Below are positions 1-64,000 of a stretch of 64,000 bases of DNA, in pieces. The position numbers and the translations under genes are program-made. The first letter of the stretch is position 1; every line of letters begins with the position of its first letter. This stretch comes from Micromonospora thermarum (GTDB lineage: Bacteria; Actinomycetota; Actinomycetes; Mycobacteriales; Micromonosporaceae). The notes below the pieces were generated by a model that was given only the letters and a program-made list of their open reading frames with translations, made no database searches and was not told the DNA's origin. Location of the stretch: assembly GCF_012034245.1 (NCBI RefSeq), contig NZ_JAATEO010000003.1, forward strand, positions 62,001-126,000, in the 5' to 3' direction.

Positions 1-1057
1 CCGCCTTGCCGGTCTGGGCGGCCTCGACGAGGCGCGCCATCTGGGCGAGCTGCGTGTCGCCGCCGACCCGGGTGGCGCGTACGACCAGCCGCCCACCGGC
101 GTTGACGGTGGCGCCGACCACGGTGTCGCCGGGCGCCACCTCGACCGGGACGGACTCGCCGGTGAGCATGCTCGCGTCGACCGCCGAGGTGCCCTCCTCC
201 ACGACGCCGTCGGTGGCGACCTTCTCGCCGGGGCGGACCACGAACCGGTCCCCCACCGCGAGCTGGTCGACCGGGACGCGGGTCTCGACGCCGTTGCGCA
301 GCACCGCCACGTCCTTGGCACCCAGCTTGAGCAGGGCCCGCAGGGCGGCGCCGGCGGTGCGCTTGGACCGCGCCTCGAAGTACCGGCCGGCGAGGATGAA
401 GGTGGTGACGCCGGCCGCCGCCTCCAGGTAGATGTTGCCCGCACCGTCGCCGCGCACGATGTCGAAGCTGAACGGGTGCGTCATGCCCGGCGTGCCGGCG
501 GTGCCGAGGAACAGCGCCCACACCGACCAGCCGAACGCGGCGAGGGTGCCGAGTGACACCAGCGTGTCCATGGTCGCCGCGCCGTGCCGCAGGTTGACCC
601 AGGCGGCCCGGTGGAACGGCAGGCCGCCCCAGACCACCACCGGGGCGGCCAGGGTCAGCGACAGCCACTGCCAGTACGTGAACTGCCACGCCGGCACCAT
701 CGCCAGCACGATCACCGGCACGGTCAGCACGATCGAGGCCCACAGCCGCGTACGCAGGCCGCGCAGCTCGTCCACCGGCTCGGCGGCCGGCTCACCACCG
801 GCCGGGACCGGCGGGCGGGGCACGACGGCCGTGTAGCCGGTCTTCTCGACCGTGGCGATCAGGTCGCCGGGGGTCACCTCGTCGGCGTACGCGACGGTGG
901 CCTTCTCGGTGGCGTAGTTGACCGTGGCGGTGACGCCGGGCATCCGGTTGAGCTTCTTCTCGATGCGGGCGGCGCAGGAGGCGCAGGTCATCCCGCCGAT
1001 CGCCAGCTCGATCTGGTTCGGCGCCATCGGTAGGGGCTGCTTGCTCGTGGTGGTCAT
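1..1057 (-). CDS. copA: Copper-translocating P-type ATPase, N-terminal part (cut by window start)
   Basis: Pumps Cu(I) out across the membrane using ATP. About 352 residues are visible. An N-terminal heavy-metal-associated domain (roughly residues 12-75) has the GGMTCASC copper motif. Several membrane helices and the actuator-domain TGES motif follow. The CPC membrane motif and the DKTG phosphorylation site would lie beyond base 1. The ATG at 1057 lies 12 bases after the stop of the exported His-rich gene, so this is the third gene of the copZ operon. Regulation is inferred to be by CsoR from the operators at 2332-2380. The family assignment is secure; copper as substrate is supported by the copZ and csoR neighbours. 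Confidence 0.95.
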
Positions 1058-1069
1058 CACGCCGTCCCG

Positions 1070-2065
1070 TCAGTCGTGCCCGTGACCGGGGGCGCCGTGG
1101 TCGGTGCCGCCGGTCGGGGCGGGTGCGCTCGTGCTGGTCGGCGTCGGTGCGGCCGGGACGGCGGTGACCGTCCCGCCGGCCGCGCCGGCGACGATGGTGA
1201 ACTCGGCGGTGCGGACCACGCCGCCGTGCTGGAAGTCCAGGAAGAGCCGGTAGGTGCCGGCGGAGGGCACCTCGGCGAAGAAGGTCACGTCGGGGCCGGG
1301 CTTCGTCCGGCCGTCACCCGGCGTGCCGTCCGGGTGGACGTGCAGGTACGCGAGGTCGCCCTGGCGCAGCGCGACCAGGTGCCCGTACGCGCCCAGGTAG
1401 GGCTCCAGGTCGGTGACCGGTACGCCGTCCCGGCTCACCGTCAGCGTCAGCTCGCTGGTCCGGCCCGGCTGCGGCGTTCCGGCCAGGGTGACCGTGTAGC
1501 CGTCGACGGTGGTGCTGGTCGCGGGCGCCGGCAGCGGCCGCTCGGTCAGCACGCCGGGGACGGTCACGTCCACGCCGAGGGTCAGCGGCTCCCCGCCGCC
1601 CGGCGTGAAGTCGGCGAAGACCCGCCACACGCCCGGCCCGGCCAGCGGTGAGTCGACCCGCCAGGTGCCGTCCGGGGACATCTCCGGGTGCACGTGCCGG
1701 AACCCGCTGAGGTCGCGGCGGGCGACGATCAGGTGCATCCGCTTGTCGTGCGCCACCTCGTACGCGGTCACCGGCGCGCCGTCCGGCCCGGTGATCTGGA
1801 AGGCGAACTGGCCGGCGGGCGCCGCGACCGGCCGGAGAGTGTGGCCGCGCTCGGAGACGAGCAGGCCGCCGGGCAGGTGGGCAGCGCCGCTGTCGCCGTG
1901 CCTGGTGTCGTCGCCGTGCGAGGTCTCGCCGGCGTGTCCGGTGTCGTCGTGGCGGGTCTCGGCGGCGGGGGCGACGGGGCCGGTCACCTGACCGACCCCG
2001 TACGCCGCGCCGAACACCGCCGCGAGGCCGAGCGCGAAACCGCTCAGCTTCGTCGCCGTGTTCAT
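1070..2065 (-). CDS. Exported His-rich protein of the copper operon, two repeated HVHP domains
   Basis: 331 residues with an N-terminal signal peptide or anchor (about residues 1-27), then a His/Asp-rich linker (about 35-62). Two similar beta-type domains follow; each has a histidine-leading strand ending in HVHP (RMHLIVARRDLSGFRHVHP and, later, [17 protein letters not shown]). The C-terminus is again His-rich (DHGAPGHGHD). It lies between copZ and copA with gaps of 28 and 12 bases, so it is in the copper operon. It probably binds copper outside the membrane, but this rests on composition and context. The ATG at 2065 was chosen over an upstream start because it begins directly at the signal peptide. 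No characterised family was recognised. Confidence 0.85.
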   Translation of the reverse strand: MNTATKLSGFALGLAAVFGAAYGVGQVTGPVAPAAETRHDDTGHAGETSHGDDTRHGDSGAAHLPGGLLVSERGHTLRPVAAPAGQFAFQITGPDGAPVTAYEVAHDKRMHLIVARRDLSGFRHVHPEMSPDGTWRVDSPLAGPGVWRVFADFTPGGGEPLTLGVDVTVPGVLTERPLPAPATSTTVDGYTVTLAGTPQPGRTSELTLTVSRDGVPVTDLEPYLGAYGHLVALRQGDLAYLHVHPDGTPGDGRTKPGPDVTFFAEVPSAGTYRLFLDFQHGGVVRTAEFTIVAGAAGGTVTAVPAAPTPTSTSAPAPTGGTDHGAPGHGHD

Positions 2066-2093
2066 GGGATACCTCGGTTTCCCCGTGTCGCCG

Positions 2094-2303
2094 TCAGGCG
2101 CCGACGAGGTCGTAGCCGGCCTCGTCGACCGCGGCACGCACGATCTCGATGTCCAACGGGCTCTCACTGGTGACGGTGACCTGGCCGGTGGCCAGATCCA
2201 CCCGGACGTCGCTGACGCCCTTGATCGCGCTCACCTCGGCGCTGACCGAGCTCACGCAGTGCCCGCAGGTCATGCCCTGCACCTGGTACGTGGTGGTGAC
2301 CAT
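2094..2303 (-). CDS. copZ: Copper chaperone, heavy-metal-associated domain protein
   Basis: A 69-residue single HMA domain with the metal site MTCGHC at residues 11-16 and the usual babbab spacing. It is the first gene of the leftward copper operon and carries Cu(I) in the cytoplasm, typically to CopA or CsoR. A good ribosome binding site (GGAGAGG) lies just upstream. Its promoter region carries the CsoR-type operators shared with csoR. The length is standard for CopZ. Confidence 0.93.
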   Translation of the reverse strand: MVTTTYQVQGMTCGHCVSSVSAEVSAIKGVSDVRVDLATGQVTVTSESPLDIEIVRAAVDEAGYDLVGA

Positions 2304-2331
2304 GGAACCTCTCCTTCGCCGTCACCGAAGA

Positions 2332-2346
2332 TACCCCTAGGGGGTA
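2332..2346. promoter_or_regulatory. CsoR-type operator 1 (copZ side)
   Basis: The sequence TACCCCTAGGGGGTA is a near-perfect palindrome of the TACCCC-n-GGGGTA class bound by actinobacterial CsoR repressors. It lies 29 bases upstream of the copZ start. Binding is inferred from family knowledge and from the adjacent csoR gene. Confidence 0.85.
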
Positions 2347-2365
2347 GTTGCTCACGACACTAACA

Positions 2366-2380
2366 TACCCCCAAGGGGTA
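2366..2380. promoter_or_regulatory. CsoR-type operator 2 (csoR side)
   Basis: TACCCCCAAGGGGTA is a second copy of the same palindrome, 34 bases centre to centre from the first. It ends four bases before the csoR -10 element, so bound CsoR would block its own promoter and probably also the divergent copZ promoter. Confidence 0.85.
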
Positions 2381-2383
2381 CGT

Positions 2384-2389
2384 TATCCT
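2384..2389 (+). promoter_or_regulatory. csoR -10 element (leaderless promoter)
   Basis: TATCCT ends seven bases before the csoR ATG and no Shine-Dalgarno sequence lies between. Transcription is therefore expected to start at or next to the A of the ATG, giving a leaderless mRNA. Confidence 0.6.
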
Positions 2390-2396
2390 TGTCGGC

Positions 2397-2699
2397 ATGA
2401 CCACACCCACGCCGGCCCCGACGCGGGGCTACACCGCCACCAAGGACCAGCTGCTCGCGCGGCTGCGCCGCGTCGAGGGGCAGGTCCGGGGCATCGAGAA
2501 GATGGTCGACGAGGACCGCTACTGCATCGACGTCCTCACCCAGATCTCCGCGATCCAGGCCGCGCTGGACAAGGTCGCCCTCGGCCTCCTCGACGGGCAC
2601 GCGCGGCACTGCATGCACGAGGGTGCCGCCGAGGGCCGGGCCGACGAGATGGCCAGCGAGATGATGGCCGCCGTGGGCCGGCTGATGAAGCGCGGCTGA
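2397..2699 (+). CDS. csoR: Copper-sensing transcriptional repressor CsoR
   Basis: A 100-residue all-helical DUF156/CsoR protein. The Cu(I) ligands are all present with the family spacing: Cys43, His68 and Cys72 (the C-x24-H-x3-C pattern). In this family apo-repressor binds DNA and Cu(I) releases it, switching on export. It is divergent from the copZ-copA operon with two operators between. The 16-residue N-terminal extension is usual in actinomycetes. Confidence 0.96.
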   Translation: MTTPTPAPTRGYTATKDQLLARLRRVEGQVRGIEKMVDEDRYCIDVLTQISAIQAALDKVALGLLDGHARHCMHEGAAEGRADEMASEMMAAVGRLMKRG

Positions 2700-2744
2700 C
2701 GGGCCGGACGCGCCCTCTCGGCGAGCGCCGCGCCGTTCGCGTCT

Positions 2745-2776
2745 GTCGCGGTGTCCGCCGATCCGGACACCGCGAC
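2745..2776. terminator. Bidirectional stem-loop terminator between csoR and the DUF305 gene
   Basis: A perfect 13-base-pair stem (2745-2757 with 2764-2776) and a 6-base loop lie between two convergent genes. There is no U-tract, as is common for terminators in GC-rich actinomycetes. Confidence 0.75.
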
Positions 2777-2806
2777 TGACCGCAACCAGGGTTGATCAGA
2801 GCCGGG

Positions 2807-3436
2807 TCACTGCCGGTCGAGGATCTTCCGCATCATCTCGATCTCGACCTGCTGGCCCGAGATGATCTCCTGAGCCAGGTCCTTGGCCTGCGGGTTGACC
2901 CCCTCCGACAGCTCGGCCTGGGCCATGGTGATCGCACCTTCGTGATGAGCGACCATCATCGTCAGGAACTGCCGGTCGAAGTCGCGGCCCGACGCGGCAG
3001 CCAGCTTTCGCATGTCGGCCTCGGACATCATCCCGGGCATGCCGTGGTCCATGTGCGGCATGTCGGCGGAGGACGACGGCACCGGCCGGCCCCAGGCGGT
3101 CAGCCAGCCGCTCATCGTGGCGATCTCCGGGGCCTGCGCCGCCTTGATCTCCGCAGCGAGCCGCTTGACCTCCTGGTCGGCGGCCCGGGTCTCGGCCAGT
3201 TCCGCCATCTCCACCGCCTGCCGGTGGTGCGGGATCATCATCTGGGCGAACATGACGTCGGCGTCGCCGACGGCGGCCGGGCTGGCCGGGGTGGCGGCGC
3301 CGGTCGTCGGCGCGGCGGTCGTGCTGTCCCGGCCCGAGGGCGAGTGGTCGTCACTGCCGCAGGCGGACAGGGCCAGGGTGGCGGCGACGGCGACGCCAGC
3401 CAGGGCGGCCCGGCGCGCGAGGGTACGAGTGTCCAC
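2807..3436 (-). CDS. DUF305 lipoprotein
   Basis: 209 residues. A lipoprotein signal with lipobox LSAC at about residues 25-28 is followed by a Ser/Thr/Ala-rich linker and a ferritin-like helical DUF305 domain. The diagnostic paired motifs MMIPHHRQAVEMA and MMVAHHEGAITMAQ are present. These proteins sit on the outer face of the membrane; several are linked to metal or copper loci, and the neighbouring copper operon fits. The GTG at 3436 is preferred: GAAAGG lies about 8 bases upstream and it opens directly on the signal peptide. The biochemical role is unknown. Confidence 0.92.
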   Translation of the reverse strand: MDTRTLARRAALAGVAVAATLALSACGSDDHSPSGRDSTTAAPTTGAATPASPAAVGDADVMFAQMMIPHHRQAVEMAELAETRAADQEVKRLAAEIKAAQAPEIATMSGWLTAWGRPVPSSSADMPHMDHGMPGMMSEADMRKLAAASGRDFDRQFLTMMVAHHEGAITMAQAELSEGVNPQAKDLAQEIISGQQVEIEMMRKILDRQ

Positions 3437-3508
3437 GGTTGAGCCTTTCGCTTTCCGTGCGGCCGGGCCATCCGGCCCGCCGCCGTTCTCACCGCCCAAC
3501 CCGGAACG

Positions 3509-3703
3509 CTAACGCCTCGGGCCGCCGGATTCGCCGCGCCCGCCGGAACCGCCACCGTCGGGGGACGACCCGGCCGGGTCGAGCCGCACCCGGCGCAGGT
3601 GTCCGTCGCCGGGCGTCGGGTGCCGCTCCATGCCCTCGACATGGCTCTCCGCACCCGCCCCGCGGGCGTCGACCGTCAGGTCCGACCGCCGACACCACAG
3701 CAC
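3509..3703 (-). CDS. Possible small protein, unknown
   Basis: A 64-codon GTG-started frame with codon-like base composition (about nine in ten third positions are G or C), rich in Gly, Arg, Asp and Ser. No domain, signal or homologue was recognised. It fills part of the gap between the DUF305 gene and the YibE/F gene. It may be real, but high GC alone produces such frames. Confidence 0.3.
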   Translation of the reverse strand: MLWCRRSDLTVDARGAGAESHVEGMERHPTPGDGHLRRVRLDPAGSSPDGGGSGGRGESGGPRR

Positions 3704-3958
3704 GCGACCTGCGCCGAAGGAGCGCGGTGGCTACGATTCGGCCGATGGCCCTACGGATTCCACACCACCCGGCCCGCTTCCGCGCCGGGGCTCCGACGCC
3801 GCCGCCGACCGCGCGTGGCCGCGTCCGGCCCGGCACGGCGGGCACGGTACGTGGCCACGCCACCACCCTCGGGCACCCCTCGTGAGGAGTTCCGGGAGAC
3901 GCTGAACCGATCGACCCGCCGGCCCGTACCCCGCCCTGGATTCGTTGGGAGACACTCG
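3704..3958. other. Upstream region of the YibE/F gene
   Basis: No convincing gene is present. TACGAT at 3732-3737 lies seven bases before an ATG at 3745 that opens a 45-codon frame ending at 3882. This could be a leaderless leader peptide or only a promoter for the YibE/F gene. Confidence 0.3.
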
Positions 3959-5305
3959 ATGGGCGCCGACCACACCCGTCCCGCTCCGTCCACCCCACCC
4001 GGGGTGCGGCGGATCCTCGTCGCGACGGTGGTCCCCCTCTTCCTCGCCACCCTGGTCGCCGCCCTGGCGCTCTGGCCCCGCGACGCCCGGGAGGTCGACG
4101 CGGGCACCGAACCGCCCCGCTACCACGGCACCGTCACGAAGGTGGTGACCGAGCCGTGCCCGCCCACCCCGGACGCGCCCGAGGGCGGCCCGGCCACAGG
4201 TGACGGCCCCTGCGGCACGGTGACCGTCCGGGTCGACCAGGGGCCGGACGCGGGGCAGCAGGTCGAGACCCCGGTCCCGGCCGGGCCGGGCGCGCCTGAG
4301 GTCGCCGTCGGCGACGAGATCATCCTGGTCGAGCTGACCGACCCGGCCGATCCGTCGGCCAGCGCGTACAACATCGCCGAACACCAGCGCGGCGAACCGC
4401 TGGTCTGGCTGGTGGCGCTCTTCGCCGCCGCGATCGTCGCGTTCGGCCGGTGGCGTGGCCTCGCCGCGCTCGCCGGCCTGGCCGCCAGCTTCGCGATCCT
4501 GCTGACGTTCGTCCTGCCCGGGATCAGCGCCGGCCGGTCGCCGCTGCTGGTCGCGGTGGTCGGCGCCGCACTGATCATGTTCGTGGTGCTGTACCTCACG
4601 CACGGCGTCACCGCGCAGACGTCGGTGGCGGTGCTCGGCACGCTCGGCAGCCTGGTGCTCACCGGCGTGCTCGGCACGCTCGCCACCGCGGCCACGCACC
4701 TGACCGGGTACGGCAGCGAGGAGGCCACCACGCTGTCGATGTTCCAGGCCGACGTCGACCTGCACGGCCTCCTGCTGGCCGGCATCATCATCGGCTCGTT
4801 GGGCGTGCTCGACGACGTCACGGTCACCCAGGCGGCCACCGTCACCGAGCTGGCCCACGCCAACCCGGGGCTGACCCGGGGCCAGCTCTACCGGTCCGCG
4901 ACCCGGGTCGGCCGGGCGCACATCGCCTCCACGGTGAACACCATCGTGCTGGCGTACGCGGGCGCCTCGCTGCCCGTGCTGCTCCTGCTGACCGCTGACT
5001 CGCGCGCCGCGAGCCAGATCCTCACCAGCGAGTTCCTCGCCCAGGAGATCGTCCGCAGCGCGGTGGCGACGCTCGGCCTGATCGCCGCGGTTCCGCTCAC
5101 CACCGCGCTCGCCGCCCTGGTCACCACCGCCGGGCGGCGCGGTGATCGGCCGGCGGACCCGGACGCCCCCGCTCCGGCCCCCCGGCCGGCAGCCGACCGG
5201 ACGGACGCGCTGGAGGCGCTGAGCGCGCCGCGCGCCGGCACCACCGCCCCCGCCACCCCCGCCGGGTGGCCCGACCGAGACAGGAGTACGGACACCGGAT
5301 GGTGA
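3959..5305 (+). CDS. YibE/F family membrane protein
   Basis: 448 residues. One N-terminal membrane helix (about 17-40) is followed by an extracytoplasmic domain (about 41-145) that holds a Cys pair (PCPPTPD and GPCGT). About seven further helices form the YibE/F domain, and the tail is Pro/Ala-rich and cytoplasmic. The conserved GSLGVLDDVTVTQAA stretch is typical. The transport substrate of this family is not established. The ATG at 3959 is chosen because GGGAG lies 7 bases upstream; the longer upstream frame does not look coding. Confidence 0.9.
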   Translation: MGADHTRPAPSTPPGVRRILVATVVPLFLATLVAALALWPRDAREVDAGTEPPRYHGTVTKVVTEPCPPTPDAPEGGPATGDGPCGTVTVRVDQGPDAGQQVETPVPAGPGAPEVAVGDEIILVELTDPADPSASAYNIAEHQRGEPLVWLVALFAAAIVAFGRWRGLAALAGLAASFAILLTFVLPGISAGRSPLLVAVVGAALIMFVVLYLTHGVTAQTSVAVLGTLGSLVLTGVLGTLATAATHLTGYGSEEATTLSMFQADVDLHGLLLAGIIIGSLGVLDDVTVTQAATVTELAHANPGLTRGQLYRSATRVGRAHIASTVNTIVLAYAGASLPVLLLLTADSRAASQILTSEFLAQEIVRSAVATLGLIAAVPLTTALAALVTTAGRRGDRPADPDAPAPAPRPAADRTDALEALSAPRAGTTAPATPAGWPDRDRSTDTGW

Positions 5306-5442
5306 CACTCCACACAGTGACGACGCCGTCCCACCCCCCTGATAAACGCGTCACTGATTACGCAGCGCGCTTACGAAATAGCGCGTTTGGTCGGCTTCCG
5401 GACGTAGATCCCCAGGACGCCTGTCAGGTAACCTCGCTGCCG

Positions 5443-5594
5443 GTCACCGCCGAACGCGCGCACCGGCGCCAGCGGGGCCACCGCCCAATCGCCGAGAGGC
5501 GAGCCGGGGAACCAGGTACGTGGGGTGAATCCGCGCCAGCGGTAGGGGCCGCTTCCGTCCCGAACCCGTCAGCTAACCCGGTCGGCGGTCGACG
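5443..5594 (+). promoter_or_regulatory. Cyclic di-AMP riboswitch (ydaO/yuaA class)
   Basis: The 5' leader of the secreted-protein gene carries the conserved ydaO/yuaA blocks in order: CCGCCGAAC near 5447, GGGGAACCA near 5506, TGGGGTGAATCC at 5521-5532, TAGGGGC near 5543 and CGAACCCGTCAGCTAACC at 5561-5578, then GGTCGGCGG, which closes helix P1 with the CCGCCG at the 5' end. This RNA class binds c-di-AMP and in actinobacteria commonly controls cell-wall hydrolase genes, where ligand binding turns expression off. The 3' boundary lies just before the GAAGGG ribosome binding site, so control of translation or of early termination is possible. Confidence 0.95.
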
Positions 5595-5606
5595 GAAGGG
5601 AACACT

Positions 5607-6623
5607 GTGACGGCACCCCTACGCCGCTGGTTGACACCCGTGGTGGCCGTGCTCGCCGCGCTGGCCGTGTTCGCCGGGCCGGCCCCGGTGTCGGCCGCCC
5701 CCACCACACCCCCCAAGCCCTCGGGGCACGACGAGGAGCCGAAACTGCTCGGCGACCTCATCGAGGCCCGGAACCGGGACTTCGTCAAGGCCCAGGCCCG
5801 GCTGAAGAAATCCGAGGAGCGGCGCCTCGCCCTCGAGCTGGAACTCCAGCGCGCGCGGTCCGACCTCGCCGCCCTGGCCCCTCAGGTGAACGAGATCGCC
5901 GCCCAGTCGTACCGGACCGGGCGGATCGGCGCGATGTCGATGCTGCTGGGCGCGAACACCCCCGACTCGTTCATCGCCCGCGCGTCGGCCCTCGACGAGC
6001 TGAACCTCGTCAACGACAAGCGCCTGGCCGTGGTCAACGCGGTGAAGAACCGCGCCGAGCAGGCCAAGCTGGCCCTCGACGCCGAGGTCCGGGAGCAGCA
6101 GAAGCTGACCAACGACCTCAAGCGCGGCAAGACCGAGGCCGAGAAGGCCCTCCGCCTGGTCGGCGGACGGGGGCTCACCGGCGGCCTGGTCAGCGCGACG
6201 TCGCCGGTCGCCCGGATCGCCCCGGGCCGCACCGGGGACGGCGACTGGAGGTCCGAGTCGTGCAGCGAGAACGACCCGACCACCGGCGGCTGCGTCACCC
6301 CCCGGACGCTGCACATGTACAACGAGGTGCGACGGGCCGGGTTCAAACGGTTCGTCGGCTGTTACCGGTCCGGCGGGCCGTACGAACACCCCAAGGGCCG
6401 GGCCTGTGACTGGTCGCTGCAGAACAGCGGGTTCCGCTCCTGGTACAACAACGACATGCGGATGTACGGCAACAACCTCACCGCATTCCTCGTCCGCAAC
6501 GCCGACCGCCTGGGCATCTACTACGTGATCTGGAACCGGCAGATCTGGTTCCCGGCGACCGGTTGGAAGTCGTACAGCGGGCCGTCGGCCCATACGGACC
6601 ACGTGCACGTATCACTGCTGTAG
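5607..6623 (+). CDS. Secreted coiled-coil protein with M15-like C-terminal domain
   Basis: 338 residues. A signal peptide ends near residue 30 (PVSAA). A long coiled coil follows (about 48-190, the 'RARSDLAALAPQVNEIAAQ' type found in cell-wall hydrolase partners). The C-terminal domain (about 215-338) has HPKGRACDW and a final HTDHVHVSL, the His/Asp/His pattern of M15-type peptidase folds. Four Cys are present. It is probably involved in peptidoglycan remodelling outside the cell; catalytic activity is not proven. The GTG at 5607 has GAAGGG just upstream. The c-di-AMP riboswitch in its leader strongly supports a cell-wall role. Confidence 0.88.
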   Translation: MTAPLRRWLTPVVAVLAALAVFAGPAPVSAAPTTPPKPSGHDEEPKLLGDLIEARNRDFVKAQARLKKSEERRLALELELQRARSDLAALAPQVNEIAAQSYRTGRIGAMSMLLGANTPDSFIARASALDELNLVNDKRLAVVNAVKNRAEQAKLALDAEVREQQKLTNDLKRGKTEAEKALRLVGGRGLTGGLVSATSPVARIAPGRTGDGDWRSESCSENDPTTGGCVTPRTLHMYNEVRRAGFKRFVGCYRSGGPYEHPKGRACDWSLQNSGFRSWYNNDMRMYGNNLTAFLVRNADRLGIYYVIWNRQIWFPATGWKSYSGPSAHTDHVHVSLL

Positions 6624-6637
6624 CCGTTGACGTGCAA

Positions 6638-6666
6638 GGGCCGCCCCGCGACGTGCGGGGCGGCCC
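6638..6666 (+). terminator. Terminator of the riboswitch-controlled gene
   Basis: A 12-base-pair perfect GC stem (6638-6649 with 6655-6666) with a 5-base loop, followed by TTCG, 14 bases after the stop codon. Confidence 0.8.
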
Positions 6667-6706
6667 TTCGCGTGTTCGGCGCTGGTGCGGCCGACGTTCG
6701 TCAGCC

Positions 6707-6764
6707 GGCGCGCGGCGGCGTTGGTCCGGCGGCGTTGATCAGGCGGCGCGCGGCGGCGTTGGTC
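6707..6764. repeat. 20-bp direct repeat at the 3' end of the carbonic anhydrase gene
   Basis: GGCGCGCGGCGGCGTTGGTC occurs at 6707-6726 and again at 6745-6764. The second copy covers the first two bases of the carbonic anhydrase stop codon (6763-6765). It looks like a local slippage duplication in the spacer. Confidence 0.6.
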
Positions 6765-7476
6765 AGGCGGCGGCGCGGGCGGCCGGGTCGGCGGCGGTCA
6801 GGTCGCCCGCGCCGGCCACCGTCCGCACCTCACCGGCGGCGAGACGGTACGACATGCCGACGACCGCGCACCGGCCGGCGGCCACGGCCCCGGCGAGCGC
6901 CTCCGACCGGTCCAGCATCGCCTCGACGGTCTGCGCGATGTGGATGTCGACGATCCCGTCGAGGTCGGCGACACCCTCGGCGTCGGCCCGGCGCAGGCTG
7001 GGCACCACGGCGTCCACCACGGCCCCGAGGTGCCCGGGTGGCTGCGTCCCGGTCGCGTCCGCCTCGCGGGCCGCCTGGACCGCGCCGCAGGAGTCGTGGC
7101 CGAGCACGACCACCAGCGGCGTGCCGAGCACGGTGATCGCGTACTCGACGCTGCCGAGCACCTCCGGGCCGACCGTGTGCCCCGCGGTCCGGACCACGAA
7201 CAGATCACCCAGGCCGCGATCGAAGATGATCTCGGCGGCGAGGCGGGAGTCGGAGCAGCCGACGATCACGGCGAACGGCTGCTGCCCGTCCGCCACCGCC
7301 GCCCGGCGGCCGGCGTCCTGGTTGGGGTGGCGCGGTTCACCGGTTACGAAGCGCCGGTTGCCGGCGCGCAGCTCGGCGAGCGCCTGCTCGGGGCTGGCCG
7401 GACCAGCGGCGCCCACAGGGCCGGCGGGCTTCCCATCCGGGCCCGGCTGCGTGCCGGGCATTCCGGGGTGACTCAT
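6763..7476 (-). CDS. Beta-class carbonic anhydrase
   Basis: Interconverts CO2 and bicarbonate. 237 residues with the zinc ligands and catalytic dyad visible: Cys74-x-Asp76-x-Arg78 in GCSDSR, and His127 and Cys130 in GHDSCGA. The first 28 residues are a low-complexity Pro/Gly extension, so a slightly later start is possible. It is transcribed alone, convergent with the preceding gene. Confidence 0.95.
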   Translation of the reverse strand: MSHPGMPGTQPGPDGKPAGPVGAAGPASPEQALAELRAGNRRFVTGEPRHPNQDAGRRAAVADGQQPFAVIVGCSDSRLAAEIIFDRGLGDLFVVRTAGHTVGPEVLGSVEYAITVLGTPLVVVLGHDSCGAVQAAREADATGTQPPGHLGAVVDAVVPSLRRADAEGVADLDGIVDIHIAQTVEAMLDRSEALAGAVAAGRCAVVGMSYRLAAGEVRTVAGAGDLTAADPAARAAA

Positions 7477-7586
7477 CCCCTCACCTCGTCCCTGCGAGTG
7501 ACGAACCTGGTGGGACCCGGACCGGCGCTGGACTCGGGCCGAAACCCACCGTCACACGCAGCAAAACGCACGTCAAGGTATGCGTG

Positions 7587-7601
7587 ATATGCACTTCATA
7601 T
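7587..7601. promoter_or_regulatory. AT-rich inverted repeat upstream of the winged-helix gene
   Basis: ATATG-CACTT-CATAT stands out as AT-rich in a GC-rich spacer between the divergent carbonic anhydrase and winged-helix genes. It may be an operator or promoter; the regulator is unknown. Confidence 0.25.
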
Positions 7602-7683
7602 GTCGCCGGACCCTTGCGGGTGCCCCCGCGAGCGCCCCGGCCGTGCCGGGAAAACCGGAACGACGGGTCATACGATGTCGGGC

Positions 7684-8037
7684 ATGGCGACAACAGGAGA
7701 GCAGGGGAGCACCCGGAACTGGACGTTCCTCACCAACCACGGGCACGTGCTGCTCGCCATCGCCCGCAACCCCACCGCCCGGCTCCGGGACGTGGCCGAC
7801 GAGGTCGGCGTCACCGAGCGGGCCGCGCAGGCGATCGTCGCCGATCTCGAGGCGGGCGGCTACCTCCAACGCACCCGGGTGGGCCGGCGCAACGAGTACA
7901 CGCTGAACCCCTCCGGCCGCTTCCGGCACCCCGCCGAGGCCGACCGTCAGGTCGGCGCCCTCCTGGCGCTCTTCACCGACGAACCGGCGGACGACGGCGC
8001 AACGGGCGGCACCCGCGCCGGTGACGGGCGGCGGTAG
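7684..8037 (+). CDS. Winged-helix DNA-binding protein
   Basis: 117 residues. A winged helix-turn-helix (about 15-80) reads ARLRDVADEVGVTERAAQAI for the recognition region and GRRNEYTL for the wing. This is the MarR/ArsR-like domain usual in short actinobacterial regulators. An Asp/Gly-rich tail follows. The ATG at 7684 is favoured because TACGAT at 7671-7676 lies seven bases upstream as a leaderless -10; the in-frame ATG at 7675 falls inside that element. It sits 9 bases before mycosin 1 and may regulate the secretion locus (inference from position). Confidence 0.8.
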   Translation: MATTGEQGSTRNWTFLTNHGHVLLAIARNPTARLRDVADEVGVTERAAQAIVADLEAGGYLQRTRVGRRNEYTLNPSGRFRHPAEADRQVGALLALFTDEPADDGATGGTRAGDGRR

Positions 8038-8040
8038 TCT
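8035..8040 (+). promoter_or_regulatory. -10 element of mycosin 1 overlapping the upstream stop codon
   Basis: TAGTCT begins with the TAG stop codon of the winged-helix gene and ends six bases before the mycosin GTG. No Shine-Dalgarno lies between, so a leaderless mycosin transcript is likely in addition to any read-through. Confidence 0.5.
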
Positions 8041-8046
8041 CACCGC

Positions 8047-9282
8047 GTGCGCGAGAGCTTCCGACCGGGCCGGCCCGCTCCCGCCCGCCGAGCCGGGGCA
8101 CGGGTCCTCCTGAGTGGAGCCGCCCTCCTCCTGTTCGGCACCGTCGCCGTCGCGCCCGCCCCGGCCGCGGCTGCGCCCCGCTGCGGGCCGACGGGCACGG
8201 CGGCACCCACCGAGACGCCCTGGCCGCTGCGGCGGCTGGAACCGGCGTCGGCCTGGCGCCTCTCCCGGGGCGCCGGGGTCACCGTGGCGGTCATCGACTC
8301 CGGGGTCTCGGCCACCCACCCCGCCCTGCGAGGCCAGGTCCGCGAGGGTCGCGATTTCAACAGCCTTCCCCAGCAGCAGGGCCAGTGCGACCTCGCCGGG
8401 CACGGCACGATCGTGGCGGGGATCATCGCCGGCCGGGAGGGCACCGGAGTGCCGTTCAGCGGCATCGCGCCGCAGGCCCGGATCCTTCCGGTACGCGTAC
8501 TGCCCAACACCCGCACCACAGTGGACGAAGGTCTGCCGGGTGAGATCGCGCGGGCGATCCGCTGGGCGGTGGACAACGACGCCGACGTGGTCAACCTGTC
8601 GCTGGTCACCCTGGACCGGCCGGACCTCGCCGACGCGGTGCGGTACGCGCTGGACGAGGGCGTGGTGGTGGTCGCGGCGGCCGGCAACCGGCAGGAGAAC
8701 CAGCAGGATCTGCCCGCGTACCCGGCCGCGTACCCGGGCGTCATCGCGGTCGCCGGTGTGGACGAGCAGGGCGGCCACGTGGGCAGCTCGGTGAGCGGCG
8801 AGTACGTCGACATCGCCGCCCCGGGCCTGAACATCGTCGGCCCCGCCCCGGGCGGCGACGGGTACCTCGCCGAGCCGCAGGGCGGCACCAGCTTCGCCGC
8901 CGCGTACGTGTCCGGGGTGGTCGCGCTGGTGCGCTCCGCGTACCCCGACCTCGACCCGGCGCAGGTGGCCGACCGGCTCGCCCGTACGGCGGACAGCCCG
9001 CCCGACGGCCACAACGCCGAGGTCGGGCACGGTGTGGTCAACCCGTACCGGGCGGTGTCCGCCCTGCTGGGGCACCGGACCGACCCGCCGCCCGACGCGC
9101 TGGCCGCACCGGCCGCGCCTGCGGACCCGCTGGCCTGGCAGCGCGACGTGGCGCTCTGGGTGGCCGCCACCGGCGCGCTGGTGGCCGTGCTGCTCCTGGC
9201 CGTCAAGCCGATCCTCGATCGGGGCCGTCGGCGCGGCTGGCGGCCGGGCCGCCGCCCAGCGGACCCCACCACGACCACCTGA
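8047..9282 (+). CDS. mycP: Type VII secretion-associated serine protease, mycosin 1
   Basis: 411 residues of subtilisin-like S8 protease with signal peptide (cleavage near residue 43). The catalytic triad is Asp84 (AVIDSG), His119 (GHGTIVAG) and Ser282 (GGTSFAA). A C-terminal membrane helix (about 369-391) is followed by a short basic tail. Cys46 and Cys114 could form the mycosin disulfide. Mycosins sit on the outer face of the membrane, stabilise the ESX complex and cleave some substrates. It lies at the left end of the secretion locus, facing the leftward cassette across a shared terminator. Confidence 0.94.
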   Translation: MRESFRPGRPAPARRAGARVLLSGAALLLFGTVAVAPAPAAAAPRCGPTGTAAPTETPWPLRRLEPASAWRLSRGAGVTVAVIDSGVSATHPALRGQVREGRDFNSLPQQQGQCDLAGHGTIVAGIIAGREGTGVPFSGIAPQARILPVRVLPNTRTTVDEGLPGEIARAIRWAVDNDADVVNLSLVTLDRPDLADAVRYALDEGVVVVAAAGNRQENQQDLPAYPAAYPGVIAVAGVDEQGGHVGSSVSGEYVDIAAPGLNIVGPAPGGDGYLAEPQGGTSFAAAYVSGVVALVRSAYPDLDPAQVADRLARTADSPPDGHNAEVGHGVVNPYRAVSALLGHRTDPPPDALAAPAAPADPLAWQRDVALWVAATGALVAVLLLAVKPILDRGRRRGWRPGRRPADPTTTT

Positions 9283-9469
9283 CCAGACCGCCGAACCGGC
9301 CCACCTGACCGGCCGACGACACCGGCGGCAGTCCCCGCGGCCACACGATGCCGGCGGCATGGCGGCATCCCCGCCTCCGGACACCCCGGTGCCCCCCGGC
9401 ATCGAGTCGATCACGGGCGTGGCACCGGCGCTCCGCCTTGGCGGAGGGAACGTTTCGCGGCCGGACGCG

Positions 9470-9512
9470 CCACCGCCCGCAGCCGCCCCGGTGGAGGCGG
9501 TGCGGGCGGTGG
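9470..9512. terminator. Bidirectional terminator between mycosin 1 and cassette 1
   Basis: CCACCGCCCGCAGCCGCC pairs with GGCGGTGCGGGCGGTGG (one bulged base) around a short loop, between the two convergent genes. A smaller hairpin (CTCCGCC-TT-GGCGGAG) lies at 9431-9446. No gene is seen in 9283-9524. Confidence 0.7.
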
Positions 9513-9524
9513 CGTGACGTCGGA

Positions 9525-10877
9525 TCAGCGCAGCACGCCGGGCGTGCCGCCGCCGTCCGCGCCCCAGACGTCCTCGTCCTCTTCCAGCCAGGTGTTGCGG
9601 GGGACGTCCTCGTCGCCGTACCCCGCCCCGCCGTGGCCACCCATCCCGGCGACGCCGGCGGCACCACCGCGGGCACCGGCACCCCGGCCGGCGGCACCGC
9701 CGACGCCGGCCGCGCCCGCGCCCGGCACTCCCCGGCCGGCACCCCGGCCGCCGGCGCCCCGACCGGCGCCGGCCGCGCCGCCGCCCATCATCGGCGCCAT
9801 CCCGGCACCCGCACCGAGCTTGCCGGCCGCGCCCAGCCGGCCGCCGGCACCACGGCCTCCGCCGCGACCCGCGCCGGCCATGCCGCCGCCCATCATCGGG
9901 GCCATGCCCGGGGTCACCGGGCGACCCAGCGCACCGCCGCCCGGGATCATGCCGCCGCCGGCCAGCCCCGCGCCGCCACCGGCACCGCCGCCCGCACCGA
10001 GACCGGTGGTGCCGGGCAGGCCGCCGCCGAGACCGGGCGCCGTGGCGGCGCCGGCCCCGGCCAGGCCGCTGCCGTAGTCGTCGGCGAGGCTGCCGGTGCC
10101 CGGCGTGTAGCCGCCGCCCGAGCCGTAGCCGCCGCCGGCCAGGTCGGGGTGGACGCCGGAGCCGACGCCCGGGAAGCCGGTGCCGGGCAGGCCACCCGCG
10201 CCGATCGACGGCCCGCCGCCGCCGATGCCGCCCGTGGAGGGCATCCCGCCGGCGCTCGGCGCCCCGCCGAGCCCGCCCGCGCCGCCCGGGCCGGTGCCCA
10301 GGTCCGGCGTACGCATGTCCGGCGTCGTGTCGACCTGTTGCGTGCTCGATCCCGGCATCCCCTGATCGACCGCGACGTAGTCGCCGCTGACGTCACCGTA
10401 GACGCGCGCCGCCTCCTCCGACTTGTCGTTGATCCAGTCGTAGAGGCCGGTCAACGGGTCGAGCAGACCCATGAAGTCGGGCTTCACCCGCATCTCGAAC
10501 AGCCCGGTGTCGATGACGAGCCGGCCGTTACGCGCCTCGAGGACGTCGTTGACGCAGCTCGCGGGGACCGGGAACGAGGACTGGGCGGCGGTCAGCCGGT
10601 CCGCCGCGTTCCGCAGCGACTGGACGATGCCGTCCTGGCCCTCGGCGGCCTCGACGATCTTCTCCGCCTTGGTCGCCATCCCGGTGACCTTCGTCTTGAA
10701 GGCCTCGTACGCCTCGCCCTTCCAGACCTCACCCAGATCCTTGACGTTCTTGTCCAGGCTCTCCTTGACCGCCGTCACGTTCTTCAGCAGCTGCTCCCAG
10801 AGCGAGGCGGCGGTGGCCACGTCACCCGGCCGGCCCGCCACCACCACCTGCTGGCACATCTCTTCCCAGCTCGGCAC
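9525..10877 (-). CDS. Cassette 1 large WXG-type secretion substrate, Gly-rich, TWLxEDE tail
   Basis: 450 residues. The N-terminal helical domain (about 1-175) carries the WXG turn VWKGEAYEAFKTKV at about residue 51, followed by a hairpin-like helix pair. A very Gly/Ala-rich disordered stretch spans about 185-425. The C-terminus is NTWLEEDEDVWGADGGG, then TPGVLR. The N-terminus and tail resemble the gene at 22818-24068, including AGRPGDV/AGQPGQI and WKGEAYEAF/WTGEAGQEF. No signal peptide is seen, which fits export by the ESX machine as a PPE/EspB-like substrate. It is the last gene of a leftward run, 15 bases after its partner. Confidence 0.8.
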   Translation of the reverse strand: MPSWEEMCQQVVVAGRPGDVATAASLWEQLLKNVTAVKESLDKNVKDLGEVWKGEAYEAFKTKVTGMATKAEKIVEAAEGQDGIVQSLRNAADRLTAAQSSFPVPASCVNDVLEARNGRLVIDTGLFEMRVKPDFMGLLDPLTGLYDWINDKSEEAARVYGDVSGDYVAVDQGMPGSSTQQVDTTPDMRTPDLGTGPGGAGGLGGAPSAGGMPSTGGIGGGGPSIGAGGLPGTGFPGVGSGVHPDLAGGGYGSGGGYTPGTGSLADDYGSGLAGAGAATAPGLGGGLPGTTGLGAGGGAGGGAGLAGGGMIPGGGALGRPVTPGMAPMMGGGMAGAGRGGGRGAGGRLGAAGKLGAGAGMAPMMGGGAAGAGRGAGGRGAGRGVPGAGAAGVGGAAGRGAGARGGAAGVAGMGGHGGAGYGDEDVPRNTWLEEDEDVWGADGGGTPGVLR

Positions 10878-10892
10878 CGCTCCCCCTCCCCG

Positions 10893-11453
10893 TCAGGCCT
10901 TCTGCTTGGAGGCGTCGCTGAAGACGCGCTCCATCTCGGCGGCCGACATCGCGTTGGCCCGCTCGGCCGTCTCGTAGTTCTCCTTGACCTCGCGCAGCGC
11001 GTTCGCCGCCTGGTACAGGTCCTCGGCGAGGTTACGGACGCTCTGCTGGGTGCTGGTGAAGAGCGAGGAGTGCTTCGTCGCCAGGTCCTGCGCCCTCGGG
11101 AACGTGCCGAGCGGACTGGTGCCGGTCGGCATGCCGGCGGTGGCGCTGCCGCCCATCCGGTCCTGGATCTCCACCATCTGGTACGACTGCTTGTGCAGGA
11201 AGTCGGCGTGCGACTCCAGCCACCGGATCGCCTCCTCCAGGCTGGTCGCGTCCCACTCCGTCCGCGCGCCGGCCTCGTTGGCTCCCGGCATCAGCGCCGT
11301 GGGCCGCTCCGCCCGGTTGACGTTGTCCATCGTGATGCCGTCGAGGTGCATCGTGGGCACCAACGGCGTGATGGGCACCGGAATCGGATTGTCCAGCCGG
11401 ATCTCCTCCGGCTGCTCGGCCCGGTCGACCGGTGTCGTCCGTTCCTCCGTCAT
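10893..11453 (-). CDS. Cassette 1 small helical partner ('LGTF' protein)
   Basis: 186 residues, helical, with a Pro-rich N-terminus (about 1-60). Its second half parallels the small gene at 22457-22825: SLEEAIRWL/SLEDFRRKL, PLGTFPRAQDLA/ALGTFADATDNA, and YETAERANAMSAAEM/YRTAEARNAANSADI. Each copy sits directly upstream of a large WXG-type partner, suggesting a heterodimeric substrate pair, as in EsxA/EsxB and PE/PPE. Pairing is inferred from gene order and paralogy. No known Pfam family was recognised. Confidence 0.75.
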   Translation of the reverse strand: MTEERTTPVDRAEQPEEIRLDNPIPVPITPLVPTMHLDGITMDNVNRAERPTALMPGANEAGARTEWDATSLEEAIRWLESHADFLHKQSYQMVEIQDRMGGSATAGMPTGTSPLGTFPRAQDLATKHSSLFTSTQQSVRNLAEDLYQAANALREVKENYETAERANAMSAAEMERVFSDASKQKA

Positions 11454-11484
11454 CGGTTCCTCCCCCTAGCCGACTGGATCTGAC

Positions 11485-13047
11485 TTACTGCTGGTGCCCA
11501 CCGGGTGCGGGCGGAGGTGGCGTGGGTACGCCCGGCACGCCGGACGTCGGGCCGGACGGCGCGGAACCGGGCGCGAACCCGGACTGGCCGGACGGCGGTG
11601 GATACGCCTGCCCCGGCAGCGCTCCCGGCCCGACCGGCTGCCCCGGCCCGAAGCCCGGGTGGCCCCCCTGGCCCGGCGGGAACCCCGGTTGGCCCGGCTG
11701 GCCCGGTGCTAGGCCCGACTGGCCCGGCTGGCCGGGCGCGAAGCCCGGCTGGCTGGGCGGGAAACCCGGCGGAACCGGCTGGCCGGCGCCGGGCGGCGGG
11801 AAGCCCGGTGGCCGGATACCGGGCGGGCCCGCGGGCGGCCGGCGGCGGGAGCGCCGGACCAGCACCACAACGAGAACCACGAGACCGATCGGCACGGCGA
11901 GACAGAATGCGCCGGTGATCCAGGCGCCCGGCCCCTTCTTGAACGTGATCGCCACCGCCGGCCCGTCGTCCTCGGCGACCACCACCGGACGCGTCGGGCC
12001 GGCCGAGGTGTCGGCAGTGGACGTCAGCAACGGGTTCGACCGCACCGCCGGCACCGAACGGGTGAGCGCCGCGACCGGGTCGACCGCGCCGAAGCCGTAC
12101 TGGTCGTCCCGCCCGGGCCCACCGCCGTCGCGGGCGGTGCGGATCATCCGGTTGACCACGTTGGCCGCGTCGAGATCCGGATACCGTGCCCGGACCAGAG
12201 CCGTCACGCCGGAGACGATCGCGGCGGCATCGCTGGTGCCGCTGCCGATGCCGTACCCGTTCGGCGACACCGACCGGGGTCGCGGGGAGATGATGTCCTC
12301 CATCGGCGCGGCCAGCACCGCCTCCGGGCCGTGCACGCTCTCGGCGAACGCGGCGCCGCGCTTGGTCAGGCCGGTCACGGCAATGACGCCCGGGATGTTG
12401 GCGGGGCTGTTCACCCGCGTAGCGCCCTGCTTCCGGTTGCCGGCGCTGGCCACCACGACGGCGTCCTTGTCGAGGGCGTAGCGGACGGCCTGCACCAGTC
12501 GCTCACGTTCCGGGCCGGCGGTCACCGGAAGCGGGCCCTTCTCGCCGGAGGAGACGTTGATCACGTCGGCCCCGGCGTCGGCGGCCCACCGGATTCCCTC
12601 GGCGACGTCGTCCATGTCGAACGGCCGACCCAGCGCGACCGGCAGGATCCTGGCCTCGGGTGCGATGCCGAGGTGCCGCATCTCGCCGCCCCCGCGCGAC
12701 GCGATGATGCCCGACATGGAGGTGCCGTGCGCCTTTTCCTTGTCGTCGTCACGGCGGCCGTCGGAGGCGCTGGCGTTCCCGAGGCCGGTCCCCTTGAGCA
12801 CCTGGTCGCGCAGCTCGGGGACGGTCGGGTCGACGCCGCTGTCGATCACGGCCACCGTCACGCCACGCCCCTTGGTGATCTGGTGGGCCTGCGAGATCTT
12901 GAGCGTGTCCAGGTACCACTGGAGGCCGCGGACCGTGTCGGCGGCCCGGGCCGGGGCGGGCGCGGCCAGCGGACCGGCGCCGACGGCCAGCGCCACGGCG
13001 GCGGCGGTCAGCGCCAGCAGTGGCCGGAAACGATTCCCCGTACGCAT
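11485..13047 (-). CDS. mycP: Type VII secretion-associated serine protease, mycosin 2, with long Pro/Gly tail
   Basis: 520 residues. Signal peptide (to about residue 35), S8 domain with Asp69 (AVIDSG), His107 (HGTSMSG) and Ser272 (GSGTSDAA). One membrane helix lies at about 373-397, followed by an RRSRRR stop-transfer sequence. Unlike mycosin 1, about 120 further residues of PGQPG-type repeats follow the helix; by topology these should be cytoplasmic. The gene lies downstream of the two WXG100 genes on the same strand. Having two mycosins in one ESX locus is unusual compared with mycobacteria, where each locus has one. Confidence 0.93.
   Translation of the reverse strand: MRTGNRFRPLLALTAAAVALAVGAGPLAAPAPARAADTVRGLQWYLDTLKISQAHQITKGRGVTVAVIDSGVDPTVPELRDQVLKGTGLGNASASDGRRDDDKEKAHGTSMSGIIASRGGGEMRHLGIAPEARILPVALGRPFDMDDVAEGIRWAADAGADVINVSSGEKGPLPVTAGPERERLVQAVRYALDKDAVVVASAGNRKQGATRVNSPANIPGVIAVTGLTKRGAAFAESVHGPEAVLAAPMEDIISPRPRSVSPNGYGIGSGTSDAAAIVSGVTALVRARYPDLDAANVVNRMIRTARDGGGPGRDDQYGFGAVDPVAALTRSVPAVRSNPLLTSTADTSAGPTRPVVVAEDDGPAVAITFKKGPGAWITGAFCLAVPIGLVVLVVVLVRRSRRRPPAGPPGIRPPGFPPPGAGQPVPPGFPPSQPGFAPGQPGQSGLAPGQPGQPGFPPGQGGHPGFGPGQPVGPGALPGQAYPPPSGQSGFAPGSAPSGPTSGVPGVPTPPPPAPGGHQQ
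11488..11856. repeat. Low-complexity PGQPG repeat coding for the mycosin 2 tail
   Basis: Short irregular repeats of the GGxxGGxCCCGG type encode FPPGQPGQ-like units within the mycosin 2 C-terminal tail. The copies are degenerate, so this is a coding low-complexity region and not a mobile repeat. Confidence 0.7.
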
Positions 13048-13129
13048 GACTCCCCCAGGACCACTCGGCTGCGAACATGGCGCGGCTCCGGCCCGGTCTG
13101 ACCGGACCGGAGCCGCGTCGACGTTCGGA

Positions 13130-13408
13130 TCAGCCCCACACCTTGGCGTTGCTCATCTCGGTGTTGACGTAGTTCTCGCGGGCGATGCCCACGGCGCCAC
13201 CGATCTCGTTGAGGATGCGGTTGATGTCGCGCACCGCCGAGTCCCACTGGGCCTGGTGCTGCTCGTAGGCCGCCCGGTCCTGGCCGTCCCACTGGAGCTT
13301 CGACAGCATGGAGCGCAGCGTGTCCAGCTTCTCGTCGATGGTCCGCGAGATGGTCTGCATCTGCTGGTTCGCGTTCTCGAGGACCGCGTAATCGACCTTG
13401 ATGCTCAT
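13130..13408 (-). CDS. WXG100 family secretion protein (EsxA/B-like)
   Basis: 92 residues, two predicted helices joined by the WXG turn Trp40-Asp41-Gly42. Near the C-terminus ENYVNTE fits the YxxxD/E secretion signal of ESX substrates. It lies 28 bases downstream of a second WXG100 gene, the usual tandem pair forming a four-helix heterodimer exported by EccC. This copy carries the Yxxx(D/E) signal, so it is the likelier EsxB-like partner. Confidence 0.93.
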   Translation of the reverse strand: MSIKVDYAVLENANQQMQTISRTIDEKLDTLRSMLSKLQWDGQDRAAYEQHQAQWDSAVRDINRILNEIGGAVGIARENYVNTEMSNAKVWG

Positions 13409-13436
13409 GAGTTCCTCCCCTGCTCGTCTCGTCGGA

Positions 13437-13745
13437 TCACGGGTTGAGAGCAGCGTGGAACTTGTCCAGCATCTGCTGCTGCTCTTCGTCGTTGACCTGG
13501 TGCGTCGTGCCCGACTTGTCGAGCAGGTCGGCGATGTTGTCCATCGCCGTCAGCAGCTTGGTGGTGTTGTCGTTCCAGTTCTGCATGAGCGTCTGGAACC
13601 CGGTGGACGCCTGGCCCTTCCACGCGATCGCCAGATCGTCGACCACGTTCCACAGCTTCTTCAGCTCGCCGTCGACCTCGCTGCGCGTGGACCGCACGTC
13701 ACTCGCGGCGGTATGTAGAGTCGCTGCTTCGACCTCGAACGCCAT
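13437..13745 (-). CDS. WXG100 family secretion protein (second of pair)
   Basis: 102 residues with the WXG turn Trp42-Lys43-Gly44. The C-terminus has no tyrosine, so the YxxxD/E signal is absent and the partner at 13130-13408 probably provides it. It is the first gene of the leftward esx-esx-mycP2-cassette 1 run. The 220-base spacer (13746-13965) to eccC probably contains its promoter; nothing else was recognised there. Confidence 0.93.
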   Translation of the reverse strand: MAFEVEAATLHTAASDVRSTRSEVDGELKKLWNVVDDLAIAWKGQASTGFQTLMQNWNDNTTKLLTAMDNIADLLDKSGTTHQVNDEEQQQMLDKFHAALNP

Positions 13746-13965
13746 GCTTCACACCCCTCCGTCTTCTTGTGGCGGCGGATCTGCCGCGCCCCTCCCCCGC
13801 GGCAAGGCTCACAACCCCACCGACGGACACTCCTCAGGAGACCGTAGCGGACCGACGCAACGCGGCGCAGCCCCGCCCGACCACAAATGTGACGGACGGT
13901 GATGCGTTCGTTGCTGGCGCAATAGTCCACTCCGAGACGGCATCGCCGTCCACATCGGACAGCGC

Positions 13966-16900
13966 TCAGACCGGCTCCGCCCAAGCGGTCTGGATGAGCT
14001 GCTGGCCGTCACGCCGCCGGACCAGAGTGCCGCGGCCGGGCGGCTGCGGGCTCGGCCGGAGGATGCCGAAGACCGCGCCCTCCTCCCGGTTGCCGGACAT
14101 GAGCAGACCCGGGGAGTCCAGCTCCCGGAGGCGTTGCAGCACCGGCTCGTACAGGGCCCGGGCCACGCCGCCGACCCGCCGCGTGACGATCAGGTGCAGA
14201 CCGATGTCGCGGGCCTGCGGCAGCAGCTCGTGCAGCGCGCTGAGCGGGTTGTTCCCGCCCGACGCGACCAGGTCGTAGTCGTCCACCAGGATGTAGAGGT
14301 CCGGTCCCTTCCACCAGCTGCGGTCGCGCAGCTGCGCCGTGGTGACGTCCGGCCCGGGCAGCCGGTTCGACAGCGCGCTGCGGATCGAGGCCAGCCCCTG
14401 GGCGAACACCTGGTTGGAGGGCGCGTAGTCGAGCAGGTGGTCCCCCTCGACCGCGCCGAGCAGCCCGCGCCGGTAGTCGGCGATGACCAGCCGGGCCTGG
14501 GCCGGGGTGTACCGCTTGGTGATCTGCCGGGCGATCAGCCGCAGCAGGTTCGTCTTGCCGCACTCCGCGTCGCCGAAGACCGTCAGGTGCGGCTCGTTGG
14601 CCAGGTCCAGGTAGACGGGGGCGAGTGCGGACTCGTTGACACCGATCGGCAGACCGGGCGCCGAGCGGTCGATGATCCGGGCCAGCTCCGTGACGGGCAA
14701 CCTGCGCGGCAGCAGGCGTACCTTCGGCGCCGGCCGGCCGGGCCAGGCGGCCGCGACGTGCCGGGCGAGGGCGACCGACGCCTCGGTCAGGTCCTCGATG
14801 CTCCGGCGACCGTCGACCCGCGAGACCGCGGTGAGGAAGTGCAGCTTGTCGCGGGTGAGGCCGCGGCCGGGTGAGCCGGTCGGGACGTTCGCGGCGGCCC
14901 GCCGGTCGATCTCCGACTCGTTCGGGTCGCCGAGGCGGAGTTCCAGCTTCGTGCCGAGCAGGTCCCGCATGTTGATCCGGATCTCCGCCCACCGGACGGC
15001 GGTCAGGATCACGTGTACGCCGAAGCCCAGCCCGCGGTTGGCCAGGTTCGTGATGGTCTGCTCCAGCTCCTCGTACTCCTGGCGCAGCGTGTTCCAGCCG
15101 TCGACCACGAGGAAGACGTCACCGAACGGGTCGTCGGCGAACTCACCGGCGGCCCGCCGGCGGCGGTAGCTCGCCACCGAGTCGATGCCGTGCTGGGCGA
15201 ACCGGGTCTCCCGGTCGTCCAGGACCGCCACCACCTCGGCCACGGTCCGCCGGACCGCCTCGGTGTCCCGCCGGCCGGCGACGCCGGCCGTGTGCGGCAG
15301 CCCGTCCAGGCTGCGCAGCGCGCCACCGCCGAAGTCGAGGCAGAAGAACTGCACCTCGCGGGGAGTGTGGGTCAGCGCCAGCGACGCCAGCAGCGTCCGC
15401 AGCATGGTGCTCTTGCCGCTGAGCGAGGCACCCACGATCACCACGTTGCCGCCGGCGCCGCCCAGCTCCACCAGCAACGGGTCGCGACGCTGCTCGTACG
15501 GGCGGTCCACCACGCCCACCGGGACGGTGAGCTGCCCCCGGCCCGCCCAGTTCGCCGTGCAGAGCCCGTACGTCGGGTGGGCGCTGAGCGCCGGCAGCAG
15601 CTCGCCGAGGCCCGGCGGGTCGGCCAGCGGCGGCAGCCAGACCTGGTGCGCCGGACGGCCCTGCCCGGTGATCCGGTCGATCAGCACGTCGAGCATCGCC
15701 ACGGTCTTGCCCTCGGCCGGCTGCTCCGGCTCCGGGGTGGCCGGCACCGGCACCTGCGGGTCCCGCACCGGGAGGTAGTCCACGCCGTACGGCACGATCC
15801 GCCGCTGGACCATCGCCTGGGACGCGGCGGCGGCCTGCCCCGGCGCCCGGTACGGCCCGGACACGTACGCGGCCCGGAACCGGAGCATCGTGCTGGTGTC
15901 GGTCTTCAGGTACCCGTGGCCGGGGGCGTTCGGCAGCTCGTACGCGTCCGGCACGCCGAGCACGATCCGGCTCTCCACGGCGGAGAAGGTACGCAGACCG
16001 ATCCGGTACGACAGGTGCGTGTCCAGACCGCGCAGCTTGCCCTCCTCCAGGCGCTGGCTGGCCAGCAGCAGGTGCACCCCGAGCGAGCGGCCCAGCCGGC
16101 CGATCATCACGAAGAGGTCGATGAAGTCGGGCTTCGCGGCGAGCAGCTCGCTGAACTCGTCGCAGATGATGAGCAGGCTCGGCATCGGCTCCAGCGGCTC
16201 GCCGGCCGCCCGGGCCTTCTCGTAGTCGTACCGCGAGACGTAGTTGCCGGCGGCCCGCAGCACCTCCTGCCGCCGGGTCATCTCGCCGGCGAGCGCGTCC
16301 CGCATCCGGTCGACCAGCGGCAGCTCGTCGGCCAGGTTGGTGATCACCGCGCTGGTGTGGGGCAACGCCTCCAGGGAGGCGAAGGTCGCGCCACCCTTGA
16401 AGTCGACCAGGACGAAGTTCAGCTCCTCCGAGGAGTGGGTGACCGCGAGCGCGCCGACGATCGTCCGCAGCAGCTCGCTCTTACCCGAACCGGTGGCCCC
16501 GATGACCAGGCCGTGCGGGCCCATACCCTCGTGCGCGGACTCCTTGAAGTCCAGCTCGACCACGTTTCCGTCCGGCCCGACGCCGAGCGGGATGCGCAGC
16601 CGGTCCCGGTGGCTGCGCGGCCGCCAGCTCTGCCGGACGTCCAGTGTGGCGGCGTCGCCGACGCCGAGCAGGTCGGGCAGCTCCATGCTGCGGGCCAGCG
16701 GCTCGTCGGCGGTGGTCTGCTGCTGGGAGAGCCGGAACGGCGCCAGTTGCCGGGCCAGCCCCTCGGCGGCGGAGGCGCTCAGCCGGTCGGGCGTGCCGAG
16801 CCGGGACGACGTGGTGCCGCGCACCAGCTCCAGCGAGGTGCCGTCGCCCACGTCGAGGCAGAGCAGCCAGCGGCCGGCGTCGCGCGGCACGGCGCCGGAG

Positions 16901-17928
16901 AGGTCGATGACGGTGGCACCGAGCAGCCCCGCCCCCATCAGTTGGCAGGTCGCCGAGACCTCGCCGCCGTCGATCACCACGACCAGGTGCGGCGCCGTGG
17001 TGAGGGGTTTCGCCTCCGGGGCGAAGCGGGGCCGACCGGCCAGCTCGCCGGCGAGCGACTCCTCCGCCTCGGCGAGGCTGGGGAACACCAGCCGGCGCGC
17101 GCCCGCCGCGTCGCTGCGTCCATTGTGGTGGGCGTGCGGCAGCCACTTCACCCAGTCCCAGGCTCCCTGCCGGTCCGGGGCGGCCACCACCGCGACGACC
17201 AGGTCGTCCGGCGCGTGGAAGGTCGCGAGCTGGCCGAGGGCGGCACGGGCCAGGTCCAGCACCGGCTCCCGGTCGCCGCGCAGCACCACCCGGCTGAACG
17301 AGCGCACCGACAGCGCGGTCGGCAGGTCCGGCACGGTCGAGTGGGCGCGGACGAACCGGCGCAGCGCGATCGCGCTCATCGGCTCCAGATCCTCGACCGG
17401 TTTGGTCTCGGGCGGCACGATCTCCACCGCGAGGCGCTGCGGGCCGGTGGCGATGCGGGTCTCACCGAAGTCGTCCTCGGTGATCCGCCGCTCCCACAGG
17501 CGGCGCGACGCGGCGACCGACCACAGGGCGTCCGGCTCCGGGTGGCGCCACGCCATCGCGGCCCGCTGCTGCTCGGCGGCGCGCCGGGTGCGCTTGCGCA
17601 TCTGCGCCAGGTACCGCATGTAGTCGCGGCGGTCCGCGTTGAGTTCCGCCTTGTCGTTGTTGCCGTTGCTCAGCGAGCCGATCGCCATGCCCAGCATCGA
17701 GATGCCGAACAGACCACCGGCGACGTACGTCATCATGCCGCCGCCACGCCCGGCGTAGAGGAACGCCATCGCCCCGACGCCGCAGACCATCGGCAGGATC
17801 ATCAGCAGCTGACCCATCCCGCGCGGCGTCGGCTCCGGCAGCTCCGGCGGCGACTCCAGCAGGACCTCGCCCCGCGGCAGGGCCGGGCCCGGCTGGCGTG
17901 GCGGTCGGCGGAACACCACCGTGCTCAC
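13966..17928 (-). CDS. eccC: Type VII secretion ATPase EccC (fused EccCa-EccCb)
   Basis: 1320 residues. Two membrane helices (about 39-58 and 65-86) precede three FtsK/SpoIIIE ATPase domains. Walker A motifs: GATGSGKS (about 477-484), GASLSGKS (833-840) and GDAECGKT (1119-1126). Domain 1 has a full Walker B (LLIICDE, Asp590-Glu591). Domain 2 has VVDG and domain 3 VDDY, so the catalytic Glu is missing, as is usual for the regulatory ATPase domains. It is the motor that recognises WXG100 substrates. The GTG at 17928 follows GGAGGAG; upstream sequence in frame does not look coding. Divergent from eccD across a 150-base spacer. Confidence 0.97.
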
Positions 17929-18079
17929 GGCTGTCTCCTCCCCCTGAGACGATCGCGCGGGCGGCCCGGGTCGTCGGGTGGGCATCGTACGCGCCCGCCA
18001 TCGTAGGTAATCTCCCGTGGGCGTCACGGACCCGTGCGGCGCGGGCCCGGCCGGCCGGAGGACGAGCGAGGAGGCCACT

Positions 18080-19477
18080 GTGGCGACGAAGACGGCGACC
18101 GGTGGGCTGAGCCGGATCACCATCGTGGCGCCGCGCACCCGGATGGACCTGGCGCTGCCGTCCGACGTACCCCTTGCCGACCTGCTGCCCACGCTGCTGC
18201 GCTACGCCGGCGAGGACCTGGCGGACGAGGGCGTCCGGCACGGCGGCTGGAGCCTGGCGCGGCTCGGCGGGTCGCCGCTGGACGGGGGACGGACGGCCGC
18301 GCAGCTCGGCATCCGGGACGGGGAGATCCTCTACTTCAACCCGCGCGCGTCGGCCACACCCGAGATCGTCTTCGACGACGTGGTCGACGCGGTGGCGACC
18401 GCCACCAACCAGCGTCCGGGCGCCTGGCAGGTCGGCACCACGCGCGCCTTCGCGGTGCTCTTCGCGGCGGTGGCGCTCGGCGGCGGCGCCCTGGCCGCGC
18501 TGTTCACCGGCCCACCGCAGCTTCCCGGCGCGCTGGCCGCGCTGCTCGTCGCGGTCGCCCTGCTGGTCGGCGCCGCGGTGCTGTCCCGGGCCGCCGCCGA
18601 CAGCGCCACCGGGTCGGCGCTCGCGCTGGCCGGCCTCGGGTACGCGGCCGTCGGCGGCCTCCTGCTGCTCGCCGGCGACCGTACACTGACCGAGCTGGCC
18701 GCCCCGCACGTGCTGCTCGCCACCACCGCGGTCGTGGTCGGCGCGGCCGTGGCGGCGTTGGCCGTCGGTGACCGGCTGCCGGTCTTCTTCGGCGCGGTCG
18801 CGATCGGCGCGGCCACCGCGGTCGGCGCGCTGCTCTGCCTCGCGTTCGGCATCGGCCCGGCGGCTGCCGCGGCGGTCGTGGCCGCCGTGGCGTTCGGGGC
18901 CGTCCCGGCGCTGCCCATGGTCGCGTACCGGCTGGCCCGGCTGCCCGTCCCGTCCATCCCCACCGGCCCGGAGGACCTGAAGACCGACAGCGAGTCGGTG
19001 GACGGGCGGCGGGTGCTCCAGCTGAGCGAACGCGCCGACGAGTTCCTGACCGGTCTGGTGTGGACGGTCTCGTTGCTGGTGCTGGGCGCCGAGCTGGTGC
19101 TCGCGCTGGACGGGCGGCTGCCGGCCGTCCTGCTCTGCCTCGTCCTGGCCCTGCTCTCGCTGCTGCGGGCCCGGCCGTTCCTCGGCCGGGCGCAGCGGAC
19201 GCCGGTGCTGTTCGCCGGGACCGCCGGGCTCGGCCTGGCGGCCGCGGCCGCCTTCGCGGGCGGTTCCATGGCGCTGCGTCTCGGTCTCATCCTCGGCGGT
19301 GCGCTGCTCGCCGCCGTGGCGAGCCTGATCTACGGCCTCACCGTGGCCGGCAAGCGGATCTCCCCCGTGTGGGGTCGGCTGCTCGACATCGTGGAGATCC
19401 TGCTCATCATCGCGCTGGTGCCGCTGGCCGTCTGGGTCGTCGGCCTCTACGGCTGGATCGTGAACCTCCGCCCCTGA
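18080..19477 (+). CDS. eccD: Type VII secretion membrane channel protein EccD
   Basis: 465 residues. A ubiquitin-like N-terminal domain (about 10-90, [20 protein letters not shown] at its start) is followed by eleven or so membrane helices. A cytoplasmic loop lies in the middle. EccD dimers form the core of the ESX membrane pore. The GTG at 18080 is chosen for the GGAGG five bases upstream; an earlier ATG in frame would add an unlikely leader. It is convergent with eccE and divergent from eccC. Confidence 0.95.
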
Positions 19478-19534
19478 CCCGTGGGGCGCGGCCGGCGCAG
19501 GCCGCCCTCCACCGTGGTGTCGGCGTTGGGCCGC

Positions 19535-19552
19535 CGGCCAGGCACCTGGCCG
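19535..19552. terminator. Possible terminator between convergent eccD and eccE
   Basis: CGGCCAGG and CCTGGCCG form an 8-base-pair GC hairpin (effective loop about four bases) in the 88-base gap between the two stop codons. There is no U-tract. Confidence 0.4.
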
Positions 19553-19565
19553 ACCCTGCCGCGAG

Positions 19566-20750
19566 TCAGGCGGTCGGGGCGAGGGTCTCGACGCCGGCCG
19601 CCACCGGTGCGGTCGCGTAGACGCCGGGCGCGTGCTGGCCGTCCACCGGTCGGGACGGCGCGCCGCACTTGCGGGCGACGTCCCGGACGACCTTCACCAG
19701 CGCCTCGACGTGGTTGTCGAGCGCCGCGACGCGCAGCAGCGGCGCCGCCAACCGGCCGCCCGGCAGCACCCCGACGGCGAGCGTGTGCGACGGTGCGGAC
19801 GTCGCGGTGACCGTGTCCACCAGCGTGGCGAACGACGCCTCGGCGCGGGGCCGGAGGGTGAGGCAGCGCTGCGTCCAGCCGCCGCCGCGCAGCCCGGTCC
19901 AGGTCTCGGTGGGCGGGGCGGGCGCCAGGTCCAGCCCGGCCGCCGACACCACCGCGGCGCGCAGTTCGTCGCGGCCGAGCGGGCGGTGGGCGAGGCCGGC
20001 GGCGGTCAGCGCCTTCCCCAGCCGGCCGACACCCGCCGACAGCGTGCGGTGCACCCCGGGCATCCCGCCACCGCGGCTGAACGACTCCACCCGGGCGTCG
20101 CGCACCGACAGCCGTAGCGCCACCCAGACCGTACGGTGGGCGGCCGGCGGCGCGCCGGGTGCCGGGTACCAGACCAGGGTGTGCGACACCACCTGGGCCC
20201 GGGTCACCGGGCCGCTGAACTCGGTGAGGACGCGGACCGCCCGGTCCACCACCGCGGCCTCGACGGGGCCGGGCCCGGGCCGGCCCTGCACCGCCACGGC
20301 GGCGAACCAGCCCTGGGCGTCCTGCCCGACACCCAGCCGGGTGCCCCGGTCGGTCAGCTCCACGACGGTCAGCTCGGGTGCCAGCGGGGCCAGCCGTGGG
20401 TCGACCGCGGTGCCCGCCTTGACGCTGCTCCGCGCCCGCTCGGCGCGTCGGCGCAGGCGCCGGCGCAGCATCAGGTCCTCGTACCACCAGCGGCCGCCCC
20501 GGCGGGCAAGCACCGCGACGACGACAAGGGCGGCGAGCACGGCGACGGGCGCGGTGAGCCAGGTCGGCCCGCCCAGCGCCGCCGCGACCGCGAGGGCGCA
20601 CAGCTCCAGGATGACGAGCTGCCCCACCGCGACGGGCCCGAGCCGGCCCCGTCGCGGAGCCGGGCCGGCCGGGGCGGTGGCCGGGTGCTGGGCCCGGGCC
20701 GGTGCGCCGGTCTGCGGGGGGCGGCCCGGCGGCGCCTGAACCTGCGTCAT
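19566..20750 (-). CDS. eccE: Type VII secretion protein EccE
   Basis: 394 residues. A Pro/Ala-rich N-terminus is followed by two membrane helices (about 40-60 and 66-83), then a soluble domain of about 300 residues. The size, the double helix and the position with eccB/C/D identify EccE, the peripheral ESX membrane component. The ATG at 20750 is preferred because AGGAAGG lies upstream; a GTG at 20792 would add 14 residues. Sequence conservation in EccE is weak, so the call leans on architecture and context. Confidence 0.85.
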   Translation of the reverse strand: MTQVQAPPGRPPQTGAPARAQHPATAPAGPAPRRGRLGPVAVGQLVILELCALAVAAALGGPTWLTAPVAVLAALVVVAVLARRGGRWWYEDLMLRRRLRRRAERARSSVKAGTAVDPRLAPLAPELTVVELTDRGTRLGVGQDAQGWFAAVAVQGRPGPGPVEAAVVDRAVRVLTEFSGPVTRAQVVSHTLVWYPAPGAPPAAHRTVWVALRLSVRDARVESFSRGGGMPGVHRTLSAGVGRLGKALTAAGLAHRPLGRDELRAAVVSAAGLDLAPAPPTETWTGLRGGGWTQRCLTLRPRAEASFATLVDTVTATSAPSHTLAVGVLPGGRLAAPLLRVAALDNHVEALVKVVRDVARKCGAPSRPVDGQHAPGVYATAPVAAGVETLAPTA

Positions 20751-20901
20751 CGGTGGCAGTCCTTCCTGGACGGACCGCGGCGGCGTCGTCACCGGCGCGG
20801 GCGGCGGTCCCGGTGGCCCGCCGACGGCCCCTTATCGTAGGGAAGCCCGCGGCGCCGACACGGACCGATCGTCGCGGACCCACCCCCGCCGGAGGTTAGC
20901 C

Positions 20902-22359
20902 ATGCGGACCCGCCGCGACCAGGTGCAGGCGTACCGCTTCGTCACCCGTCGGATCGTCTCGGCGCTGCTGTCGGGCGACCCGGAGACGAACAACCTGCCG
21001 ATGCGGCGGCTCGGCATGGCGGTCTTCGGCAGCGTGATCGCCGCGGCGGTGGTGCTCGGCGGCGTCGGCGCGTACGGGCAGCTCACCGGCAACACGGCCC
21101 CGCTGGAGCAGAACACGCTGGTGATCGAGCGGGAGACCGGCGCGACGTACGTCTTCCTGGACGGCCAGCTGCACCCCACGCTCAACTACGCCTCGGCCCG
21201 CCTGATTCTCGGCGAGGCCGACCCCGCGATCCGCACGATGTCGCAGGCGTCGATCCGGGACCGGCCGCGCGGCCGTACCGTCGGCATCGTCGGCGCCCCC
21301 GACGCCCTGCCGGACCGGAAGTCCCTGACCGGACTGCCCTGGTCGGTCTGCGACGTGCCGGACCCGGCCGGCGCCGGCCGCTCGACCACCCGCCTGGTGA
21401 TCGACCGGACGCTGCCCGGCGGCACGCCGCTCGGCGACCGGGCGGTGCTGGTCCAGGTCGACGGCCAACGCCACCTGCTCACCGGCGACGCCCGGCTGCA
21501 GGTGCAGGGCGGTGACCCGGCGATCGCCGCCCTGCGGATGGCCGGGGCGCCCACGCTCACCGTCGGCCAGCAGTTGCTCAACGCGGTGCCCGCCGGCCCG
21601 ACCCTGCGCGAGCCGTCCGTCCCCGGGGACGACGAGCCGGGTCAGGTCCGCGTCGGCGGCTCCGAGGCCCGGATCGGTCAGGTCTTCCGGGCGGCGGGCC
21701 GGCACTACGTCCTGACCCGGGACGGGCTGGCCTCGATCGGCGAGGTGAGTGCTCTCCTGCTGCTGCGGGCCGGCGGGACAGTGACCGACATCACTCCGGA
21801 CGAGGCGGGCCGCCTGCTGACCGATCAGCGGGTGGAGGCGGAGGGCATCCCGCAGACCCTGCCCGCGCTGCACCCCGTCGCGCCGGGCCGGTCGGTGCTC
21901 TGCGCGACGTACCGTGCGGGCGCGGACGGCGGTCCGCCCACCACCACGATCGAGGTGTTCGACCGGGCCCCGGCCGAGCTGTCCGCCGGACGGGAGGGCC
22001 CGCAGCCGGTCCGGCAGTCCTCCCGGGACGGTGTGCGCACGGCCGAGGCCGTGCTGCTGCCCGGCGGCAAGGGCGTGCTGGTCCAGGCCGCGACCGGCTC
22101 CGGGGAGAGCGGCGCGCCCGCGCCCGGTGCGACCGTGCACCTGGTCACCCCACAGGGCCTGCGGCACCCGCTCGGCCCCGGCGCGCAGACCGCGCTCGGG
22201 TACGAGGGAGTGACGCCGCTGGTCGTGCCGGCCTCGCTGCTGGCGCTCATCCCCACCGGCCCCACCCTCGACCGGGAGGACGCGCTGACGCGGTACGCGC
22301 CGGCCGACCCGTCCCCGCCCGCCGCACCGGCTTCCACCGGTTTGCCGGCTGCCGAGTGA
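20902..22359 (+). CDS. eccB: Type VII secretion protein EccB
   Basis: 485 residues, normal length. The short basic N-terminus has the EccB hallmark RDQVQAYRFVTRRIVSAL. One membrane helix (about 39-62) precedes a large extracytoplasmic domain with a Cys pair (SVCDVP and VLCATY). It forms the outer part of the ESX core complex. GCCGGAGG lies just upstream of the ATG. Its promoter is in the 151-base spacer shared with eccE. Cassette 2 follows on the same strand. Confidence 0.95.
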   Translation: MRTRRDQVQAYRFVTRRIVSALLSGDPETNNLPMRRLGMAVFGSVIAAAVVLGGVGAYGQLTGNTAPLEQNTLVIERETGATYVFLDGQLHPTLNYASARLILGEADPAIRTMSQASIRDRPRGRTVGIVGAPDALPDRKSLTGLPWSVCDVPDPAGAGRSTTRLVIDRTLPGGTPLGDRAVLVQVDGQRHLLTGDARLQVQGGDPAIAALRMAGAPTLTVGQQLLNAVPAGPTLREPSVPGDDEPGQVRVGGSEARIGQVFRAAGRHYVLTRDGLASIGEVSALLLLRAGGTVTDITPDEAGRLLTDQRVEAEGIPQTLPALHPVAPGRSVLCATYRAGADGGPPTTTIEVFDRAPAELSAGREGPQPVRQSSRDGVRTAEAVLLPGGKGVLVQAATGSGESGAPAPGATVHLVTPQGLRHPLGPGAQTALGYEGVTPLVVPASLLALIPTGPTLDREDALTRYAPADPSPPAAPASTGLPAAE

Positions 22360-22456
22360 CGGGATCGGGCCGCCGGTGGGTCGCCCGGTGTCGCATCGGT
22401 CGACTAACCTGAGCGTCGCCAACGGTTATCGACTCACGACGTACGGGGATGCTGCC

Positions 22457-22825
22457 ATGACCGGGCGCACGACAGTCGACCTGATGTCCCTTGAGGACTT
22501 CCGCCGGAAGCTCGCCGACCGGCTGGCCGAGGCGGAGCGGGCGGTGCGGAAGCTCGACACCGAGATGCAGTGCCGGCCGCCGGCGCTGGGCACGTTCGCC
22601 GACGCGACCGACAACGCCCGGCGATACAGCGACATCCACCTGGCCTACTCGCAGCACGTCGCCCGGCTGCGCACCGCCGTCGAGGCGGCGCAGACCGCCA
22701 CCGCCACCATCCTGGCCCGCTACCGCACGGCCGAGGCGCGCAACGCCGCCAACTCCGCCGACATCGCCGCCGCCCTCGCCGGGGTCGACGAGGCGATCAC
22801 CCGGGAGGAGCAGCCGCGTGTCTGA
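22457..22825 (+). CDS. Cassette 2 small helical partner ('LGTF' protein)
   Basis: 122 residues, almost entirely helical. It shares the SLED, LGTF and YRTAEARNAANSADI blocks with the small gene at 10893-11453 but lacks that protein's Pro-rich N-terminus. The stop codon overlaps the start of the next gene by 8 bases, so the two are translationally coupled. The ATG at 22457 has GGGGA 8 bases upstream. It is inferred to be the partner of the large WXG-type protein that follows. Confidence 0.8.
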   Translation: MTGRTTVDLMSLEDFRRKLADRLAEAERAVRKLDTEMQCRPPALGTFADATDNARRYSDIHLAYSQHVARLRTAVEAAQTATATILARYRTAEARNAANSADIAAALAGVDEAITREEQPRV

Positions 22826-24068
22826 GTACACCCAGCGCTACCAGGCCGAGAGCCACCAGGCGCTCTACGACGGTGTGATGGCGGGTCAGCCCGGTCAGAT
22901 CGAGGGCGTTGCGGCACAGTGGACGGCGCTGAAGGGCATCGTGGACGACCTCCGCCGCGACCTCAAGGGCGACCTGGAGAAGCTGGCCAACACGTGGACG
23001 GGCGAGGCGGGCCAGGAGTTCCAGCGCCGGCTGGGCTTCGTCGCCACGTACGCCGAGTCGCTGGGCGAGGGCATGGCCGACGTGAGCCGCGGGCTGACCC
23101 TGATGGCCGACCACCTGCGGACCGCCAAGGAGCAGGCGGAGAGCCCGGCCGAGACCGACGACCACGACCAGGCGATGTCCGGCGCGGCCAAGGGCGCGGT
23201 CTTCGGTGTGCCCGGCATGGTCGTCGGCGGCCTGCTCGGCCACCAGCAGGACAAGGCCGAGCAGGAGAAGGCGCACCAGCGGATGGTCAACGTGGTCTCG
23301 GAGCTGGCCGCCGGCTACGACCTGTCCGCGTACGGGCGGCTGGTGCCCCCGCCGCCCCCACCACCGGACACGCCCGGCTCGGTCAACCGTGACTCCACGG
23401 CGCCGCGCAGTGGCCCGGCGGTCGGCACGCCGACCGCCAGCGAGCTCTCCGCGCGCACGGGCGGGGCGACGGCGTCGACGCCCGACCGGGCGTCGGGCGG
23501 GCCCACGTCCGGCACCGGGGGCACCGCGACCCCGACCGGGGGCGGCGCCCCGGGCACCGGGACGCTCGGCGCCGCACCCGTCGGCGGCACCTCGCTCGCC
23601 GGAGCCGATCCGCTGCTCGGCGGTGCGCTGGCCGGCGGCGTCGCCGGCCTGGCCGCACTGGGCCGGGGCGGTGGTGCGACGGCGACCCCGGGCACCGGGC
23701 CCGGCCTGACGTTCGGCACGCCGGGCGGCACCCCGGCCGGCGGAATCGTCGGCACCGGCGCGCCGGACAGCCGGTCGGCGACCGGGATCGGGCGCAGCGC
23801 CGACGGCCGCCGCGGCGAGGGCTCCGGCCGGGACGCCGCCACCCGCCAGGGCACGGCCGCCAGCCGCGTGCCGGGTGACCGGGCGGTCGGCGGCATCGGG
23901 CGTACGGACGCGGGCCGCGCGGCCGCCGCCGGGACGCGCCCGGGCCTGCTCGGTGCCGGCCACGGAAGCGACGACGAGCCGACCGACGGCCGGCTGACCT
24001 GGCTGACCGAGGACGAGATGGTCTGGCGGGACGGCCCGGAGGGCGCACCGCCGGTGCTCGGCAACTGA
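22818..24068 (+). CDS. Cassette 2 large WXG-type secretion substrate, Pro/Gly-rich, TWLxEDE tail
   Basis: 416 residues. The helical N-terminal domain has the WXG turn NTWTGEAGQEFQRRL near residue 62. A Gly-rich segment (AAKGAVFGVPGMVVGGLLG) and a second helix follow. A PPPPPPPD stretch and a Gly/Thr/Ala-rich linker lead to the C-terminal tail LTWLTEDEMVWRDGPEG, then APPVLGN, which matches the tail of the cassette 1 protein. The GTG at 22818 overlaps the upstream stop and is preceded by GGAGGAG. No signal peptide is present. Probable ESX substrate; function unknown. Confidence 0.82.
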   Translation: MSEYTQRYQAESHQALYDGVMAGQPGQIEGVAAQWTALKGIVDDLRRDLKGDLEKLANTWTGEAGQEFQRRLGFVATYAESLGEGMADVSRGLTLMADHLRTAKEQAESPAETDDHDQAMSGAAKGAVFGVPGMVVGGLLGHQQDKAEQEKAHQRMVNVVSELAAGYDLSAYGRLVPPPPPPPDTPGSVNRDSTAPRSGPAVGTPTASELSARTGGATASTPDRASGGPTSGTGGTATPTGGGAPGTGTLGAAPVGGTSLAGADPLLGGALAGGVAGLAALGRGGGATATPGTGPGLTFGTPGGTPAGGIVGTGAPDSRSATGIGRSADGRRGEGSGRDAATRQGTAASRVPGDRAVGGIGRTDAGRAAAAGTRPGLLGAGHGSDDEPTDGRLTWLTEDEMVWRDGPEGAPPVLGN

Positions 24069-24085
24069 TTCGACAGGCACACCCG

Positions 24086-24113
24086 GGAAGGGCCACCGGT
24101 CGGTGGCCCTTCC
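24086..24113 (+). terminator. Terminator of the eccB-cassette 2 operon
   Basis: GGAAGGGCCACC pairs perfectly with GGTGGCCCTTCC around a 4-base loop, 17 bases after the stop codon. Confidence 0.85.
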
Positions 24114-24292
24114 GTGTCTCCGGGACACCGTCAGGGTGTCGCCCGTGGGGTCGATCGCGGGTAGGAGGGCACGGGCTCGGCCCGGAACCTCTCGGCCCGG
24201 GCGAACCCGGCCCAGCCTGTCCACATCGCACACGTGGTCGCGGTCACCCGCTCTGACGTTCGGCGAAGGCTGCGCCGGCCGCCATCCGGCGA

Positions 24293-24298
24293 TAGGTT
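24293..24298 (+). promoter_or_regulatory. -10 element for the secreted protein gene
   Basis: TAGGTT ends six bases before the GTG at 24305 with no ribosome binding site between, which fits a leaderless transcript. Confidence 0.4.
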
Positions 24299-24304
24299 TG
24301 TCGG

Positions 24305-24727
24305 GTGCCCTCCGTCGCGCCCGCCCGCCCGTTGTGGGGCACCGTGCTGCGGTCGCTGCGCGAGATGACCCGGCTGGCGGTGGTCGCGCTGGCGCTCGGC
24401 GCCGGGTTCGGTGGCGCCCCGGCCGCCACCGCGGCACCGCCGCCGGCGGTCGTCGAGGCGGCCCGCCCGGGCATCGCGATCGACGTCGACACCTTGGTGG
24501 CATCCGGGTCGGCCGATTCGCCCGCCCTGTGGACCAGCACGATCGCGACGCGCGACGCCGCGCCCGCGTCGTGGCACGCCGTGGCTTCCACGCCGGCCGG
24601 CGGAGCCGCTGTCCGGCCGCTCATCAAGCCGGCCGTGAGCCGCGCCGCGGTCTCGGACGCACGGCACGAGCCGGCAGGTGAGCCGGGCGAGGGTGCGACC
24701 ACCCGCCGGGGCCCACCCACCGCCTGA
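24305..24727 (+). CDS. Putative small secreted protein
   Basis: 140 residues. A hydrophobic segment at about 21-45 ending in APAATAAPP looks like a signal peptide. The rest is Ala/Pro/Ser-rich with no recognised domain. It lies directly after the secretion operon terminator, on the same strand. Whether it uses Sec or belongs to the ESX system is open. A later ATG at 24365 is an alternative start. Confidence 0.5.
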   Translation: MPSVAPARPLWGTVLRSLREMTRLAVVALALGAGFGGAPAATAAPPPAVVEAARPGIAIDVDTLVASGSADSPALWTSTIATRDAAPASWHAVASTPAGGAAVRPLIKPAVSRAAVSDARHEPAGEPGEGATTRRGPPTA

Positions 24728-24881
24728 TCCGGCACCCCCGACGAGCGCCGCGCGCTCCTCCTTCGGGTCGGGGAAGGGAACAGCCCTGCGAGGGCGCATT
24801 GTTTCCAGGATCCCGCCGGTACACCAGACCCTGCCCGTCACCGGGCCACCACAGTCGAGTTCGACCGCGAGGTGTCACCTG

Positions 24882-25691
24882 ATGCAGACCGTGCTCTCCG
24901 CCGTTCTCCCCGACGTTCCCCGCGCCGCCGTGATCTGGCTCAGCCTGCTCGCGGTGGTCGCCGTCACCGCCGCCGCCCTGCTGCTGCGCCCCGGCCGGCT
25001 GCGCCTCGACGTGGGCACCCGGATCCACCGAGCAGCGATGCCGAGCGACCTGGAACGGGCGGCGGAGGAACGGGAGCTGAGCCGGTACGCCGAGGAGGTC
25101 GCCGTCGCCGCGGACCGGGCGGCGACCACCGCCCGCCGGCTGCGCACCGAGTGGCTGACCGCGCAGGAGGCGGTCGAGTCGGCCTGGACGGCGTACGAGG
25201 AGGCGGAGGCCGACGTGCGCCGGCTGACCGCGGCGGCGGCGCTGCCGCTGCCGCGTACGGTCCGCACCCCGGCGGAGTACGTCGAGCGGGAGCGGTTCCT
25301 GCACCGGGCCGCGCTGGCCGCGTACTGGCGGCGGGAGCTGTCGGTGGAGCAGGTCAGTGCCGTCTTCGCCCACCAGGACGGGTGGGACCCCCGGCTGCAC
25401 CCGGTCGAGCAGGAGCTGGTGCTGCGCCGGGCGGTCCGCGACAACCTCGCCGCCCGCCACCGCGCGGCCCGGGAGCGGGAGCAGTCGGCGTGGCAGGCCG
25501 CCGAGCGCGCCGCCGAGGCGGCCCGCGCCCTGCGCGACGAGGCGTACGCGGCGACCCGCCGCCGCCCCGAGGAGCAGCCGTCCGTGCTCGCGTTGATCGG
25601 CGGTCCGGAGCCGGAGCAGACCCGGGAGATCCCGGCGGTCGCGCCGAAGGGGGCGGCGGCCCGGGGTCGCGCGGCCGTCCCGGCCTACTGA
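24882..25691 (+). CDS. Membrane-anchored coiled-coil protein, unknown
   Basis: 269 residues. One N-terminal membrane helix (about 13-36), then a long Ala/Arg/Glu-rich coiled coil (about 55-240) and a charged tail. No enzyme motif is seen. Located beside the type VII locus, it could be an accessory factor, but nothing in the sequence proves it. GAGGTG lies 7 bases before the ATG. Its stop codon sits in the first copy of a 61-bp tandem duplication. Confidence 0.75.
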   Translation: MQTVLSAVLPDVPRAAVIWLSLLAVVAVTAAALLLRPGRLRLDVGTRIHRAAMPSDLERAAEERELSRYAEEVAVAADRAATTARRLRTEWLTAQEAVESAWTAYEEAEADVRRLTAAAALPLPRTVRTPAEYVERERFLHRAALAAYWRRELSVEQVSAVFAHQDGWDPRLHPVEQELVLRRAVRDNLAARHRAAREREQSAWQAAERAAEAARALRDEAYAATRRRPEEQPSVLALIGGPEPEQTREIPAVAPKGAAARGRAAVPAY

Positions 25692-25794
25692 CCGCCCGGC
25701 CGGCGGGTGCCGGCTGGTGGCGTCGCCGGGGCCGGCCGTCCCCGCCTACTGGGCGCCCGGCCGGCGGGTGACGGCTGGTGGGGTCGGCTGGCCG
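25673..25794. repeat. 61-bp imperfect tandem duplication across two convergent gene ends
   Basis: Bases 25673-25733 and 25734-25794 share a 61-base period. Both contain GGCCGTCC, then CGCCCGGCCGGCGGGTG and CGGCTGGTGG, with the 3' ends diverged. The stop of the coiled-coil gene lies in copy 1 and the stop of the DUF1232 gene (opposite strand) in copy 2. Confidence 0.75.
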
Positions 25795-26093
25795 GGGAGG
25801 CCGGCGTCGCCACGGTGGACGCTCCTCCGCTGCTGGCGCACGAGGCGGCCCAGGTAGAGGAGGGTGCCGGCCAGCACGGCCATGTCGTCCAGGTAGATCG
25901 GGTCGGGCAGCAGGTCGACCGGCAGGATCGTGTAGATCAGTGCGCCGTAGAAGGCGACCCGGCCTCCGACGCCGAGGCTGCCGAGCAGCCGCCGCATGCG
26001 GAACACCCGGATGGCCAGCAGCACGGCACCGACGAGCGTGACCACCGCCACGACGCCGAGGATCAGCCAGACCTCCCGCGACACATCCGTCAC
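25746..26093 (-). CDS. DUF1232 (YkvA-like) membrane protein
   Basis: 115 residues. An N-terminal membrane helix (about 8-28) is followed by the DUF1232 core [20 protein letters not shown]. The role of this family is unknown. The GTG at 26093 is chosen; the C-terminal RPGAQ end is coded by the local tandem duplication, so this end may have been remodelled recently. Confidence 0.88.
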
Positions 26094-26135
26094 GCTAGCC
26101 CAACCCCGCCACCGCCGCCCGGCCCCGCACGTGGC

Positions 26136-26204
26136 GATCATGGACTTGTGGTGCCTCGCAAACGCGGCACGTTGCCACACACCACCCACCACAACTCCAT
26201 GATC
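26136..26204. repeat. 69-bp intergenic palindromic element
   Basis: GATCATGGACTTGTGGTG (26136-26153) is an inverted match, 17 of 18 bases, to CACCACAACTCCATGATC (26187-26204), with a 33-base centre that includes GGTGCCTCG. The RNA or single-stranded DNA would fold into a long stem. It is too long to be only a terminator for the nearby genes, and both neighbours read away from it. A similar-sized element is at 44855-44927. Confidence 0.7.
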
Positions 26205-26255
26205 GGCGGGGAGGGAGGCGTGGGAGGATCGGGCGGGGTCGCGGAGGGAGATCGG

Positions 26256-26645
26256 GTGGAGTTGCGGGATGAGCGGGTCGTCGAGTTCTGCCGGGAGCGG
26301 CACCTCGCCACGTTGACCACGCTGCGCGCCGACGGCACCCCGCACGTCGTACCGGTGGGGGTCACTGTCGATCCGGAGGCCGGGCTGGCCCGCGTCATCA
26401 CCAGCGGGACGTCCCTCAAGGCCCGGCACGTGGCCGCCGCCGGAGCCGGGGGCACCCCGGTGGCCGTGTGCCAGGTGGACGGCCGGCGCTGGCTCACCAT
26501 CGAGGGGCGGGCGGTCGTGCGCTCCGACCCGGCGTCCGTCGCCGAGGCCGAGCGCCGGTACGCCGAGCGCTACCGCACCCCGCGCCCCAATCCGGCCCGG
26601 GTGGTCATCGAGATCACCGTGACGCGCCTCCTGGGTGGTCTGTGA
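26256..26645 (+). CDS. PNPOx-like split-barrel flavin/F420-dependent protein
   Basis: 129 residues of the pyridoxamine 5'-phosphate oxidase-like superfamily: [20 protein letters not shown] at the start of the barrel, then SLKARHV and [11 protein letters not shown]. Such short actinobacterial proteins usually bind F420 or FMN and reduce small molecules. The GTG at 26256 is supported by GGAGGGAG six bases upstream. Substrate unknown. Confidence 0.85.
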
Positions 26646-27007
26646 CCATCTGACCGATCCGTCCCGCAACCGGCCGCGCAGACGAGCCGCCGGCCCGCGA
26701 TCACCCGGGCGGACGGGCAGCCGGCCCGCGCCGGGCTGGCCGCAACCGATCACCGGACCGCGTGCGAGCCGTACCGCGGTGACCGGCGCCACCCGTACCG
26801 AGGAATCCCCCGCCCTTCCCCTGCCGTTGTCTTCCCCGGTGGTCGAACCCGACGTGGAATGGCGTCCGGGTCCGGCCCGTTGCAGAACCGGTACGCCCGC
26901 GGGCCGTCTCGCCCCGGGCTCTCCAGTCCTTGAGCCGAGCGCCTTTCCTGGTGCTTGCCGTCTCCGGTCCGCCGGAGGCGTCAGACCCCCCGAATGGAGC
27001 CCGACCC
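26646..27007. other. 362-base non-coding gap upstream of the secreted C39-like gene
   Basis: No gene, riboswitch or repeat was recognised on either strand. It presumably holds the promoter and a long 5' leader of the downstream gene; GGAG at 26996-26999 is its ribosome binding site. Confidence 0.5.
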
Positions 27008-27682
27008 ATGAGTCTCATCGCGAAGAAGAGCCGTCTGTCCGTCGCCTGCCTGCTGGTCGCCGGCGGGTGCGTCGTCGGTCCGGCCACCACCGCGCACGCC
27101 GCCCCGGCCGTCACCGACCCGGTCACGTCGGTCCGCGCCGACAAGGGCGACAAGAACGACAAGCCGGGCCGGGACAAGCGGGCCGAGCGCATGCTGGGCA
27201 TCGAGTACGAGGCGCAGCCGAACTTCTACTACTGCGGCCCGGCCGCGACCCGGATCGCCCTGTCGGCGCAGGGTAAGGCGCTGCCGCAGGACGAGGTCGC
27301 GAAGATGCTGGGCACCACCGAGGCCGGTACCGACTCGGCGCTGGACACCACCCGGGTGCTCAACGAGCTGACCGGTGGGACGTACCGGACGACCGAGATC
27401 CCGGGCCCGGTGGCCAAGCCGGAGGAGGTCGACCGGCTGCGGAAGGACGTGCTCGACTCGGTGGACGAGGGCCGTCCCGTCGTGGCGAACATCAAGGGCA
27501 CGGCCGTCGACACCGACGGTGCCCCGCACTCGTACGAGGGTGGCCACTACCTGACCCTGGTGGGCTACCGCGACGGCGGTGACCTCATCCGCATCGCCGA
27601 CCCGGCCGCACCGCAGGGCGAGTACTGGATGACGCTGGAGAAGGTCGCGAACTGGATCGCCGAGCGCGGCTACTCCTCCTGA
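27008..27682 (+). CDS. Secreted C39-like cysteine peptidase
   Basis: 224 residues. A signal peptide ends at about residue 31 (TTAHAA), followed by a Lys/Asp-rich linker and a papain-like C39-type domain. The catalytic Cys is in NFYYCGPAATR, the His in GGHYLTLVGY and the Asp in RIADPA. This is a common secreted actinobacterial family, possibly acting on peptides or the cell wall. The ATG at 27008 opens directly on the signal peptide and has GGAG 8 bases upstream. Single gene with its own terminator. Confidence 0.88.
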   Translation: MSLIAKKSRLSVACLLVAGGCVVGPATTAHAAPAVTDPVTSVRADKGDKNDKPGRDKRAERMLGIEYEAQPNFYYCGPAATRIALSAQGKALPQDEVAKMLGTTEAGTDSALDTTRVLNELTGGTYRTTEIPGPVAKPEEVDRLRKDVLDSVDEGRPVVANIKGTAVDTDGAPHSYEGGHYLTLVGYRDGGDLIRIADPAAPQGEYWMTLEKVANWIAERGYSS

Positions 27683-27686
27683 CCGG

Positions 27687-28158
27687 TCACGGGCCGGCCT
27701 CCCCCACCGGGGCGGCCGGCCCGTCGGCGTCTCCGGGGACGGACCGTCGAGCGGTGGCCGCCGCCCGTTCCCGGCGTACCGCCTCCTGACCGGCGCCGGC
27801 CATCCGCCGCACCGCCGTGTTCGCGTCGGCCGGGCTGCAGCCGGTGGCACGGAGCAGATCGCTCGCGGCGGTACGCAGGTCGGTGACGACGGAGTCCCCG
27901 TACGCGCGCACTCCCCGCGCCGACGCCCGACCGGCCAGCTCGGCCGCCACCAGCACCAGTTCCCGGACCCGGTCGAGCTCGCCTCGTGCAACTGCTCCGC
28001 CAGCGTGGTGACGACGGGCGCGACCGCCCGGTCGAGCACCCGGAGCGGGTTGATCGGCAGCAGGAGCGCCGGCGCGCCCCGCCCACCACCGCGTCGACCC
28101 GCTCGACGGCCGGGTCCAGCGGCGACCGGACGGTGTCGGCCGGACGGTGGTCGGACAT
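27687..28158 (-). pseudogene. Decayed gene of unknown function
   Basis: A coding-like protein is seen only by joining three frames: the start (MSDHRPADTVRSPLDPAVERVD) in one frame, APALLLPINPLRVLDRAVAP in a second, and GELDRVRELVLVAAELAGRA to the stop in a third. The implied protein is about 155 residues and helical, with no recognised family. At least two indels are needed, so it is called a pseudogene. Sequencing error is possible but less likely, because the neighbouring gene is also broken. Confidence 0.6.
27690..27723. terminator. Terminator after the C39-like gene
   Basis: CGGGCCGGCC (27690-27699) pairs with GGCCGGCCCG (27714-27723), with an inner CCCC/GGGG extension. It lies at the convergent junction with the decayed gene to the right. 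Confidence 0.75.
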
Positions 28159-28230
28159 GGCGGCGAGTACCCCGCCTGCGGCACGCGAACCGTCCCCGCC
28201 GGCAGCGGTGGACGGTGCGGCGTTCGCCGG

Positions 28231-28747
28231 TGGCGCGCCCTCGCCAAGGAGAAACCCTCCGGCGGAAACCCGTGGCGCGATGCGCGGCTCCGTGACGCCG
28301 CCGAGTTCGCGGACGACCTGCCGCGTTCGTCCGGGCCCTGCAGGCGGTGGACACCGGCGGCCGGGGGTGGGACGGGGACTCGCGCGGTGGGCCGCTGCCG
28401 GAGAAGGACGCGTACGTCCAGCGCTACCTGGCGGAGTGCGCACCGACCTGATGCCGGGCAACCTGCTGGTGCGCGACGGCCGCCTCGCCGTGGTCATCGA
28501 CCTCGGCACGGTGTGTGTCGGCGATCCGGCGGTCGACCTCATGCCGGCGTGGAACCTGCTGCCGCCGGCCCGGCGCGAGCGGTACCGGCGTGCCCTCGCG
28601 GTCGACGACGCCACCTGGGCACGGGGGCAGGGTTGGGCGCTCGTGCAGGCGGTCGGCGCGCTGGCGTACTACGTGGACAGCAACCCGCCGATGTCCGCCA
28701 CCGCCCGCCACACGCTGGCCGCGATCCTCGCGGACCACGAGGGCTGA
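28231..28747 (+). pseudogene. Remnant of an aminoglycoside/choline phosphotransferase-family gene
   Basis: Pieces of an APH-type kinase lie in three successive frames: GGNPWRDARLRDAAEFADDL, then FVRALQAVDTGGRGWDGDS on to YVQRYLAEC, then DLMPGNLLVRDGRLAVVIDL to the end. The Brenner-motif histidine before DLMPGN is missing, and the segment usually found between the second and third pieces is shortened. The C-terminal third (about 100 residues, ending ILADHEG) is intact. It is not expected to be functional. Confidence 0.75.
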
Positions 28748-28858
28748 GCCGGGCCACCGTGCGGCTCCCCGATGGACCGGGAACACGGCGGTGGGTTCGA
28801 CCGGCGACCCACGGGTAGGAGGGCTCCCACCGATTCCGCAACCGGTAAGGGGCACGAC

Positions 28859-29461
28859 ATGACCAACCCACAGACCACCACGGGACCGGACGTCCTCGAC
28901 GTCCTCATCACCGACCACCGCGAGGTCGAGGTCCTCTTCGTCGAGCTGGAGAGCCGGCAGGGCAGCCCCGAGCACCGCCGGCACCTGGCCGACGTGGTGA
29001 TCGCCGAGCTGGTTCGCCACTCGATCGCCGAGGAGATGCACGTCTACCCGACCGCCCGTAAGGCGCTGCCGGACGGCGACCAGATCGCCGAACACGAGAT
29101 CTCGGAACACGCCGACGCCGAGCGGACCATGAAGGACCTGGAGTCCGTGGACCCGAGCGACCCCCGCTTCGACGAGCTGCTCACCCACCTCACCCGCACG
29201 ATCCGGCACCACGTGCAGGAGGAGGAGTCCGACCTGTTCCCCCGACTGCGGGCGGCGGTGGCCCACGAGGAGCTGGTGGAGCTGGCCGGCAAGGTGGAGG
29301 CGGCCAAGAAGTCGGCGCCGACCCGGCCGCACCCGGCCGCTCCGGACCGGCCACCGGCGAACAAGCTGCTCGCTCCGGGCACCGGTCTCGTGGACCGGGT
29401 GCGGGACGCGCTGAGCGGTCGCCCGACCACGATGACGGAACTGCGCGCGAAGGAGAGCTGA
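28859..29461 (+). CDS. Hemerythrin HHE-domain protein
   Basis: 200 residues. The four-helix HHE domain (about 10-150) shows the metal-binding pattern: LITDHREVEVLF, RHSIAEEMHVYP, EISEHADAERTM and IRHHVQEEESDLFP. These bind a di-iron centre and are linked to oxygen or redox stress. The tail (about 150-200) is Pro/Lys-rich. The ATG at 28859 has AAGGGG upstream. Single gene convergent with a small antitoxin-like gene. Confidence 0.93.
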   Translation: MTNPQTTTGPDVLDVLITDHREVEVLFVELESRQGSPEHRRHLADVVIAELVRHSIAEEMHVYPTARKALPDGDQIAEHEISEHADAERTMKDLESVDPSDPRFDELLTHLTRTIRHHVQEEESDLFPRLRAAVAHEELVELAGKVEAAKKSAPTRPHPAAPDRPPANKLLAPGTGLVDRVRDALSGRPTTMTELRAKES

Positions 29462-29469
29462 CACATGCC

Positions 29470-29505
29470 GATCCCGGGCCGCCCCGCGTGGGGCGGCCCG
29501 GGATC
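29470..29505. terminator. Bidirectional terminator, 16-bp perfect stem
   Basis: GATCCCGGGCCGCCCC pairs fully with GGGGCGGCCCGGGATC around a GCGT loop, between the convergent hemerythrin and antitoxin-like genes. Confidence 0.85.
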
Positions 29506-29516
29506 GGGTACGCCGG

Positions 29517-29699
29517 TCAGCGGGCCTGGTCGCCCTCGCCCGTACGCGCCTGGGCCGTGTCCACGCCCTTGTCGGTCTGCTCGTCGTACTTGCCGCCGGT
29601 GCGCTTGTCGACCTGCTCGCCGCCCTTCTCCAGCCCCTGGTCGACCTGCTTGTCGTGCTTGTCCGCGAAGTCCTTGGCCTTGTCCATGAAGTCGCTCAC
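29517..29699 (-). CDS. Rv0909/MT0933-like antitoxin-family protein
   Basis: 60 residues, very hydrophilic: FMDKAKDFADKHDKQVDQGL, then Lys/Gly/Asp/Gln-rich repeats. This matches the MT0933-like antitoxin family, whose mycobacterial member is paired with a SRPBCC-type toxin. No such toxin gene lies beside it. The GTG at 29699 follows GGAGGA. The family fit is good; an antitoxin role here is not shown. Confidence 0.7.
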   Translation of the reverse strand: MSDFMDKAKDFADKHDKQVDQGLEKGGEQVDKRTGGKYDEQTDKGVDTAQARTGEGDQAR

Positions 29700-29862
29700 G
29701 GGGGGATCCTCCTCGAATCGGGGTTCGGTTCTCTGCGTTCCCCGGGGCGGATGGCACAAACGTGGACGTACCGTCGCGCCGGGACGCCGGAAGGGGCCTA
29801 GCGTGGGTGTCGCGGAGCCGCCGTCCGGGTACCGACTCGCCCGGAGATCGAGGAGGGCCGAC

Positions 29863-30972
29863 GTGGTCGACGACGGACGGACGACTGAGGAGCCGAGGGA
29901 GCGGGGCCCCCGGGCAGCGTGGGCCAACCTGCCCTGGCTGGTTCGCGCCGCGGTGCTGTGGAGCGCGTGCCTGGTGGTGGTGGTCGCCGGGCTGTACCTG
30001 CTGGGCCGGATCGCGCTGCTGCTCGCACCGCTCGCCATCGCCGTGGCGGCCACCCTCTTCCTGGCCGCGATGCTGGACCCGGTGCAACGACTGCTGCGCC
30101 GGCTGCGACTGCCGGCGTCACTCGCCGCCCTGCTGACGGTGGTGCTGCTGCTCGGTGTGCTCGTCGGTGTCGGCGCTCTGGTGTGGAACCTCACGGCGGA
30201 GCAGTTCGACAAGCTGAGCAGCGAGCTGACCCGGGGCGTGGAGGAGACGAGAAACTTCGTGACCTCCACCTTGCCGGTCTCCGACCAACAGCTCGACCGG
30301 TTGGTCGACCAGGCTCGGCAGGCCGCCGGCGGAGGCGGCGGGCTGGACCCGGTGTCCGGCGCACGGACCGCCGCCGAGGTGTTCGGGTCCGCCCTGCTCG
30401 CACTGGTGCTGCTCTTCTTCCTGCTCAAGGACGGCCGGACGATGTGGCGGTGGATGCTCGACCGGATGACCGGACCGAACCGGGCACTCACCGCCGAGGC
30501 GGGCCGGAACGGCTGGCACACGCTCGGCGCGTACAGCCGGGGAACCTTGATGATCGCGGCGATCGACGCCATCGGCATCGGCCTGGCGCTGGTGGTGCTC
30601 CGGGTGCCGCTGGCGTTCCCGCTGGCGCTGATCACCTTCTTCGGCGCCTTCATCCCGATCATCGGGGCGACGGTGGCCGGTACGGTGGCCGTCCTGGTGG
30701 CGCTCGCGGCCAACGGCCCGGTCACCGCCCTGCTGATCCTGGCCGCCGTTATCGCGGTCCAGCAGATCGAGGGCAACCTGCTGGAGCCGCTGATCATGAA
30801 ACGGCAGGTGAACCTGCATCCGGCCGTCATCCTCGTCGTGGTCACCGCCGGCACGCTCATCGCCGGCATCGCCGGCGCCTTCGTGGCGGTGCCGATCACG
30901 GCGGTGGTCTGGCGCGTGGTCGACACCGTCCAACGGCACCGCGCCGGCCCGATGTCGGAGGCGTCAGCGTAG
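29863..30972 (+). CDS. AI-2E family transporter
   Basis: 369 residues, about eight membrane helices in the 2+1+5 pattern of this permease family, with an amphipathic region between (about 115-160). Conserved stretches LLFFLLKDGRTMWRW and FGAFIPIIGATVAGT are visible. Members export autoinducer-2 or act as ion antiporters; the substrate here is unknown. The GTG at 29863 is preceded by GGAGGG with a 5-base gap. The 3' end overlaps the convergent hydrolase gene by 9 bases. Confidence 0.92.
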   Translation: MVDDGRTTEEPRERGPRAAWANLPWLVRAAVLWSACLVVVVAGLYLLGRIALLLAPLAIAVAATLFLAAMLDPVQRLLRRLRLPASLAALLTVVLLLGVLVGVGALVWNLTAEQFDKLSSELTRGVEETRNFVTSTLPVSDQQLDRLVDQARQAAGGGGGLDPVSGARTAAEVFGSALLALVLLFFLLKDGRTMWRWMLDRMTGPNRALTAEAGRNGWHTLGAYSRGTLMIAAIDAIGIGLALVVLRVPLAFPLALITFFGAFIPIIGATVAGTVAVLVALAANGPVTALLILAAVIAVQQIEGNLLEPLIMKRQVNLHPAVILVVVTAGTLIAGIAGAFVAVPITAVVWRVVDTVQRHRAGPMSEASA

Positions 30973-31614
30973 GTGGGTGGTGAACCAGGTCGCCGCCTCG
31001 TGGGCGACCTGTTCCAGGGCGCCGGGCTCCTCGAAGAGGTGGGTGGCGCCCGGGACGATCGTCAGCTCGGCCGTCTCTGGGAGCGCGTCCTGGGCCTGCT
31101 CGTTCAGTGTGATCACCTGCTCGTCGAGGCCACCCACCAGCAGCAGGGTCGGGGCGCGGACCGTCCCGAGCGCCGGGCCGGCCAGGTCCGGCCGGCCGCC
31201 CCGGGACACCACCGCCTTGACCAGGTCGGGTCGCTCGGCGGCGGCCACGAGCGCCGCGGCGGCACCCGTGCTCGCCCCGAACAACCCGATCGGCACCGGA
31301 CCGAACGGTCGCTCGGCGGCGAGCCAGTCGACGATCCCCGCGAGCCGGCCGGCGAGCAGGCCGATGTCGAAGCGCAGTTCGGCGGTACGCGCGTCGACCG
31401 CGTCCTCCGCCGGGGTCAGCAGGTCCACCAGGACGGTGCCGAGGGCGCTCCCGTTGAGCACGTGAGCCACCGCGACGTTGCGGGGACTGTGCCGGGAGCT
31501 GCCGCTGCCGTGTGCGAAGGCCACCACGCCCACCGGTTCCGCCGGCATCAGCAGGTCCGCCGTGAGGCGGGCCTCCCCCGCCGGGATCGTCACCTCGCTG
31601 CTCCGTACGTCCAT
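30964..31614 (-). CDS. Alpha/beta hydrolase (dienelactone hydrolase-like)
   Basis: 216 residues. The nucleophile elbow is GASTG (Ser in GLFGASTGAAAAL), the acid Asp is in VGGLDEQV and the His in PGATHLFEEPG. An oxyanion-loop AHGSGSSRHSPRN lies near the start. This form is often fused to or found near phosphoribosyltransferases in actinomycetes, but none is present here. ATG at 31614 preferred; a GTG three codons earlier is possible. Substrate unknown. Confidence 0.9.
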   Translation of the reverse strand: MDVRSSEVTIPAGEARLTADLLMPAEPVGVVAFAHGSGSSRHSPRNVAVAHVLNGSALGTVLVDLLTPAEDAVDARTAELRFDIGLLAGRLAGIVDWLAAERPFGPVPIGLFGASTGAAAALVAAAERPDLVKAVVSRGGRPDLAGPALGTVRAPTLLLVGGLDEQVITLNEQAQDALPETAELTIVPGATHLFEEPGALEQVAHEAATWFTTHLR

Positions 31615-31800
31615 ACCCCGCACGTTCCCACCCGCCCCCGCCCCATGCGCGCAAGGAAGGGGCTCTTGTCAACCCCCCACACGCCCGTCCGTCCGACCGG
31701 AGCCGCCTCCGCGTTTGCCGTTCGGGGCGTCGGGTAGGCGGCGGGTGACCGCAGACCGTACCGGCGCGCACCGCGCCCCCGACGGATCGCGAGGATCGCC

Positions 31801-31980
31801 ATGGCGCAGCAGCAGCGAGGGTCCAGGCAGCAGACGGCCGAGCAGGAACGACGGGAACAGGACGCCGAACGCAACCGGGACTGGGCGGACGAGGCGGCGA
31901 AGGCGCGTACGGCCGACGATCCGCGGGCGATGGCGCCCCGCGACGCGGCGGGCCGCCCGTCGCAGGGCAGAGCGCTCTGA
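31801..31980 (+). CDS. Small hydrophilic protein, unknown
   Basis: 59 residues: MAQQQRGSRQQTAEQERREQ, then a basic/acidic helix-like region (NRDWADEAAKARTADD) and an Arg/Pro end. AGGA lies about 8 bases before the ATG. Coding-like third positions and the terminator shortly after the stop support it as real. No family recognised. Confidence 0.6.
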   Translation: MAQQQRGSRQQTAEQERREQDAERNRDWADEAAKARTADDPRAMAPRDAAGRPSQGRAL

Positions 31981-31994
31981 CCGCTGGAAGTATC

Positions 31995-32041
31995 GGAAAG
32001 GGGCCCTTTCTCCGCCGGAGGCGGTCGGGAGGGCCCCTTCC
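31995..32041. terminator. Bidirectional terminator between the small gene and GH65
   Basis: GGAAAGGGGCCC (31995-32006) pairs with GGGCCCCTTCC (32031-32041), enclosing an inner CCGCC/GGCGG hairpin. A related GGAAGGGGC string occurs at about 31654, on the other side of the small gene. Confidence 0.75.
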
Positions 32042-32050
32042 TCGCACCCG

Positions 32051-34426
32051 CTACGGAGAGCGCTCCGGCAGGCGCAGCAGGGGGCCGCGCCCGGGTGGCT
32101 GCTCCGGGGTGGGGCCGGACACCTCGAGCTGGGGGATCGGCACGGTCACCGGTTCGGCGCGGGTGAGCTGGATCCGCTCCCCGTGGTGACGCAGGTCCAT
32201 CGTGTCGTCGGATTCGCCGTCACGCAGGGTGTACGTGGTCTGGTGCGGCCGCACGTCGACCCGCAGCCGCATCCCCCGCCACTGGAGGGAGAACTCCAGG
32301 CGGCTCAGCCGGCTGGAGAGCCGGGGCGCGAACGAGAGCATGCCGTCGTGGTCGCGCAGCCCGCCGAACCCGGCGATCAGGGCGATCCACGCGCCCGCCA
32401 GGGACGCCATGTGCACGCCGTCCCGGGTGTTCTCGTTCAGGTCGTGCAGGTCCATCAGCGCGGCCTCGCGCAGGTACAGGTGCGCCAGCTCGGGGTAGCC
32501 CACCTCGGCCGCGAGCACCGCCTGGGTGCACGCCGACAGCGACGAGTCCCGGACCGTGCGGCGCTCGTAGTACAAGAAGTTCCGCAGCTTCTGGTCCGGG
32601 GTGAACGCGTCCCCCCGCCAGTGCATCGCGAGCACCAGGTCGGACTGCTTGACCACCTGCTTGCGGTACAGGTCGAAGTACGGGTAGTGCAGCAGCAGCG
32701 GGTACTTCTCGGCCGGCGTCTCCGCGAACTCCCACTCCTGGAGCCGGGTGAAACCCTCCACCTGCTCGTGGACGTCGATCTCCTCGTCGTACGGGATGTG
32801 CATGGAGGCCGCCGCGTCCCGCCAGGCGGCCGCCTCCTCGTCGGTGACGCCGAGGTGGAACGCCTCGTCCCGGTACCGCATCACCGCGTCCGCCGCGCTG
32901 ATCAGGTTCCGCTGGGCCATCAGGTTGGTGTAGATGTTGTCGTTCTTGACGGCCGTGTACTCGTCCGGGCCGGTCACCCCGTCGATGTGGAACTGGCCGT
33001 GCCGGTCGTGGTGGCCCAGTGACCGCCACAGTCGCGCGGTCTCCACGAGCAGTTCCAGGCCGATCTCCCGCTCCACGTCGGTGTCACAGGTGGCCAGCAC
33101 GTACCGGCGTACCGCGTCGGCGACGTCGGCGGCGATGTGGAACGCGGCCGTGCCGGCCGGCCAGTACCCGGACGACTCCGGCCCCTCGATGGTCCGCCAC
33201 GGGAAGGCCGCGCCCTTCAGGTTGAGCGTACGGGCCCGCTCGTGCGCGGCCGCGAGGGTGCGGTGCCGCCAGTAGAGGGCGTCGCGCACCGCGGGTGGAT
33301 GGGTGTACGTGAGCACGGGCAGCACGAACATCTCGGTGTCCCAGAAGGCGTGTCCGTCGTACCCCGGGCCGGTGAGGCCCTTGGCGGCGATCGGCCGGCG
33401 TTCCGCCCGGGCACCGGCCTGGAGCACGTGGAAGAGCCCGAAGCGGACCGCCTGCTGCACCTCCGGGTCGCCCTCCACGAGCACGTCGGCGGACTTCCAG
33501 AAATCGTCGAGGTACTCGCGCTGCTCGCGCAGCAGACCCTCCCAGCCGTCCAGGCGGGCGGCGGCGAGCGCCGCACCGACCTGGTCGCGCAACGCCGGCA
33601 GCGACCGGCGGCTCGACCACCCGTACACCAGGTACTTGACGACCCGCAGCGTCTCGCCGGGCTTGAGCACGCAGGCGATGGTGGTACGTACCCAGTCCTC
33701 GTACCCCTCGGACTCGACGGTGGTCCGCGCCTCGGTCTGCACCTCGTGGTCCATAGCGGCGGCGACCCGCAGCCCGGAGACCTTGGTGCGGTGGATGAGC
33801 AGGCCGCCGTCGTCCGTGGTCAGCTCCTCCTCGGCGAGCAGCGGCGACTCCAGCACCGCCGCGACGCGCGGGTCCTTGCTCTGCGGAGGCAGCGTCTCGT
33901 TGGCCACCAGCTCCGACTGGATGATCAGGCGCAGCGGCTTGTCGTCGGCGACCTCCACCTCGTAGTTGATGGCGGCGGCCGCCCGCTGCCGGAACGACAC
34001 CAGCCGGGTGCTGCGGACCCGCACCTCCCGGCCGGCCGGCGAGCGCCAGTGCACGGACCGGTGCAGCGTCCCGTCCCGCATGTCGAGCACCCGCTCGTGG
34101 GAGAGGAGTTCGCCGTAGCGCACGTCGAGCGGCTCGTCGTCGACGAGCAGCCGGATGAGCTTGCCGTTGGTGACGTTGACGACCGTCTGGCCGGACTCCG
34201 GGAAGCCGAAGCCGGCCTCCGCGTACGGCAGCGGACGCAGCTCGTAGAACGAGTTCAGGTACGTCCCGGGCAGGCCGTGCGGCTCCCCCTCGTCCAGGTT
34301 GCCGCGCAGCCCGACGTGCCCGTTGGACAGGGCGAAGACCGACTCGGACTGGGCCAGCACGTCCATGTCGAGGCGGGTCTCCCGCACGTGCCACGGCTCG
34401 ACCGGATACGCCCGTTCCCGGATCAC
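32051..34426 (-). CDS. Glycoside hydrolase family 65 disaccharide phosphorylase
   Basis: 791 residues, full GH65 length. N-terminal beta-sandwich, then an (alpha/alpha)6 barrel with the conserved catalytic region [19 protein letters not shown], where the Glu is the general acid, and KQSDLVLAM in the phosphate-binding part. GH65 enzymes cleave maltose, trehalose, kojibiose or nigerose with phosphate to give beta-glucose 1-phosphate. The exact sugar cannot be read from sequence. The GTG start overlaps the HAD gene stop by 4 bases (GTGA), so the two are co-translated. The arrangement parallels mycobacterial Rv3400-Rv3401. Confidence 0.93.
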
Positions 34427-35259
34427 GCGCCGGTCTCCCGGTCCCGCACGATCGGCCCGCGGTCCATCCGGCTCGACTCCCGCGCCAGCGCGGTCGACTC
34501 GCGTCCCGGCCCGGCCGATTCGGCGTCGAGCAGCTCGGCCAGGTCGCGGACCACCACGTCGGCGCCGTTCGCCCGCAGCTCGTCGGCCTGGCCCACCCGG
34601 TCGACGCCGACCACGTACCCGAATCCGCCGGCCCGCCCCGCGGCGACCCCGGCGAGGGCGTCCTCGAAGACCGCCGCGTCGGCCGGCTCCGCGCCGAGCA
34701 GCCGCGCGCCGGCGAGGAAGGTGTCCGGCTCAGGCTTGCCGCGCAGCCCCTCGGCGCGGGCGACCAGGCCGTCGACCCGTACCTCCAGCAGGGATTCCAA
34801 GCCGGCCGCCGCGACCACTTCGCGCCCGTTGGCGCTCGCCGTAACGACCGCGCGGCGCAGGCCGGCGGCGGTCGCCGCCTTCAGGTACGCCACCGAGCCG
34901 GGGTAGACGTCGACCCCGGAGGTACGCAGCGTCTCGAGCAGCAGCACGTTCTTGCGGTTGCCGACGCCGTGCACCGTGTCGGCACCCGGGGGGTCGCCCG
35001 GCTCTCCCTCGGGCAGCCCGATGCCGCGCGAGGCGAGGAACGTGCGCACCCCGTCGTAGCGGGGCCGGCCGTCGACGTAGCGGTTGTAGTCGTCGCCCGG
35101 ATCGAACGGCCGGAACGGCTCGCCGGTGGCCGCCGCGCGACGGCGCAGGAACTCGTCGAACGTGGCGGTCCAGGCGGCGTTGTGGACGCGGGCGGTCTGC
35201 GTGAGCACACCGTCCAGATCGAAGAGACAGGCGGTCACGTGAGCAGGCAGGCCCAGCAC
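34423..35259 (-). CDS. HAD-family beta-phosphoglucomutase-like protein
   Basis: 278 residues. HAD motif I DLDGVLT (Asp nucleophile and acid), a cap domain, motif [10 protein letters not shown], the Lys in KPEPDTF and acidic motif [10 protein letters not shown]. It probably converts beta-glucose 1-phosphate, made by the coupled GH65 enzyme, to glucose 6-phosphate. The C-terminal 30 residues ([16 protein letters not shown]) extend past the usual length. TAGATT (35271-35266) ends six bases before the GTG start, suggesting a leaderless transcript. Confidence 0.9.
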
Positions 35260-35265
35260 GGTACG

Positions 35266-35271
35266 AATCTA
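35266..35271 (-). promoter_or_regulatory. -10 element of the HAD-GH65 operon
   Basis: TAGATT on the minus strand ends six bases before the GTG at 35259; no ribosome binding site is present between them. Confidence 0.5.
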
Positions 35272-35340
35272 TCCACACCCTGGTGGCGGCAAACCCGGTT
35301 CCGCCGAAGCCGACGCGTGCCGCTGGCTGGTCGCGCGGTT

Positions 35341-35493
35341 CTAGGCGCTGCCGAAGTCGGGGACGGTCAACGAGCCGTCCTCCGCCAGTGTGAAGCCCGG
35401 GTTGTACGCGATCTCCCAGACGTGCCCGTCCGGGTCGCTGAAGCAGCCCGCGTACCCGCCGTAGAACGTCTCCCGGGCCGGGTCGTCCACCCG
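35341..35493 (-). pseudogene. C-terminal remnant of a VOC (glyoxalase-like) gene
   Basis: The last 50 or so codons of a VOC-family protein are visible: DDPARETFYGGYAGCFSDPD, then GHVWEIAYNP and a stop after TVPDFGSA. The GGYxGxFxDPDGHxWE block is typical of the family C-terminus. No start codon or N-terminal half (about 80 residues) exists upstream; the frame runs into the end of the DUF4442 gene and meets a stop at 35527-35529. This looks like a deletion that joined the DUF4442 gene to the tail of a VOC gene. Confidence 0.75.
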
Positions 35494-35497
35494 CGAC

Positions 35498-35962
35498 TCA
35501 GTGCGGGCGCAGCGTCCAGACGACGGTCATCTCGCCGGTCACCTTGCCCTCCTCGGTGGCGATCTCGACGGGCACCGGGAACTCCGGCCGCTGGCCGGCC
35601 TCCAGCTCCGCGAGCACCTCGGCGGCCGGGCGGCCGAGCCGCGCGGTCGCGCGCACCGGACCCATGGCCAGCTTCCGGTACGCGATGTCGGCGCTCACGG
35701 CGAGCGGCGTGGCCCGGTCGAGCAGGTGCCCGAACGCGGCCATGACGACGGCGCCGGAGGCGGTCTCGCCGAGGGTGAACATGGCGCCGGCGTGCGGCCC
35801 GCCGACGTGGTTGTGGGTGGCCGGCGAGTCGGGCAGCCGGACGACCGCCCGCACCCCGCCGTCGGCCTCGGGGGCCACCTCGACGAATTCGAAGCCGAGC
35901 GTTCGGGCGAACGGGACGGCCTCGAGCATGGCGGTCGCCACCAGGCGAGAGTCGATCGTCAT
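35498..35962 (-). CDS. DUF4442 hotdog-fold (PaaI-like) protein
   Basis: 154 residues. The hotdog-helix signature HNHVGGPHAGAMFTLGETAS is present, as in acyl-CoA thioesterase-like proteins. It may hydrolyse or bind acyl thioesters; the substrate is unknown. TAACGT (35974-35969 on the minus strand) ends six bases before the ATG, and a palindrome overlaps it, so the gene is probably leaderless and repressor-controlled. Confidence 0.85.
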   Translation of the reverse strand: MTIDSRLVATAMLEAVPFARTLGFEFVEVAPEADGGVRAVVRLPDSPATHNHVGGPHAGAMFTLGETASGAVVMAAFGHLLDRATPLAVSADIAYRKLAMGPVRATARLGRPAAEVLAELEAGQRPEFPVPVEIATEEGKVTGEMTVVWTLRPH

Positions 35963-35970
35963 GCCCGTAC

Positions 35971-35986
35971 GTTACCCGTGAGTAAC
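35971..35986. promoter_or_regulatory. Operator-like palindrome at the DUF4442 promoter
   Basis: GTTACCCGTGAGTAAC has 5-base perfect arms (GTTAC/GTAAC). On the minus strand it reads GTTACTCACGGGTAAC and overlaps the -10 element. The form resembles TetR-family fatty-acid regulator sites; the regulator is not in the window. Confidence 0.5.
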
Positions 35987-36012
35987 TTCCGGGGTAAGGC
36001 CCAGGTACACCC

Positions 36013-37323
36013 TCAGCGCCAGCCGACGTCGATGCGGTCGCCGCGCTCGTCGAAGAAGTGCAGCGCGTCCATCCGGACCGACACGGCGAGCGGGTGCCCC
36101 GGCGACACGGCCGGGTACGGGGCCAGCCGGACCGCCAGCTCGGCCGGGCGGCGGTGGTGCCGGCCCGGGTCGGGGAGCACGCTCGTCCGGGTGCCGGCCG
36201 CCGACGCCACCTCGTCGTCCGACGCCGGCTCCCCCGCGCGGCCGGTGATGCGCTGCACCACCTGGTTGAACCGGCGCAGGCCGCGCTCACCGGGAACCGG
36301 TTGGTCGACCGGGGTGCCCATCTCGTCCACCACCACCGCGGTGGCGCCGATGTCGAGGAAGGCGAGCGACTCGTGGCCGTGGTGCTCCAGGTAGCGGATC
36401 CGGCCGTACAGGACGTCGCCCTGGGTGTCCGGGGTGACCGGCGTCAGCGCCTCGGCCCGCATACCGATTACGATCCGCTCGCCGTGGTAGTGGGCGACCG
36501 CACGGGTGCGGATGTCGTCCCACGGCAGGTAGAGCGCCTGCTCCCCGAGGGTGAGCGTGACGTACCGGTCGAGGTGCACGTAGACGGAGGCCTCCAGCAG
36601 GTTCATCCGGGGGCTGCCGAGGAAGGCGGCGACGTAGAGGGTGGCCGGGCGGCCGTACACCTGGGTGGGCGTGCCGACGTCCTGGAGGACGCCCTTGCGC
36701 ATGATGGCGACCCGGTCGGCCATGGTCAGCGCCTCGGCCTGGTCGTGGGTGACGTAGATCGTGGTGACGCCCAGCTCGCGGGTCAGGCCGGAGATCTCCG
36801 CCCGCAGCTCGGCGCGCAGGCCGCTGTCGAGGTTGGACAACGGCTCGTCCATGAGGAACAGGCCGGGCCGGCGCACGATCGCGCGGCCCATCGCCACCCG
36901 CTGCCGCTGGCCGCCGGAGAGCTGGCCGGGCCGGCGGGCCAGGACGTCGCTGATGCCGAGCGCGCCCGCCACGTCGGCGACCCGCTCAGCCCGCCGGTCC
37001 GGTTCGACGCCGGCCAGCCGGAGCGGGAAGGCGATGTTGTCGCCGACCGTCATGTGCGGGTAGAGGGCGAAGTCCTGGAAGACCATCGCCGCTCCGCGCT
37101 CGCGCGGTGGCAGGTCGTTGGCCAGTTCCCCGCCGAGCAGCACCGCGCCGGAGGTCGGGGTCTCCAGGCCGGCGACCATCCGCAGGACGGTCGACTTGCC
37201 GCAACCCGACGGCCCCAGCAGCACCATGAACTCGCCGTCGTTGACGTCCAGGTTCACTCTGTCGACGGCAGGGGTGCCGTCCTTGAAGACCTTGGTCACA
37301 TCCTTGAGCGCGACGGTGGTCAC
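36013..37323 (-). CDS. Carbohydrate ABC transporter ATPase, MsiK/UgpC-like
   Basis: 436 residues. ATPase domain with Walker A GPSGCGKST, Q-loop FQDFALYPHM, signature LSGGQRQRVAMGRAI, Walker B LFLMDEPLSN and the H-loop His in VTHDQAEAL. A C-terminal MalK-type TOBE/regulatory domain follows (about 240-436), with an inserted Arg/Ala/Ser-rich linker. No permease or binding protein gene lies nearby, so it may be a shared energiser like Streptomyces MsiK. The GTG at 37323 follows GGAGGAG. Confidence 0.92.
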   Translation of the reverse strand: MTTVALKDVTKVFKDGTPAVDRVNLDVNDGEFMVLLGPSGCGKSTVLRMVAGLETPTSGAVLLGGELANDLPPRERGAAMVFQDFALYPHMTVGDNIAFPLRLAGVEPDRRAERVADVAGALGISDVLARRPGQLSGGQRQRVAMGRAIVRRPGLFLMDEPLSNLDSGLRAELRAEISGLTRELGVTTIYVTHDQAEALTMADRVAIMRKGVLQDVGTPTQVYGRPATLYVAAFLGSPRMNLLEASVYVHLDRYVTLTLGEQALYLPWDDIRTRAVAHYHGERIVIGMRAEALTPVTPDTQGDVLYGRIRYLEHHGHESLAFLDIGATAVVVDEMGTPVDQPVPGERGLRRFNQVVQRITGRAGEPASDDEVASAAGTRTSVLPDPGRHHRRPAELAVRLAPYPAVSPGHPLAVSVRMDALHFFDERGDRIDVGWR

Positions 37324-37390
37324 CGTCTCCTCCCCCAGCTCGGTCGGCCGAACCCGAATGACTGTGACGAAGACCACCCCGATCGCACAT

Positions 37391-37416
37391 CGGGTGAACG
37401 TGCCATGTTTCACCCG
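37391..37416. promoter_or_regulatory. Inverted repeat upstream of the sugar ABC ATPase
   Basis: CGGGTGAAC (37391-37399) and GTTTCACCCG (37407-37416) form a near-palindrome with a 7-base centre, 68 bases upstream of the start. It is a likely operator; the regulator is unknown. Confidence 0.45.
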
Positions 37417-37500
37417 TGACAGTCCTATTACGCGCCATCGAGCCAAGACAATGCGGCAATCCGGACACCCGGCACGTCACCGGGGTCCACGAGGGTCCGA

Positions 37501-39699
37501 TCAGCAGGCCGGGACGTGCCCCGGCGGCTCGCCGAGGAACACCCGCCGCACCACCCGTTCGGCCGCGTGGCCGTCGTCGACCCGGCAGAAGCGGTCACGG
37601 AACCGCCGCCGCGCCTCCTCCGCCTCCGGGCCGCGTACCGCGCCGGAGCGGAACACGTCGAGCAGGGCGTCGAGGTCCGTCGCCACCGCCCCCGGCGGCT
37701 CGGCCGTCACGTCGAAGTAGACGCCCCGCGCCAACCGGTACGCCTCCCAGTCGGGGGCGTAGACGACGATCGGCCGGTCCAGGACGGCGTAGTCGAACAT
37801 GGCCGACGAGTAGTCGGTGACCAGCACGTCGGCGGCGAGGTAGAGGTCCTCGACGCGCGGGTGGCCGCTGACGTCGCGTACCCGTTCACGGGTCACCGCG
37901 CGCAGCGCCCGGCGCTCCCGGTCGTGGAAGTAGTGGCTGCGCATGAGCAGGCGGCCGGTCGGGCCGAGCGCGGCGAGGACCCGGTCCGGGTCGAACGGCG
38001 GCCGGTAGCCCGGAAGGTGCTCGCGGTGCGTCGGCGCGTACAGGACCACCTGCTCGCCGACGCCGAGGCCCAGTTCCGCGCGGATCCGCAGCACGTCCTC
38101 GGCGGTGGCGGTGACCAGCCGGTCGTTGCGCGGGTAGCCGACCTCCAGCGTCGTGTACGCGGCCGGGTACGCCCGCTCCCACATCTGGGTGGAGAAGCTG
38201 TTCGAGGTGATGCTGAAGTCCCACCGGTCCACGCGACGCAACAGCCCGGCGAAGTCCATCCCCACCGCTCCGACCGGGTGCCGCTGCTGGTCCAGCCCCA
38301 TCACCTTGACCGGGGTGCCGTGGTGGGTCTGCACGTGGACCGTGCCCGGGCGCTTGCGGACGAAGTCCGGGAAGTTGACGTTGTTGACCAGCCAGCGCGC
38401 CCGCGCCAGCACCCGGTGCTCGGCGGGGGTGCCCGCCACCACGTACTCGACCCCGTCGGGCATGGCCGATGCCCGGTCCCGCCGGACGATCCACACCCCA
38501 CGGACGTCCGGTGCGAGCCGGCGGGCCGCCTCGTAGATCGCCGCCGGGTTGCAGGCGTAGCCGCGGTACCAGTAGGCGGCGTACACGGCGAGCGTCGGGT
38601 CGACCGGCCGGCGCAGTTCCGCCTGGTAGTACCCGCGCAGCGCGATGTCCCGGGCCAGTCGGGCGCTCCGGCGTACCACCGGGGCGGCGCGCCGGGCCCG
38701 CCGCTCGGCCACCTCCCGCGCCTGGTACGCGGTCCGCAGCGCGCTGTACGTCCGCCACCGCCCCTCGGCGACCAGCCGGTGCTTGAGCCCCTCCACCCCG
38801 CCCGGGACCGGGTACCCCTGCGGTGGCCGCCAGCGGGTGCAGTCGGCGGTGATCTGGGCGAAGAAGCGCGGTCGCAGTTCCGGGGCGGTCCGCTCCCCGT
38901 TGCCGAGCACCGTCAGGTAGTGCCAGATCATCCGCTCGAAGAGGACCGGTCGCAGGTCGTCGGCCTCCGGCCCCCACTCGTCCAGGCGCCGGAACACCCG
39001 GTGCCATTGCGTGAAGACCTCGAAGTGCCGGTCGCCCCTCGTCCGGGTGATCGCGCCCGCGCGGCGCTGGCGGTAGTTCACGCAGATCCGGTCCAGCACG
39101 CCGATCCGCTCGGCGAGCAGGAGCGCGGGGTAGGTGAACGAGACGTCCTCGTACCAGCCGGGCGCGAAGCGCAGCCCGTGGTCGAGCAGGAATCCCCGCC
39201 GCAGCACCTTGTTCCACGCGGTGTGCAGCAGGTGGACCGCCTCGGGCCGCTCGCGCAGCCGGAACGTCTCCGCACCGGGCGCCTCCGGGAACACGTCGAG
39301 CATCCCGCTGCGGGTGGTGCTCCCGTTCCACCAGGCCCGGACGTGGTCGACCACGAGCACGTCGGGACGGGTGGCGCGCAGCCGCTCGGCCACCTCGGTG
39401 AGGCATTCCGGCGCGAGCCAGTCGTCGCCGTCGACGAACCACACGTACTCGCCGGCGGCCCGGTCCAGCCCCGCGTTGCGGGCCGGACCGAGCCCGACGT
39501 TCGCCGGCAGCCGGAGCGCGCGCACCCGCGCGTCGCGGGCCGCGTACTCGGCGAGGATCTCGCCGCTGCCGTCCGGGGAGCAGTCGTCGACGCCGATCAC
39601 CTCGATGCCGGTCGCCGACTGCCCGAGGATCGAGTCCAGGCATTCGCGCAGGTAGCCCTGCACGCGGTAGGCCGGGACCACGAAACTGATCAGTGTCAC
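37501..39699 (-). CDS. GT2 glycosyltransferase fused to CDP-glycerol glycerophosphotransferase (TagF-like)
   Basis: 732 residues. The N-terminal GT-A glycosyltransferase (about 1-240) starts with LISFVVPAYRVQGYLRECLD and has the metal motif VDGDDW. A helical linker is followed by a TagF/TagB-type domain (about 385-730) with THHGTPVKVMG and VLVTDYSSAMFDYAVLDRP. It probably adds a sugar and/or polymerises glycerol- or polyol-phosphate units of a wall glycopolymer. The GTG at 39699 has GGAGGG upstream and directly starts the GT2 fold. Last gene of the wall-polymer operon. Confidence 0.9.
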   Translation of the reverse strand: MTLISFVVPAYRVQGYLRECLDSILGQSATGIEVIGVDDCSPDGSGEILAEYAARDARVRALRLPANVGLGPARNAGLDRAAGEYVWFVDGDDWLAPECLTEVAERLRATRPDVLVVDHVRAWWNGSTTRSGMLDVFPEAPGAETFRLRERPEAVHLLHTAWNKVLRRGFLLDHGLRFAPGWYEDVSFTYPALLLAERIGVLDRICVNYRQRRAGAITRTRGDRHFEVFTQWHRVFRRLDEWGPEADDLRPVLFERMIWHYLTVLGNGERTAPELRPRFFAQITADCTRWRPPQGYPVPGGVEGLKHRLVAEGRWRTYSALRTAYQAREVAERRARRAAPVVRRSARLARDIALRGYYQAELRRPVDPTLAVYAAYWYRGYACNPAAIYEAARRLAPDVRGVWIVRRDRASAMPDGVEYVVAGTPAEHRVLARARWLVNNVNFPDFVRKRPGTVHVQTHHGTPVKVMGLDQQRHPVGAVGMDFAGLLRRVDRWDFSITSNSFSTQMWERAYPAAYTTLEVGYPRNDRLVTATAEDVLRIRAELGLGVGEQVVLYAPTHREHLPGYRPPFDPDRVLAALGPTGRLLMRSHYFHDRERRALRAVTRERVRDVSGHPRVEDLYLAADVLVTDYSSAMFDYAVLDRPIVVYAPDWEAYRLARGVYFDVTAEPPGAVATDLDALLDVFRSGAVRGPEAEEARRRFRDRFCRVDDGHAAERVVRRVFLGEPPGHVPAC

Positions 39700-39715
39700 C
39701 CCGGCCGTCCCTCCG

Positions 39716-41680
39716 TCAGCCCGGCCCGCCACCTCCGGCCCGGACCGGCCCGGCCGTCGGCCGCGCGACACGGCCGGGCAGGACCACCCACGCCAGAGCA
39801 ACGCTTGCCACGAACAACACGAGAAGGTACAGACCGAGTGTAACCATCCCGATCTCGGCAATTCCGGCGATCGCCGCGAGGGCCAGCACCACCGAGCGCC
39901 CCTCCCAGCCCAGCGTGGCGGCGCGCAGCGGCGGCGCTACCTTGCGCTTCTCCAGCCGGGCGGTCAGGTCGTAGTGGTGCAGGGTCAGCACGAAGACGTA
40001 CCCGAAGATCACCCAGGCCGGCACGTCGCCGAGCACGCCGACCGCGATGGCGAACAGGTACTCGGCCGCCCGGAGCGCCGCCGGCACCAGCCAGTCCAGG
40101 GCCGCGCCGTGCGGCGCGCGGCCGCCGAGACCTGCGACCAGCAAAACCGCCAGGGCCACCACCACCGACCACCGCGGCGGATCGACGGTGAGGGCCGCCA
40201 GCAGCAACACCGCCGCCGCGAGCGCGGCCAGCATCGCCAGCACCAGCGGGCGGCGGACCACCGGCAGGGCCCGGGCGAGGGGCCCGTCGTCGCGGTGCAG
40301 GGTGGCGTCGACCGTGTCGAGGACCCCCACCCGCATCGAGCGGGAGCGCAGGGTCCGCAGCGCACCGGTGTACGCGAACGCCAGCACCCCCCACGTCAGC
40401 ACCGCGATCAGCGCGGCCCGCTGGTCGAACAGCGCCGCGACGACCGCGACGAGCGCCCACCGCTCACCGATCGGGAAGACGACCGTCCGCTTCAGCCAGT
40501 ACGTGACCGAACCGGTGTCCGCCTGCACCCGGTTGGAGGCGGCGCTGAGCCGGTCACCGATCCCGCCACCGCCACCCGCGGCGGCCTTCGGGCGGCGGGC
40601 CGCCTCGTCGTGCAGCGCCCCGTACCAGGTGTCGGTCATGTGCCGCACGGTCTGGAGGGTCATCGCGGCGATGGCGAGGGCCCAGCCGTACCGGAAGCCC
40701 GCCTGGGTCGCGCCGTAGCCGAGGCCGGCGTAGACCACGTACTCCTTGGCCCGGTCGGCCATCGTGTCGAGCCAGCCGCCCCAGGCGCTGAACGTGCGGG
40801 TGTAGCGGGCGAGCTGACCGTCCACACAGTCCAGCACGAAGCCCAGGTAGAGCAGCACCGCGCCGGTGACCAGCGCCGGCCGGCCGCCCGCGCCGAAGAG
40901 CACGGCCGCCGCCACCGCGAAGGCCACCGAGATCATCGTGACCGTGGTGGGACTGAGGCGCAGCCGCGCGGCGGCCTTCGTCACGTACGGGGACCAGGTG
41001 CTGACGAAGAACGTGGTGAAGAAGTCGTCCCGCTCCTTCACGGACAGCCGCAGCTCCGCCCGGTCCTCGTCCACCGAAGCCACGGCCGCCTCGGCGGCGG
41101 CCAGTTCGGCGGCGTCGCCGACCCGGTGCGCGACGAGCAGGCGTACCCGGTGGGCGAAGGTCAGCGTGCCGCCGGCCGCGAGGTCGGCGAAGAGCCGGTC
41201 CACGGCGGGCCCGCCGACCACGGTGCCGCCGGCCGGCGCGGGACCGACCGGCACCACCCCGGCGGCGACCGACCGCGCGGCGGCGGCGAGGGCCGGCAGG
41301 TCGGCGGTGCCGACCCGCAGCGCCCCGCCGAACGTCCCGGTGGCACCGTCCACCTCGTCGGGGGCCCCGGCGGCGACGATCTGGCCACGGTCCTCGCGCA
41401 CGGCGGTACGGCCGCGCGCGGGCGGGTCGGTGAGCACCAGCGCCACGGTCGGCCCGACCGGGCTGGTGGCGAGGTGCCGCAGGACGGCGGTGTGCGCGAC
41501 CAGGTCGGCCCCGGCGAGGAGCACCGGTTCGGTGGTCGCCTCGACCAGGTCGGCCAGCTCACGCAGGTCGCCGACGACGTGGACCTCGTCGGCTCCGGCG
41601 CGGCGGCACTGCGCCGCCAGTCGTTCGCCGAGAGCCCCGCCGGCCGGCGCGTCGGCGGTCAGCACGATCGCGAGCGTCAC
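39716..41680 (-). CDS. CDP-alcohol phosphotransferase with N-terminal nucleotidyltransferase-like domain
   Basis: 654 residues. The N-terminal region (about 1-200, AIVLTADAPAGGALGERLAAQ) resembles a degenerate sugar-nucleotidyltransferase Rossmann domain. The membrane part has the complete CDP-alcohol phosphatidyltransferase motif DCVDGQLAR-x8-G-x3-D-x3-D (Asp284 to Asp309), and about ten helices overall extend past the usual domain. It could make and transfer a CDP-polyol unit for the wall polymer. The GTGA start overlaps the TagH stop by 4 bases. The fusion and its substrate are not defined by sequence alone. Confidence 0.85.
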   Translation of the reverse strand: MTLAIVLTADAPAGGALGERLAAQCRRAGADEVHVVGDLRELADLVEATTEPVLLAGADLVAHTAVLRHLATSPVGPTVALVLTDPPARGRTAVREDRGQIVAAGAPDEVDGATGTFGGALRVGTADLPALAAAARSVAAGVVPVGPAPAGGTVVGGPAVDRLFADLAAGGTLTFAHRVRLLVAHRVGDAAELAAAEAAVASVDEDRAELRLSVKERDDFFTTFFVSTWSPYVTKAAARLRLSPTTVTMISVAFAVAAAVLFGAGGRPALVTGAVLLYLGFVLDCVDGQLARYTRTFSAWGGWLDTMADRAKEYVVYAGLGYGATQAGFRYGWALAIAAMTLQTVRHMTDTWYGALHDEAARRPKAAAGGGGGIGDRLSAASNRVQADTGSVTYWLKRTVVFPIGERWALVAVVAALFDQRAALIAVLTWGVLAFAYTGALRTLRSRSMRVGVLDTVDATLHRDDGPLARALPVVRRPLVLAMLAALAAAVLLLAALTVDPPRWSVVVALAVLLVAGLGGRAPHGAALDWLVPAALRAAEYLFAIAVGVLGDVPAWVIFGYVFVLTLHHYDLTARLEKRKVAPPLRAATLGWEGRSVVLALAAIAGIAEIGMVTLGLYLLVLFVASVALAWVVLPGRVARPTAGPVRAGGGGPG

Positions 41681-42426
41681 CGCGCCACCGCCCGGTGGTA
41701 CGCGGCCAGCGCCTCGTCGATCGTCCCGTCGACGCTCATCCGGCCGGCGTCGAGGTAGAACCCGCGACGGCAGAACCGGGTCAGATCCTGTTCGTTGTGT
41801 GACACCAGCACCAGAGTGCGCCCCTCCCCGAGCAGACGTTCGATCGTCGCATAGCACTTCCGGCGGAACTCCGCGTCCCCGACCGCGGTCACCTCGTCCA
41901 TGAGCAGGATCGGGTGCGGCAGGTGAGAGATGATCGCGAAACCGAGCCGGACCTTCATTCCGGACGAGTAGTGCCGCACCGAGGTGTCGATGGCCCGCTC
42001 GACCTGCTCCCCGGCGAACGTCACGATCTCGTCGAAGTGGCGGCGCAGGTAGCGCGCCGACAGGCCGTGCAGGCCACCGACCAAGTACAGGTTCTCCCGG
42101 CCGGTCAGCTCGCTGGAGAAGCCCGCGGACAGTTCCAGCAGCGGCGCGACGTCACCCCGGACGGTGATCCGCCCCTCGTCGGGGATGAGCACGCCGGCGA
42201 TCAGCCGCAGCAGGGTGCTCTTGCCGGTGCCGTTGCGGCCGATCACGCCGACCGTGTCGCCGGCCTCGATCGAGAAGGACAGGTCACGCAGCGGCCAGAA
42301 CCGGCCGTCCGAGATGCCGCCGCGCCGGCCCCGGTGGATGACGAGGTCCCGGAGCCGCAGCTGGCGTCGGCGGTTGCGGACGAACTGGATGCCCAGCCCG
42401 TCCGCCTCGATGATCGGGGCGGGCAT
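41677..42426 (-). CDS. Polysaccharide/teichoic acid ABC exporter ATPase (TagH-like)
   Basis: 249 residues. Walker A GRNGTGKSTLLRL, signature SSGMKVRLGFA and Walker B ILLMDEVTAVGD. The pattern after Walker A (PLLELSAGFSSELTGRENLYL) is typical of exporters of O-antigen and teichoic acid. It pairs with the permease immediately upstream and powers export of a wall glycopolymer. The next gene overlaps its stop by 4 bases. Confidence 0.93.
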   Translation of the reverse strand: MPAPIIEADGLGIQFVRNRRRQLRLRDLVIHRGRRGGISDGRFWPLRDLSFSIEAGDTVGVIGRNGTGKSTLLRLIAGVLIPDEGRITVRGDVAPLLELSAGFSSELTGRENLYLVGGLHGLSARYLRRHFDEIVTFAGEQVERAIDTSVRHYSSGMKVRLGFAIISHLPHPILLMDEVTAVGDAEFRRKCYATIERLLGEGRTLVLVSHNEQDLTRFCRRGFYLDAGRMSVDGTIDEALAAYHRAVAR

Positions 42427-43254
42427 TCACAGTTCCTTCAGCACGGCCGGTTCGAGGCGGCGGAACGTCCACCACCCGGCGGCGAGCACGAGAAGGCTAC
42501 CGGCGACGGTGGTGGCGAGCAGTCGGGCGTCGGGGAACTCGGCCGGGTACCACACCGCGTGGTGCAGTTGGAAGATGCCGACCAGCGGGTTCAGCTCGTA
42601 CGCGACCTTCACCCAGCCGGGCAGGCCGGAATCGCGGACGAGACTGAGCGGGTAGATGATCGGCGTGGCGTAGAAGAGCACCCGCACGGCCAGCCGCATG
42701 AACCGCTCGACGTCGCGCATCAGCACGTTGGCCGCGGAGAGCAGCAGCGCCAGCCCGACGAGCAGCACGCCCTGGACGGTCACGGCCAGCGGCAGGGCGA
42801 GCACCGACCATCCGAGGTGGATCCGGTCCGCCACCGCGTACGCCACCGCCACCCCGACCAGGATGGGCAGGCCGGCCGCGTACTCGGCGACCCGGCCGAC
42901 GACCCGGCCGATCGGGAAGACCTGGCGGGGGATGTTCATCGTGGTGATCAGTCGGGACTGGCCGGTCAGCGCGTTGGTCGCCTCGCCGATCGCCGAGCTG
43001 GTCCAGCTCCAGGCGAAGACCCCGGTGATCAGGAACAGCGGGTACGAGTCAGCCGCCTCGCCCAGGTGGCGGGTGGTGTCCCGGGCGTACAGCACGCCGA
43101 ACACGAACCAGTAGATGGCGCCGGTGCCGAGCGGCTCGATCAGCGACCAGAGGTACCCCAGCACCGACTGCTGGTACTTCACCGCCAGGTCGCGGCGGAC
43201 GAGGATGCGCAGCGCGTCGCGGTGCGACCAGAGCGCGCCCACGCCAGAACTCAC
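42427..43254 (-). CDS. Polysaccharide/teichoic acid ABC exporter permease (TagG-like)
   Basis: 275 residues, six membrane helices of the ABC-2 type. RRDLAVKYQQSVLGYLWSLI at the N-terminus is the usual amphipathic start, and LNPLVGIFQLHHAVWYP lies near the C-terminus. It adjoins the ATPase gene with no gap. First gene of a four-gene leftward operon for a wall polymer. Confidence 0.93.
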   Translation of the reverse strand: MSSGVGALWSHRDALRILVRRDLAVKYQQSVLGYLWSLIEPLGTGAIYWFVFGVLYARDTTRHLGEAADSYPLFLITGVFAWSWTSSAIGEATNALTGQSRLITTMNIPRQVFPIGRVVGRVAEYAAGLPILVGVAVAYAVADRIHLGWSVLALPLAVTVQGVLLVGLALLLSAANVLMRDVERFMRLAVRVLFYATPIIYPLSLVRDSGLPGWVKVAYELNPLVGIFQLHHAVWYPAEFPDARLLATTVAGSLLVLAAGWWTFRRLEPAVLKEL

Positions 43255-43285
43255 CGCCGCCTCCCGCCCGCGAGACGGACGGGGC

Positions 43286-44692
<1,407 letters not shown>

Positions 44693-44854
44693 GGCTGTAC
44701 TTCCTCGCCGCCGCACCCCGTCGTGCGGGCTCCCGCTCGGTGGTGGCCGCGCGGTCCGGTCGACCGTCGGCGGGGCAACCGTGGGTGGGCTGCCCGACCC
44801 GCCAGCCTACCCGCCCAGGTCAGCCTCCACCCGGCGACGCCCGCCGCCGCGCAT

Positions 44855-44927
44855 GATCACGCTCGATCCATGAAGCAGTGGTATTGCGGTGCCTCGGAGG
44901 GGACTACATCCAGGATCGAGCGCGATC
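44855..44927. repeat. 73-bp intergenic palindromic element
   Basis: GATCACGCTCGATCC (44855-44869) is an inverted match, 14 of 15, to GGATCGAGCGCGATC (44913-44927). The centre contains CGGTGCCTCGGAGG, sharing GGTGCCTCG with the centre of the element at 26136-26204. It lies in a 404-base gap (44693-45096) with no gene. Confidence 0.7.
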
Positions 44928-45096
44928 TTGACCGGCCGGGGGAGCGTTCAGGTCAGGGGCATCGGGTCACCGGCGCGCGGGTATGCACCTACGGGTCAGC
45001 GGGCCGCCGATCCTCCTCGGGACCGAGGGCGCGGTGGTGCCCCCTTCCTACCGTTGACTCAGAGGCGGCGGAACGCCGCAGAGTGGGAGTACGACG

Positions 45097-45300
45097 ATGA
45101 GTCGCAGACTGGTCCGGCCCCGTCAGGGGCGCATGATCGCCGGCGTGTGCGCCGGCCTGGCGCAGCGGTTCGGTTGGTCGGCCGGGTTCGTCCGGCTGCT
45201 GTTCCTGCTGTCCCTGCTGCTGCCCGGCACCCAGGTGATCGTCTACGCGATCCTCTGGATCCTGATGCCGAACGAGGACCGCTACGTCACCACCTACTGA
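45097..45300 (+). CDS. PspC domain protein
   Basis: 67 residues. Short basic N-terminus, then the PspC core IAGVCAGLAQRFGWSAGFVR and a membrane helix (about 33-58). PspC proteins relate to envelope stress. GGGAG lies 7 bases before the ATG. Single gene with its own terminator. Confidence 0.93.
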   Translation: MSRRLVRPRQGRMIAGVCAGLAQRFGWSAGFVRLLFLLSLLLPGTQVIVYAILWILMPNEDRYVTTY

Positions 45301-45317
45301 TCCCCGCCCCGACACCG

Positions 45318-45347
45318 GCGCCCGCCCCGTTCTCCCGGGGCGGGCGC
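45318..45347. terminator. Bidirectional terminator between PspC and DUF4230 genes
   Basis: GCGCCCGCCCCG pairs perfectly with CGGGGCGGGCGC around a 6-base loop. Confidence 0.8.
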
Positions 45348-45361
45348 GGTCGTCCAGAGGG

Positions 45362-46120
45362 TCAGGGGGCCGTGTACGTCACGGTGACGCGCTCGTAGCC
45401 GAGGGAGCGGAGCAGGCCCTCCAGCATCTTGCGGGTGTTCTCCTCGGCGCGCTGGGTCAGGCCGCTGTCCCGAGCGGCGGCGGTGATCCGCTCCTCGGCG
45501 AGCTGGTAGACCTGCTGCTGCCGGTTGGGATCCCCCTCGACAAGGTCGCCGATCCGGTTGAGCAGCCCGCGCTCCTCGGCGAAGACGTAGCTCTTCTCCA
45601 GGTCGAGGTTGGTCTTCGCGAGCTGCGGCGCGGGCAGGGTGATCTCGACCGACTTGCCGTCGGCGGACTCGACGATCGCACCCTCGGAGATCTTCGCGAA
45701 GTCGACGTACGCCTCGACGCTGCCCGCACCGACGAAGAGCGTGCGCTGGTTGAGCAGCCAGTCCGGGACGTTGCGCCGGTCGTTCTGGAGGTCGACCACG
45801 ACCTGGAAGTTGCCCTCGGCGGCGACGTAGCGGCTCAGATCCTGGATCGACTTGAGCAGCGCGGGCTGGCTGCGGTCGGTCTGCTCCTTGGCGAACGGGT
45901 TGCGGAACTCGGGCAGGATGCCGGTGGCCTGCACACCGAGCAGCACCACCACCGTCAGCGCCGCCGCGCCGAGCACCAGCAGCAGGCGGTGGACCGGCCC
46001 GCCGCCCGAGGTGGGCGCTGGCGGCTCCGGTGCGTCGTCGGACCGGGCCTTCAGCGTGTCGGTGGTCGGGTAGCCCGGAAACTCCCGGGTGGGCTGGTTG
46101 ATGTCACCGTCGCGCGCCAT
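45362..46120 (-). CDS. DUF4230 membrane-anchored protein
   Basis: 252 residues. Cytoplasmic N-terminus (about 1-45), one membrane helix (about 46-65) and an extracytoplasmic DUF4230 domain with the conserved LVGAGSVEAYVDFAKI-like and LPAPQLAKTNLDLEKSYVF parts. Function unknown. The ATG at 46120 is chosen. A perfect 17-bp palindrome lies 16 bases upstream. Confidence 0.85.
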   Translation of the reverse strand: MARDGDINQPTREFPGYPTTDTLKARSDDAPEPPAPTSGGGPVHRLLLVLGAAALTVVVLLGVQATGILPEFRNPFAKEQTDRSQPALLKSIQDLSRYVAAEGNFQVVVDLQNDRRNVPDWLLNQRTLFVGAGSVEAYVDFAKISEGAIVESADGKSVEITLPAPQLAKTNLDLEKSYVFAEERGLLNRIGDLVEGDPNRQQQVYQLAEERITAAARDSGLTQRAEENTRKMLEGLLRSLGYERVTVTYTAP

Positions 46121-46136
46121 CGCCCTCACCGTCCTC

Positions 46137-46153
46137 CTCAGACATCGTCTGAG
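46137..46153. promoter_or_regulatory. Perfect palindrome upstream of the DUF4230 gene
   Basis: CTCAGACATCGTCTGAG has perfect 7-base arms around ATC, 16 bases before the start codon. It is a good operator candidate; the cognate regulator is unknown. Confidence 0.5.
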
Positions 46154-46217
46154 AATGACGTTACGGCCCTCGTACGACACCCGCGCGGCGAGCGACCCGA
46201 TCGGGTGACGGCCCGGG

Positions 46218-47387
46218 TCAGGCGAACGCGGAGATGCCGGTCAGCTTCTGCCCGACGACCAGCTGGTGGATCTCCGACGTGCCCTCGTACGTCAGCACGC
46301 TCTCCAGGTTGTTGGCGTGCCGCATCACCGGGTACTCGCCGGACACGCCGTTCGCGCCGAGGATCGTGCGGCACTGCCGGGCGATCGCGAGCGCCTCCCG
46401 GACGTTGTTGAGCTTGCCGACGCTGACCTGCTCGGGCCGCAGCCGCCCGGCGTCGGCGAGCCGGCCCAGGTGCAGCGCCAGCAGGTACCCCTTGTTCCAC
46501 TCGACGGCCATGTCGGCGAGCTTCGCCTGGGTGAGCTGGAACGCGGCGAGCGGCTTGCCGAACTGGGTGCGGCTGGTCGCATACCCCAGGGCGGTCTCCA
46601 GGCACTCGCGGGCCGCACCGAGCGCGCCCCAGACGATGCCGTGCCGGGCCTCGGTGAGGCAGCTCAGCGGGGCCTTCAACCCGGTCGCCCCGGGCAGTTG
46701 CGCGTCCGCCGGGAGCCGCACGTCGTCGAGGGAGACCTCGCCGGTCACCGACGCGCGCAGCGACATCTTCCGCCGGATCTCCCGCGCCGTCACCCCGGGC
46801 GTGTCCATGGGTACGGCGAAGCCGCGTACCCCCTCGTCGGTGCGCGCCCAGATGACCGCGACGTCCGCGACCGGCGCGTTGGTGATCCACATCTTGGTGC
46901 CGTGCAGCACCCAGTCGTCGCCGTCGCGGCGGGCCCGGGTGGCCATCGACGCCGGGTCGGAGCCGTGGTCCGGCTCGGTCAGCCCGAAGCACCCGATCGC
47001 CTCGCCGGCCGCCATCGCGGGCAGCCAGCGCTGCTTCTGCTCCTCGCTGCCGTAGCGCCAGATCGCGTACATGGCGAGCGACCCCTGCACCGACACCAGG
47101 GACCGGACACCAGAGTCGCCGGCCTCCAGCTCCAGGCAGGCGAGGCCGTACGCGACGGCCGACGAGCCGGCGCAGCCGTACCCGGTCAGGTGCATCCCGA
47201 GCAGGCCGAGCTTGCCGAACTCGCGGGCCAGCTCGCGGGCGGGCGCGTGGCCCTCCTCGTACCAGCCGGCGACGTGCGGGCGGACCCGGTCGTCGACGAG
47301 CTGGCGCACGACGGCGCGGATCTGGCGCTCCTCCTCGCTGAGCGACGAGTCGATGTCGAGCAGGTCGAGAGGGGTCATGGTGGCCAC
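46218..47387 (-). CDS. Acyl-CoA dehydrogenase (glutaryl-CoA dehydrogenase-like)
   Basis: 389 residues, FAD-dependent. Conserved CFGLTEPDHGSDPASM and the catalytic Glu in TYEGTSEIHQLVVGQ. The pattern is closest to the glutaryl-CoA dehydrogenase group (Lys/Trp catabolism), though short-chain acyl-CoA use cannot be ruled out. ATG at 47387. It lies 12 bases downstream of the ParB-like gene, so the two probably form an operon. Confidence 0.92.
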   Translation of the reverse strand: MATMTPLDLLDIDSSLSEEERQIRAVVRQLVDDRVRPHVAGWYEEGHAPARELAREFGKLGLLGMHLTGYGCAGSSAVAYGLACLELEAGDSGVRSLVSVQGSLAMYAIWRYGSEEQKQRWLPAMAAGEAIGCFGLTEPDHGSDPASMATRARRDGDDWVLHGTKMWITNAPVADVAVIWARTDEGVRGFAVPMDTPGVTAREIRRKMSLRASVTGEVSLDDVRLPADAQLPGATGLKAPLSCLTEARHGIVWGALGAARECLETALGYATSRTQFGKPLAAFQLTQAKLADMAVEWNKGYLLALHLGRLADAGRLRPEQVSVGKLNNVREALAIARQCRTILGANGVSGEYPVMRHANNLESVLTYEGTSEIHQLVVGQKLTGISAFA

Positions 47388-47399
47388 CTTAACGAAGGC

Positions 47400-47705
47400 T
47401 CACTCCACCGCCTCGGAGAGCACGAGCACCCGGGCGTGGATCTGGTTGCGCTGCTGCAACGCGGCCCGCAGCGCGCGGTGCAGGCCGTCCTCCAGATAGA
47501 GACCGCCGTTCCACTGCACCACGTGCGGGAAGAGGTCCCCGTAGAAGGTCGAGTCCTCGGCGAGCAGCTTGTCGAGCGCCAGCTCGCGCTTGGTGGTGAT
47601 CAACTGGTCCAGCCGCAGCGGGCGCGGAGGGATCTCGGCCCACTGCTTGAGCGTCAGGTTGTGTTCGGGGTAGGGACGCCCGTCCCGGACCGCTCTGAAG
47701 ATCAC
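47400..47705 (-). CDS. Conserved actinobacterial protein, ParB-nuclease-like
   Basis: 101 residues. The segment LDQLITTKRELALDKLLAED, then GGLYLEDGLHRALRAALQQR with a final HARVLVL strand, resembles the ParB/Srx N-terminal fold, in which DGxHR binds a nucleotide. No DNA-binding part follows. The GTG at 47705 is the likely start. The function is unknown; the fold assignment is my inference. Confidence 0.7.
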   Translation of the reverse strand: MIFRAVRDGRPYPEHNLTLKQWAEIPPRPLRLDQLITTKRELALDKLLAEDSTFYGDLFPHVVQWNGGLYLEDGLHRALRAALQQRNQIHARVLVLSEAVE

Positions 47706-47870
47706 GACGGCACGCTCCCCTCCCCCTGACCGGGCCGACCCCCACGACACCGGGCCGGGTCGCGGCGCGGCACCGCGACCAGCGGCACCGATGACCGTGC
47801 CAGCCTAGCCCGCCACGTCACGCCGCGTTCTGCTCCCTGATGTCAGTTTCCCTCCCGTGCCGTCCGCTTC

Positions 47871-48500
47871 TCAACCGGACGAATCAGGCGAGCCGGTCGA
47901 CCCCCACCGGCCACGGTGGACCACTTCCTCGACCGGGCGGCGTCCACGACGCAGGGATGGTGACCGATGGTCGGGAGCACGGTAACCGATCGTGATCGCG
48001 CCGACCGGCTCGTACTCCGCCGGCACCCCGAACGTGGACCGGAAGTCGTCGAGGCGGTGCGGCGGGATGCCGAAGAAGCACGCCCCCAGACCCTCGTCGA
48101 CGGCGGTCAGCAGCATCAGCAGCGCGGCGAAGCCGGTGTCGATGTACCAGTACGGCACCGGCCAGCGCTCGGTCGAGCGGTCCGCCCAGCCCTTGTCCGG
48201 CTCCGCGTACCGGTCGAGGTACGCCGACCGGTTCGCGTGCGGGACGATGATCAGCGGTGCCCGCCGCATGCCGCTCAGCCAGCGGTCCCGGCCGCCGCCG
48301 CCCGGCGTGGCCGCCGTCCAGAACCGCTCCCGGTCCTCATCGCTCTCCAGCACCAGGAAGCCCCAGCCCTGGGAGAACCCGGCCGACGGCGCCCGGATCG
48401 CGTGGTCGAGCAGGCGCTCCACCACCTCGGGCGGGACCGGCCGGTCCGGGTCGTAGTTGCGGACCATCCGGCGCCGCCGGACCACCTCGCCGAACTCCAC
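47871..48500 (-). CDS. Nitroreductase-family FMN protein
   Basis: 209 residues. RRRRMVRNYDPDRPVPPEVV at the start, APSAGFSQGWGFLVLES for FMN binding and EGLGACFFGIPP near the end. Substrate unknown; FMN-dependent NAD(P)H reductase by family. The GTG at 48500 is chosen because the family usually begins there and AGAGG lies upstream; a GTG at 48521 is possible. Near or overlapping the end of the epimerase gene. Confidence 0.88.
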   Translation of the reverse strand: MEFGEVVRRRRMVRNYDPDRPVPPEVVERLLDHAIRAPSAGFSQGWGFLVLESDEDRERFWTAATPGGGGRDRWLSGMRRAPLIIVPHANRSAYLDRYAEPDKGWADRSTERWPVPYWYIDTGFAALLMLLTAVDEGLGACFFGIPPHRLDDFRSTFGVPAEYEPVGAITIGYRAPDHRSPSLRRGRRPVEEVVHRGRWGSTGSPDSSG

Positions 48501-48513
48501 GCCGTCCCGCCTC

Positions 48514-49443
48514 TCACGCACCGGGCCGGATGCCCCAGACACCCCGCCAGGTGTCACCGGGCTTCAGTGTGATCAGGTCCCGGCCGGAGCGAAACGCGTC
48601 CGGCGGGCAGGTCATCGGCTCGATTGCCACCGACCGCCGGTACCGCTCCCCGGTCAGCGAGTCGCCGGTGAAGACCTGCCACCAGCCGAACTGGTGGTCC
48701 GCCCAGATCCGTACGCCGGCCGAGCCGTCCGGGGCGGCCAGGTCGACCGCCGAGCCGCCGTCGTCGCCCCGGATCACGTCGCCGAACGTGTGGTCGAGGG
48801 TCGCCCGGCCGATGCGGCGCCCGCCGGTCCAGTCGCAGTCGGTGCCGGTCACCGGTGTCACGGCGATCGGCAGCAGCCGCGCGTCCACCTGCAGGCGGCT
48901 GCGAGCCGGCAGCCGCATCGTCAGGTCGTCGACCGCCACACCGGGCAGTTGCAGGTACGGGTGCACCGCGAACCCGAACGGCGCCGGCTCGACATCGGTG
49001 TTGGTCACCTCGTGCTCGGCGCGCAGCCCGTCCGGGCCGACGCTCCACCGGGTGCGCAGTCGCAACGACCAGGGGTAGCCGGGGGTCGGCGGCAGCTCGT
49101 ACCCGACGGTGACCGCGTCGGCCGACTGCTCCAGCAGCCGCCACGGCACCCAGTTGACCAGCCCGTGGATCGCCACGTCCCGCGCCGGCTCGCTGATCGA
49201 CAGCTGGAGGTGCCGGTCGCCGAAGGTGTACCGCCCGTCCCGGATCCGGTTCGGCCACGGCGCGAGCACCTGCCCGGCGCAGCCGGGGCACAGTTCGTCG
49301 GCCGCGTACCCGTCGAGGAGGTCCACGCCGTCGTGCCGGTACGTCCGGATCCCGCCGCCCACCTCGACGATGACGGCCTCGTGGCCGGCGGCGGCGATGG
49401 TCCACTGCGCGCCGGAGGGGGGACGCTGCTCGGGGGTGTCCAT
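48514..49443 (-). CDS. Aldose 1-epimerase family protein
   Basis: 309 residues. Beta-sandwich galactose mutarotase fold with APWPNRIRDGRYTF, the His pair region IHGLVNW and FAVHPYLQLPG, and the Asp/Glu motif YRRSVAIEPMTCPPDAF. It interconverts the anomers of a hexose. ATG at 49443, in a run with the downstream nitroreductase. Confidence 0.92.
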   Translation of the reverse strand: MDTPEQRPPSGAQWTIAAAGHEAVIVEVGGGIRTYRHDGVDLLDGYAADELCPGCAGQVLAPWPNRIRDGRYTFGDRHLQLSISEPARDVAIHGLVNWVPWRLLEQSADAVTVGYELPPTPGYPWSLRLRTRWSVGPDGLRAEHEVTNTDVEPAPFGFAVHPYLQLPGVAVDDLTMRLPARSRLQVDARLLPIAVTPVTGTDCDWTGGRRIGRATLDHTFGDVIRGDDGGSAVDLAAPDGSAGVRIWADHQFGWWQVFTGDSLTGERYRRSVAIEPMTCPPDAFRSGRDLITLKPGDTWRGVWGIRPGA

Positions 49444-49460
49444 GCCCGGACCTTAACCGG

Positions 49461-50756
49461 TCAACTGCGCTCGCCGCTCGACGCGGCCGCCGCCCGGTAG
49501 CGGACCAGGGCGGGGAACGCGACCGCCAGCCCGAGCGCGAGCACGGCGGAGAGCAGGCCGCCGCCGACCCAGGCCACCCCGGTGCCGAGGCCCGCCGCCG
49601 TCGTACCCGCCCGCAGGTCGCCCAGACGCGGGCCGCCCGCCACGACCACGGTGTTCACGCCCTGGAGCCGGCCCCGCATCCGGTCCGGCGCGTAGACCAG
49701 CAGCATCGACTGGCGCAGCACCGCGCTCACCAGGTCGGCGGCACCGGCCACCACGAGCAGCAGGACCATCAGCCAGAGCTGCCGGGCCAGCCCCGCCGCG
49801 GCGATGGCCAGCCCCCAGCCCACCACCGCCACCACCAGGCCGAGCCCCTGTCGGCGCATCCGGCCGATCCAGCCGGACGTGAGGCCGCCGACCATCGCGC
49901 CGATCGCGATGGCGCTGAAGAGCCAGCCGACCGCCGCGCCGCCGCCGAACCGCTCCTGCGCCACCTCCGGGAACAACGCCCGGGGCATGGCCAGGATCAT
50001 CGCGATCAGGTCGATGGCGAACGACAGCAGCAGCACCGGCGTGGTGGCGAGGTACCGGAAGCCGCCGACGATGCCGGCCAGCCCGCCGCGCCGCACCTCG
50101 CCGTCGGCCGGCGGCTCCGGGGGCATGGCGGGCAGCCGCAGCGTCGCGACGATCAGGCCGGTGAACAGGACGGCGTCCACCGCGTACGCGACCGGCAGGC
50201 CGCGTTCCGTGCCGAACGCCGCGAAGATCAGGCCGGCCGCGAGCGGGCCGACCACCGAGGCCACGGTGAAGGTGGTGTAGTTCAGCGTGGTGCCGGACGG
50301 CACCAGCTCCGGCGGCAACAGCCGGGGCAGCGTCGCGGTACGCGCCGGCGAGCTGATCGCGAACGCGATCGAGTGCACGGTGACCAGCGCCAGCAGCAGC
50401 ACCGGGCTGCCGACCCCGGACAGCGCGTGCGCCAGCAGGCCGAGCATCGACGCCCAGAGCAGCGCCGACCCGCCCAGCAGCACGCGCCGGCGGTCGCGGG
50501 CGTCGGCCACCGCGCCGCCCCAGAGACCGAACACCAGCAGGGGTACGAAACCCGCGACGCCGAGCAGGCCGACCCAGAACGAGTCCTCGGTCAGCGCGAA
50601 CATCTCGACCGGCACGGCGACCGCCGTGAACTGGAAGCCGAACATCGCCATCGTGTTGCCGAGCCACATCCGGCGGAACGCCGGCACCCCCAGCGGGCGC
50701 AGGTCGATCGCCCAGCGGCGCGCTCCGCGCGGCCGGGCCTCCTGCACGCCGGTCAC
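49461..50756 (-). CDS. MFS transporter
   Basis: 431 residues, twelve helices, with DARDRRRVLLGGS between helices 2 and 3. Resembles multidrug or siderophore exporters of the EntS/MFS_3 type. The GTGA start overlaps the pdxH stop by 4 bases, so both are co-translated. Substrate unknown. Confidence 0.88.
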   Translation of the reverse strand: MTGVQEARPRGARRWAIDLRPLGVPAFRRMWLGNTMAMFGFQFTAVAVPVEMFALTEDSFWVGLLGVAGFVPLLVFGLWGGAVADARDRRRVLLGGSALLWASMLGLLAHALSGVGSPVLLLALVTVHSIAFAISSPARTATLPRLLPPELVPSGTTLNYTTFTVASVVGPLAAGLIFAAFGTERGLPVAYAVDAVLFTGLIVATLRLPAMPPEPPADGEVRRGGLAGIVGGFRYLATTPVLLLSFAIDLIAMILAMPRALFPEVAQERFGGGAAVGWLFSAIAIGAMVGGLTSGWIGRMRRQGLGLVVAVVGWGLAIAAAGLARQLWLMVLLLVVAGAADLVSAVLRQSMLLVYAPDRMRGRLQGVNTVVVAGGPRLGDLRAGTTAAGLGTGVAWVGGGLLSAVLALGLAVAFPALVRYRAAAASSGERS

Positions 50757-51409
50757 GGTGCCAGCCGCTCGACGACCCAGCCGGCGTCCGTACGCCGGAA
50801 CCGCAGCCGGTCGTGCAGCCGGCTCGCCCGCCCCTGCCAGAACTCCACGCAGTCCGGGCGGATCCGCAGCCCGCCCCAGTGCGGCGGGGCGGGGATCGGC
50901 TCGACGTCGGCGAACCGCTCCGCCGCCGCCCGGTACGCCTCGTCCAGCGCCGCGCGGTCCGGCAGCACCCGGGACTGGTCGCTGGCCCACGCGCCGAGCT
51001 GGGAGCCGCGCGGCCGGCTGGCGAAGTACGCCTCGGTCTCGGCCCGGTCGAGCCGCTCCACCCGGCCCGTCACCACCACCTGGCGCTGCATGGGGAACCA
51101 GGGGAAGACGAGGCTGGCGTACGGGTTCGCGCCCAACTCGGCGCCCTTGCGCGACCCGTAGTTCGTGAACAGGACGAAACCGTCCGGGTCGTAGCCCTTG
51201 AGCAGCACCGTCCGGCCGCTCGGCCGGCCGTCGGCGCCGGCCGTGCCGAGCACCATCGCGTTCGGTTCGGGCAGTCCCGCCGCGACCGCGTCGGCGAACC
51301 ACCGGTCGAACTGCGTGTGCCAGTCACCCGCCAGGTCCGCCTCGGTCAGGCCCAGGTCCGCGGTGTACTCGTTACGCATGTCCGCCGGCGGCACTGTGTC
51401 GCCCGTCAC
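50753..51409 (-). CDS. pdxH: Pyridoxamine 5'-phosphate oxidase
   Basis: 218 residues, full length. FMN-dependent oxidation of PNP/PMP to pyridoxal phosphate. Signature MRNEYTADLGLTEADLAGDW, GRTVLLKGYDPDGFVLFTNY and the C-terminal PHWGGLRIRP plus LHDRLRFRR. The GTG at 51409 has GGGGAG upstream. The 255-base gap to citrate synthase holds the promoters of both divergent genes. Confidence 0.95.
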   Translation of the reverse strand: MTGDTVPPADMRNEYTADLGLTEADLAGDWHTQFDRWFADAVAAGLPEPNAMVLGTAGADGRPSGRTVLLKGYDPDGFVLFTNYGSRKGAELGANPYASLVFPWFPMQRQVVVTGRVERLDRAETEAYFASRPRGSQLGAWASDQSRVLPDRAALDEAYRAAAERFADVEPIPAPPHWGGLRIRPDCVEFWQGRASRLHDRLRFRRTDAGWVVERLAP

Positions 51410-51664
51410 GTCGTCTCCCCTCCCCGTCCGGCCGGTCACCGCTCTGCCGCGCAGGCCAGCCCCCATCGCACAGTCTCACCGACGCGGCCGGGCCGCGCCC
51501 GGTCCGGGATGTCGCGTGTAGCACAGCGGTCGCGGGTCGCGCACTTCCGTAACCAGCAGGCAAGATGACACGAACACATCCCTGAGGGTCGCCTAAGGCG
51601 CTCGCCCGGCTGGGCCGGGACCGGAGCCCCGGGCTGGCGCACCGAGCAGATCCAGGAGAGCGAC

Positions 51665-52771
51665 ATGGCCGATTTCAAACCCGGACTGGAGGGCGTCGTA
51701 GCCTTCGAGACCGAGATCGCCGAACCCGACCGTGAGGGCGGCGCGCTGCGCTATCGCGGTGTCGACATCGAGGATCTCATCGGCCAGGTCTCGTTCGGCA
51801 ATGTGTGGGCGCTGCTGGTGGACGGGCGCTTCGGCCCGGGCCTGCCGCCGGCCGAGCCGTTCCCGGTGCCGGTGCACTCCGGTGACATCCGCGTCGACGT
51901 GCAGTCCGCGGTGGCGATGCTCGCCCCGTACTGGGGGCTCAACCAGCTTCTCGACATCTCCGACGAGCAGGCCCGCGAGGACCTGGCCCGGGTGTCGGTG
52001 ACCGCGCTCTCCTTCGTCGCCCAGTCCGCCCGTGGCCTCGGGCTGCCGGCGGTCCCGCAAAAGGAGATCGACAAGGCGTCCACCATCGTCGAGCGCTTCA
52101 TGAAGCGCTGGCGGGGTGAGCCCGACCCGCGGCACGTCAAGGCCGTCGACGCGTACTTCATCTCGGCCGCCGAGCACGGCCTGAACGCCTCCACGTTCAC
52201 CGCCCGCATCGTCGCCTCCACCGGCGCGGACGCCGCCGCCTGCATCTCCTCCGGCATCGGCGCGCTCTCCGGCCCGCTGCACGGCGGCGCCCCGTCGCGG
52301 GTGCTCAGCATGCTGGAGGCCGTCGAGCGCAGCGGCGACGCCGAGGGGTACGTCAAGGGCGTGCTCGACCGGGGCGAGCGGCTGATGGGCTTCGGCCACC
52401 GGGTCTACCGCGCGGAGGACCCGCGCGCCCGCGTGCTCCGCCGCACGGCGAAGGAGCTGGGCGCGCCCCGCTTCGAGATCGCCGAGGCGCTGGAGAAGGC
52501 CGCCCTGGCCGAGCTCCAGGCCCGCCGCCCGGACCGGGTGCTCGCCACGAACGTCGAGTTCTGGTCGGCCGTCGTGCTGGACTTCGCCGAGGTGCCCGCG
52601 CACATGTTCACCTCGATGTTCACCTGCGCCCGGATGGGCGGCTGGAGCGCCCACATCCTGGAGCAGAAGAAGCTCCAGCGGCTCGTCCGCCCCTCGGCCC
52701 GCTACGTCGGCCCGGGCCCCCGCAAGCCGCACGAGGTCGAGGGCTGGGACCTGGTCCCGCACGGCGTCTGA
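51665..52771 (+). CDS. citA: Citrate synthase
   Basis: 368 residues; forms citrate from oxaloacetate and acetyl-CoA. Catalytic residues are seen in GPLHGGAPSRV (His), GFGHRVYRAEDPRA (His) and NVEFWSAVVLDF (Asp). The length fits the shorter actinobacterial citrate synthase (CitA / GltA2) group. CCAGGAGAG lies before the ATG. Followed by a strong terminator. Confidence 0.96.
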   Translation: MADFKPGLEGVVAFETEIAEPDREGGALRYRGVDIEDLIGQVSFGNVWALLVDGRFGPGLPPAEPFPVPVHSGDIRVDVQSAVAMLAPYWGLNQLLDISDEQAREDLARVSVTALSFVAQSARGLGLPAVPQKEIDKASTIVERFMKRWRGEPDPRHVKAVDAYFISAAEHGLNASTFTARIVASTGADAAACISSGIGALSGPLHGGAPSRVLSMLEAVERSGDAEGYVKGVLDRGERLMGFGHRVYRAEDPRARVLRRTAKELGAPRFEIAEALEKAALAELQARRPDRVLATNVEFWSAVVLDFAEVPAHMFTSMFTCARMGGWSAHILEQKKLQRLVRPSARYVGPGPRKPHEVEGWDLVPHGV

Positions 52772-52822
52772 GTCGTCGGGACCGCTTCGCGACGCCTCCG
52801 GCGGCGTGCGGCCCCCTGTTGA

Positions 52823-54202
<1,380 letters not shown>

Positions 54203-54208
54203 CGATCG

Positions 54209-54252
54209 TCACGGTGGGTGGCCAGCGAGGCCGCCTCGGCCACCCACCGTGA
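54209..54252 (+). terminator. Terminator of serC
   Basis: TCACGGTGGGTGGCC (54209-54223) pairs perfectly (15 bp) with GGCCACCCACCGTGA (54238-54252); the loop holds a minor GAGG/CCTC hairpin. Confidence 0.85.
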
Positions 54253-54386
54253 TCATCGCCGCAGCTCAGTCGCGACATGCGGGTGTCGCATCCCCCACCT
54301 CTGGGCAGATGAGCGTACGGTGGTGCGAGACGCCCGGGTGGCCGGCCTGTGGCGTGCGGCCAGCGAAGCGGGACGGAGGCAACGCT

Positions 54387-55466
54387 ATGCGCCCAGTACG
54401 CTTCGTCGCCCTCTCCGAGGACGGCCAGGCCCTGGTGCTCGCCGACGAGGTGGGGCGACTGCTCGCCCTGCCCATCGACGAGCGAGTCGCCACCGTGTTG
54501 CACGCCGAGCCCGGCGCCCCGCCGCTCGCGGTGGCCCCGTCTCCCACCCCCGAGCCGGCGCCTTCCCTGTCCCCGCGCGACATCCAGGCGCGGATCCGCT
54601 CGGGTGAGTCCGCTGAGGACGTCGCCCGCATCGCCGGTGTGCCGGTCGACCGGGTGCTGCGCTACGCCGGCCCCGTGCTCCAGGAGCGGGCGATGCTCGC
54701 GCAGCACGCCCGCCGCACGCGTCTCAGGGGCGCGGAGAAGCCCACGCCGCTCGCCGACGTGGTCAACGGTCGCCTGGCCCAGCACGGGATCGACACCGAG
54801 AAGATCTCCTGGGACGCGTGGCGTCGCGACGACGGCACCTGGCGGATCGTGGCCACCTGGCCGTCCGGCAAGGCCACCGCGCAGGCCGTGTGGGATCTGG
54901 ACAAGACCCGGCAGTCCGTCACGCCGCACGACGACATGGCGCAGTACTTGTGCGCCGAGCGCCCCACGCCGATCCTCGGCCAGGAGCCGGCGCCCGAGCG
55001 CGGCGGCCACGCGCTGCCCGGCCCGTCGCGCGGCGAGCCCAGCCGGGGCGGGCACGGCCTGCCGGCACCGGCGGAGCACGCGCGCCCGGGCCGCGACCCG
55101 ATCCGCGCCGGCCGGGACGCCCTGCTCGCCTCCCTCGACCGGCCGCTGGGCGGGACGTCCGGCCGCGGTCTCGAACCGCGTACCCCGGCCGCCCTGGCCG
55201 GGTCGGACGCGCCGCGTCAGCGTCCGGTCGGCGGTGGGGCGGCGGCCCTGCTCGGCGGCGGTCCCGGTTCCGCCTTCGACGACGACTCGGACGCGCCGAA
55301 GGAGGTCCCGGCCGTTCCGTCGCTGGCCGTCCTCCGACCGCGCCGGACGGGCGGGGCGGCGGCCGCCGGCGGCGAGTCGACCGACACCGGCAAGCCGCGC
55401 AAGCGGCTCCCGAGCTGGGACGACGTGCTCTTCGGCAGCGGCCCGGCGGCGCGCGAGTCCTCCTAG
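54387..55466 (+). CDS. sepH: Septation protein SepH
   Basis: 359 residues. N-terminal DUF3071 domain (about 1-190) with the helix-turn-helix RDIQARIRSGESAEDVARIA and KISWDAWRRDDGTWRIVATW. A disordered Gly/Pro/Ala-rich middle precedes the conserved end KRLPSWDDVLFGS. In Streptomyces SepH binds FtsZ and promotes Z-ring assembly. ACGGAGG lies 7 bases before the ATG. Confidence 0.96.
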   Translation: MRPVRFVALSEDGQALVLADEVGRLLALPIDERVATVLHAEPGAPPLAVAPSPTPEPAPSLSPRDIQARIRSGESAEDVARIAGVPVDRVLRYAGPVLQERAMLAQHARRTRLRGAEKPTPLADVVNGRLAQHGIDTEKISWDAWRRDDGTWRIVATWPSGKATAQAVWDLDKTRQSVTPHDDMAQYLCAERPTPILGQEPAPERGGHALPGPSRGEPSRGGHGLPAPAEHARPGRDPIRAGRDALLASLDRPLGGTSGRGLEPRTPAALAGSDAPRQRPVGGGAAALLGGGPGSAFDDDSDAPKEVPAVPSLAVLRPRRTGGAAAAGGESTDTGKPRKRLPSWDDVLFGSGPAARESS

Positions 55467-55547
55467 CCCGCGCCCTCGTCGGCTGCGGCGGTTGTCCGTC
55501 GCGGTCGACGGGCGGCGACCCGGCGGCGGCCGTGGCAGGGTTGGCCC

Positions 55548-56534
55548 ATGGAGTACACGAACCTGGGTCGCACCGGCCTGTCGGTCAGCCGTCTCTGCCT
55601 CGGCACGATGAACTTCGGGCCGCAGACCGACGAGCCGGACAGCTTCGCCATCATGGACCGCGCCCTGGAGCACGGGATCAACTTCTTCGACACCGCCAAT
55701 GTGTACGGCTGGAAGCTCGGCGAGGGGGTCACCGAGCGGATCATCGGCCGCTGGCTGGCGCAGGGCGGCGGCCGGCGCGACAAGGTGGTACTGGCCACCA
55801 AGGTGTACGGCAAGATGGGCGACTGGCCCAACGAGCAGGGCCTCTCCGCCCGGCACATCATCCGGGCCTGTGAGGACTCGCTGCGCCGGTTGCAAACCGA
55901 CACCATCGACCTCTACCAGATGCACCACATCTCCCGGGCCACCCCGTGGGAGGAGATCTGGCAGGCCATGGAGACCCTGGTCGCCCAGGGCAAGGTGGTC
56001 TACGTCGGATCGTCCAACTTCGCCGGATGGCACATCTCGGTGGCGCAGGAGGCGGCCGGCCGGCGGAACTTCCTCGGCCTCGTCTCGGAGCAGTGCATCT
56101 ACAACCTGCTCACCCGGCACGTCGAGCTGGAGGTCGTCCCGGCCGCGCAGCACCACGGCCTCGGCATCATCCCGTGGTCGCCGCTGCACGGCGGGCTCCT
56201 CGCCGGCGTGCTGCGCAAGATGGCCGAGGGCGGGGCGGCCCGTGGCACCACCGGCCGCGCCGCCGACGCGCTCGCCGAGCACCGGCCGACCATCGAGGCG
56301 TACGAGAAGCTCTGCGCGGACCTGGGACACGACCCGGCGGACGTGGCCCTCGGCTGGCTGCTCACCCGGCCCGGCGTGACCGCCCCGATCATCGGGCCGC
56401 GCACCGTCGAGCAGCTCGACCGGTCCCTCGGTGCCCTCGACGTGGCACTCGACGACGCCACGCTGACCCGTCTCGACGAGCTGTTCCCGCCGGTCGGCAA
56501 CGGCGGCCCCGGCCCGGAGGCCTGGGCCTGGTGA
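55548..56534 (+). CDS. Aldo/keto reductase
   Basis: 328 residues, (beta/alpha)8 NADPH-dependent reductase. Tetrad residues Asp48, Tyr53, Lys85 and His126 (or 127) are present in FFDTANVYG, LATKVYG and DLYQMHHIS. The C-terminus GNGGPGPEAWAW matches the actinobacterial subfamily. Substrate unknown. Confidence 0.93.
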   Translation: MEYTNLGRTGLSVSRLCLGTMNFGPQTDEPDSFAIMDRALEHGINFFDTANVYGWKLGEGVTERIIGRWLAQGGGRRDKVVLATKVYGKMGDWPNEQGLSARHIIRACEDSLRRLQTDTIDLYQMHHISRATPWEEIWQAMETLVAQGKVVYVGSSNFAGWHISVAQEAAGRRNFLGLVSEQCIYNLLTRHVELEVVPAAQHHGLGIIPWSPLHGGLLAGVLRKMAEGGAARGTTGRAADALAEHRPTIEAYEKLCADLGHDPADVALGWLLTRPGVTAPIIGPRTVEQLDRSLGALDVALDDATLTRLDELFPPVGNGGPGPEAWAW

Positions 56535-56547
56535 GCGCCCGCGCCGG

Positions 56548-57126
56548 TCAGAGGGGCCAGGCGGCGACGCGGTCGTAGGTCGGACGGGGGCCCGGGTGGC
56601 TGCGCATCAGCACCAGTTCGCTGGCCGGCCACTCCGGGCCCTCGTACGCGTGCAGGGTCTCGACGTCGGCCGCCACGTCGGCCTCGGGCACCCGGTCGCC
56701 GGGGCGGGCGATCGTCAGGTGCGGGCGGAACGGCTTCTCGTCGTACGGCAGGCGGCCGTTGCGCAGGCGAGACCGGATGAGCCGGGACAACACGGTCAAC
56801 GCGTCGACATCGCCGCGCAGGTCCACCCAGAGCACGGTGAAGCGACCCCGGCCGAATTTGCCGCCGCCGCCGAGCCGGAGTCGGGGTGCCGTCTCCCGCG
56901 CGTCCCGCGACCACTCGGCGGCCAGCCCGAGCGCGCTCTCCACCGCGGTCAGCCGGTCCGCCTCCACCTCACCGAAAAAGGCGAGCGTGACGTGCTTGTG
57001 GGCCGGATCGGCGAGGCGGACGTTGATCCCGTCGGCGGCCGCCGCGCCGACGCGCAATCGGGCGACCTGCGCGCTGAGGTGCTCCACGACGACGGGCGGC
57101 GGGTAGACGGCGGCGAAGAGCCTCAA
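56548..57126 (-). CDS. thpR: RNA 2',3'-cyclic phosphodiesterase (2'-5' RNA ligase family)
   Basis: 192 residues with both HxT motifs of the 2H family: KHVTLAFFG and RPHLTIARPG. The start is a rare TTG at 57126, with AGAGG six bases upstream; no better start is in frame. Co-directional with and 10 bases downstream of the membrane protein gene. Confidence 0.9.
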   Translation of the reverse strand: MRLFAAVYPPPVVVEHLSAQVARLRVGAAAADGINVRLADPAHKHVTLAFFGEVEADRLTAVESALGLAAEWSRDARETAPRLRLGGGGKFGRGRFTVLWVDLRGDVDALTVLSRLIRSRLRNGRLPYDEKPFRPHLTIARPGDRVPEADVAADVETLHAYEGPEWPASELVLMRSHPGPRPTYDRVAAWPL

Positions 57127-57136
57127 CCCCGGCCTC

Positions 57137-57646
57137 TCAACGGTGACGCTGATGGTGCTCGGCTCGGGCGGCGGGGAGGATCAGCCCGGCCCGGTGCAGT
57201 ACGCCCTCGACCCGCACCCGTTCGATCTCGCGGTCGACCCCGGTCAGCTCGTCGAGGTGTTGGGCGATGCCGAGGGCCGCGCAGGCCCGGCGGAGCCGCT
57301 CGTCGTACGCCTGGAGCACCGCGCCGTGCCAGACCGCGGACCGTCCGCTCGCGCCGATCCGCTGGCCGCCGAGGCGGCGGAGGTCGGCGGCGAGCTGCTC
57401 CAGCGGGCGCCGGTCCGGCCGGTCGAACCCGCTCAGGTCCAGGTCCCGGGTGAGCGCGTCGGCCTCCACCGCCCGGTCCAGCCGGGCGATGGTGCGTCTT
57501 TCCCGCCGCCGCTCCCGCCACTCCCCGAAGCCGCAGACCAGCCGGTCCACCAGCTCGTCGGCGCAGAAGAGCAGCGCGATCACCACGGGAAGACACACCA
57601 CGGCACCGACCATCAGGGTCAGCAGCAGCGCGCGTCCCAGCTCCAC
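57137..57646 (-). CDS. Membrane-anchored helical protein, unknown
   Basis: 169 residues. One N-terminal membrane helix (about 7-28), then an Arg/Glu-rich cytoplasmic helical region (GEWRERRRERRTIARL). No enzyme motif. Likely operon with thpR. Looks like a family restricted to Micromonosporaceae-type actinomycetes, but this is only an impression. Confidence 0.75.
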   Translation of the reverse strand: MELGRALLLTLMVGAVVCLPVVIALLFCADELVDRLVCGFGEWRERRRERRTIARLDRAVEADALTRDLDLSGFDRPDRRPLEQLAADLRRLGGQRIGASGRSAVWHGAVLQAYDERLRRACAALGIAQHLDELTGVDREIERVRVEGVLHRAGLILPAARAEHHQRHR

Positions 57647-57720
57647 GAACCGACGCTAAGCCGACCGGTGCCGCCCCGCCACCGGATTCGCCGCATCCGC
57701 CCGTCAGAGACCGTCGGTAA

Positions 57721-57741
57721 ACCCCGCGGCGGCTGCGGGGT
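57721..57741 (-). terminator. Terminator of the marR-MFS operon
   Basis: ACCCCGC and GCGGGGT form a stem inside a larger CCGTCGG/CCGACGG repeat (57709-57715 with 57744-57750). Confidence 0.6.
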
Positions 57742-57753
57742 CAGCCGACGGGC

Positions 57754-59034
57754 TCAAAGCCGCTCGGTGACGTAGAAGCGGGGCATCGGAAGGATCCGGA
57801 ACCGCAGCCGGGCCCCGGAGCGGCGCAGCTGCCACGCCAGGGCGAGCAGGGCGGTGGCCAGGGTGACGAGACCGCCGATCCAGATGCTCGCGCCGGCGCC
57901 GTACGTCTCGGCGATCCAGCCGATGACCGGCGCGCCCACCGGGTTGGTGCCGAGGAACACCAGCACCCACAGCGCCATGACGCGGCCCCGGAAGGCGGCG
58001 TCGGTGCCGAGCTGGATCCGCTGGTTGCAGGCCTGCGCGAAGAAGACCATGAAGAACCCGGTCGGCAGGAGCAGCACGACCACCAGCCAGTACGTGGGAG
58101 CGAGCCCGACCAGCGTGCCGAAGGAGCCGCAACCCACGGCGGCGCCCAGCACCAGCCACACCGACGGGCGGCTGCGCCGACCGGTGCCGGCCAACGCCCC
58201 GACCAGCGCGCCCACCGCGAGGGCGCTGCTGAACAGGCCGAACGACGCGGCGCCGGTGTTGAAGACGGTCTTGGCCAGCGCGGCGAGGGTGAGCTGGAAG
58301 TTGAACATCGAGGTGGCGATCACCAGGATCATCACCATCGGCAGGAGCAGGTCGGGGCGGCCCCAGACGTAGCGCAGCCCGTCGACGACCTTGGCCGACG
58401 CCCGCTCGTCGCGGGGCGGCAGCGCCTCGCGGTGCAGCTCGGCCGGACGCATCCGGACCACGTTCACCAGCGGGGCGATCGAGCTGAGGGCGGTGACCAG
58501 GAAGACCGGGCCGACGTCGAAGGCGGCGATGGCCAGACCGGCGAGGGCTGGGCCGACGATCCGCGCGGAGTTGAAGGTCGCCGCGTTGAGCGAGAGCGCG
58601 TTCGGCAGCAGCCGCGTACCGACGAGCTCGGACACGAAGGCCTGCCGGACCGGCGTCTCCACCGCGTTGGCGACGCCGAGCGCGGCGGCGAAGGCGAAGA
58701 CGTGCCAGAGCTCCACCAGCCCCGTGAGCACCAGCAGGCTCATCGCCAGCGAGAGCACGGTCCAGAACGCGTTGGCGACGAACAGCAGCACGCGCTTGTC
58801 GTACCGGTCGGCGAGCCGGCCGGAGAGAAGCGTGAGCAGCAGGACGGGGGTGAACTGGAGGGCCGTGACGATGCCGAGGGCGGTGGCCGAGTTGTCGGAG
58901 AGCTCGAGGACGAGCCAGTCCTGGGCGATGAACATCATCCAGACGCCGATCAGCTTGATCAGCTGCCCGGATGCGAAGAGCCGGTAGTTGCGGACCTGTA
59001 GGGACTGGAACATCGTGCTCAGCTTCGACTGCAC
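57754..59034 (-). CDS. MFS exporter (MFS_3 type)
   Basis: 426 residues, twelve helices. DRYDKRVLLFVANAFW between helices 2 and 3 and a motif-A-like region GRLADRYDKR. Similar to EntS-type exporters. Lies 69 bases downstream of the marR gene on the same strand, so it is probably the efflux pump that MarR controls. Substrate unknown. Confidence 0.9.
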   Translation of the reverse strand: MQSKLSTMFQSLQVRNYRLFASGQLIKLIGVWMMFIAQDWLVLELSDNSATALGIVTALQFTPVLLLTLLSGRLADRYDKRVLLFVANAFWTVLSLAMSLLVLTGLVELWHVFAFAAALGVANAVETPVRQAFVSELVGTRLLPNALSLNAATFNSARIVGPALAGLAIAAFDVGPVFLVTALSSIAPLVNVVRMRPAELHREALPPRDERASAKVVDGLRYVWGRPDLLLPMVMILVIATSMFNFQLTLAALAKTVFNTGAASFGLFSSALAVGALVGALAGTGRRSRPSVWLVLGAAVGCGSFGTLVGLAPTYWLVVVLLLPTGFFMVFFAQACNQRIQLGTDAAFRGRVMALWVLVFLGTNPVGAPVIGWIAETYGAGASIWIGGLVTLATALLALAWQLRRSGARLRFRILPMPRFYVTERL

Positions 59035-59103
59035 TCTAGGTGCGCCTCCCTCGCGTACGCGTCATCACCGTCGGACGGCGCGGTCGCGGGTGGCTCGAAA
59101 GCC

Positions 59104-59553
59104 TCAGGCGCGGGCGAGCTGGTGCAGGATCTCCGCCGCCTGGCGCAGCGTGTCCTGGTCCTCCTCGCTCAGTTCGGCCAGCCGGTGGGCCAGCCACTCG
59201 TCCCGGGCACGCTCGAACTGGTCGAGCACCGCCCGGCCCCCCTCGGTCGCTGCGAGGATCACCTGCCGGCCGTCGGTCGGGTGGGGTGTGCGCTGCACGA
59301 GGCCACGCTCCTCCAGCTTCGCGACGATCTTGGTCATCGTCGGTGGCTGGACCCGTTCGACGTCGGCCAGCTCCCGGGGCGTCAGCGCGCCCGCCAGCCG
59401 GAGGCTGGTGAGCGCGGAGAGCTGGGTGACCGTCAGGTCACCGACCGGCCGGGCCTGCCGGACCCGCCGGTTGAGCCGGGTGATCGCATCACGCAACTGA
59501 ACCGCCAGTTGCGCCGGTGGCATGCTCTTCGCCGTCACCGTCCGCTCCGTCAC
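59104..59553 (-). CDS. MarR-family transcriptional regulator
   Basis: 149 residues. Winged helix-turn-helix in LTPRELADVERVQPPTMTKI with wing PTDGRQVILAATEGG. A dimeric repressor by family, likely of itself and the downstream MFS gene. The GTG start lies seven bases after TAGGCT, giving a leaderless transcript. A perfect palindrome covers this promoter. Confidence 0.93.
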   Translation of the reverse strand: MTERTVTAKSMPPAQLAVQLRDAITRLNRRVRQARPVGDLTVTQLSALTSLRLAGALTPRELADVERVQPPTMTKIVAKLEERGLVQRTPHPTDGRQVILAATEGGRAVLDQFERARDEWLAHRLAELSEEDQDTLRQAAEILHQLARA

Positions 59554-59555
59554 GA

Positions 59556-59570
59556 TAGTTAGCCTAACTA
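59556..59570. promoter_or_regulatory. MarR operator: 15-bp perfect palindrome
   Basis: TAGTTAGCCTAACTA has 7-base perfect arms and overlaps the marR -10 region. A further CTAAC half-site lies at about 59581-59585. Autoregulation is inferred from position. Confidence 0.75.
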
Positions 59571-59624
59571 ATGAGCCTGGCTAACGACATGCGATATGAC
59601 CATGCTCACGGGGAGGTTTGCCCT

Positions 59625-59665
59625 GCTCCGGGCCGGGAATCCGATGTGGAGCACCGGCCCGGAGC
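59625..59665 (-). terminator. Terminator of the purine permease gene
   Basis: GCTCCGGGCCGG pairs with CCGGCCCGGAGC (12 bp) around a 17-base loop, just past the permease stop. Confidence 0.65.
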
Positions 59666-59671
59666 GGGACG

Positions 59672-61144
59672 TCACAGCAGCACGGACTCGATGGGCCCGC
59701 GCAGGAAGTACAGCACGAACAGGGCGGCGACGCCGTAGAGCAGCGGGTGGATGTCCCGCGCCTTGCCCTTCGCGAGCTTCATCACCACGTACGTGATCAG
59801 GCCGGCGCCGATGCCGTTGGAGATCGAGTACGTGAACGGCATCAGCACGATCGTGAGGAACGCGGGTATCGCGATCTCGTAGTCCGTCCAGTCGATCGTC
59901 CGGACCGCCGTCATCATCAGGAAGCCGACCACCACGAGCGCGGTCGACGCCGCCTCGAACGGCACGACCACCACCAGCGGCGCGAGGAACATCGCCAGCA
60001 GGAACAGCGCACCGGTGACCAGGTTGGCCGCACCGGTGCGGGCACCCTCCGCGACACCCGCGGCGCTCTCGATGTACGACGTGTTGCTGGACACGCTCGC
60101 CGCACCACCGCTGGCCGCGGCGATCGAGTCGACCAGCAGGATCTCCCGCGCCCGCGGCGGGGTGCCCCGCTCGTCGAGCATGCTCCCCTCCTGGCCGACC
60201 GCGACCATCGTGCCCATCGTGTCGAAGAAGTCCGTGATCAGCAGCGTGAACACGAACATCAGCACGACCAGCCAGCCGGCGCGGCTCCACGAGTCGAGCA
60301 CGTTGAAGTTGCCGAGCAGGGACAGGTCCGGCACGTCCACGATCGTGCTCGGCAGCTCCGGCACGTTCAGCGCCCAGCCCTTGGGGTTCGCCACACCGTT
60401 CACGAAGGACGGGCCGATGTTCCCCAGTGCCTCGACGACCATCGCCAGCGCGGTCGAGGCCAGGATTCCGATCAGGATCGCGCCCTTGACCCGGCGTACC
60501 ACCAGCACCAGGGTCAGCAGCAGACCCACCACGAAGACCAGCATCGGCCAGCTGACCAGCTTGCCGCCGATGCCCAGGCCGACCGGCACGGTGGTGTTCG
60601 CCTCGTCCGGGATCCGCCGTACGAAGCCCGCGTCGACCAGGCCGATGATGGTCAGGAAGAGGCCGATGCCGACGCCGATCGCGGTCTTCATCTGCGTGGG
60701 CACCGAGCGGAACACCGCCGTACGCAGACCGGTGAGCACCAGCACGGCGATGATCACACCCTCGATCACCACCAGACCCATCGCGTCCGCCCAGGTCATC
60801 TCCGGGGCGATCTCGTACGCGACCAGCGCGTTGACGCCGAGGCCGGCGGCGAGCGCCAGCGGGAACCGGCCGACGACACCCATGAGGATCGTCATCAGAC
60901 CCGCGACCAGTGCGGTCGCCGCGGCGAGAGCGGGGATCGGCAGCTTCTGGCCGTCCTCGTCGACGGCGGCACCCAGGATGAGCGGGTTCAGCACGACGAT
61001 GTACGCCATCGTGAAGAAGGTGGCCAGGCCACCACGGACCTCGCGGCTCATCGTCGAGCCACGGGCGGAGATCTCGAAGTAGCGGTCGAAACCGTTCCGC
61101 GGCTCTGCGGACGGTGTGCCGTTGTCGGGCGGGGCTACTGCCAT
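59672..61144 (-). CDS. NCS2 (AzgA/PbuG-type) purine permease
   Basis: 490 residues, about 13 membrane helices. Motifs FTMAYIVVLNPLILG, DFFDTMGTMVAVG and SSNTSYIESAAGVAEGARTG mark the adenine/guanine/hypoxanthine permease group. Imports purine bases. The ATG at 61144 follows GAGGACC. Divergent from the small DUF2530 gene. Confidence 0.94.
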   Translation of the reverse strand: MAVAPPDNGTPSAEPRNGFDRYFEISARGSTMSREVRGGLATFFTMAYIVVLNPLILGAAVDEDGQKLPIPALAAATALVAGLMTILMGVVGRFPLALAAGLGVNALVAYEIAPEMTWADAMGLVVIEGVIIAVLVLTGLRTAVFRSVPTQMKTAIGVGIGLFLTIIGLVDAGFVRRIPDEANTTVPVGLGIGGKLVSWPMLVFVVGLLLTLVLVVRRVKGAILIGILASTALAMVVEALGNIGPSFVNGVANPKGWALNVPELPSTIVDVPDLSLLGNFNVLDSWSRAGWLVVLMFVFTLLITDFFDTMGTMVAVGQEGSMLDERGTPPRAREILLVDSIAAASGGAASVSSNTSYIESAAGVAEGARTGAANLVTGALFLLAMFLAPLVVVVPFEAASTALVVVGFLMMTAVRTIDWTDYEIAIPAFLTIVLMPFTYSISNGIGAGLITYVVMKLAKGKARDIHPLLYGVAALFVLYFLRGPIESVLL

Positions 61145-61232
61145 CAGGTCCTCGCAGGTGATCTTCCGTTGTCGCGCCGCATCGTCCCAGATCACCGACC
61201 GGGCGGGAAAGTTCGTCCCGTACGCTTGCCGC

Positions 61233-61478
61233 GTGCCGAAGGAACAGCCACCGCGACCCGAGCCGCTCGACCCGCCGATGCTGCCGTTCGCCCTCGCGGG
61301 GATGGCCGCCTGGGCGGTCGCCGGGCTCGTGCTGCTGCTCCTCCGCGACCGGCTGGTCGAGGCCGGGCACGAGAACTGGCTGTGGACCTGCCTGGCCGGT
61401 TTTCTGTGGGGGTTCCCCGGTCTCGCCGTGATGATGCGGCACGACGCGAACCGTCGCCGCCGCCGCGCCGGCCACTGA
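61233..61478 (+). CDS. DUF2530 small membrane protein
   Basis: 81 residues with two membrane helices (about 17-37 and 49-66), LLRDRLVEAGHENWLWTC between them and an Arg-rich end. DUF2530 genes are commonly found near purine permeases in actinobacteria. TACGCT at 61221-61226 ends six bases before the GTG, so the transcript is probably leaderless. Function unknown. Confidence 0.88.
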   Translation: MPKEQPPRPEPLDPPMLPFALAGMAAWAVAGLVLLLLRDRLVEAGHENWLWTCLAGFLWGFPGLAVMMRHDANRRRRRAGH

Positions 61479-61497
61479 TCAGGGCCGGCCGGTCACC

Positions 61498-62337
61498 TCA
61501 CGGGTGCCCGTACGGCTCCGCCGGCTCCGAGGCCTCCACCGACCCGTGCGCCCGGCTGACCGACACGGCCTCGACCGCGCTGTCGTCGTAGACCGTCGGC
61601 ATCTCCTCGACCGGGGTCTCCGGGGTCTCGACGAGGATCTCCGAGTGGGCGCCGCAGCCGTGGTCGGAGCTGACCACCCGGCCGTCGTCCGGCGCGTAGA
61701 AGTTGCCGCAGGCGCCGAAGGCCTGCCGCATGGCGCCGGCCAGCGGCAGGTAGAAGCCGCACGTGCCGCAGCGGGCGGCGGCGGGGGCCGCGGTGGAGAT
61801 CGGCGAGGCCGGCCCGTGGTCGCTGTCGTACCACCGCTGGGCGGCTTCAGTGCGCCCCTCCCGGGACAGCACCCGCGCCCGGCCGAGGCCCAGCTCCCAC
61901 GCGGTCTCCTCGACCGCCGGGTCGTCGGAGAGCAGGTAACCGGGTTGGAGGCGCTCGTCCTCCGGCGGGGTGGGCAGCAGGTCACCGGGACCGAGGTCGC
62001 CCGGCTTGAGCCGCTCCTGCCAGGGCAGCCAGCCGGGAGCGAGCAGCGCGTCCGGGCCGGGCAGCAGGACGGTCTCGCAGATGGTCACGGTCCGGCTCCG
62101 GGGCACCCGGGTGACGGTGACCGCCCAGCGCCAGCCGCGGTAGCCGGCCAACCGGCACTCGAAGTAGTGCGTGACGAGGCGATCACCCTCCGCGACGGCC
62201 TGGATGTGGTCGCCGACGTCCGACGGGTCGACCTCGGTGATGGCGTCGCGCGCCAGCTCGACGGCGGCGGCGCAGACCTGGTCGAGGCGGGCGGCACGAG
62301 CGGAGGCGGGCCTGGTCACCCGACCATTGTTCCCCAT
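61498..62337 (-). CDS. DUF3027 protein
   Basis: 279 residues. The C-terminal half has a Cys/His-rich region: CGTCGFYLPLAGAMRQAFGA, then CGNFYAPDDGRVVSSDHGCG and AHSE, likely a zinc site. This is a conserved actinobacterial family of unknown role. Start uncertain: ATG at 62337 or GTG at 62319, the latter with GGGGA about 10 bases upstream. Confidence 0.9.
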   Translation of the reverse strand: MGNNGRVTRPASARAARLDQVCAAAVELARDAITEVDPSDVGDHIQAVAEGDRLVTHYFECRLAGYRGWRWAVTVTRVPRSRTVTICETVLLPGPDALLAPGWLPWQERLKPGDLGPGDLLPTPPEDERLQPGYLLSDDPAVEETAWELGLGRARVLSREGRTEAAQRWYDSDHGPASPISTAAPAAARCGTCGFYLPLAGAMRQAFGACGNFYAPDDGRVVSSDHGCGAHSEILVETPETPVEEMPTVYDDSAVEAVSVSRAHGSVEASEPAEPYGHP

Positions 62338-62423
62338 GCGGACGGCAGCGTGACAGGCACTCCCCGGAACCATCTCCGGCGGTGGTGGCGCGTACGTCGA
62401 GCCGATGGGCGAGGATGGTGCTC

Positions 62424-64000
62424 ATGCCGTTGTTCTCCCGCTCCGAGCGTTCCGTCCTCGGGCGGACCGTCGGCACGGGCATCAAGACCGTCCGTCTGCT
62501 GTTCCGCGGCTCGGTCAGCAGCAGCCGTTGGATGACCCGCTCGGCGGGGCGCGTCCGGGCCCGGGGCGCCGGCGGCGAGATCGGCATGGTCCGCCTGTTC
62601 GACCTGCACGCGATCTCCTGCGCCGGGGACACGCTCATCGCGATCGGCCTCGCCGGGACGATCTTCTTCAACGTCCCGCTCGGCGAGGCGCGCAGCAAGG
62701 TCGCGCTCTACCTGCTGGTGACCATGGTGCCGTTCGCCATGCTCGCGCCGGTGGTGGGCCCGCTGCTCGACCACTTCCGGCACGGCCGCCGGTACGCGCT
62801 GGCCGCCACCATGCTCGGGCGGGCCTTCCTGGCCTGGCTGATCTCCGACTACATCCACGGCTTCGGCCTCTACCCGGCGGCGTTCGGCGTCCTGGCACTC
62901 TCCCGCGCGTACGGGGTGGCCCGCTCGGCGGCCGTGCCCCGGCTGCTCCCGGAGGGCCTGGGCCTGTCCCAGGCCGGTGCCCGGGCCAGCGTCTACGGCA
63001 CGATCGCCGGGGCCCTGCTCGCCCCGATCGGCCTGGCCGCCTTCTGGTTCGGGCCGCAGTGGCCCCTGCGGGTCGCCTCGGTGATCTTCCTGGTCGGCAT
63101 GGTCATCGCGCTGCGCCTGCCGCCGAAGGCGGACTCGGAGCCGCCGGAGCGGGTGCCGCGCCCGCTGCGGGCGCTGGGGCGGCGTACCGGTGACCGGCCG
63201 CTGGGCCGGGGCCGCCCGCACGGCCGGCTGGTGATCGCCACCCTCGTCGGCGCCGCCACCCTGCGCGCCGTCTACGGCTTCCTCCTGCTCTTCCTCGCCT
63301 TCGCGATCAAGGCCGGTGACCTGACCACCACCTTCTTCGGCCGCGACCTCAGCGACGAGGCCGCGCTGGGCCTGATCGGCGGTGCCCTGGCGATCGGCAG
63401 CTTCCTCGCCACCGCGATCGGCACCCGGCTGCGCATCCACCGGCCGGCGGCGATCCAGTCGAGCGGCATGGTCGTCGTCGCCGGTGTGGCGGTCCTCGCC
63501 GCGCTGAAGTTCTCGCTCCCGATGGTCGCGCTGCTCTGCCTGGTCGCCGCCCTGATGAGCGGCATCGCCAAGCTGGCGGTCGACGCCTCGATCCAGGAAC
63601 GCATCCCGGAGCGGCTGCGGGCCAGCTCGTTCGCCCACTCCGAGACCGTGCTCATGCTCGCCTTCGTCGCGGGCGGCGGCCTGGGGCTCGTCCCGTTCGA
63701 CGGTCGGCTCGGCATCGCCGTCGCCGTGGGCGTGGCGGCGCTCGCCACCGCACGCGGCATCGTCGTCGCGGGCCGGCTCCGCGCCGAGAAGCTGGTCGGC
63801 CGGCCGCTCGCCGACGACGAGCTCACCGAGGACGAGTCGGCGCCCGACGAGCCCGGCCACCTCGGCCGAACCGTCGAGGACCCCACCCCCACCTCCCCCG
63901 CTCCCACCCGGGGCGGGCCGGTGGACGACGACGGACTGGCACCACCGGGCTACCACATCTACCGCCCGTCGTCGGCCGTCGCCGGCTCCGGCGGCACCGA
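62424..64000 (+). CDS. MFS transporter (partial, runs off the window end)
   Basis: At least 525 residues: a cytoplasmic N-terminus of about 55 residues, about twelve helices, then a long acidic/Pro-rich C-terminal tail (ADDELTEDESAPDEPGHLG and on). No stop codon before base 64000. GAGG lies 9 bases before the ATG. Large MFS proteins of this type are common in actinomycetes; substrate unknown. Confidence 0.9.
   Translation, partial: MPLFSRSERSVLGRTVGTGIKTVRLLFRGSVSSSRWMTRSAGRVRARGAGGEIGMVRLFDLHAISCAGDTLIAIGLAGTIFFNVPLGEARSKVALYLLVTMVPFAMLAPVVGPLLDHFRHGRRYALAATMLGRAFLAWLISDYIHGFGLYPAAFGVLALSRAYGVARSAAVPRLLPEGLGLSQAGARASVYGTIAGALLAPIGLAAFWFGPQWPLRVASVIFLVGMVIALRLPPKADSEPPERVPRPLRALGRRTGDRPLGRGRPHGRLVIATLVGAATLRAVYGFLLLFLAFAIKAGDLTTTFFGRDLSDEAALGLIGGALAIGSFLATAIGTRLRIHRPAAIQSSGMVVVAGVAVLAALKFSLPMVALLCLVAALMSGIAKLAVDASIQERIPERLRASSFAHSETVLMLAFVAGGGLGLVPFDGRLGIAVAVGVAALATARGIVVAGRLRAEKLVGRPLADDELTEDESAPDEPGHLGRTVEDPTPTSPAPTRGGPVDDDGLAPPGYHIYRPSSAVAGSGGT

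What the first reader, a model, noticed from the sequence alone, without database searches (positions are those of the whole stretch)
9525..24068. Type VII locus carries two paralogous substrate cassettes, one at each end
The pairs 10893-11453/9525-10877 and 22457-22825/22818-24068 have the same order and related sequences. The small proteins share SLE(E/D), LGTF and Y-TAE(R)ANA-SA blocks. The large ones share AG(R/Q)PG, WXGEA--EF, a Gly/Pro-rich middle and the same tail. The cassettes flank the secretion core on opposite strands. This looks like duplicated heterodimeric substrates, analogous to PE/PPE but not obviously homologous. I know of no description of this pair as a unit.
Basis: partly seen in the sequence, partly recalled or inferred. 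Interest (0 to 1): 0.75.

Follow-up and report, generated by a model that had tools for sequence, protein, structure and literature searches.

The report
Paired PPE-like secreted proteins in Micromonospora
A soil bacterium's type VII secretion locus carries two old, related pairs of a small and a large protein that look like distant cousins of the tuberculosis bacterium's PE/PPE pairs and share a conserved tail, so a substrate class thought to be mycobacterial seems to be older and wider.

Summary
At the stated coordinates two cassettes (small gene, then large gene) flank an ESX-4-like core on opposite strands. The large proteins are homologous by BLASTP. The small ones are not by BLASTP but are by reciprocal profile searches and hhalign (98.4%), and are closer to each other than to the locus's own Esx proteins. 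Smalls carry the YxxxD/E export motif and almost never WxG; larges carry W-x-G/S. The large N-domain models as a full PPE domain (best six solved matches all PPE); the small one as a helical hairpin. In 80 regions plus the window, 96 of 101 small genes have a large gene directly downstream. Trees split the pairs into an eccB-side and a mycosin-side class, so the duplication predates the genera; the mycosin-side class recurs in another family (probably Streptomyces). Most larges end in an acidic, tryptophan-bearing tail, also found on diverged larges with an extra N-terminal domain. Best reading: PE/PPE-type heterodimeric substrates exported without EspG, the tail perhaps a docking signal. 'Not obviously homologous to PE/PPE' should become 'same fold, weak sequence signal, no PE or PPE cut-off met'. 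Dimerisation, secretion and tail function are inferred.

The parts
9525..10877 (-). large1, class M (mycosin side) PPE-like protein: WxG N-domain, Gly-rich linker, acidic W tail
10893..11453 (-). small1, class M EsxA/PE-like helical hairpin protein, no WxG, with an N-terminal extension of about 60 aa
22457..22825 (+). small2, class B (eccB side) helical hairpin protein without WxG
22818..24068 (+). large2, class B PPE-like protein; its start overlaps the end of small2 by 8 bases
22721..22735 (+). YxxxE export motif of small2 (YRTAE)
   Evidence: Y in 95 of 97 and D/E in 96 of 97 aligned rows
10962..10976 (-). YxxxE export motif of small1 (YETAE)
22995..23003 (+). WxG of large2 (WTG)
   Evidence: W in 95 of 97, G in 77 and S in 19 of 97 at the third place
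10716..10724 (-). WxG of large1 (WKG)
23181..23243 (+). Gly-zipper-like hydrophobic stretch between the PPE helices of large2
   Evidence: by eye in 10 of 14 class B and 0 of 9 class M rows shown; Pfam Gly-zipper_Omp in 6 of 68 larges
23976..24065 (+). conserved C-terminal tail of large2 (WLxEDxxVW...PPVLG)
9528..9614 (-). conserved C-terminal tail of large1
11485..13047 (-). mycosin 1, with a 123-aa Pro/Gly/Gln-rich stretch after its transmembrane segment, directly upstream of small1
   Evidence: TIGR03921 285 bits
8047..9282 (+). mycosin 2, short-tailed, convergent with large1
   Evidence: TIGR03921 333 bits
13130..13408 (-). EsxA-like WXG100 protein with YxxxE
13437..13745 (-). EsxB-like WXG100 protein
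13966..18192 (-). EccC ATPase
   Evidence: TIGR03924 989 bits, TIGR03925 898 bits
18080..19477 (+). EccD (exact start not settled; the ORF is open from 18017)
   Evidence: TIGR03920 225.6 bits
19566..20792 (-). EccE-like protein
   Evidence: TIGR03923 70.8 bits, under the cut-off of 108; GC3 0.94
20902..22359 (+). EccB
   Evidence: PF05108 349.5 bits

Best explanation
Each cassette encodes a PE/PPE-type heterodimeric substrate of this ESX-4-like type VII system. The small protein is an EsxA/PE-like helical hairpin that has lost WxG and carries the YxxxD/E export motif; the large protein has a PPE-like helical domain carrying W-x-G, a disordered Gly/Pro-rich linker and a conserved acidic, tryptophan-bearing tail. 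The two hairpins pack into a four-helix bundle that presents YxxxE beside WxG; EccC recognises this bipartite signal and the folded pair is exported through EccBCDE. The tail is not an enzyme but a docking element, as the last ten acidic residues of mycobacterial PPE68 are for co-secretion of EspE; the long-tailed mycosin next to class M acts on or with that cassette. Shown: genes, homology, fold of each chain by prediction, motifs, pairing, two ancient classes, tail conservation, partial co-occurrence with the long-tailed mycosin. Inferred: dimerisation, export, tail docking, mycosin action.
For: Pairing: 96 of 101 small genes have a large gene directly downstream; from small stop to large domain is at most 60 bases in 83 of 96, median 8. 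Motif split across partners: Y 95/97, D/E at +4 96/97, W 95/97; a WxG in only 1 of 97 smalls. Fold: the large2 N-domain model (mean pLDDT over 90 in each ten-residue block from 11 to 110) has chains of PE8-PPE15, PE25-PPE41 (four entries) and PE5-PPE4 entries as its best six matches, Z 12.5-13.5 over 158-172 aa, above BAR domains at 10.8 and EspB at 9.9. Small2 models as a hairpin. Location: 45 of 96 pairs beside eccB, 29 more beside a mycosin. Two classes split by one branch in both trees. Tail: in the own genome only at the two larges even at E <= 1; core in 71 of 96 larges; the tail-bearing ORFs examined in other genomes lie in T7SS surroundings. Mycosin: among same-genus loci with a class B pair, 5 of 5 with class M also have the long-tailed mycosin, 0 of 8 without. 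Precedent for the tail: PMC9765416.
Against: No complex was modelled; a covariation attempt on 97 pairs (effective number 70) gave only what look like gap-driven signals. No secretion data. EspG, which PE/PPE pairs bind in mycobacteria, was not found in the genome (best E 0.112, below cut-off). By sequence the large N-domain is nearer to EsxA (2e-7) than to PPE (0.0056) in solved structures. Small2's structural matches are generic helical hairpins, PE25 only among them (Z 7.8-8.1). Of 96 larges, 25 lack the tail core in their last 75 aa, some because the ORF is cut by the region end. The tail was not found in the 8 genomes of family f2 listed (by genome pattern I take f2 for mycobacteria; unnamed), so kinship with the PPE68 tail is not supported by sequence. 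Long-tailed mycosin and class M do not always go together: over 65 loci 16 have class M without it and 4 the reverse; one same-genus locus without class B (L120) has class M without it. In M. marinum an active-site mutation of MycP1 did not change PPE68 surface processing (PMC9765416), which speaks against simple mycosin processing.
Confidence: 0.72

Rival explanations
1. The small protein is a cytosolic chaperone or targeting partner (as EspG, or some Lap proteins of T7SSb) and only the large protein, perhaps as a WXG100-type homodimer, is exported.
For: The genome has no EspG hit above cut-off, so some partner may be needed; by sequence the large N-domain is nearest to EsxA proteins, the best of which is titled homodimeric.
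Against: The small proteins model as a hairpin and carry the export motif YxxxD/E (Y 95/97, D/E 96/97); they pair with the large gene.
Confidence: 0.15
2. The cassettes are accessory parts of the machine itself (gating or assembly factors that stay at the membrane), not exported cargo; the B class serves EccB and the M class the mycosin.
For: Places beside eccB or a mycosin in 74 of 96 pairs; class M pairs lie by a mycosin even in seven regions without ecc genes in view (L092, L096, L099, L104, L106, L115, L116); the Gly-zipper stretch in class B; in M. marinum PPE68 is needed for export of other substrates (PMC9765416).
Against: Both halves of the bipartite export signal are conserved; many eccB loci lack the pair: 19 of 26 loci picked at places without a small-protein hit. 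Signal peptides and membrane anchors were not tested with a predictor.
Confidence: 0.15
3. They are toxin-immunity or other effector modules.
For: WXG-bearing polymorphic toxins of actinobacteria are listed in PMC3482391 (passages).
Against: No catalytic domain: beyond about residue 175 large2 is predicted disordered and ends in the same tail as most relatives; no Pfam or NCBIfam toxin domain in the lists seen; C-termini are conserved rather than polymorphic.
Confidence: 0.03
4. The two cassettes are a recent local duplication of this strain.
For: Same order and related sequence.
Against: Class B and class M each have orthologues in place in other genera and are split by one branch in both trees (large 98/89 and 100% of bootstrap trees; small 47/42 and 44%).
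Confidence: 0.01

Closest known systems
PE/PPE heterodimers of mycobacteria (PE25-PPE41, PE8-PPE15, PE5-PPE4; PE35-PPE68 in function)
   Same: YxxxD/E on the small and WxG on the large partner (for PE/PPE: review passages and recall), PPE fold of the large N-domain, low-complexity C-terminal region, T7SS gene context; PPE68 too ends in a conserved acidic tail.
   Different: No PPE or PE family cut-off met by the window proteins, no Pro-Pro-Glu or Pro-Glu start, no EspG found in the genome, host without mycomembrane (recalled), tail of a different, tryptophan-bearing kind.
EspB of ESX-1
   Same: PPE-half fold (chain residues about 125-283 match large2, Z 9.9), mycosin link (EspB is cut by MycP1; PMC5082899).
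   Different: EspB carries the PE and PPE halves in one chain; here they are two genes.
EspC/EspA, EspF/EspE (PF10824, PF18879)
   Same: Small partner paired with a large one in T7SS (EspE with predicted partner EspF: PMC9765416).
   Different: No window protein matches these families at E <= 1; 4 of 53 small relatives match PF10824 weakly (best 0.029) and 1 of 68 larges EspA_EspE (0.0041). Gene order large-then-small in mycobacteria is recalled, not tested.
WXG100 (EsxA/EsxB)
   Same: Same superfamily: large2 just passes PF06013 (27.5 against 27.3).
   Different: Large1 misses it (27.1), small proteins do not match; size, linker and tail differ.
LXG-Lap pairs of T7SSb
   Same: Helical small partner, some without WxG, plus a large helical-domain partner (review PMC11217815, passages).
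   Different: Bacillota, toxin C-termini; not compared by sequence here.

Membership tests
PE/PPE | PPE domain fold of about 175 aa in the large protein | tested here: met
   best six matches all from PE-PPE entries, Z 12.5-13.5 over 158-172 aa; a monomer model of a helical bundle, for which the tool warns that Z up to about 13 can be chance
PE/PPE | Pfam PPE (PF00823) curated cut-off of 26 bits | tested here: not met
   large1 18.1 bits, large2 no hit; 17 of 68 larges at E <= 0.01, best 2.8e-6
PE/PPE | Pro-Pro-Glu and Pro-Glu motifs near the N-termini | tested here: not met
   window sequences
PE/PPE | small partner matches Pfam PE | tested here: not met
   no PE match at E <= 1 for small1 and small2; PE is not among the 25 of 93 families that one search lists for 53 relatives
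PE/PPE | YxxxD/E on the small and WxG on the large partner, adjacent genes | tested here: met
PE/PPE | cognate EspG chaperone | tested here: not met
   PF14011 best E 0.112 in the whole genome, below cut-off
PE/PPE | heterodimer formation | not testable with these tools
   only single chains can be folded; covariation with 97 pairs uninformative
WXG100 (PF06013) | curated cut-off of 27.3 bits | tested here: inconclusive
   large2 27.5, large1 27.1, small1 and small2 no match
EspC (PF10824) | curated cut-off of 23.5 bits for the small protein | tested here: not met
   the only PF10824 match of this genome at E <= 0.001 lies on contig C65
EspB | PE and PPE halves in one chain | tested here: not met
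   no ORF of 8624 is hit by both small and large profiles
LXG/Lap | LXG domain and toxin C-terminus | tested here: inconclusive
   no LXG family listed; no direct profile comparison made

The most novel reading that the evidence does not exclude
The acidic tryptophan tail is a shared C-terminal address code of an unrecognised, EspG-free substrate class in non-mycobacterial actinomycetes. It is carried by the PPE-like larges of both cassettes and by diverged T7SS larges that have an extra N-terminal domain and only a degenerate WxG hairpin, and it is read by one shared receptor (EccC, the long-tailed mycosin, or another substrate), so it couples export of several cargoes. The acidic tail of PPE68 would be its functional counterpart.
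Probability: 0.3. Interest if true: 0.78.

Novelty: new variant of a known kind. Interest (0 to 1): 0.58.

Why it matters
Passages of PMC4791881 describe the ESX clusters of actinomycetes without mycolic acids as ESX-4 and name pe and ppe genes for ESX-4EVOL and mycobacterial clusters; [quoted passage not shown] If such clusters already carry PPE-fold/PE-like pairs, PPE-type substrates may be older than EspG and the mycomembrane, and substrate co-dependence can be studied in harmless soil bacteria.

Tried and rejected
Toxin reading: no enzymatic domain seen, conserved C-terminus. Recent duplication: rejected by the trees. YbaB/EspL-like small protein (recalled idea): no such hit for the window smalls or among the families listed (25 of 93). 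EspC membership: weak hits only. Covariation between partners: mean-field DCA on 97 pairs, effective number 70, gave what look like gap artefacts in termini and loops; says nothing. BLASTP of the two smalls: nothing. Plasmid search with large2: no match. Fused small-large gene: none among 8624 ORFs. Fold matches of small2 alone are not specific. Families absent from the fold lists are not thereby excluded. Tail on unrelated N-termini: my first reading, made on 3-kb loci that cut the genes; whole genes show an extra N-terminal domain followed by WxG-like hairpins, so I dropped 'unrelated'. I left the odds of the novel case as they were, because the same check placed these carriers in T7SS loci.

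Statements about print rest on nine answered paper searches in an open-access library; the Streptomyces scabies ESX paper (PMC6638804) is not held, so a description of the Streptomyces counterpart there cannot be excluded.

Bias: of the 80 regions, the 54 of L063-L116 were chosen because searches showed a small-protein hit; the 26 of L117-L142 were picked by hand from the eccB list (itself cut) at places without such a hit, and 7 of these 26 held a pair by profile, 2 next to eccB. So the pairing and location counts describe mostly loci that have the pair, not all T7SS loci. One pair (L135) was dropped and two Streptomyces-like pairs added before the 97-row counts; 21 rows beside neither gene carry no label in the tree test. 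Rows counted as class M include 14 unlabelled ones that I placed by reading the tree. The phylum samples share genomes with each other and with the family sample.
Full report
What is there. The window is contig C45, 62001-126000, of a 6.17-Mb genome; all 25 named loci found with small2 are Micromonospora, 62-79% identical. The locus reads: mycosin 2 (8047-9282, +), large1 (-), small1 (-), mycosin 1 (-), esxA-like (-), esxB-like (-), eccC (-), eccD (+), eccE-like (-), eccB (+), small2 (+), large2 (+). Small2 and large2 overlap by 8 bases. The EccE-like protein has the right profile but is under its cut-off (70.8 against 108 bits).

Are the pairs related? Large1 and large2: BLASTP E 9e-10; in the whole genome large2 finds only itself and large1 at E <= 0.001. 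Small1 and small2: no BLASTP similarity, but they find each other at 6.4e-4 and 4.8e-4 in genome searches, and hhalign of the two families (50 and 23 rows) gives 98.4%, score 88, in register through LGTF and YxxxE. Controls with the Esx proteins of the same loci score 30.6 and 30.3 (EsxA) and 16.4 and 19.1 (EsxB). So the small proteins form a family of their own, nearer to EsxA than to EsxB.

What they look like. Small: no Pfam or NCBIfam family over its cut-off for the two window smalls; in the scans of 53 relatives the T7SS hits listed are weak: Pfam WXG100 8 (best 6.5e-4), EspC 4 (best 0.029), NCBIfam WXG100_ESAT6 19 (best 0.0013), among many chance coiled-coil hits. The best solved relative matched over the whole hairpin is an ESAT-6-like protein, E 5.6e-4; two unrelated chains rank above it by partial or repetitive matches. 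The AlphaFold2 model (mean pLDDT 84) is a hairpin, helices 9-35 and 48-92, and a further helix at 100-118; its structural matches are generic, PE25 among them at rmsd 1.9, Z 7.8-8.1. Large2: mean pLDDT over 90 in each block from 11 to 110, a further helix at 137-171, the rest mostly disordered. The six best solved matches are chains of PE-PPE entries (Z 12.5-13.5), then BAR domains (10.8) and EspB (9.9). The tool warns that helical bundles reach about 13 without kinship, so the consistent top rank and whole-domain coverage count more than Z alone. By sequence, 17 of 68 larges hit Pfam PPE at E <= 0.01 (best 2.8e-6), 43 WXG100, 26 WXG100_2; against solved structures the profile finds EsxA at 2e-7 and PPE41 and PPE4 at 0.006-0.009.

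Bipartite signal. In 97 aligned pairs the Tyr is kept in 95 of the smalls and Asp/Glu four residues on in 96; the Trp in 95 of the larges, with G in 77 and S in 19 at the third place; one small has a WxG. YxxxD/E as part of the T7SS signal is described in PMC3935865 (abstract); that PE/PPE pairs carry the signal on the PE partner and bind EspG at the bundle tip is in PMC11217815 (passages). EspG was not found in this genome.

Gene order. In 80 regions plus the window, 96 of 101 small genes have a large gene directly downstream; 45 of the 96 pairs lie beside eccB, 29 more beside a mycosin, 22 beside neither by my distance rule. 24 loci have a pair at eccB and at least one more. Of 150 genomes of the family, small2 relatives were found in 59 and small1 relatives in 32, some of these being cross-hits between the two classes, while EccB was found in 149, so the cassettes mark a subset of T7SS loci. 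In 396 genomes across the phylum, 11 had a profile hit at E <= 0.001, the own one counted, several of them not convincing (one lies in a very long frame that ends like a response-regulator domain).

Age. Trees of 97 smalls and 97 large N-domains both put all labelled eccB-side pairs and all labelled mycosin-side pairs on the two sides of one branch (large 98/89, 100% of bootstrap trees; small 47/42, 44%; none of 500 label shuffles as low). The tool warns of few columns and long branches, and the four L120/L126/L127/L137 smalls sit on the eccB-side half of the drawn (unrooted) small tree, so the small tree is weak. The L146 and L147 pairs group with the mycosin side in both trees, on long branches.

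Tail. Larges end in a linker and W-L-x-E-D-x-x-V-W...P-x-V-L/I. The core is in 71 of 96; a stricter pattern in 67 of 94. A 30-position tail profile finds only the two larges in the own genome up to E 1. In 296 genomes of the phylum it was found at nine places in 5, the own one counted, always in this genus or in the Streptomyces-like genus; not in the 8 listed genomes of family f2, which I take for mycobacteria. The seven places outside the own genome are all in T7SS surroundings: L146, beside two mycosins, and six in whole genes. Of the six, the L221 gene matches the large profile (2e-10) and lies between mycosins behind a small gene; L219 (1200 aa) matches weakly (2e-4) and L220 (1216 aa) does not, both with a WKGEA motif about 220-230 residues in; the two L217 genes and L218 have an N-terminal domain of their own and, by eye, a degenerate WxG-like hairpin. 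L217 and L218 too have a small-profile gene just upstream (7e-5 each). So the tail marks a wider set of T7SS larges than the PPE-like ones. [quoted passage not shown] I take this as the best functional precedent; the two tails were not aligned.

Mycosin. Mycosins directly upstream of a pair have long P/G/Q-rich stretches after the membrane segment (14, median 80.5 residues, 0.65 P/G/Q) against 67 others (24, 0.30). Among same-genus loci with a class B pair, 5 of 5 with class M have such a mycosin and 0 of 8 without class M do; two same-genus loci without class B are L120 (class M, no such mycosin) and L121 (neither). Over all 65 loci with a mycosin the table (both, M only, mycosin only, neither) is 19, 16, 4, 26 (Fisher p 7e-4, relatedness not corrected). 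In seven regions without an ecc gene in view class M pairs still lie by a mycosin (L092, L096, L099, L104, L106, L115, L116). Known: MycP1 cuts EspB, but its activity is not needed for secretion (PMC5082899, passages), and an inactive MycP1 left PPE68 processing unchanged (PMC9765416). So the link is suggestive and its sense is open.

Class difference. In the rows shown, 10 of 14 class B larges and 0 of 9 class M larges have, by eye, a Gly-rich hydrophobic stretch (like GxPGxxxGGxxGH) between the PPE helices, where PPE proteins have the EspG-binding tip (site recalled). This may mark a different chaperone or a membrane step.

Verdict. Real, conserved, and best described as a new variant of the PE/PPE kind of T7SS substrate: it works like PE/PPE by anatomy, but I do not file it as PE/PPE, because the family cut-offs, the name-giving motifs and EspG were tested and not met.

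Noticed in passing
window 8047-9282 (+) and 11485-13047 (-): Two mycosins with all three catalytic motifs, one with a 123-aa Pro/Gly/Gln-rich C-terminal stretch, flank cassette 1.
   Followed up: yes
L092, L096, L099, L104, L106: Two class M cassettes with a mycosin between them and no ecc gene within the 20 kb taken; the same genomes have a class B cassette at an eccB locus elsewhere.
   Followed up: partly
L217 (two genes), L218, L219, L220: The acidic tryptophan tail sits on diverged T7SS proteins of 594-1216 aa with an extra N-terminal domain.
   Followed up: partly
L090 1015-2064, L101 11359-12423, L107 2499-3557, L111 9016-10143; also L088 1251-2708, L093 8738-9808, L109 15100-16296: Further tail-bearing ORFs not paired in my count; in the first four the ORF lies just upstream of a small-large pair on the same strand, so a third gene of the cassette may exist there.
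   Followed up: no
G000:C65:22089-22382 (L143 9790-10131): The genome's only Pfam EspC (PF10824) match at E <= 0.001, also over the WXG100 cut-off and close to PE's, away from this locus; no large gene found beside it in the 14.7 kb taken.
   Followed up: partly
G000:C40:39614-40978 (L118): A second eccB locus in the same genome; no cassette found in the 20 kb taken.
   Followed up: no
window 23181-23243: Gly-zipper-like hydrophobic stretch in class B larges, not seen in class M rows shown.
   Followed up: partly
L151 6269-11656: A very long frame, ending like a response-regulator domain, is hit by the small profile (4e-16): a warning that this coiled-coil profile gives false hits outside T7SS context.
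   Followed up: no
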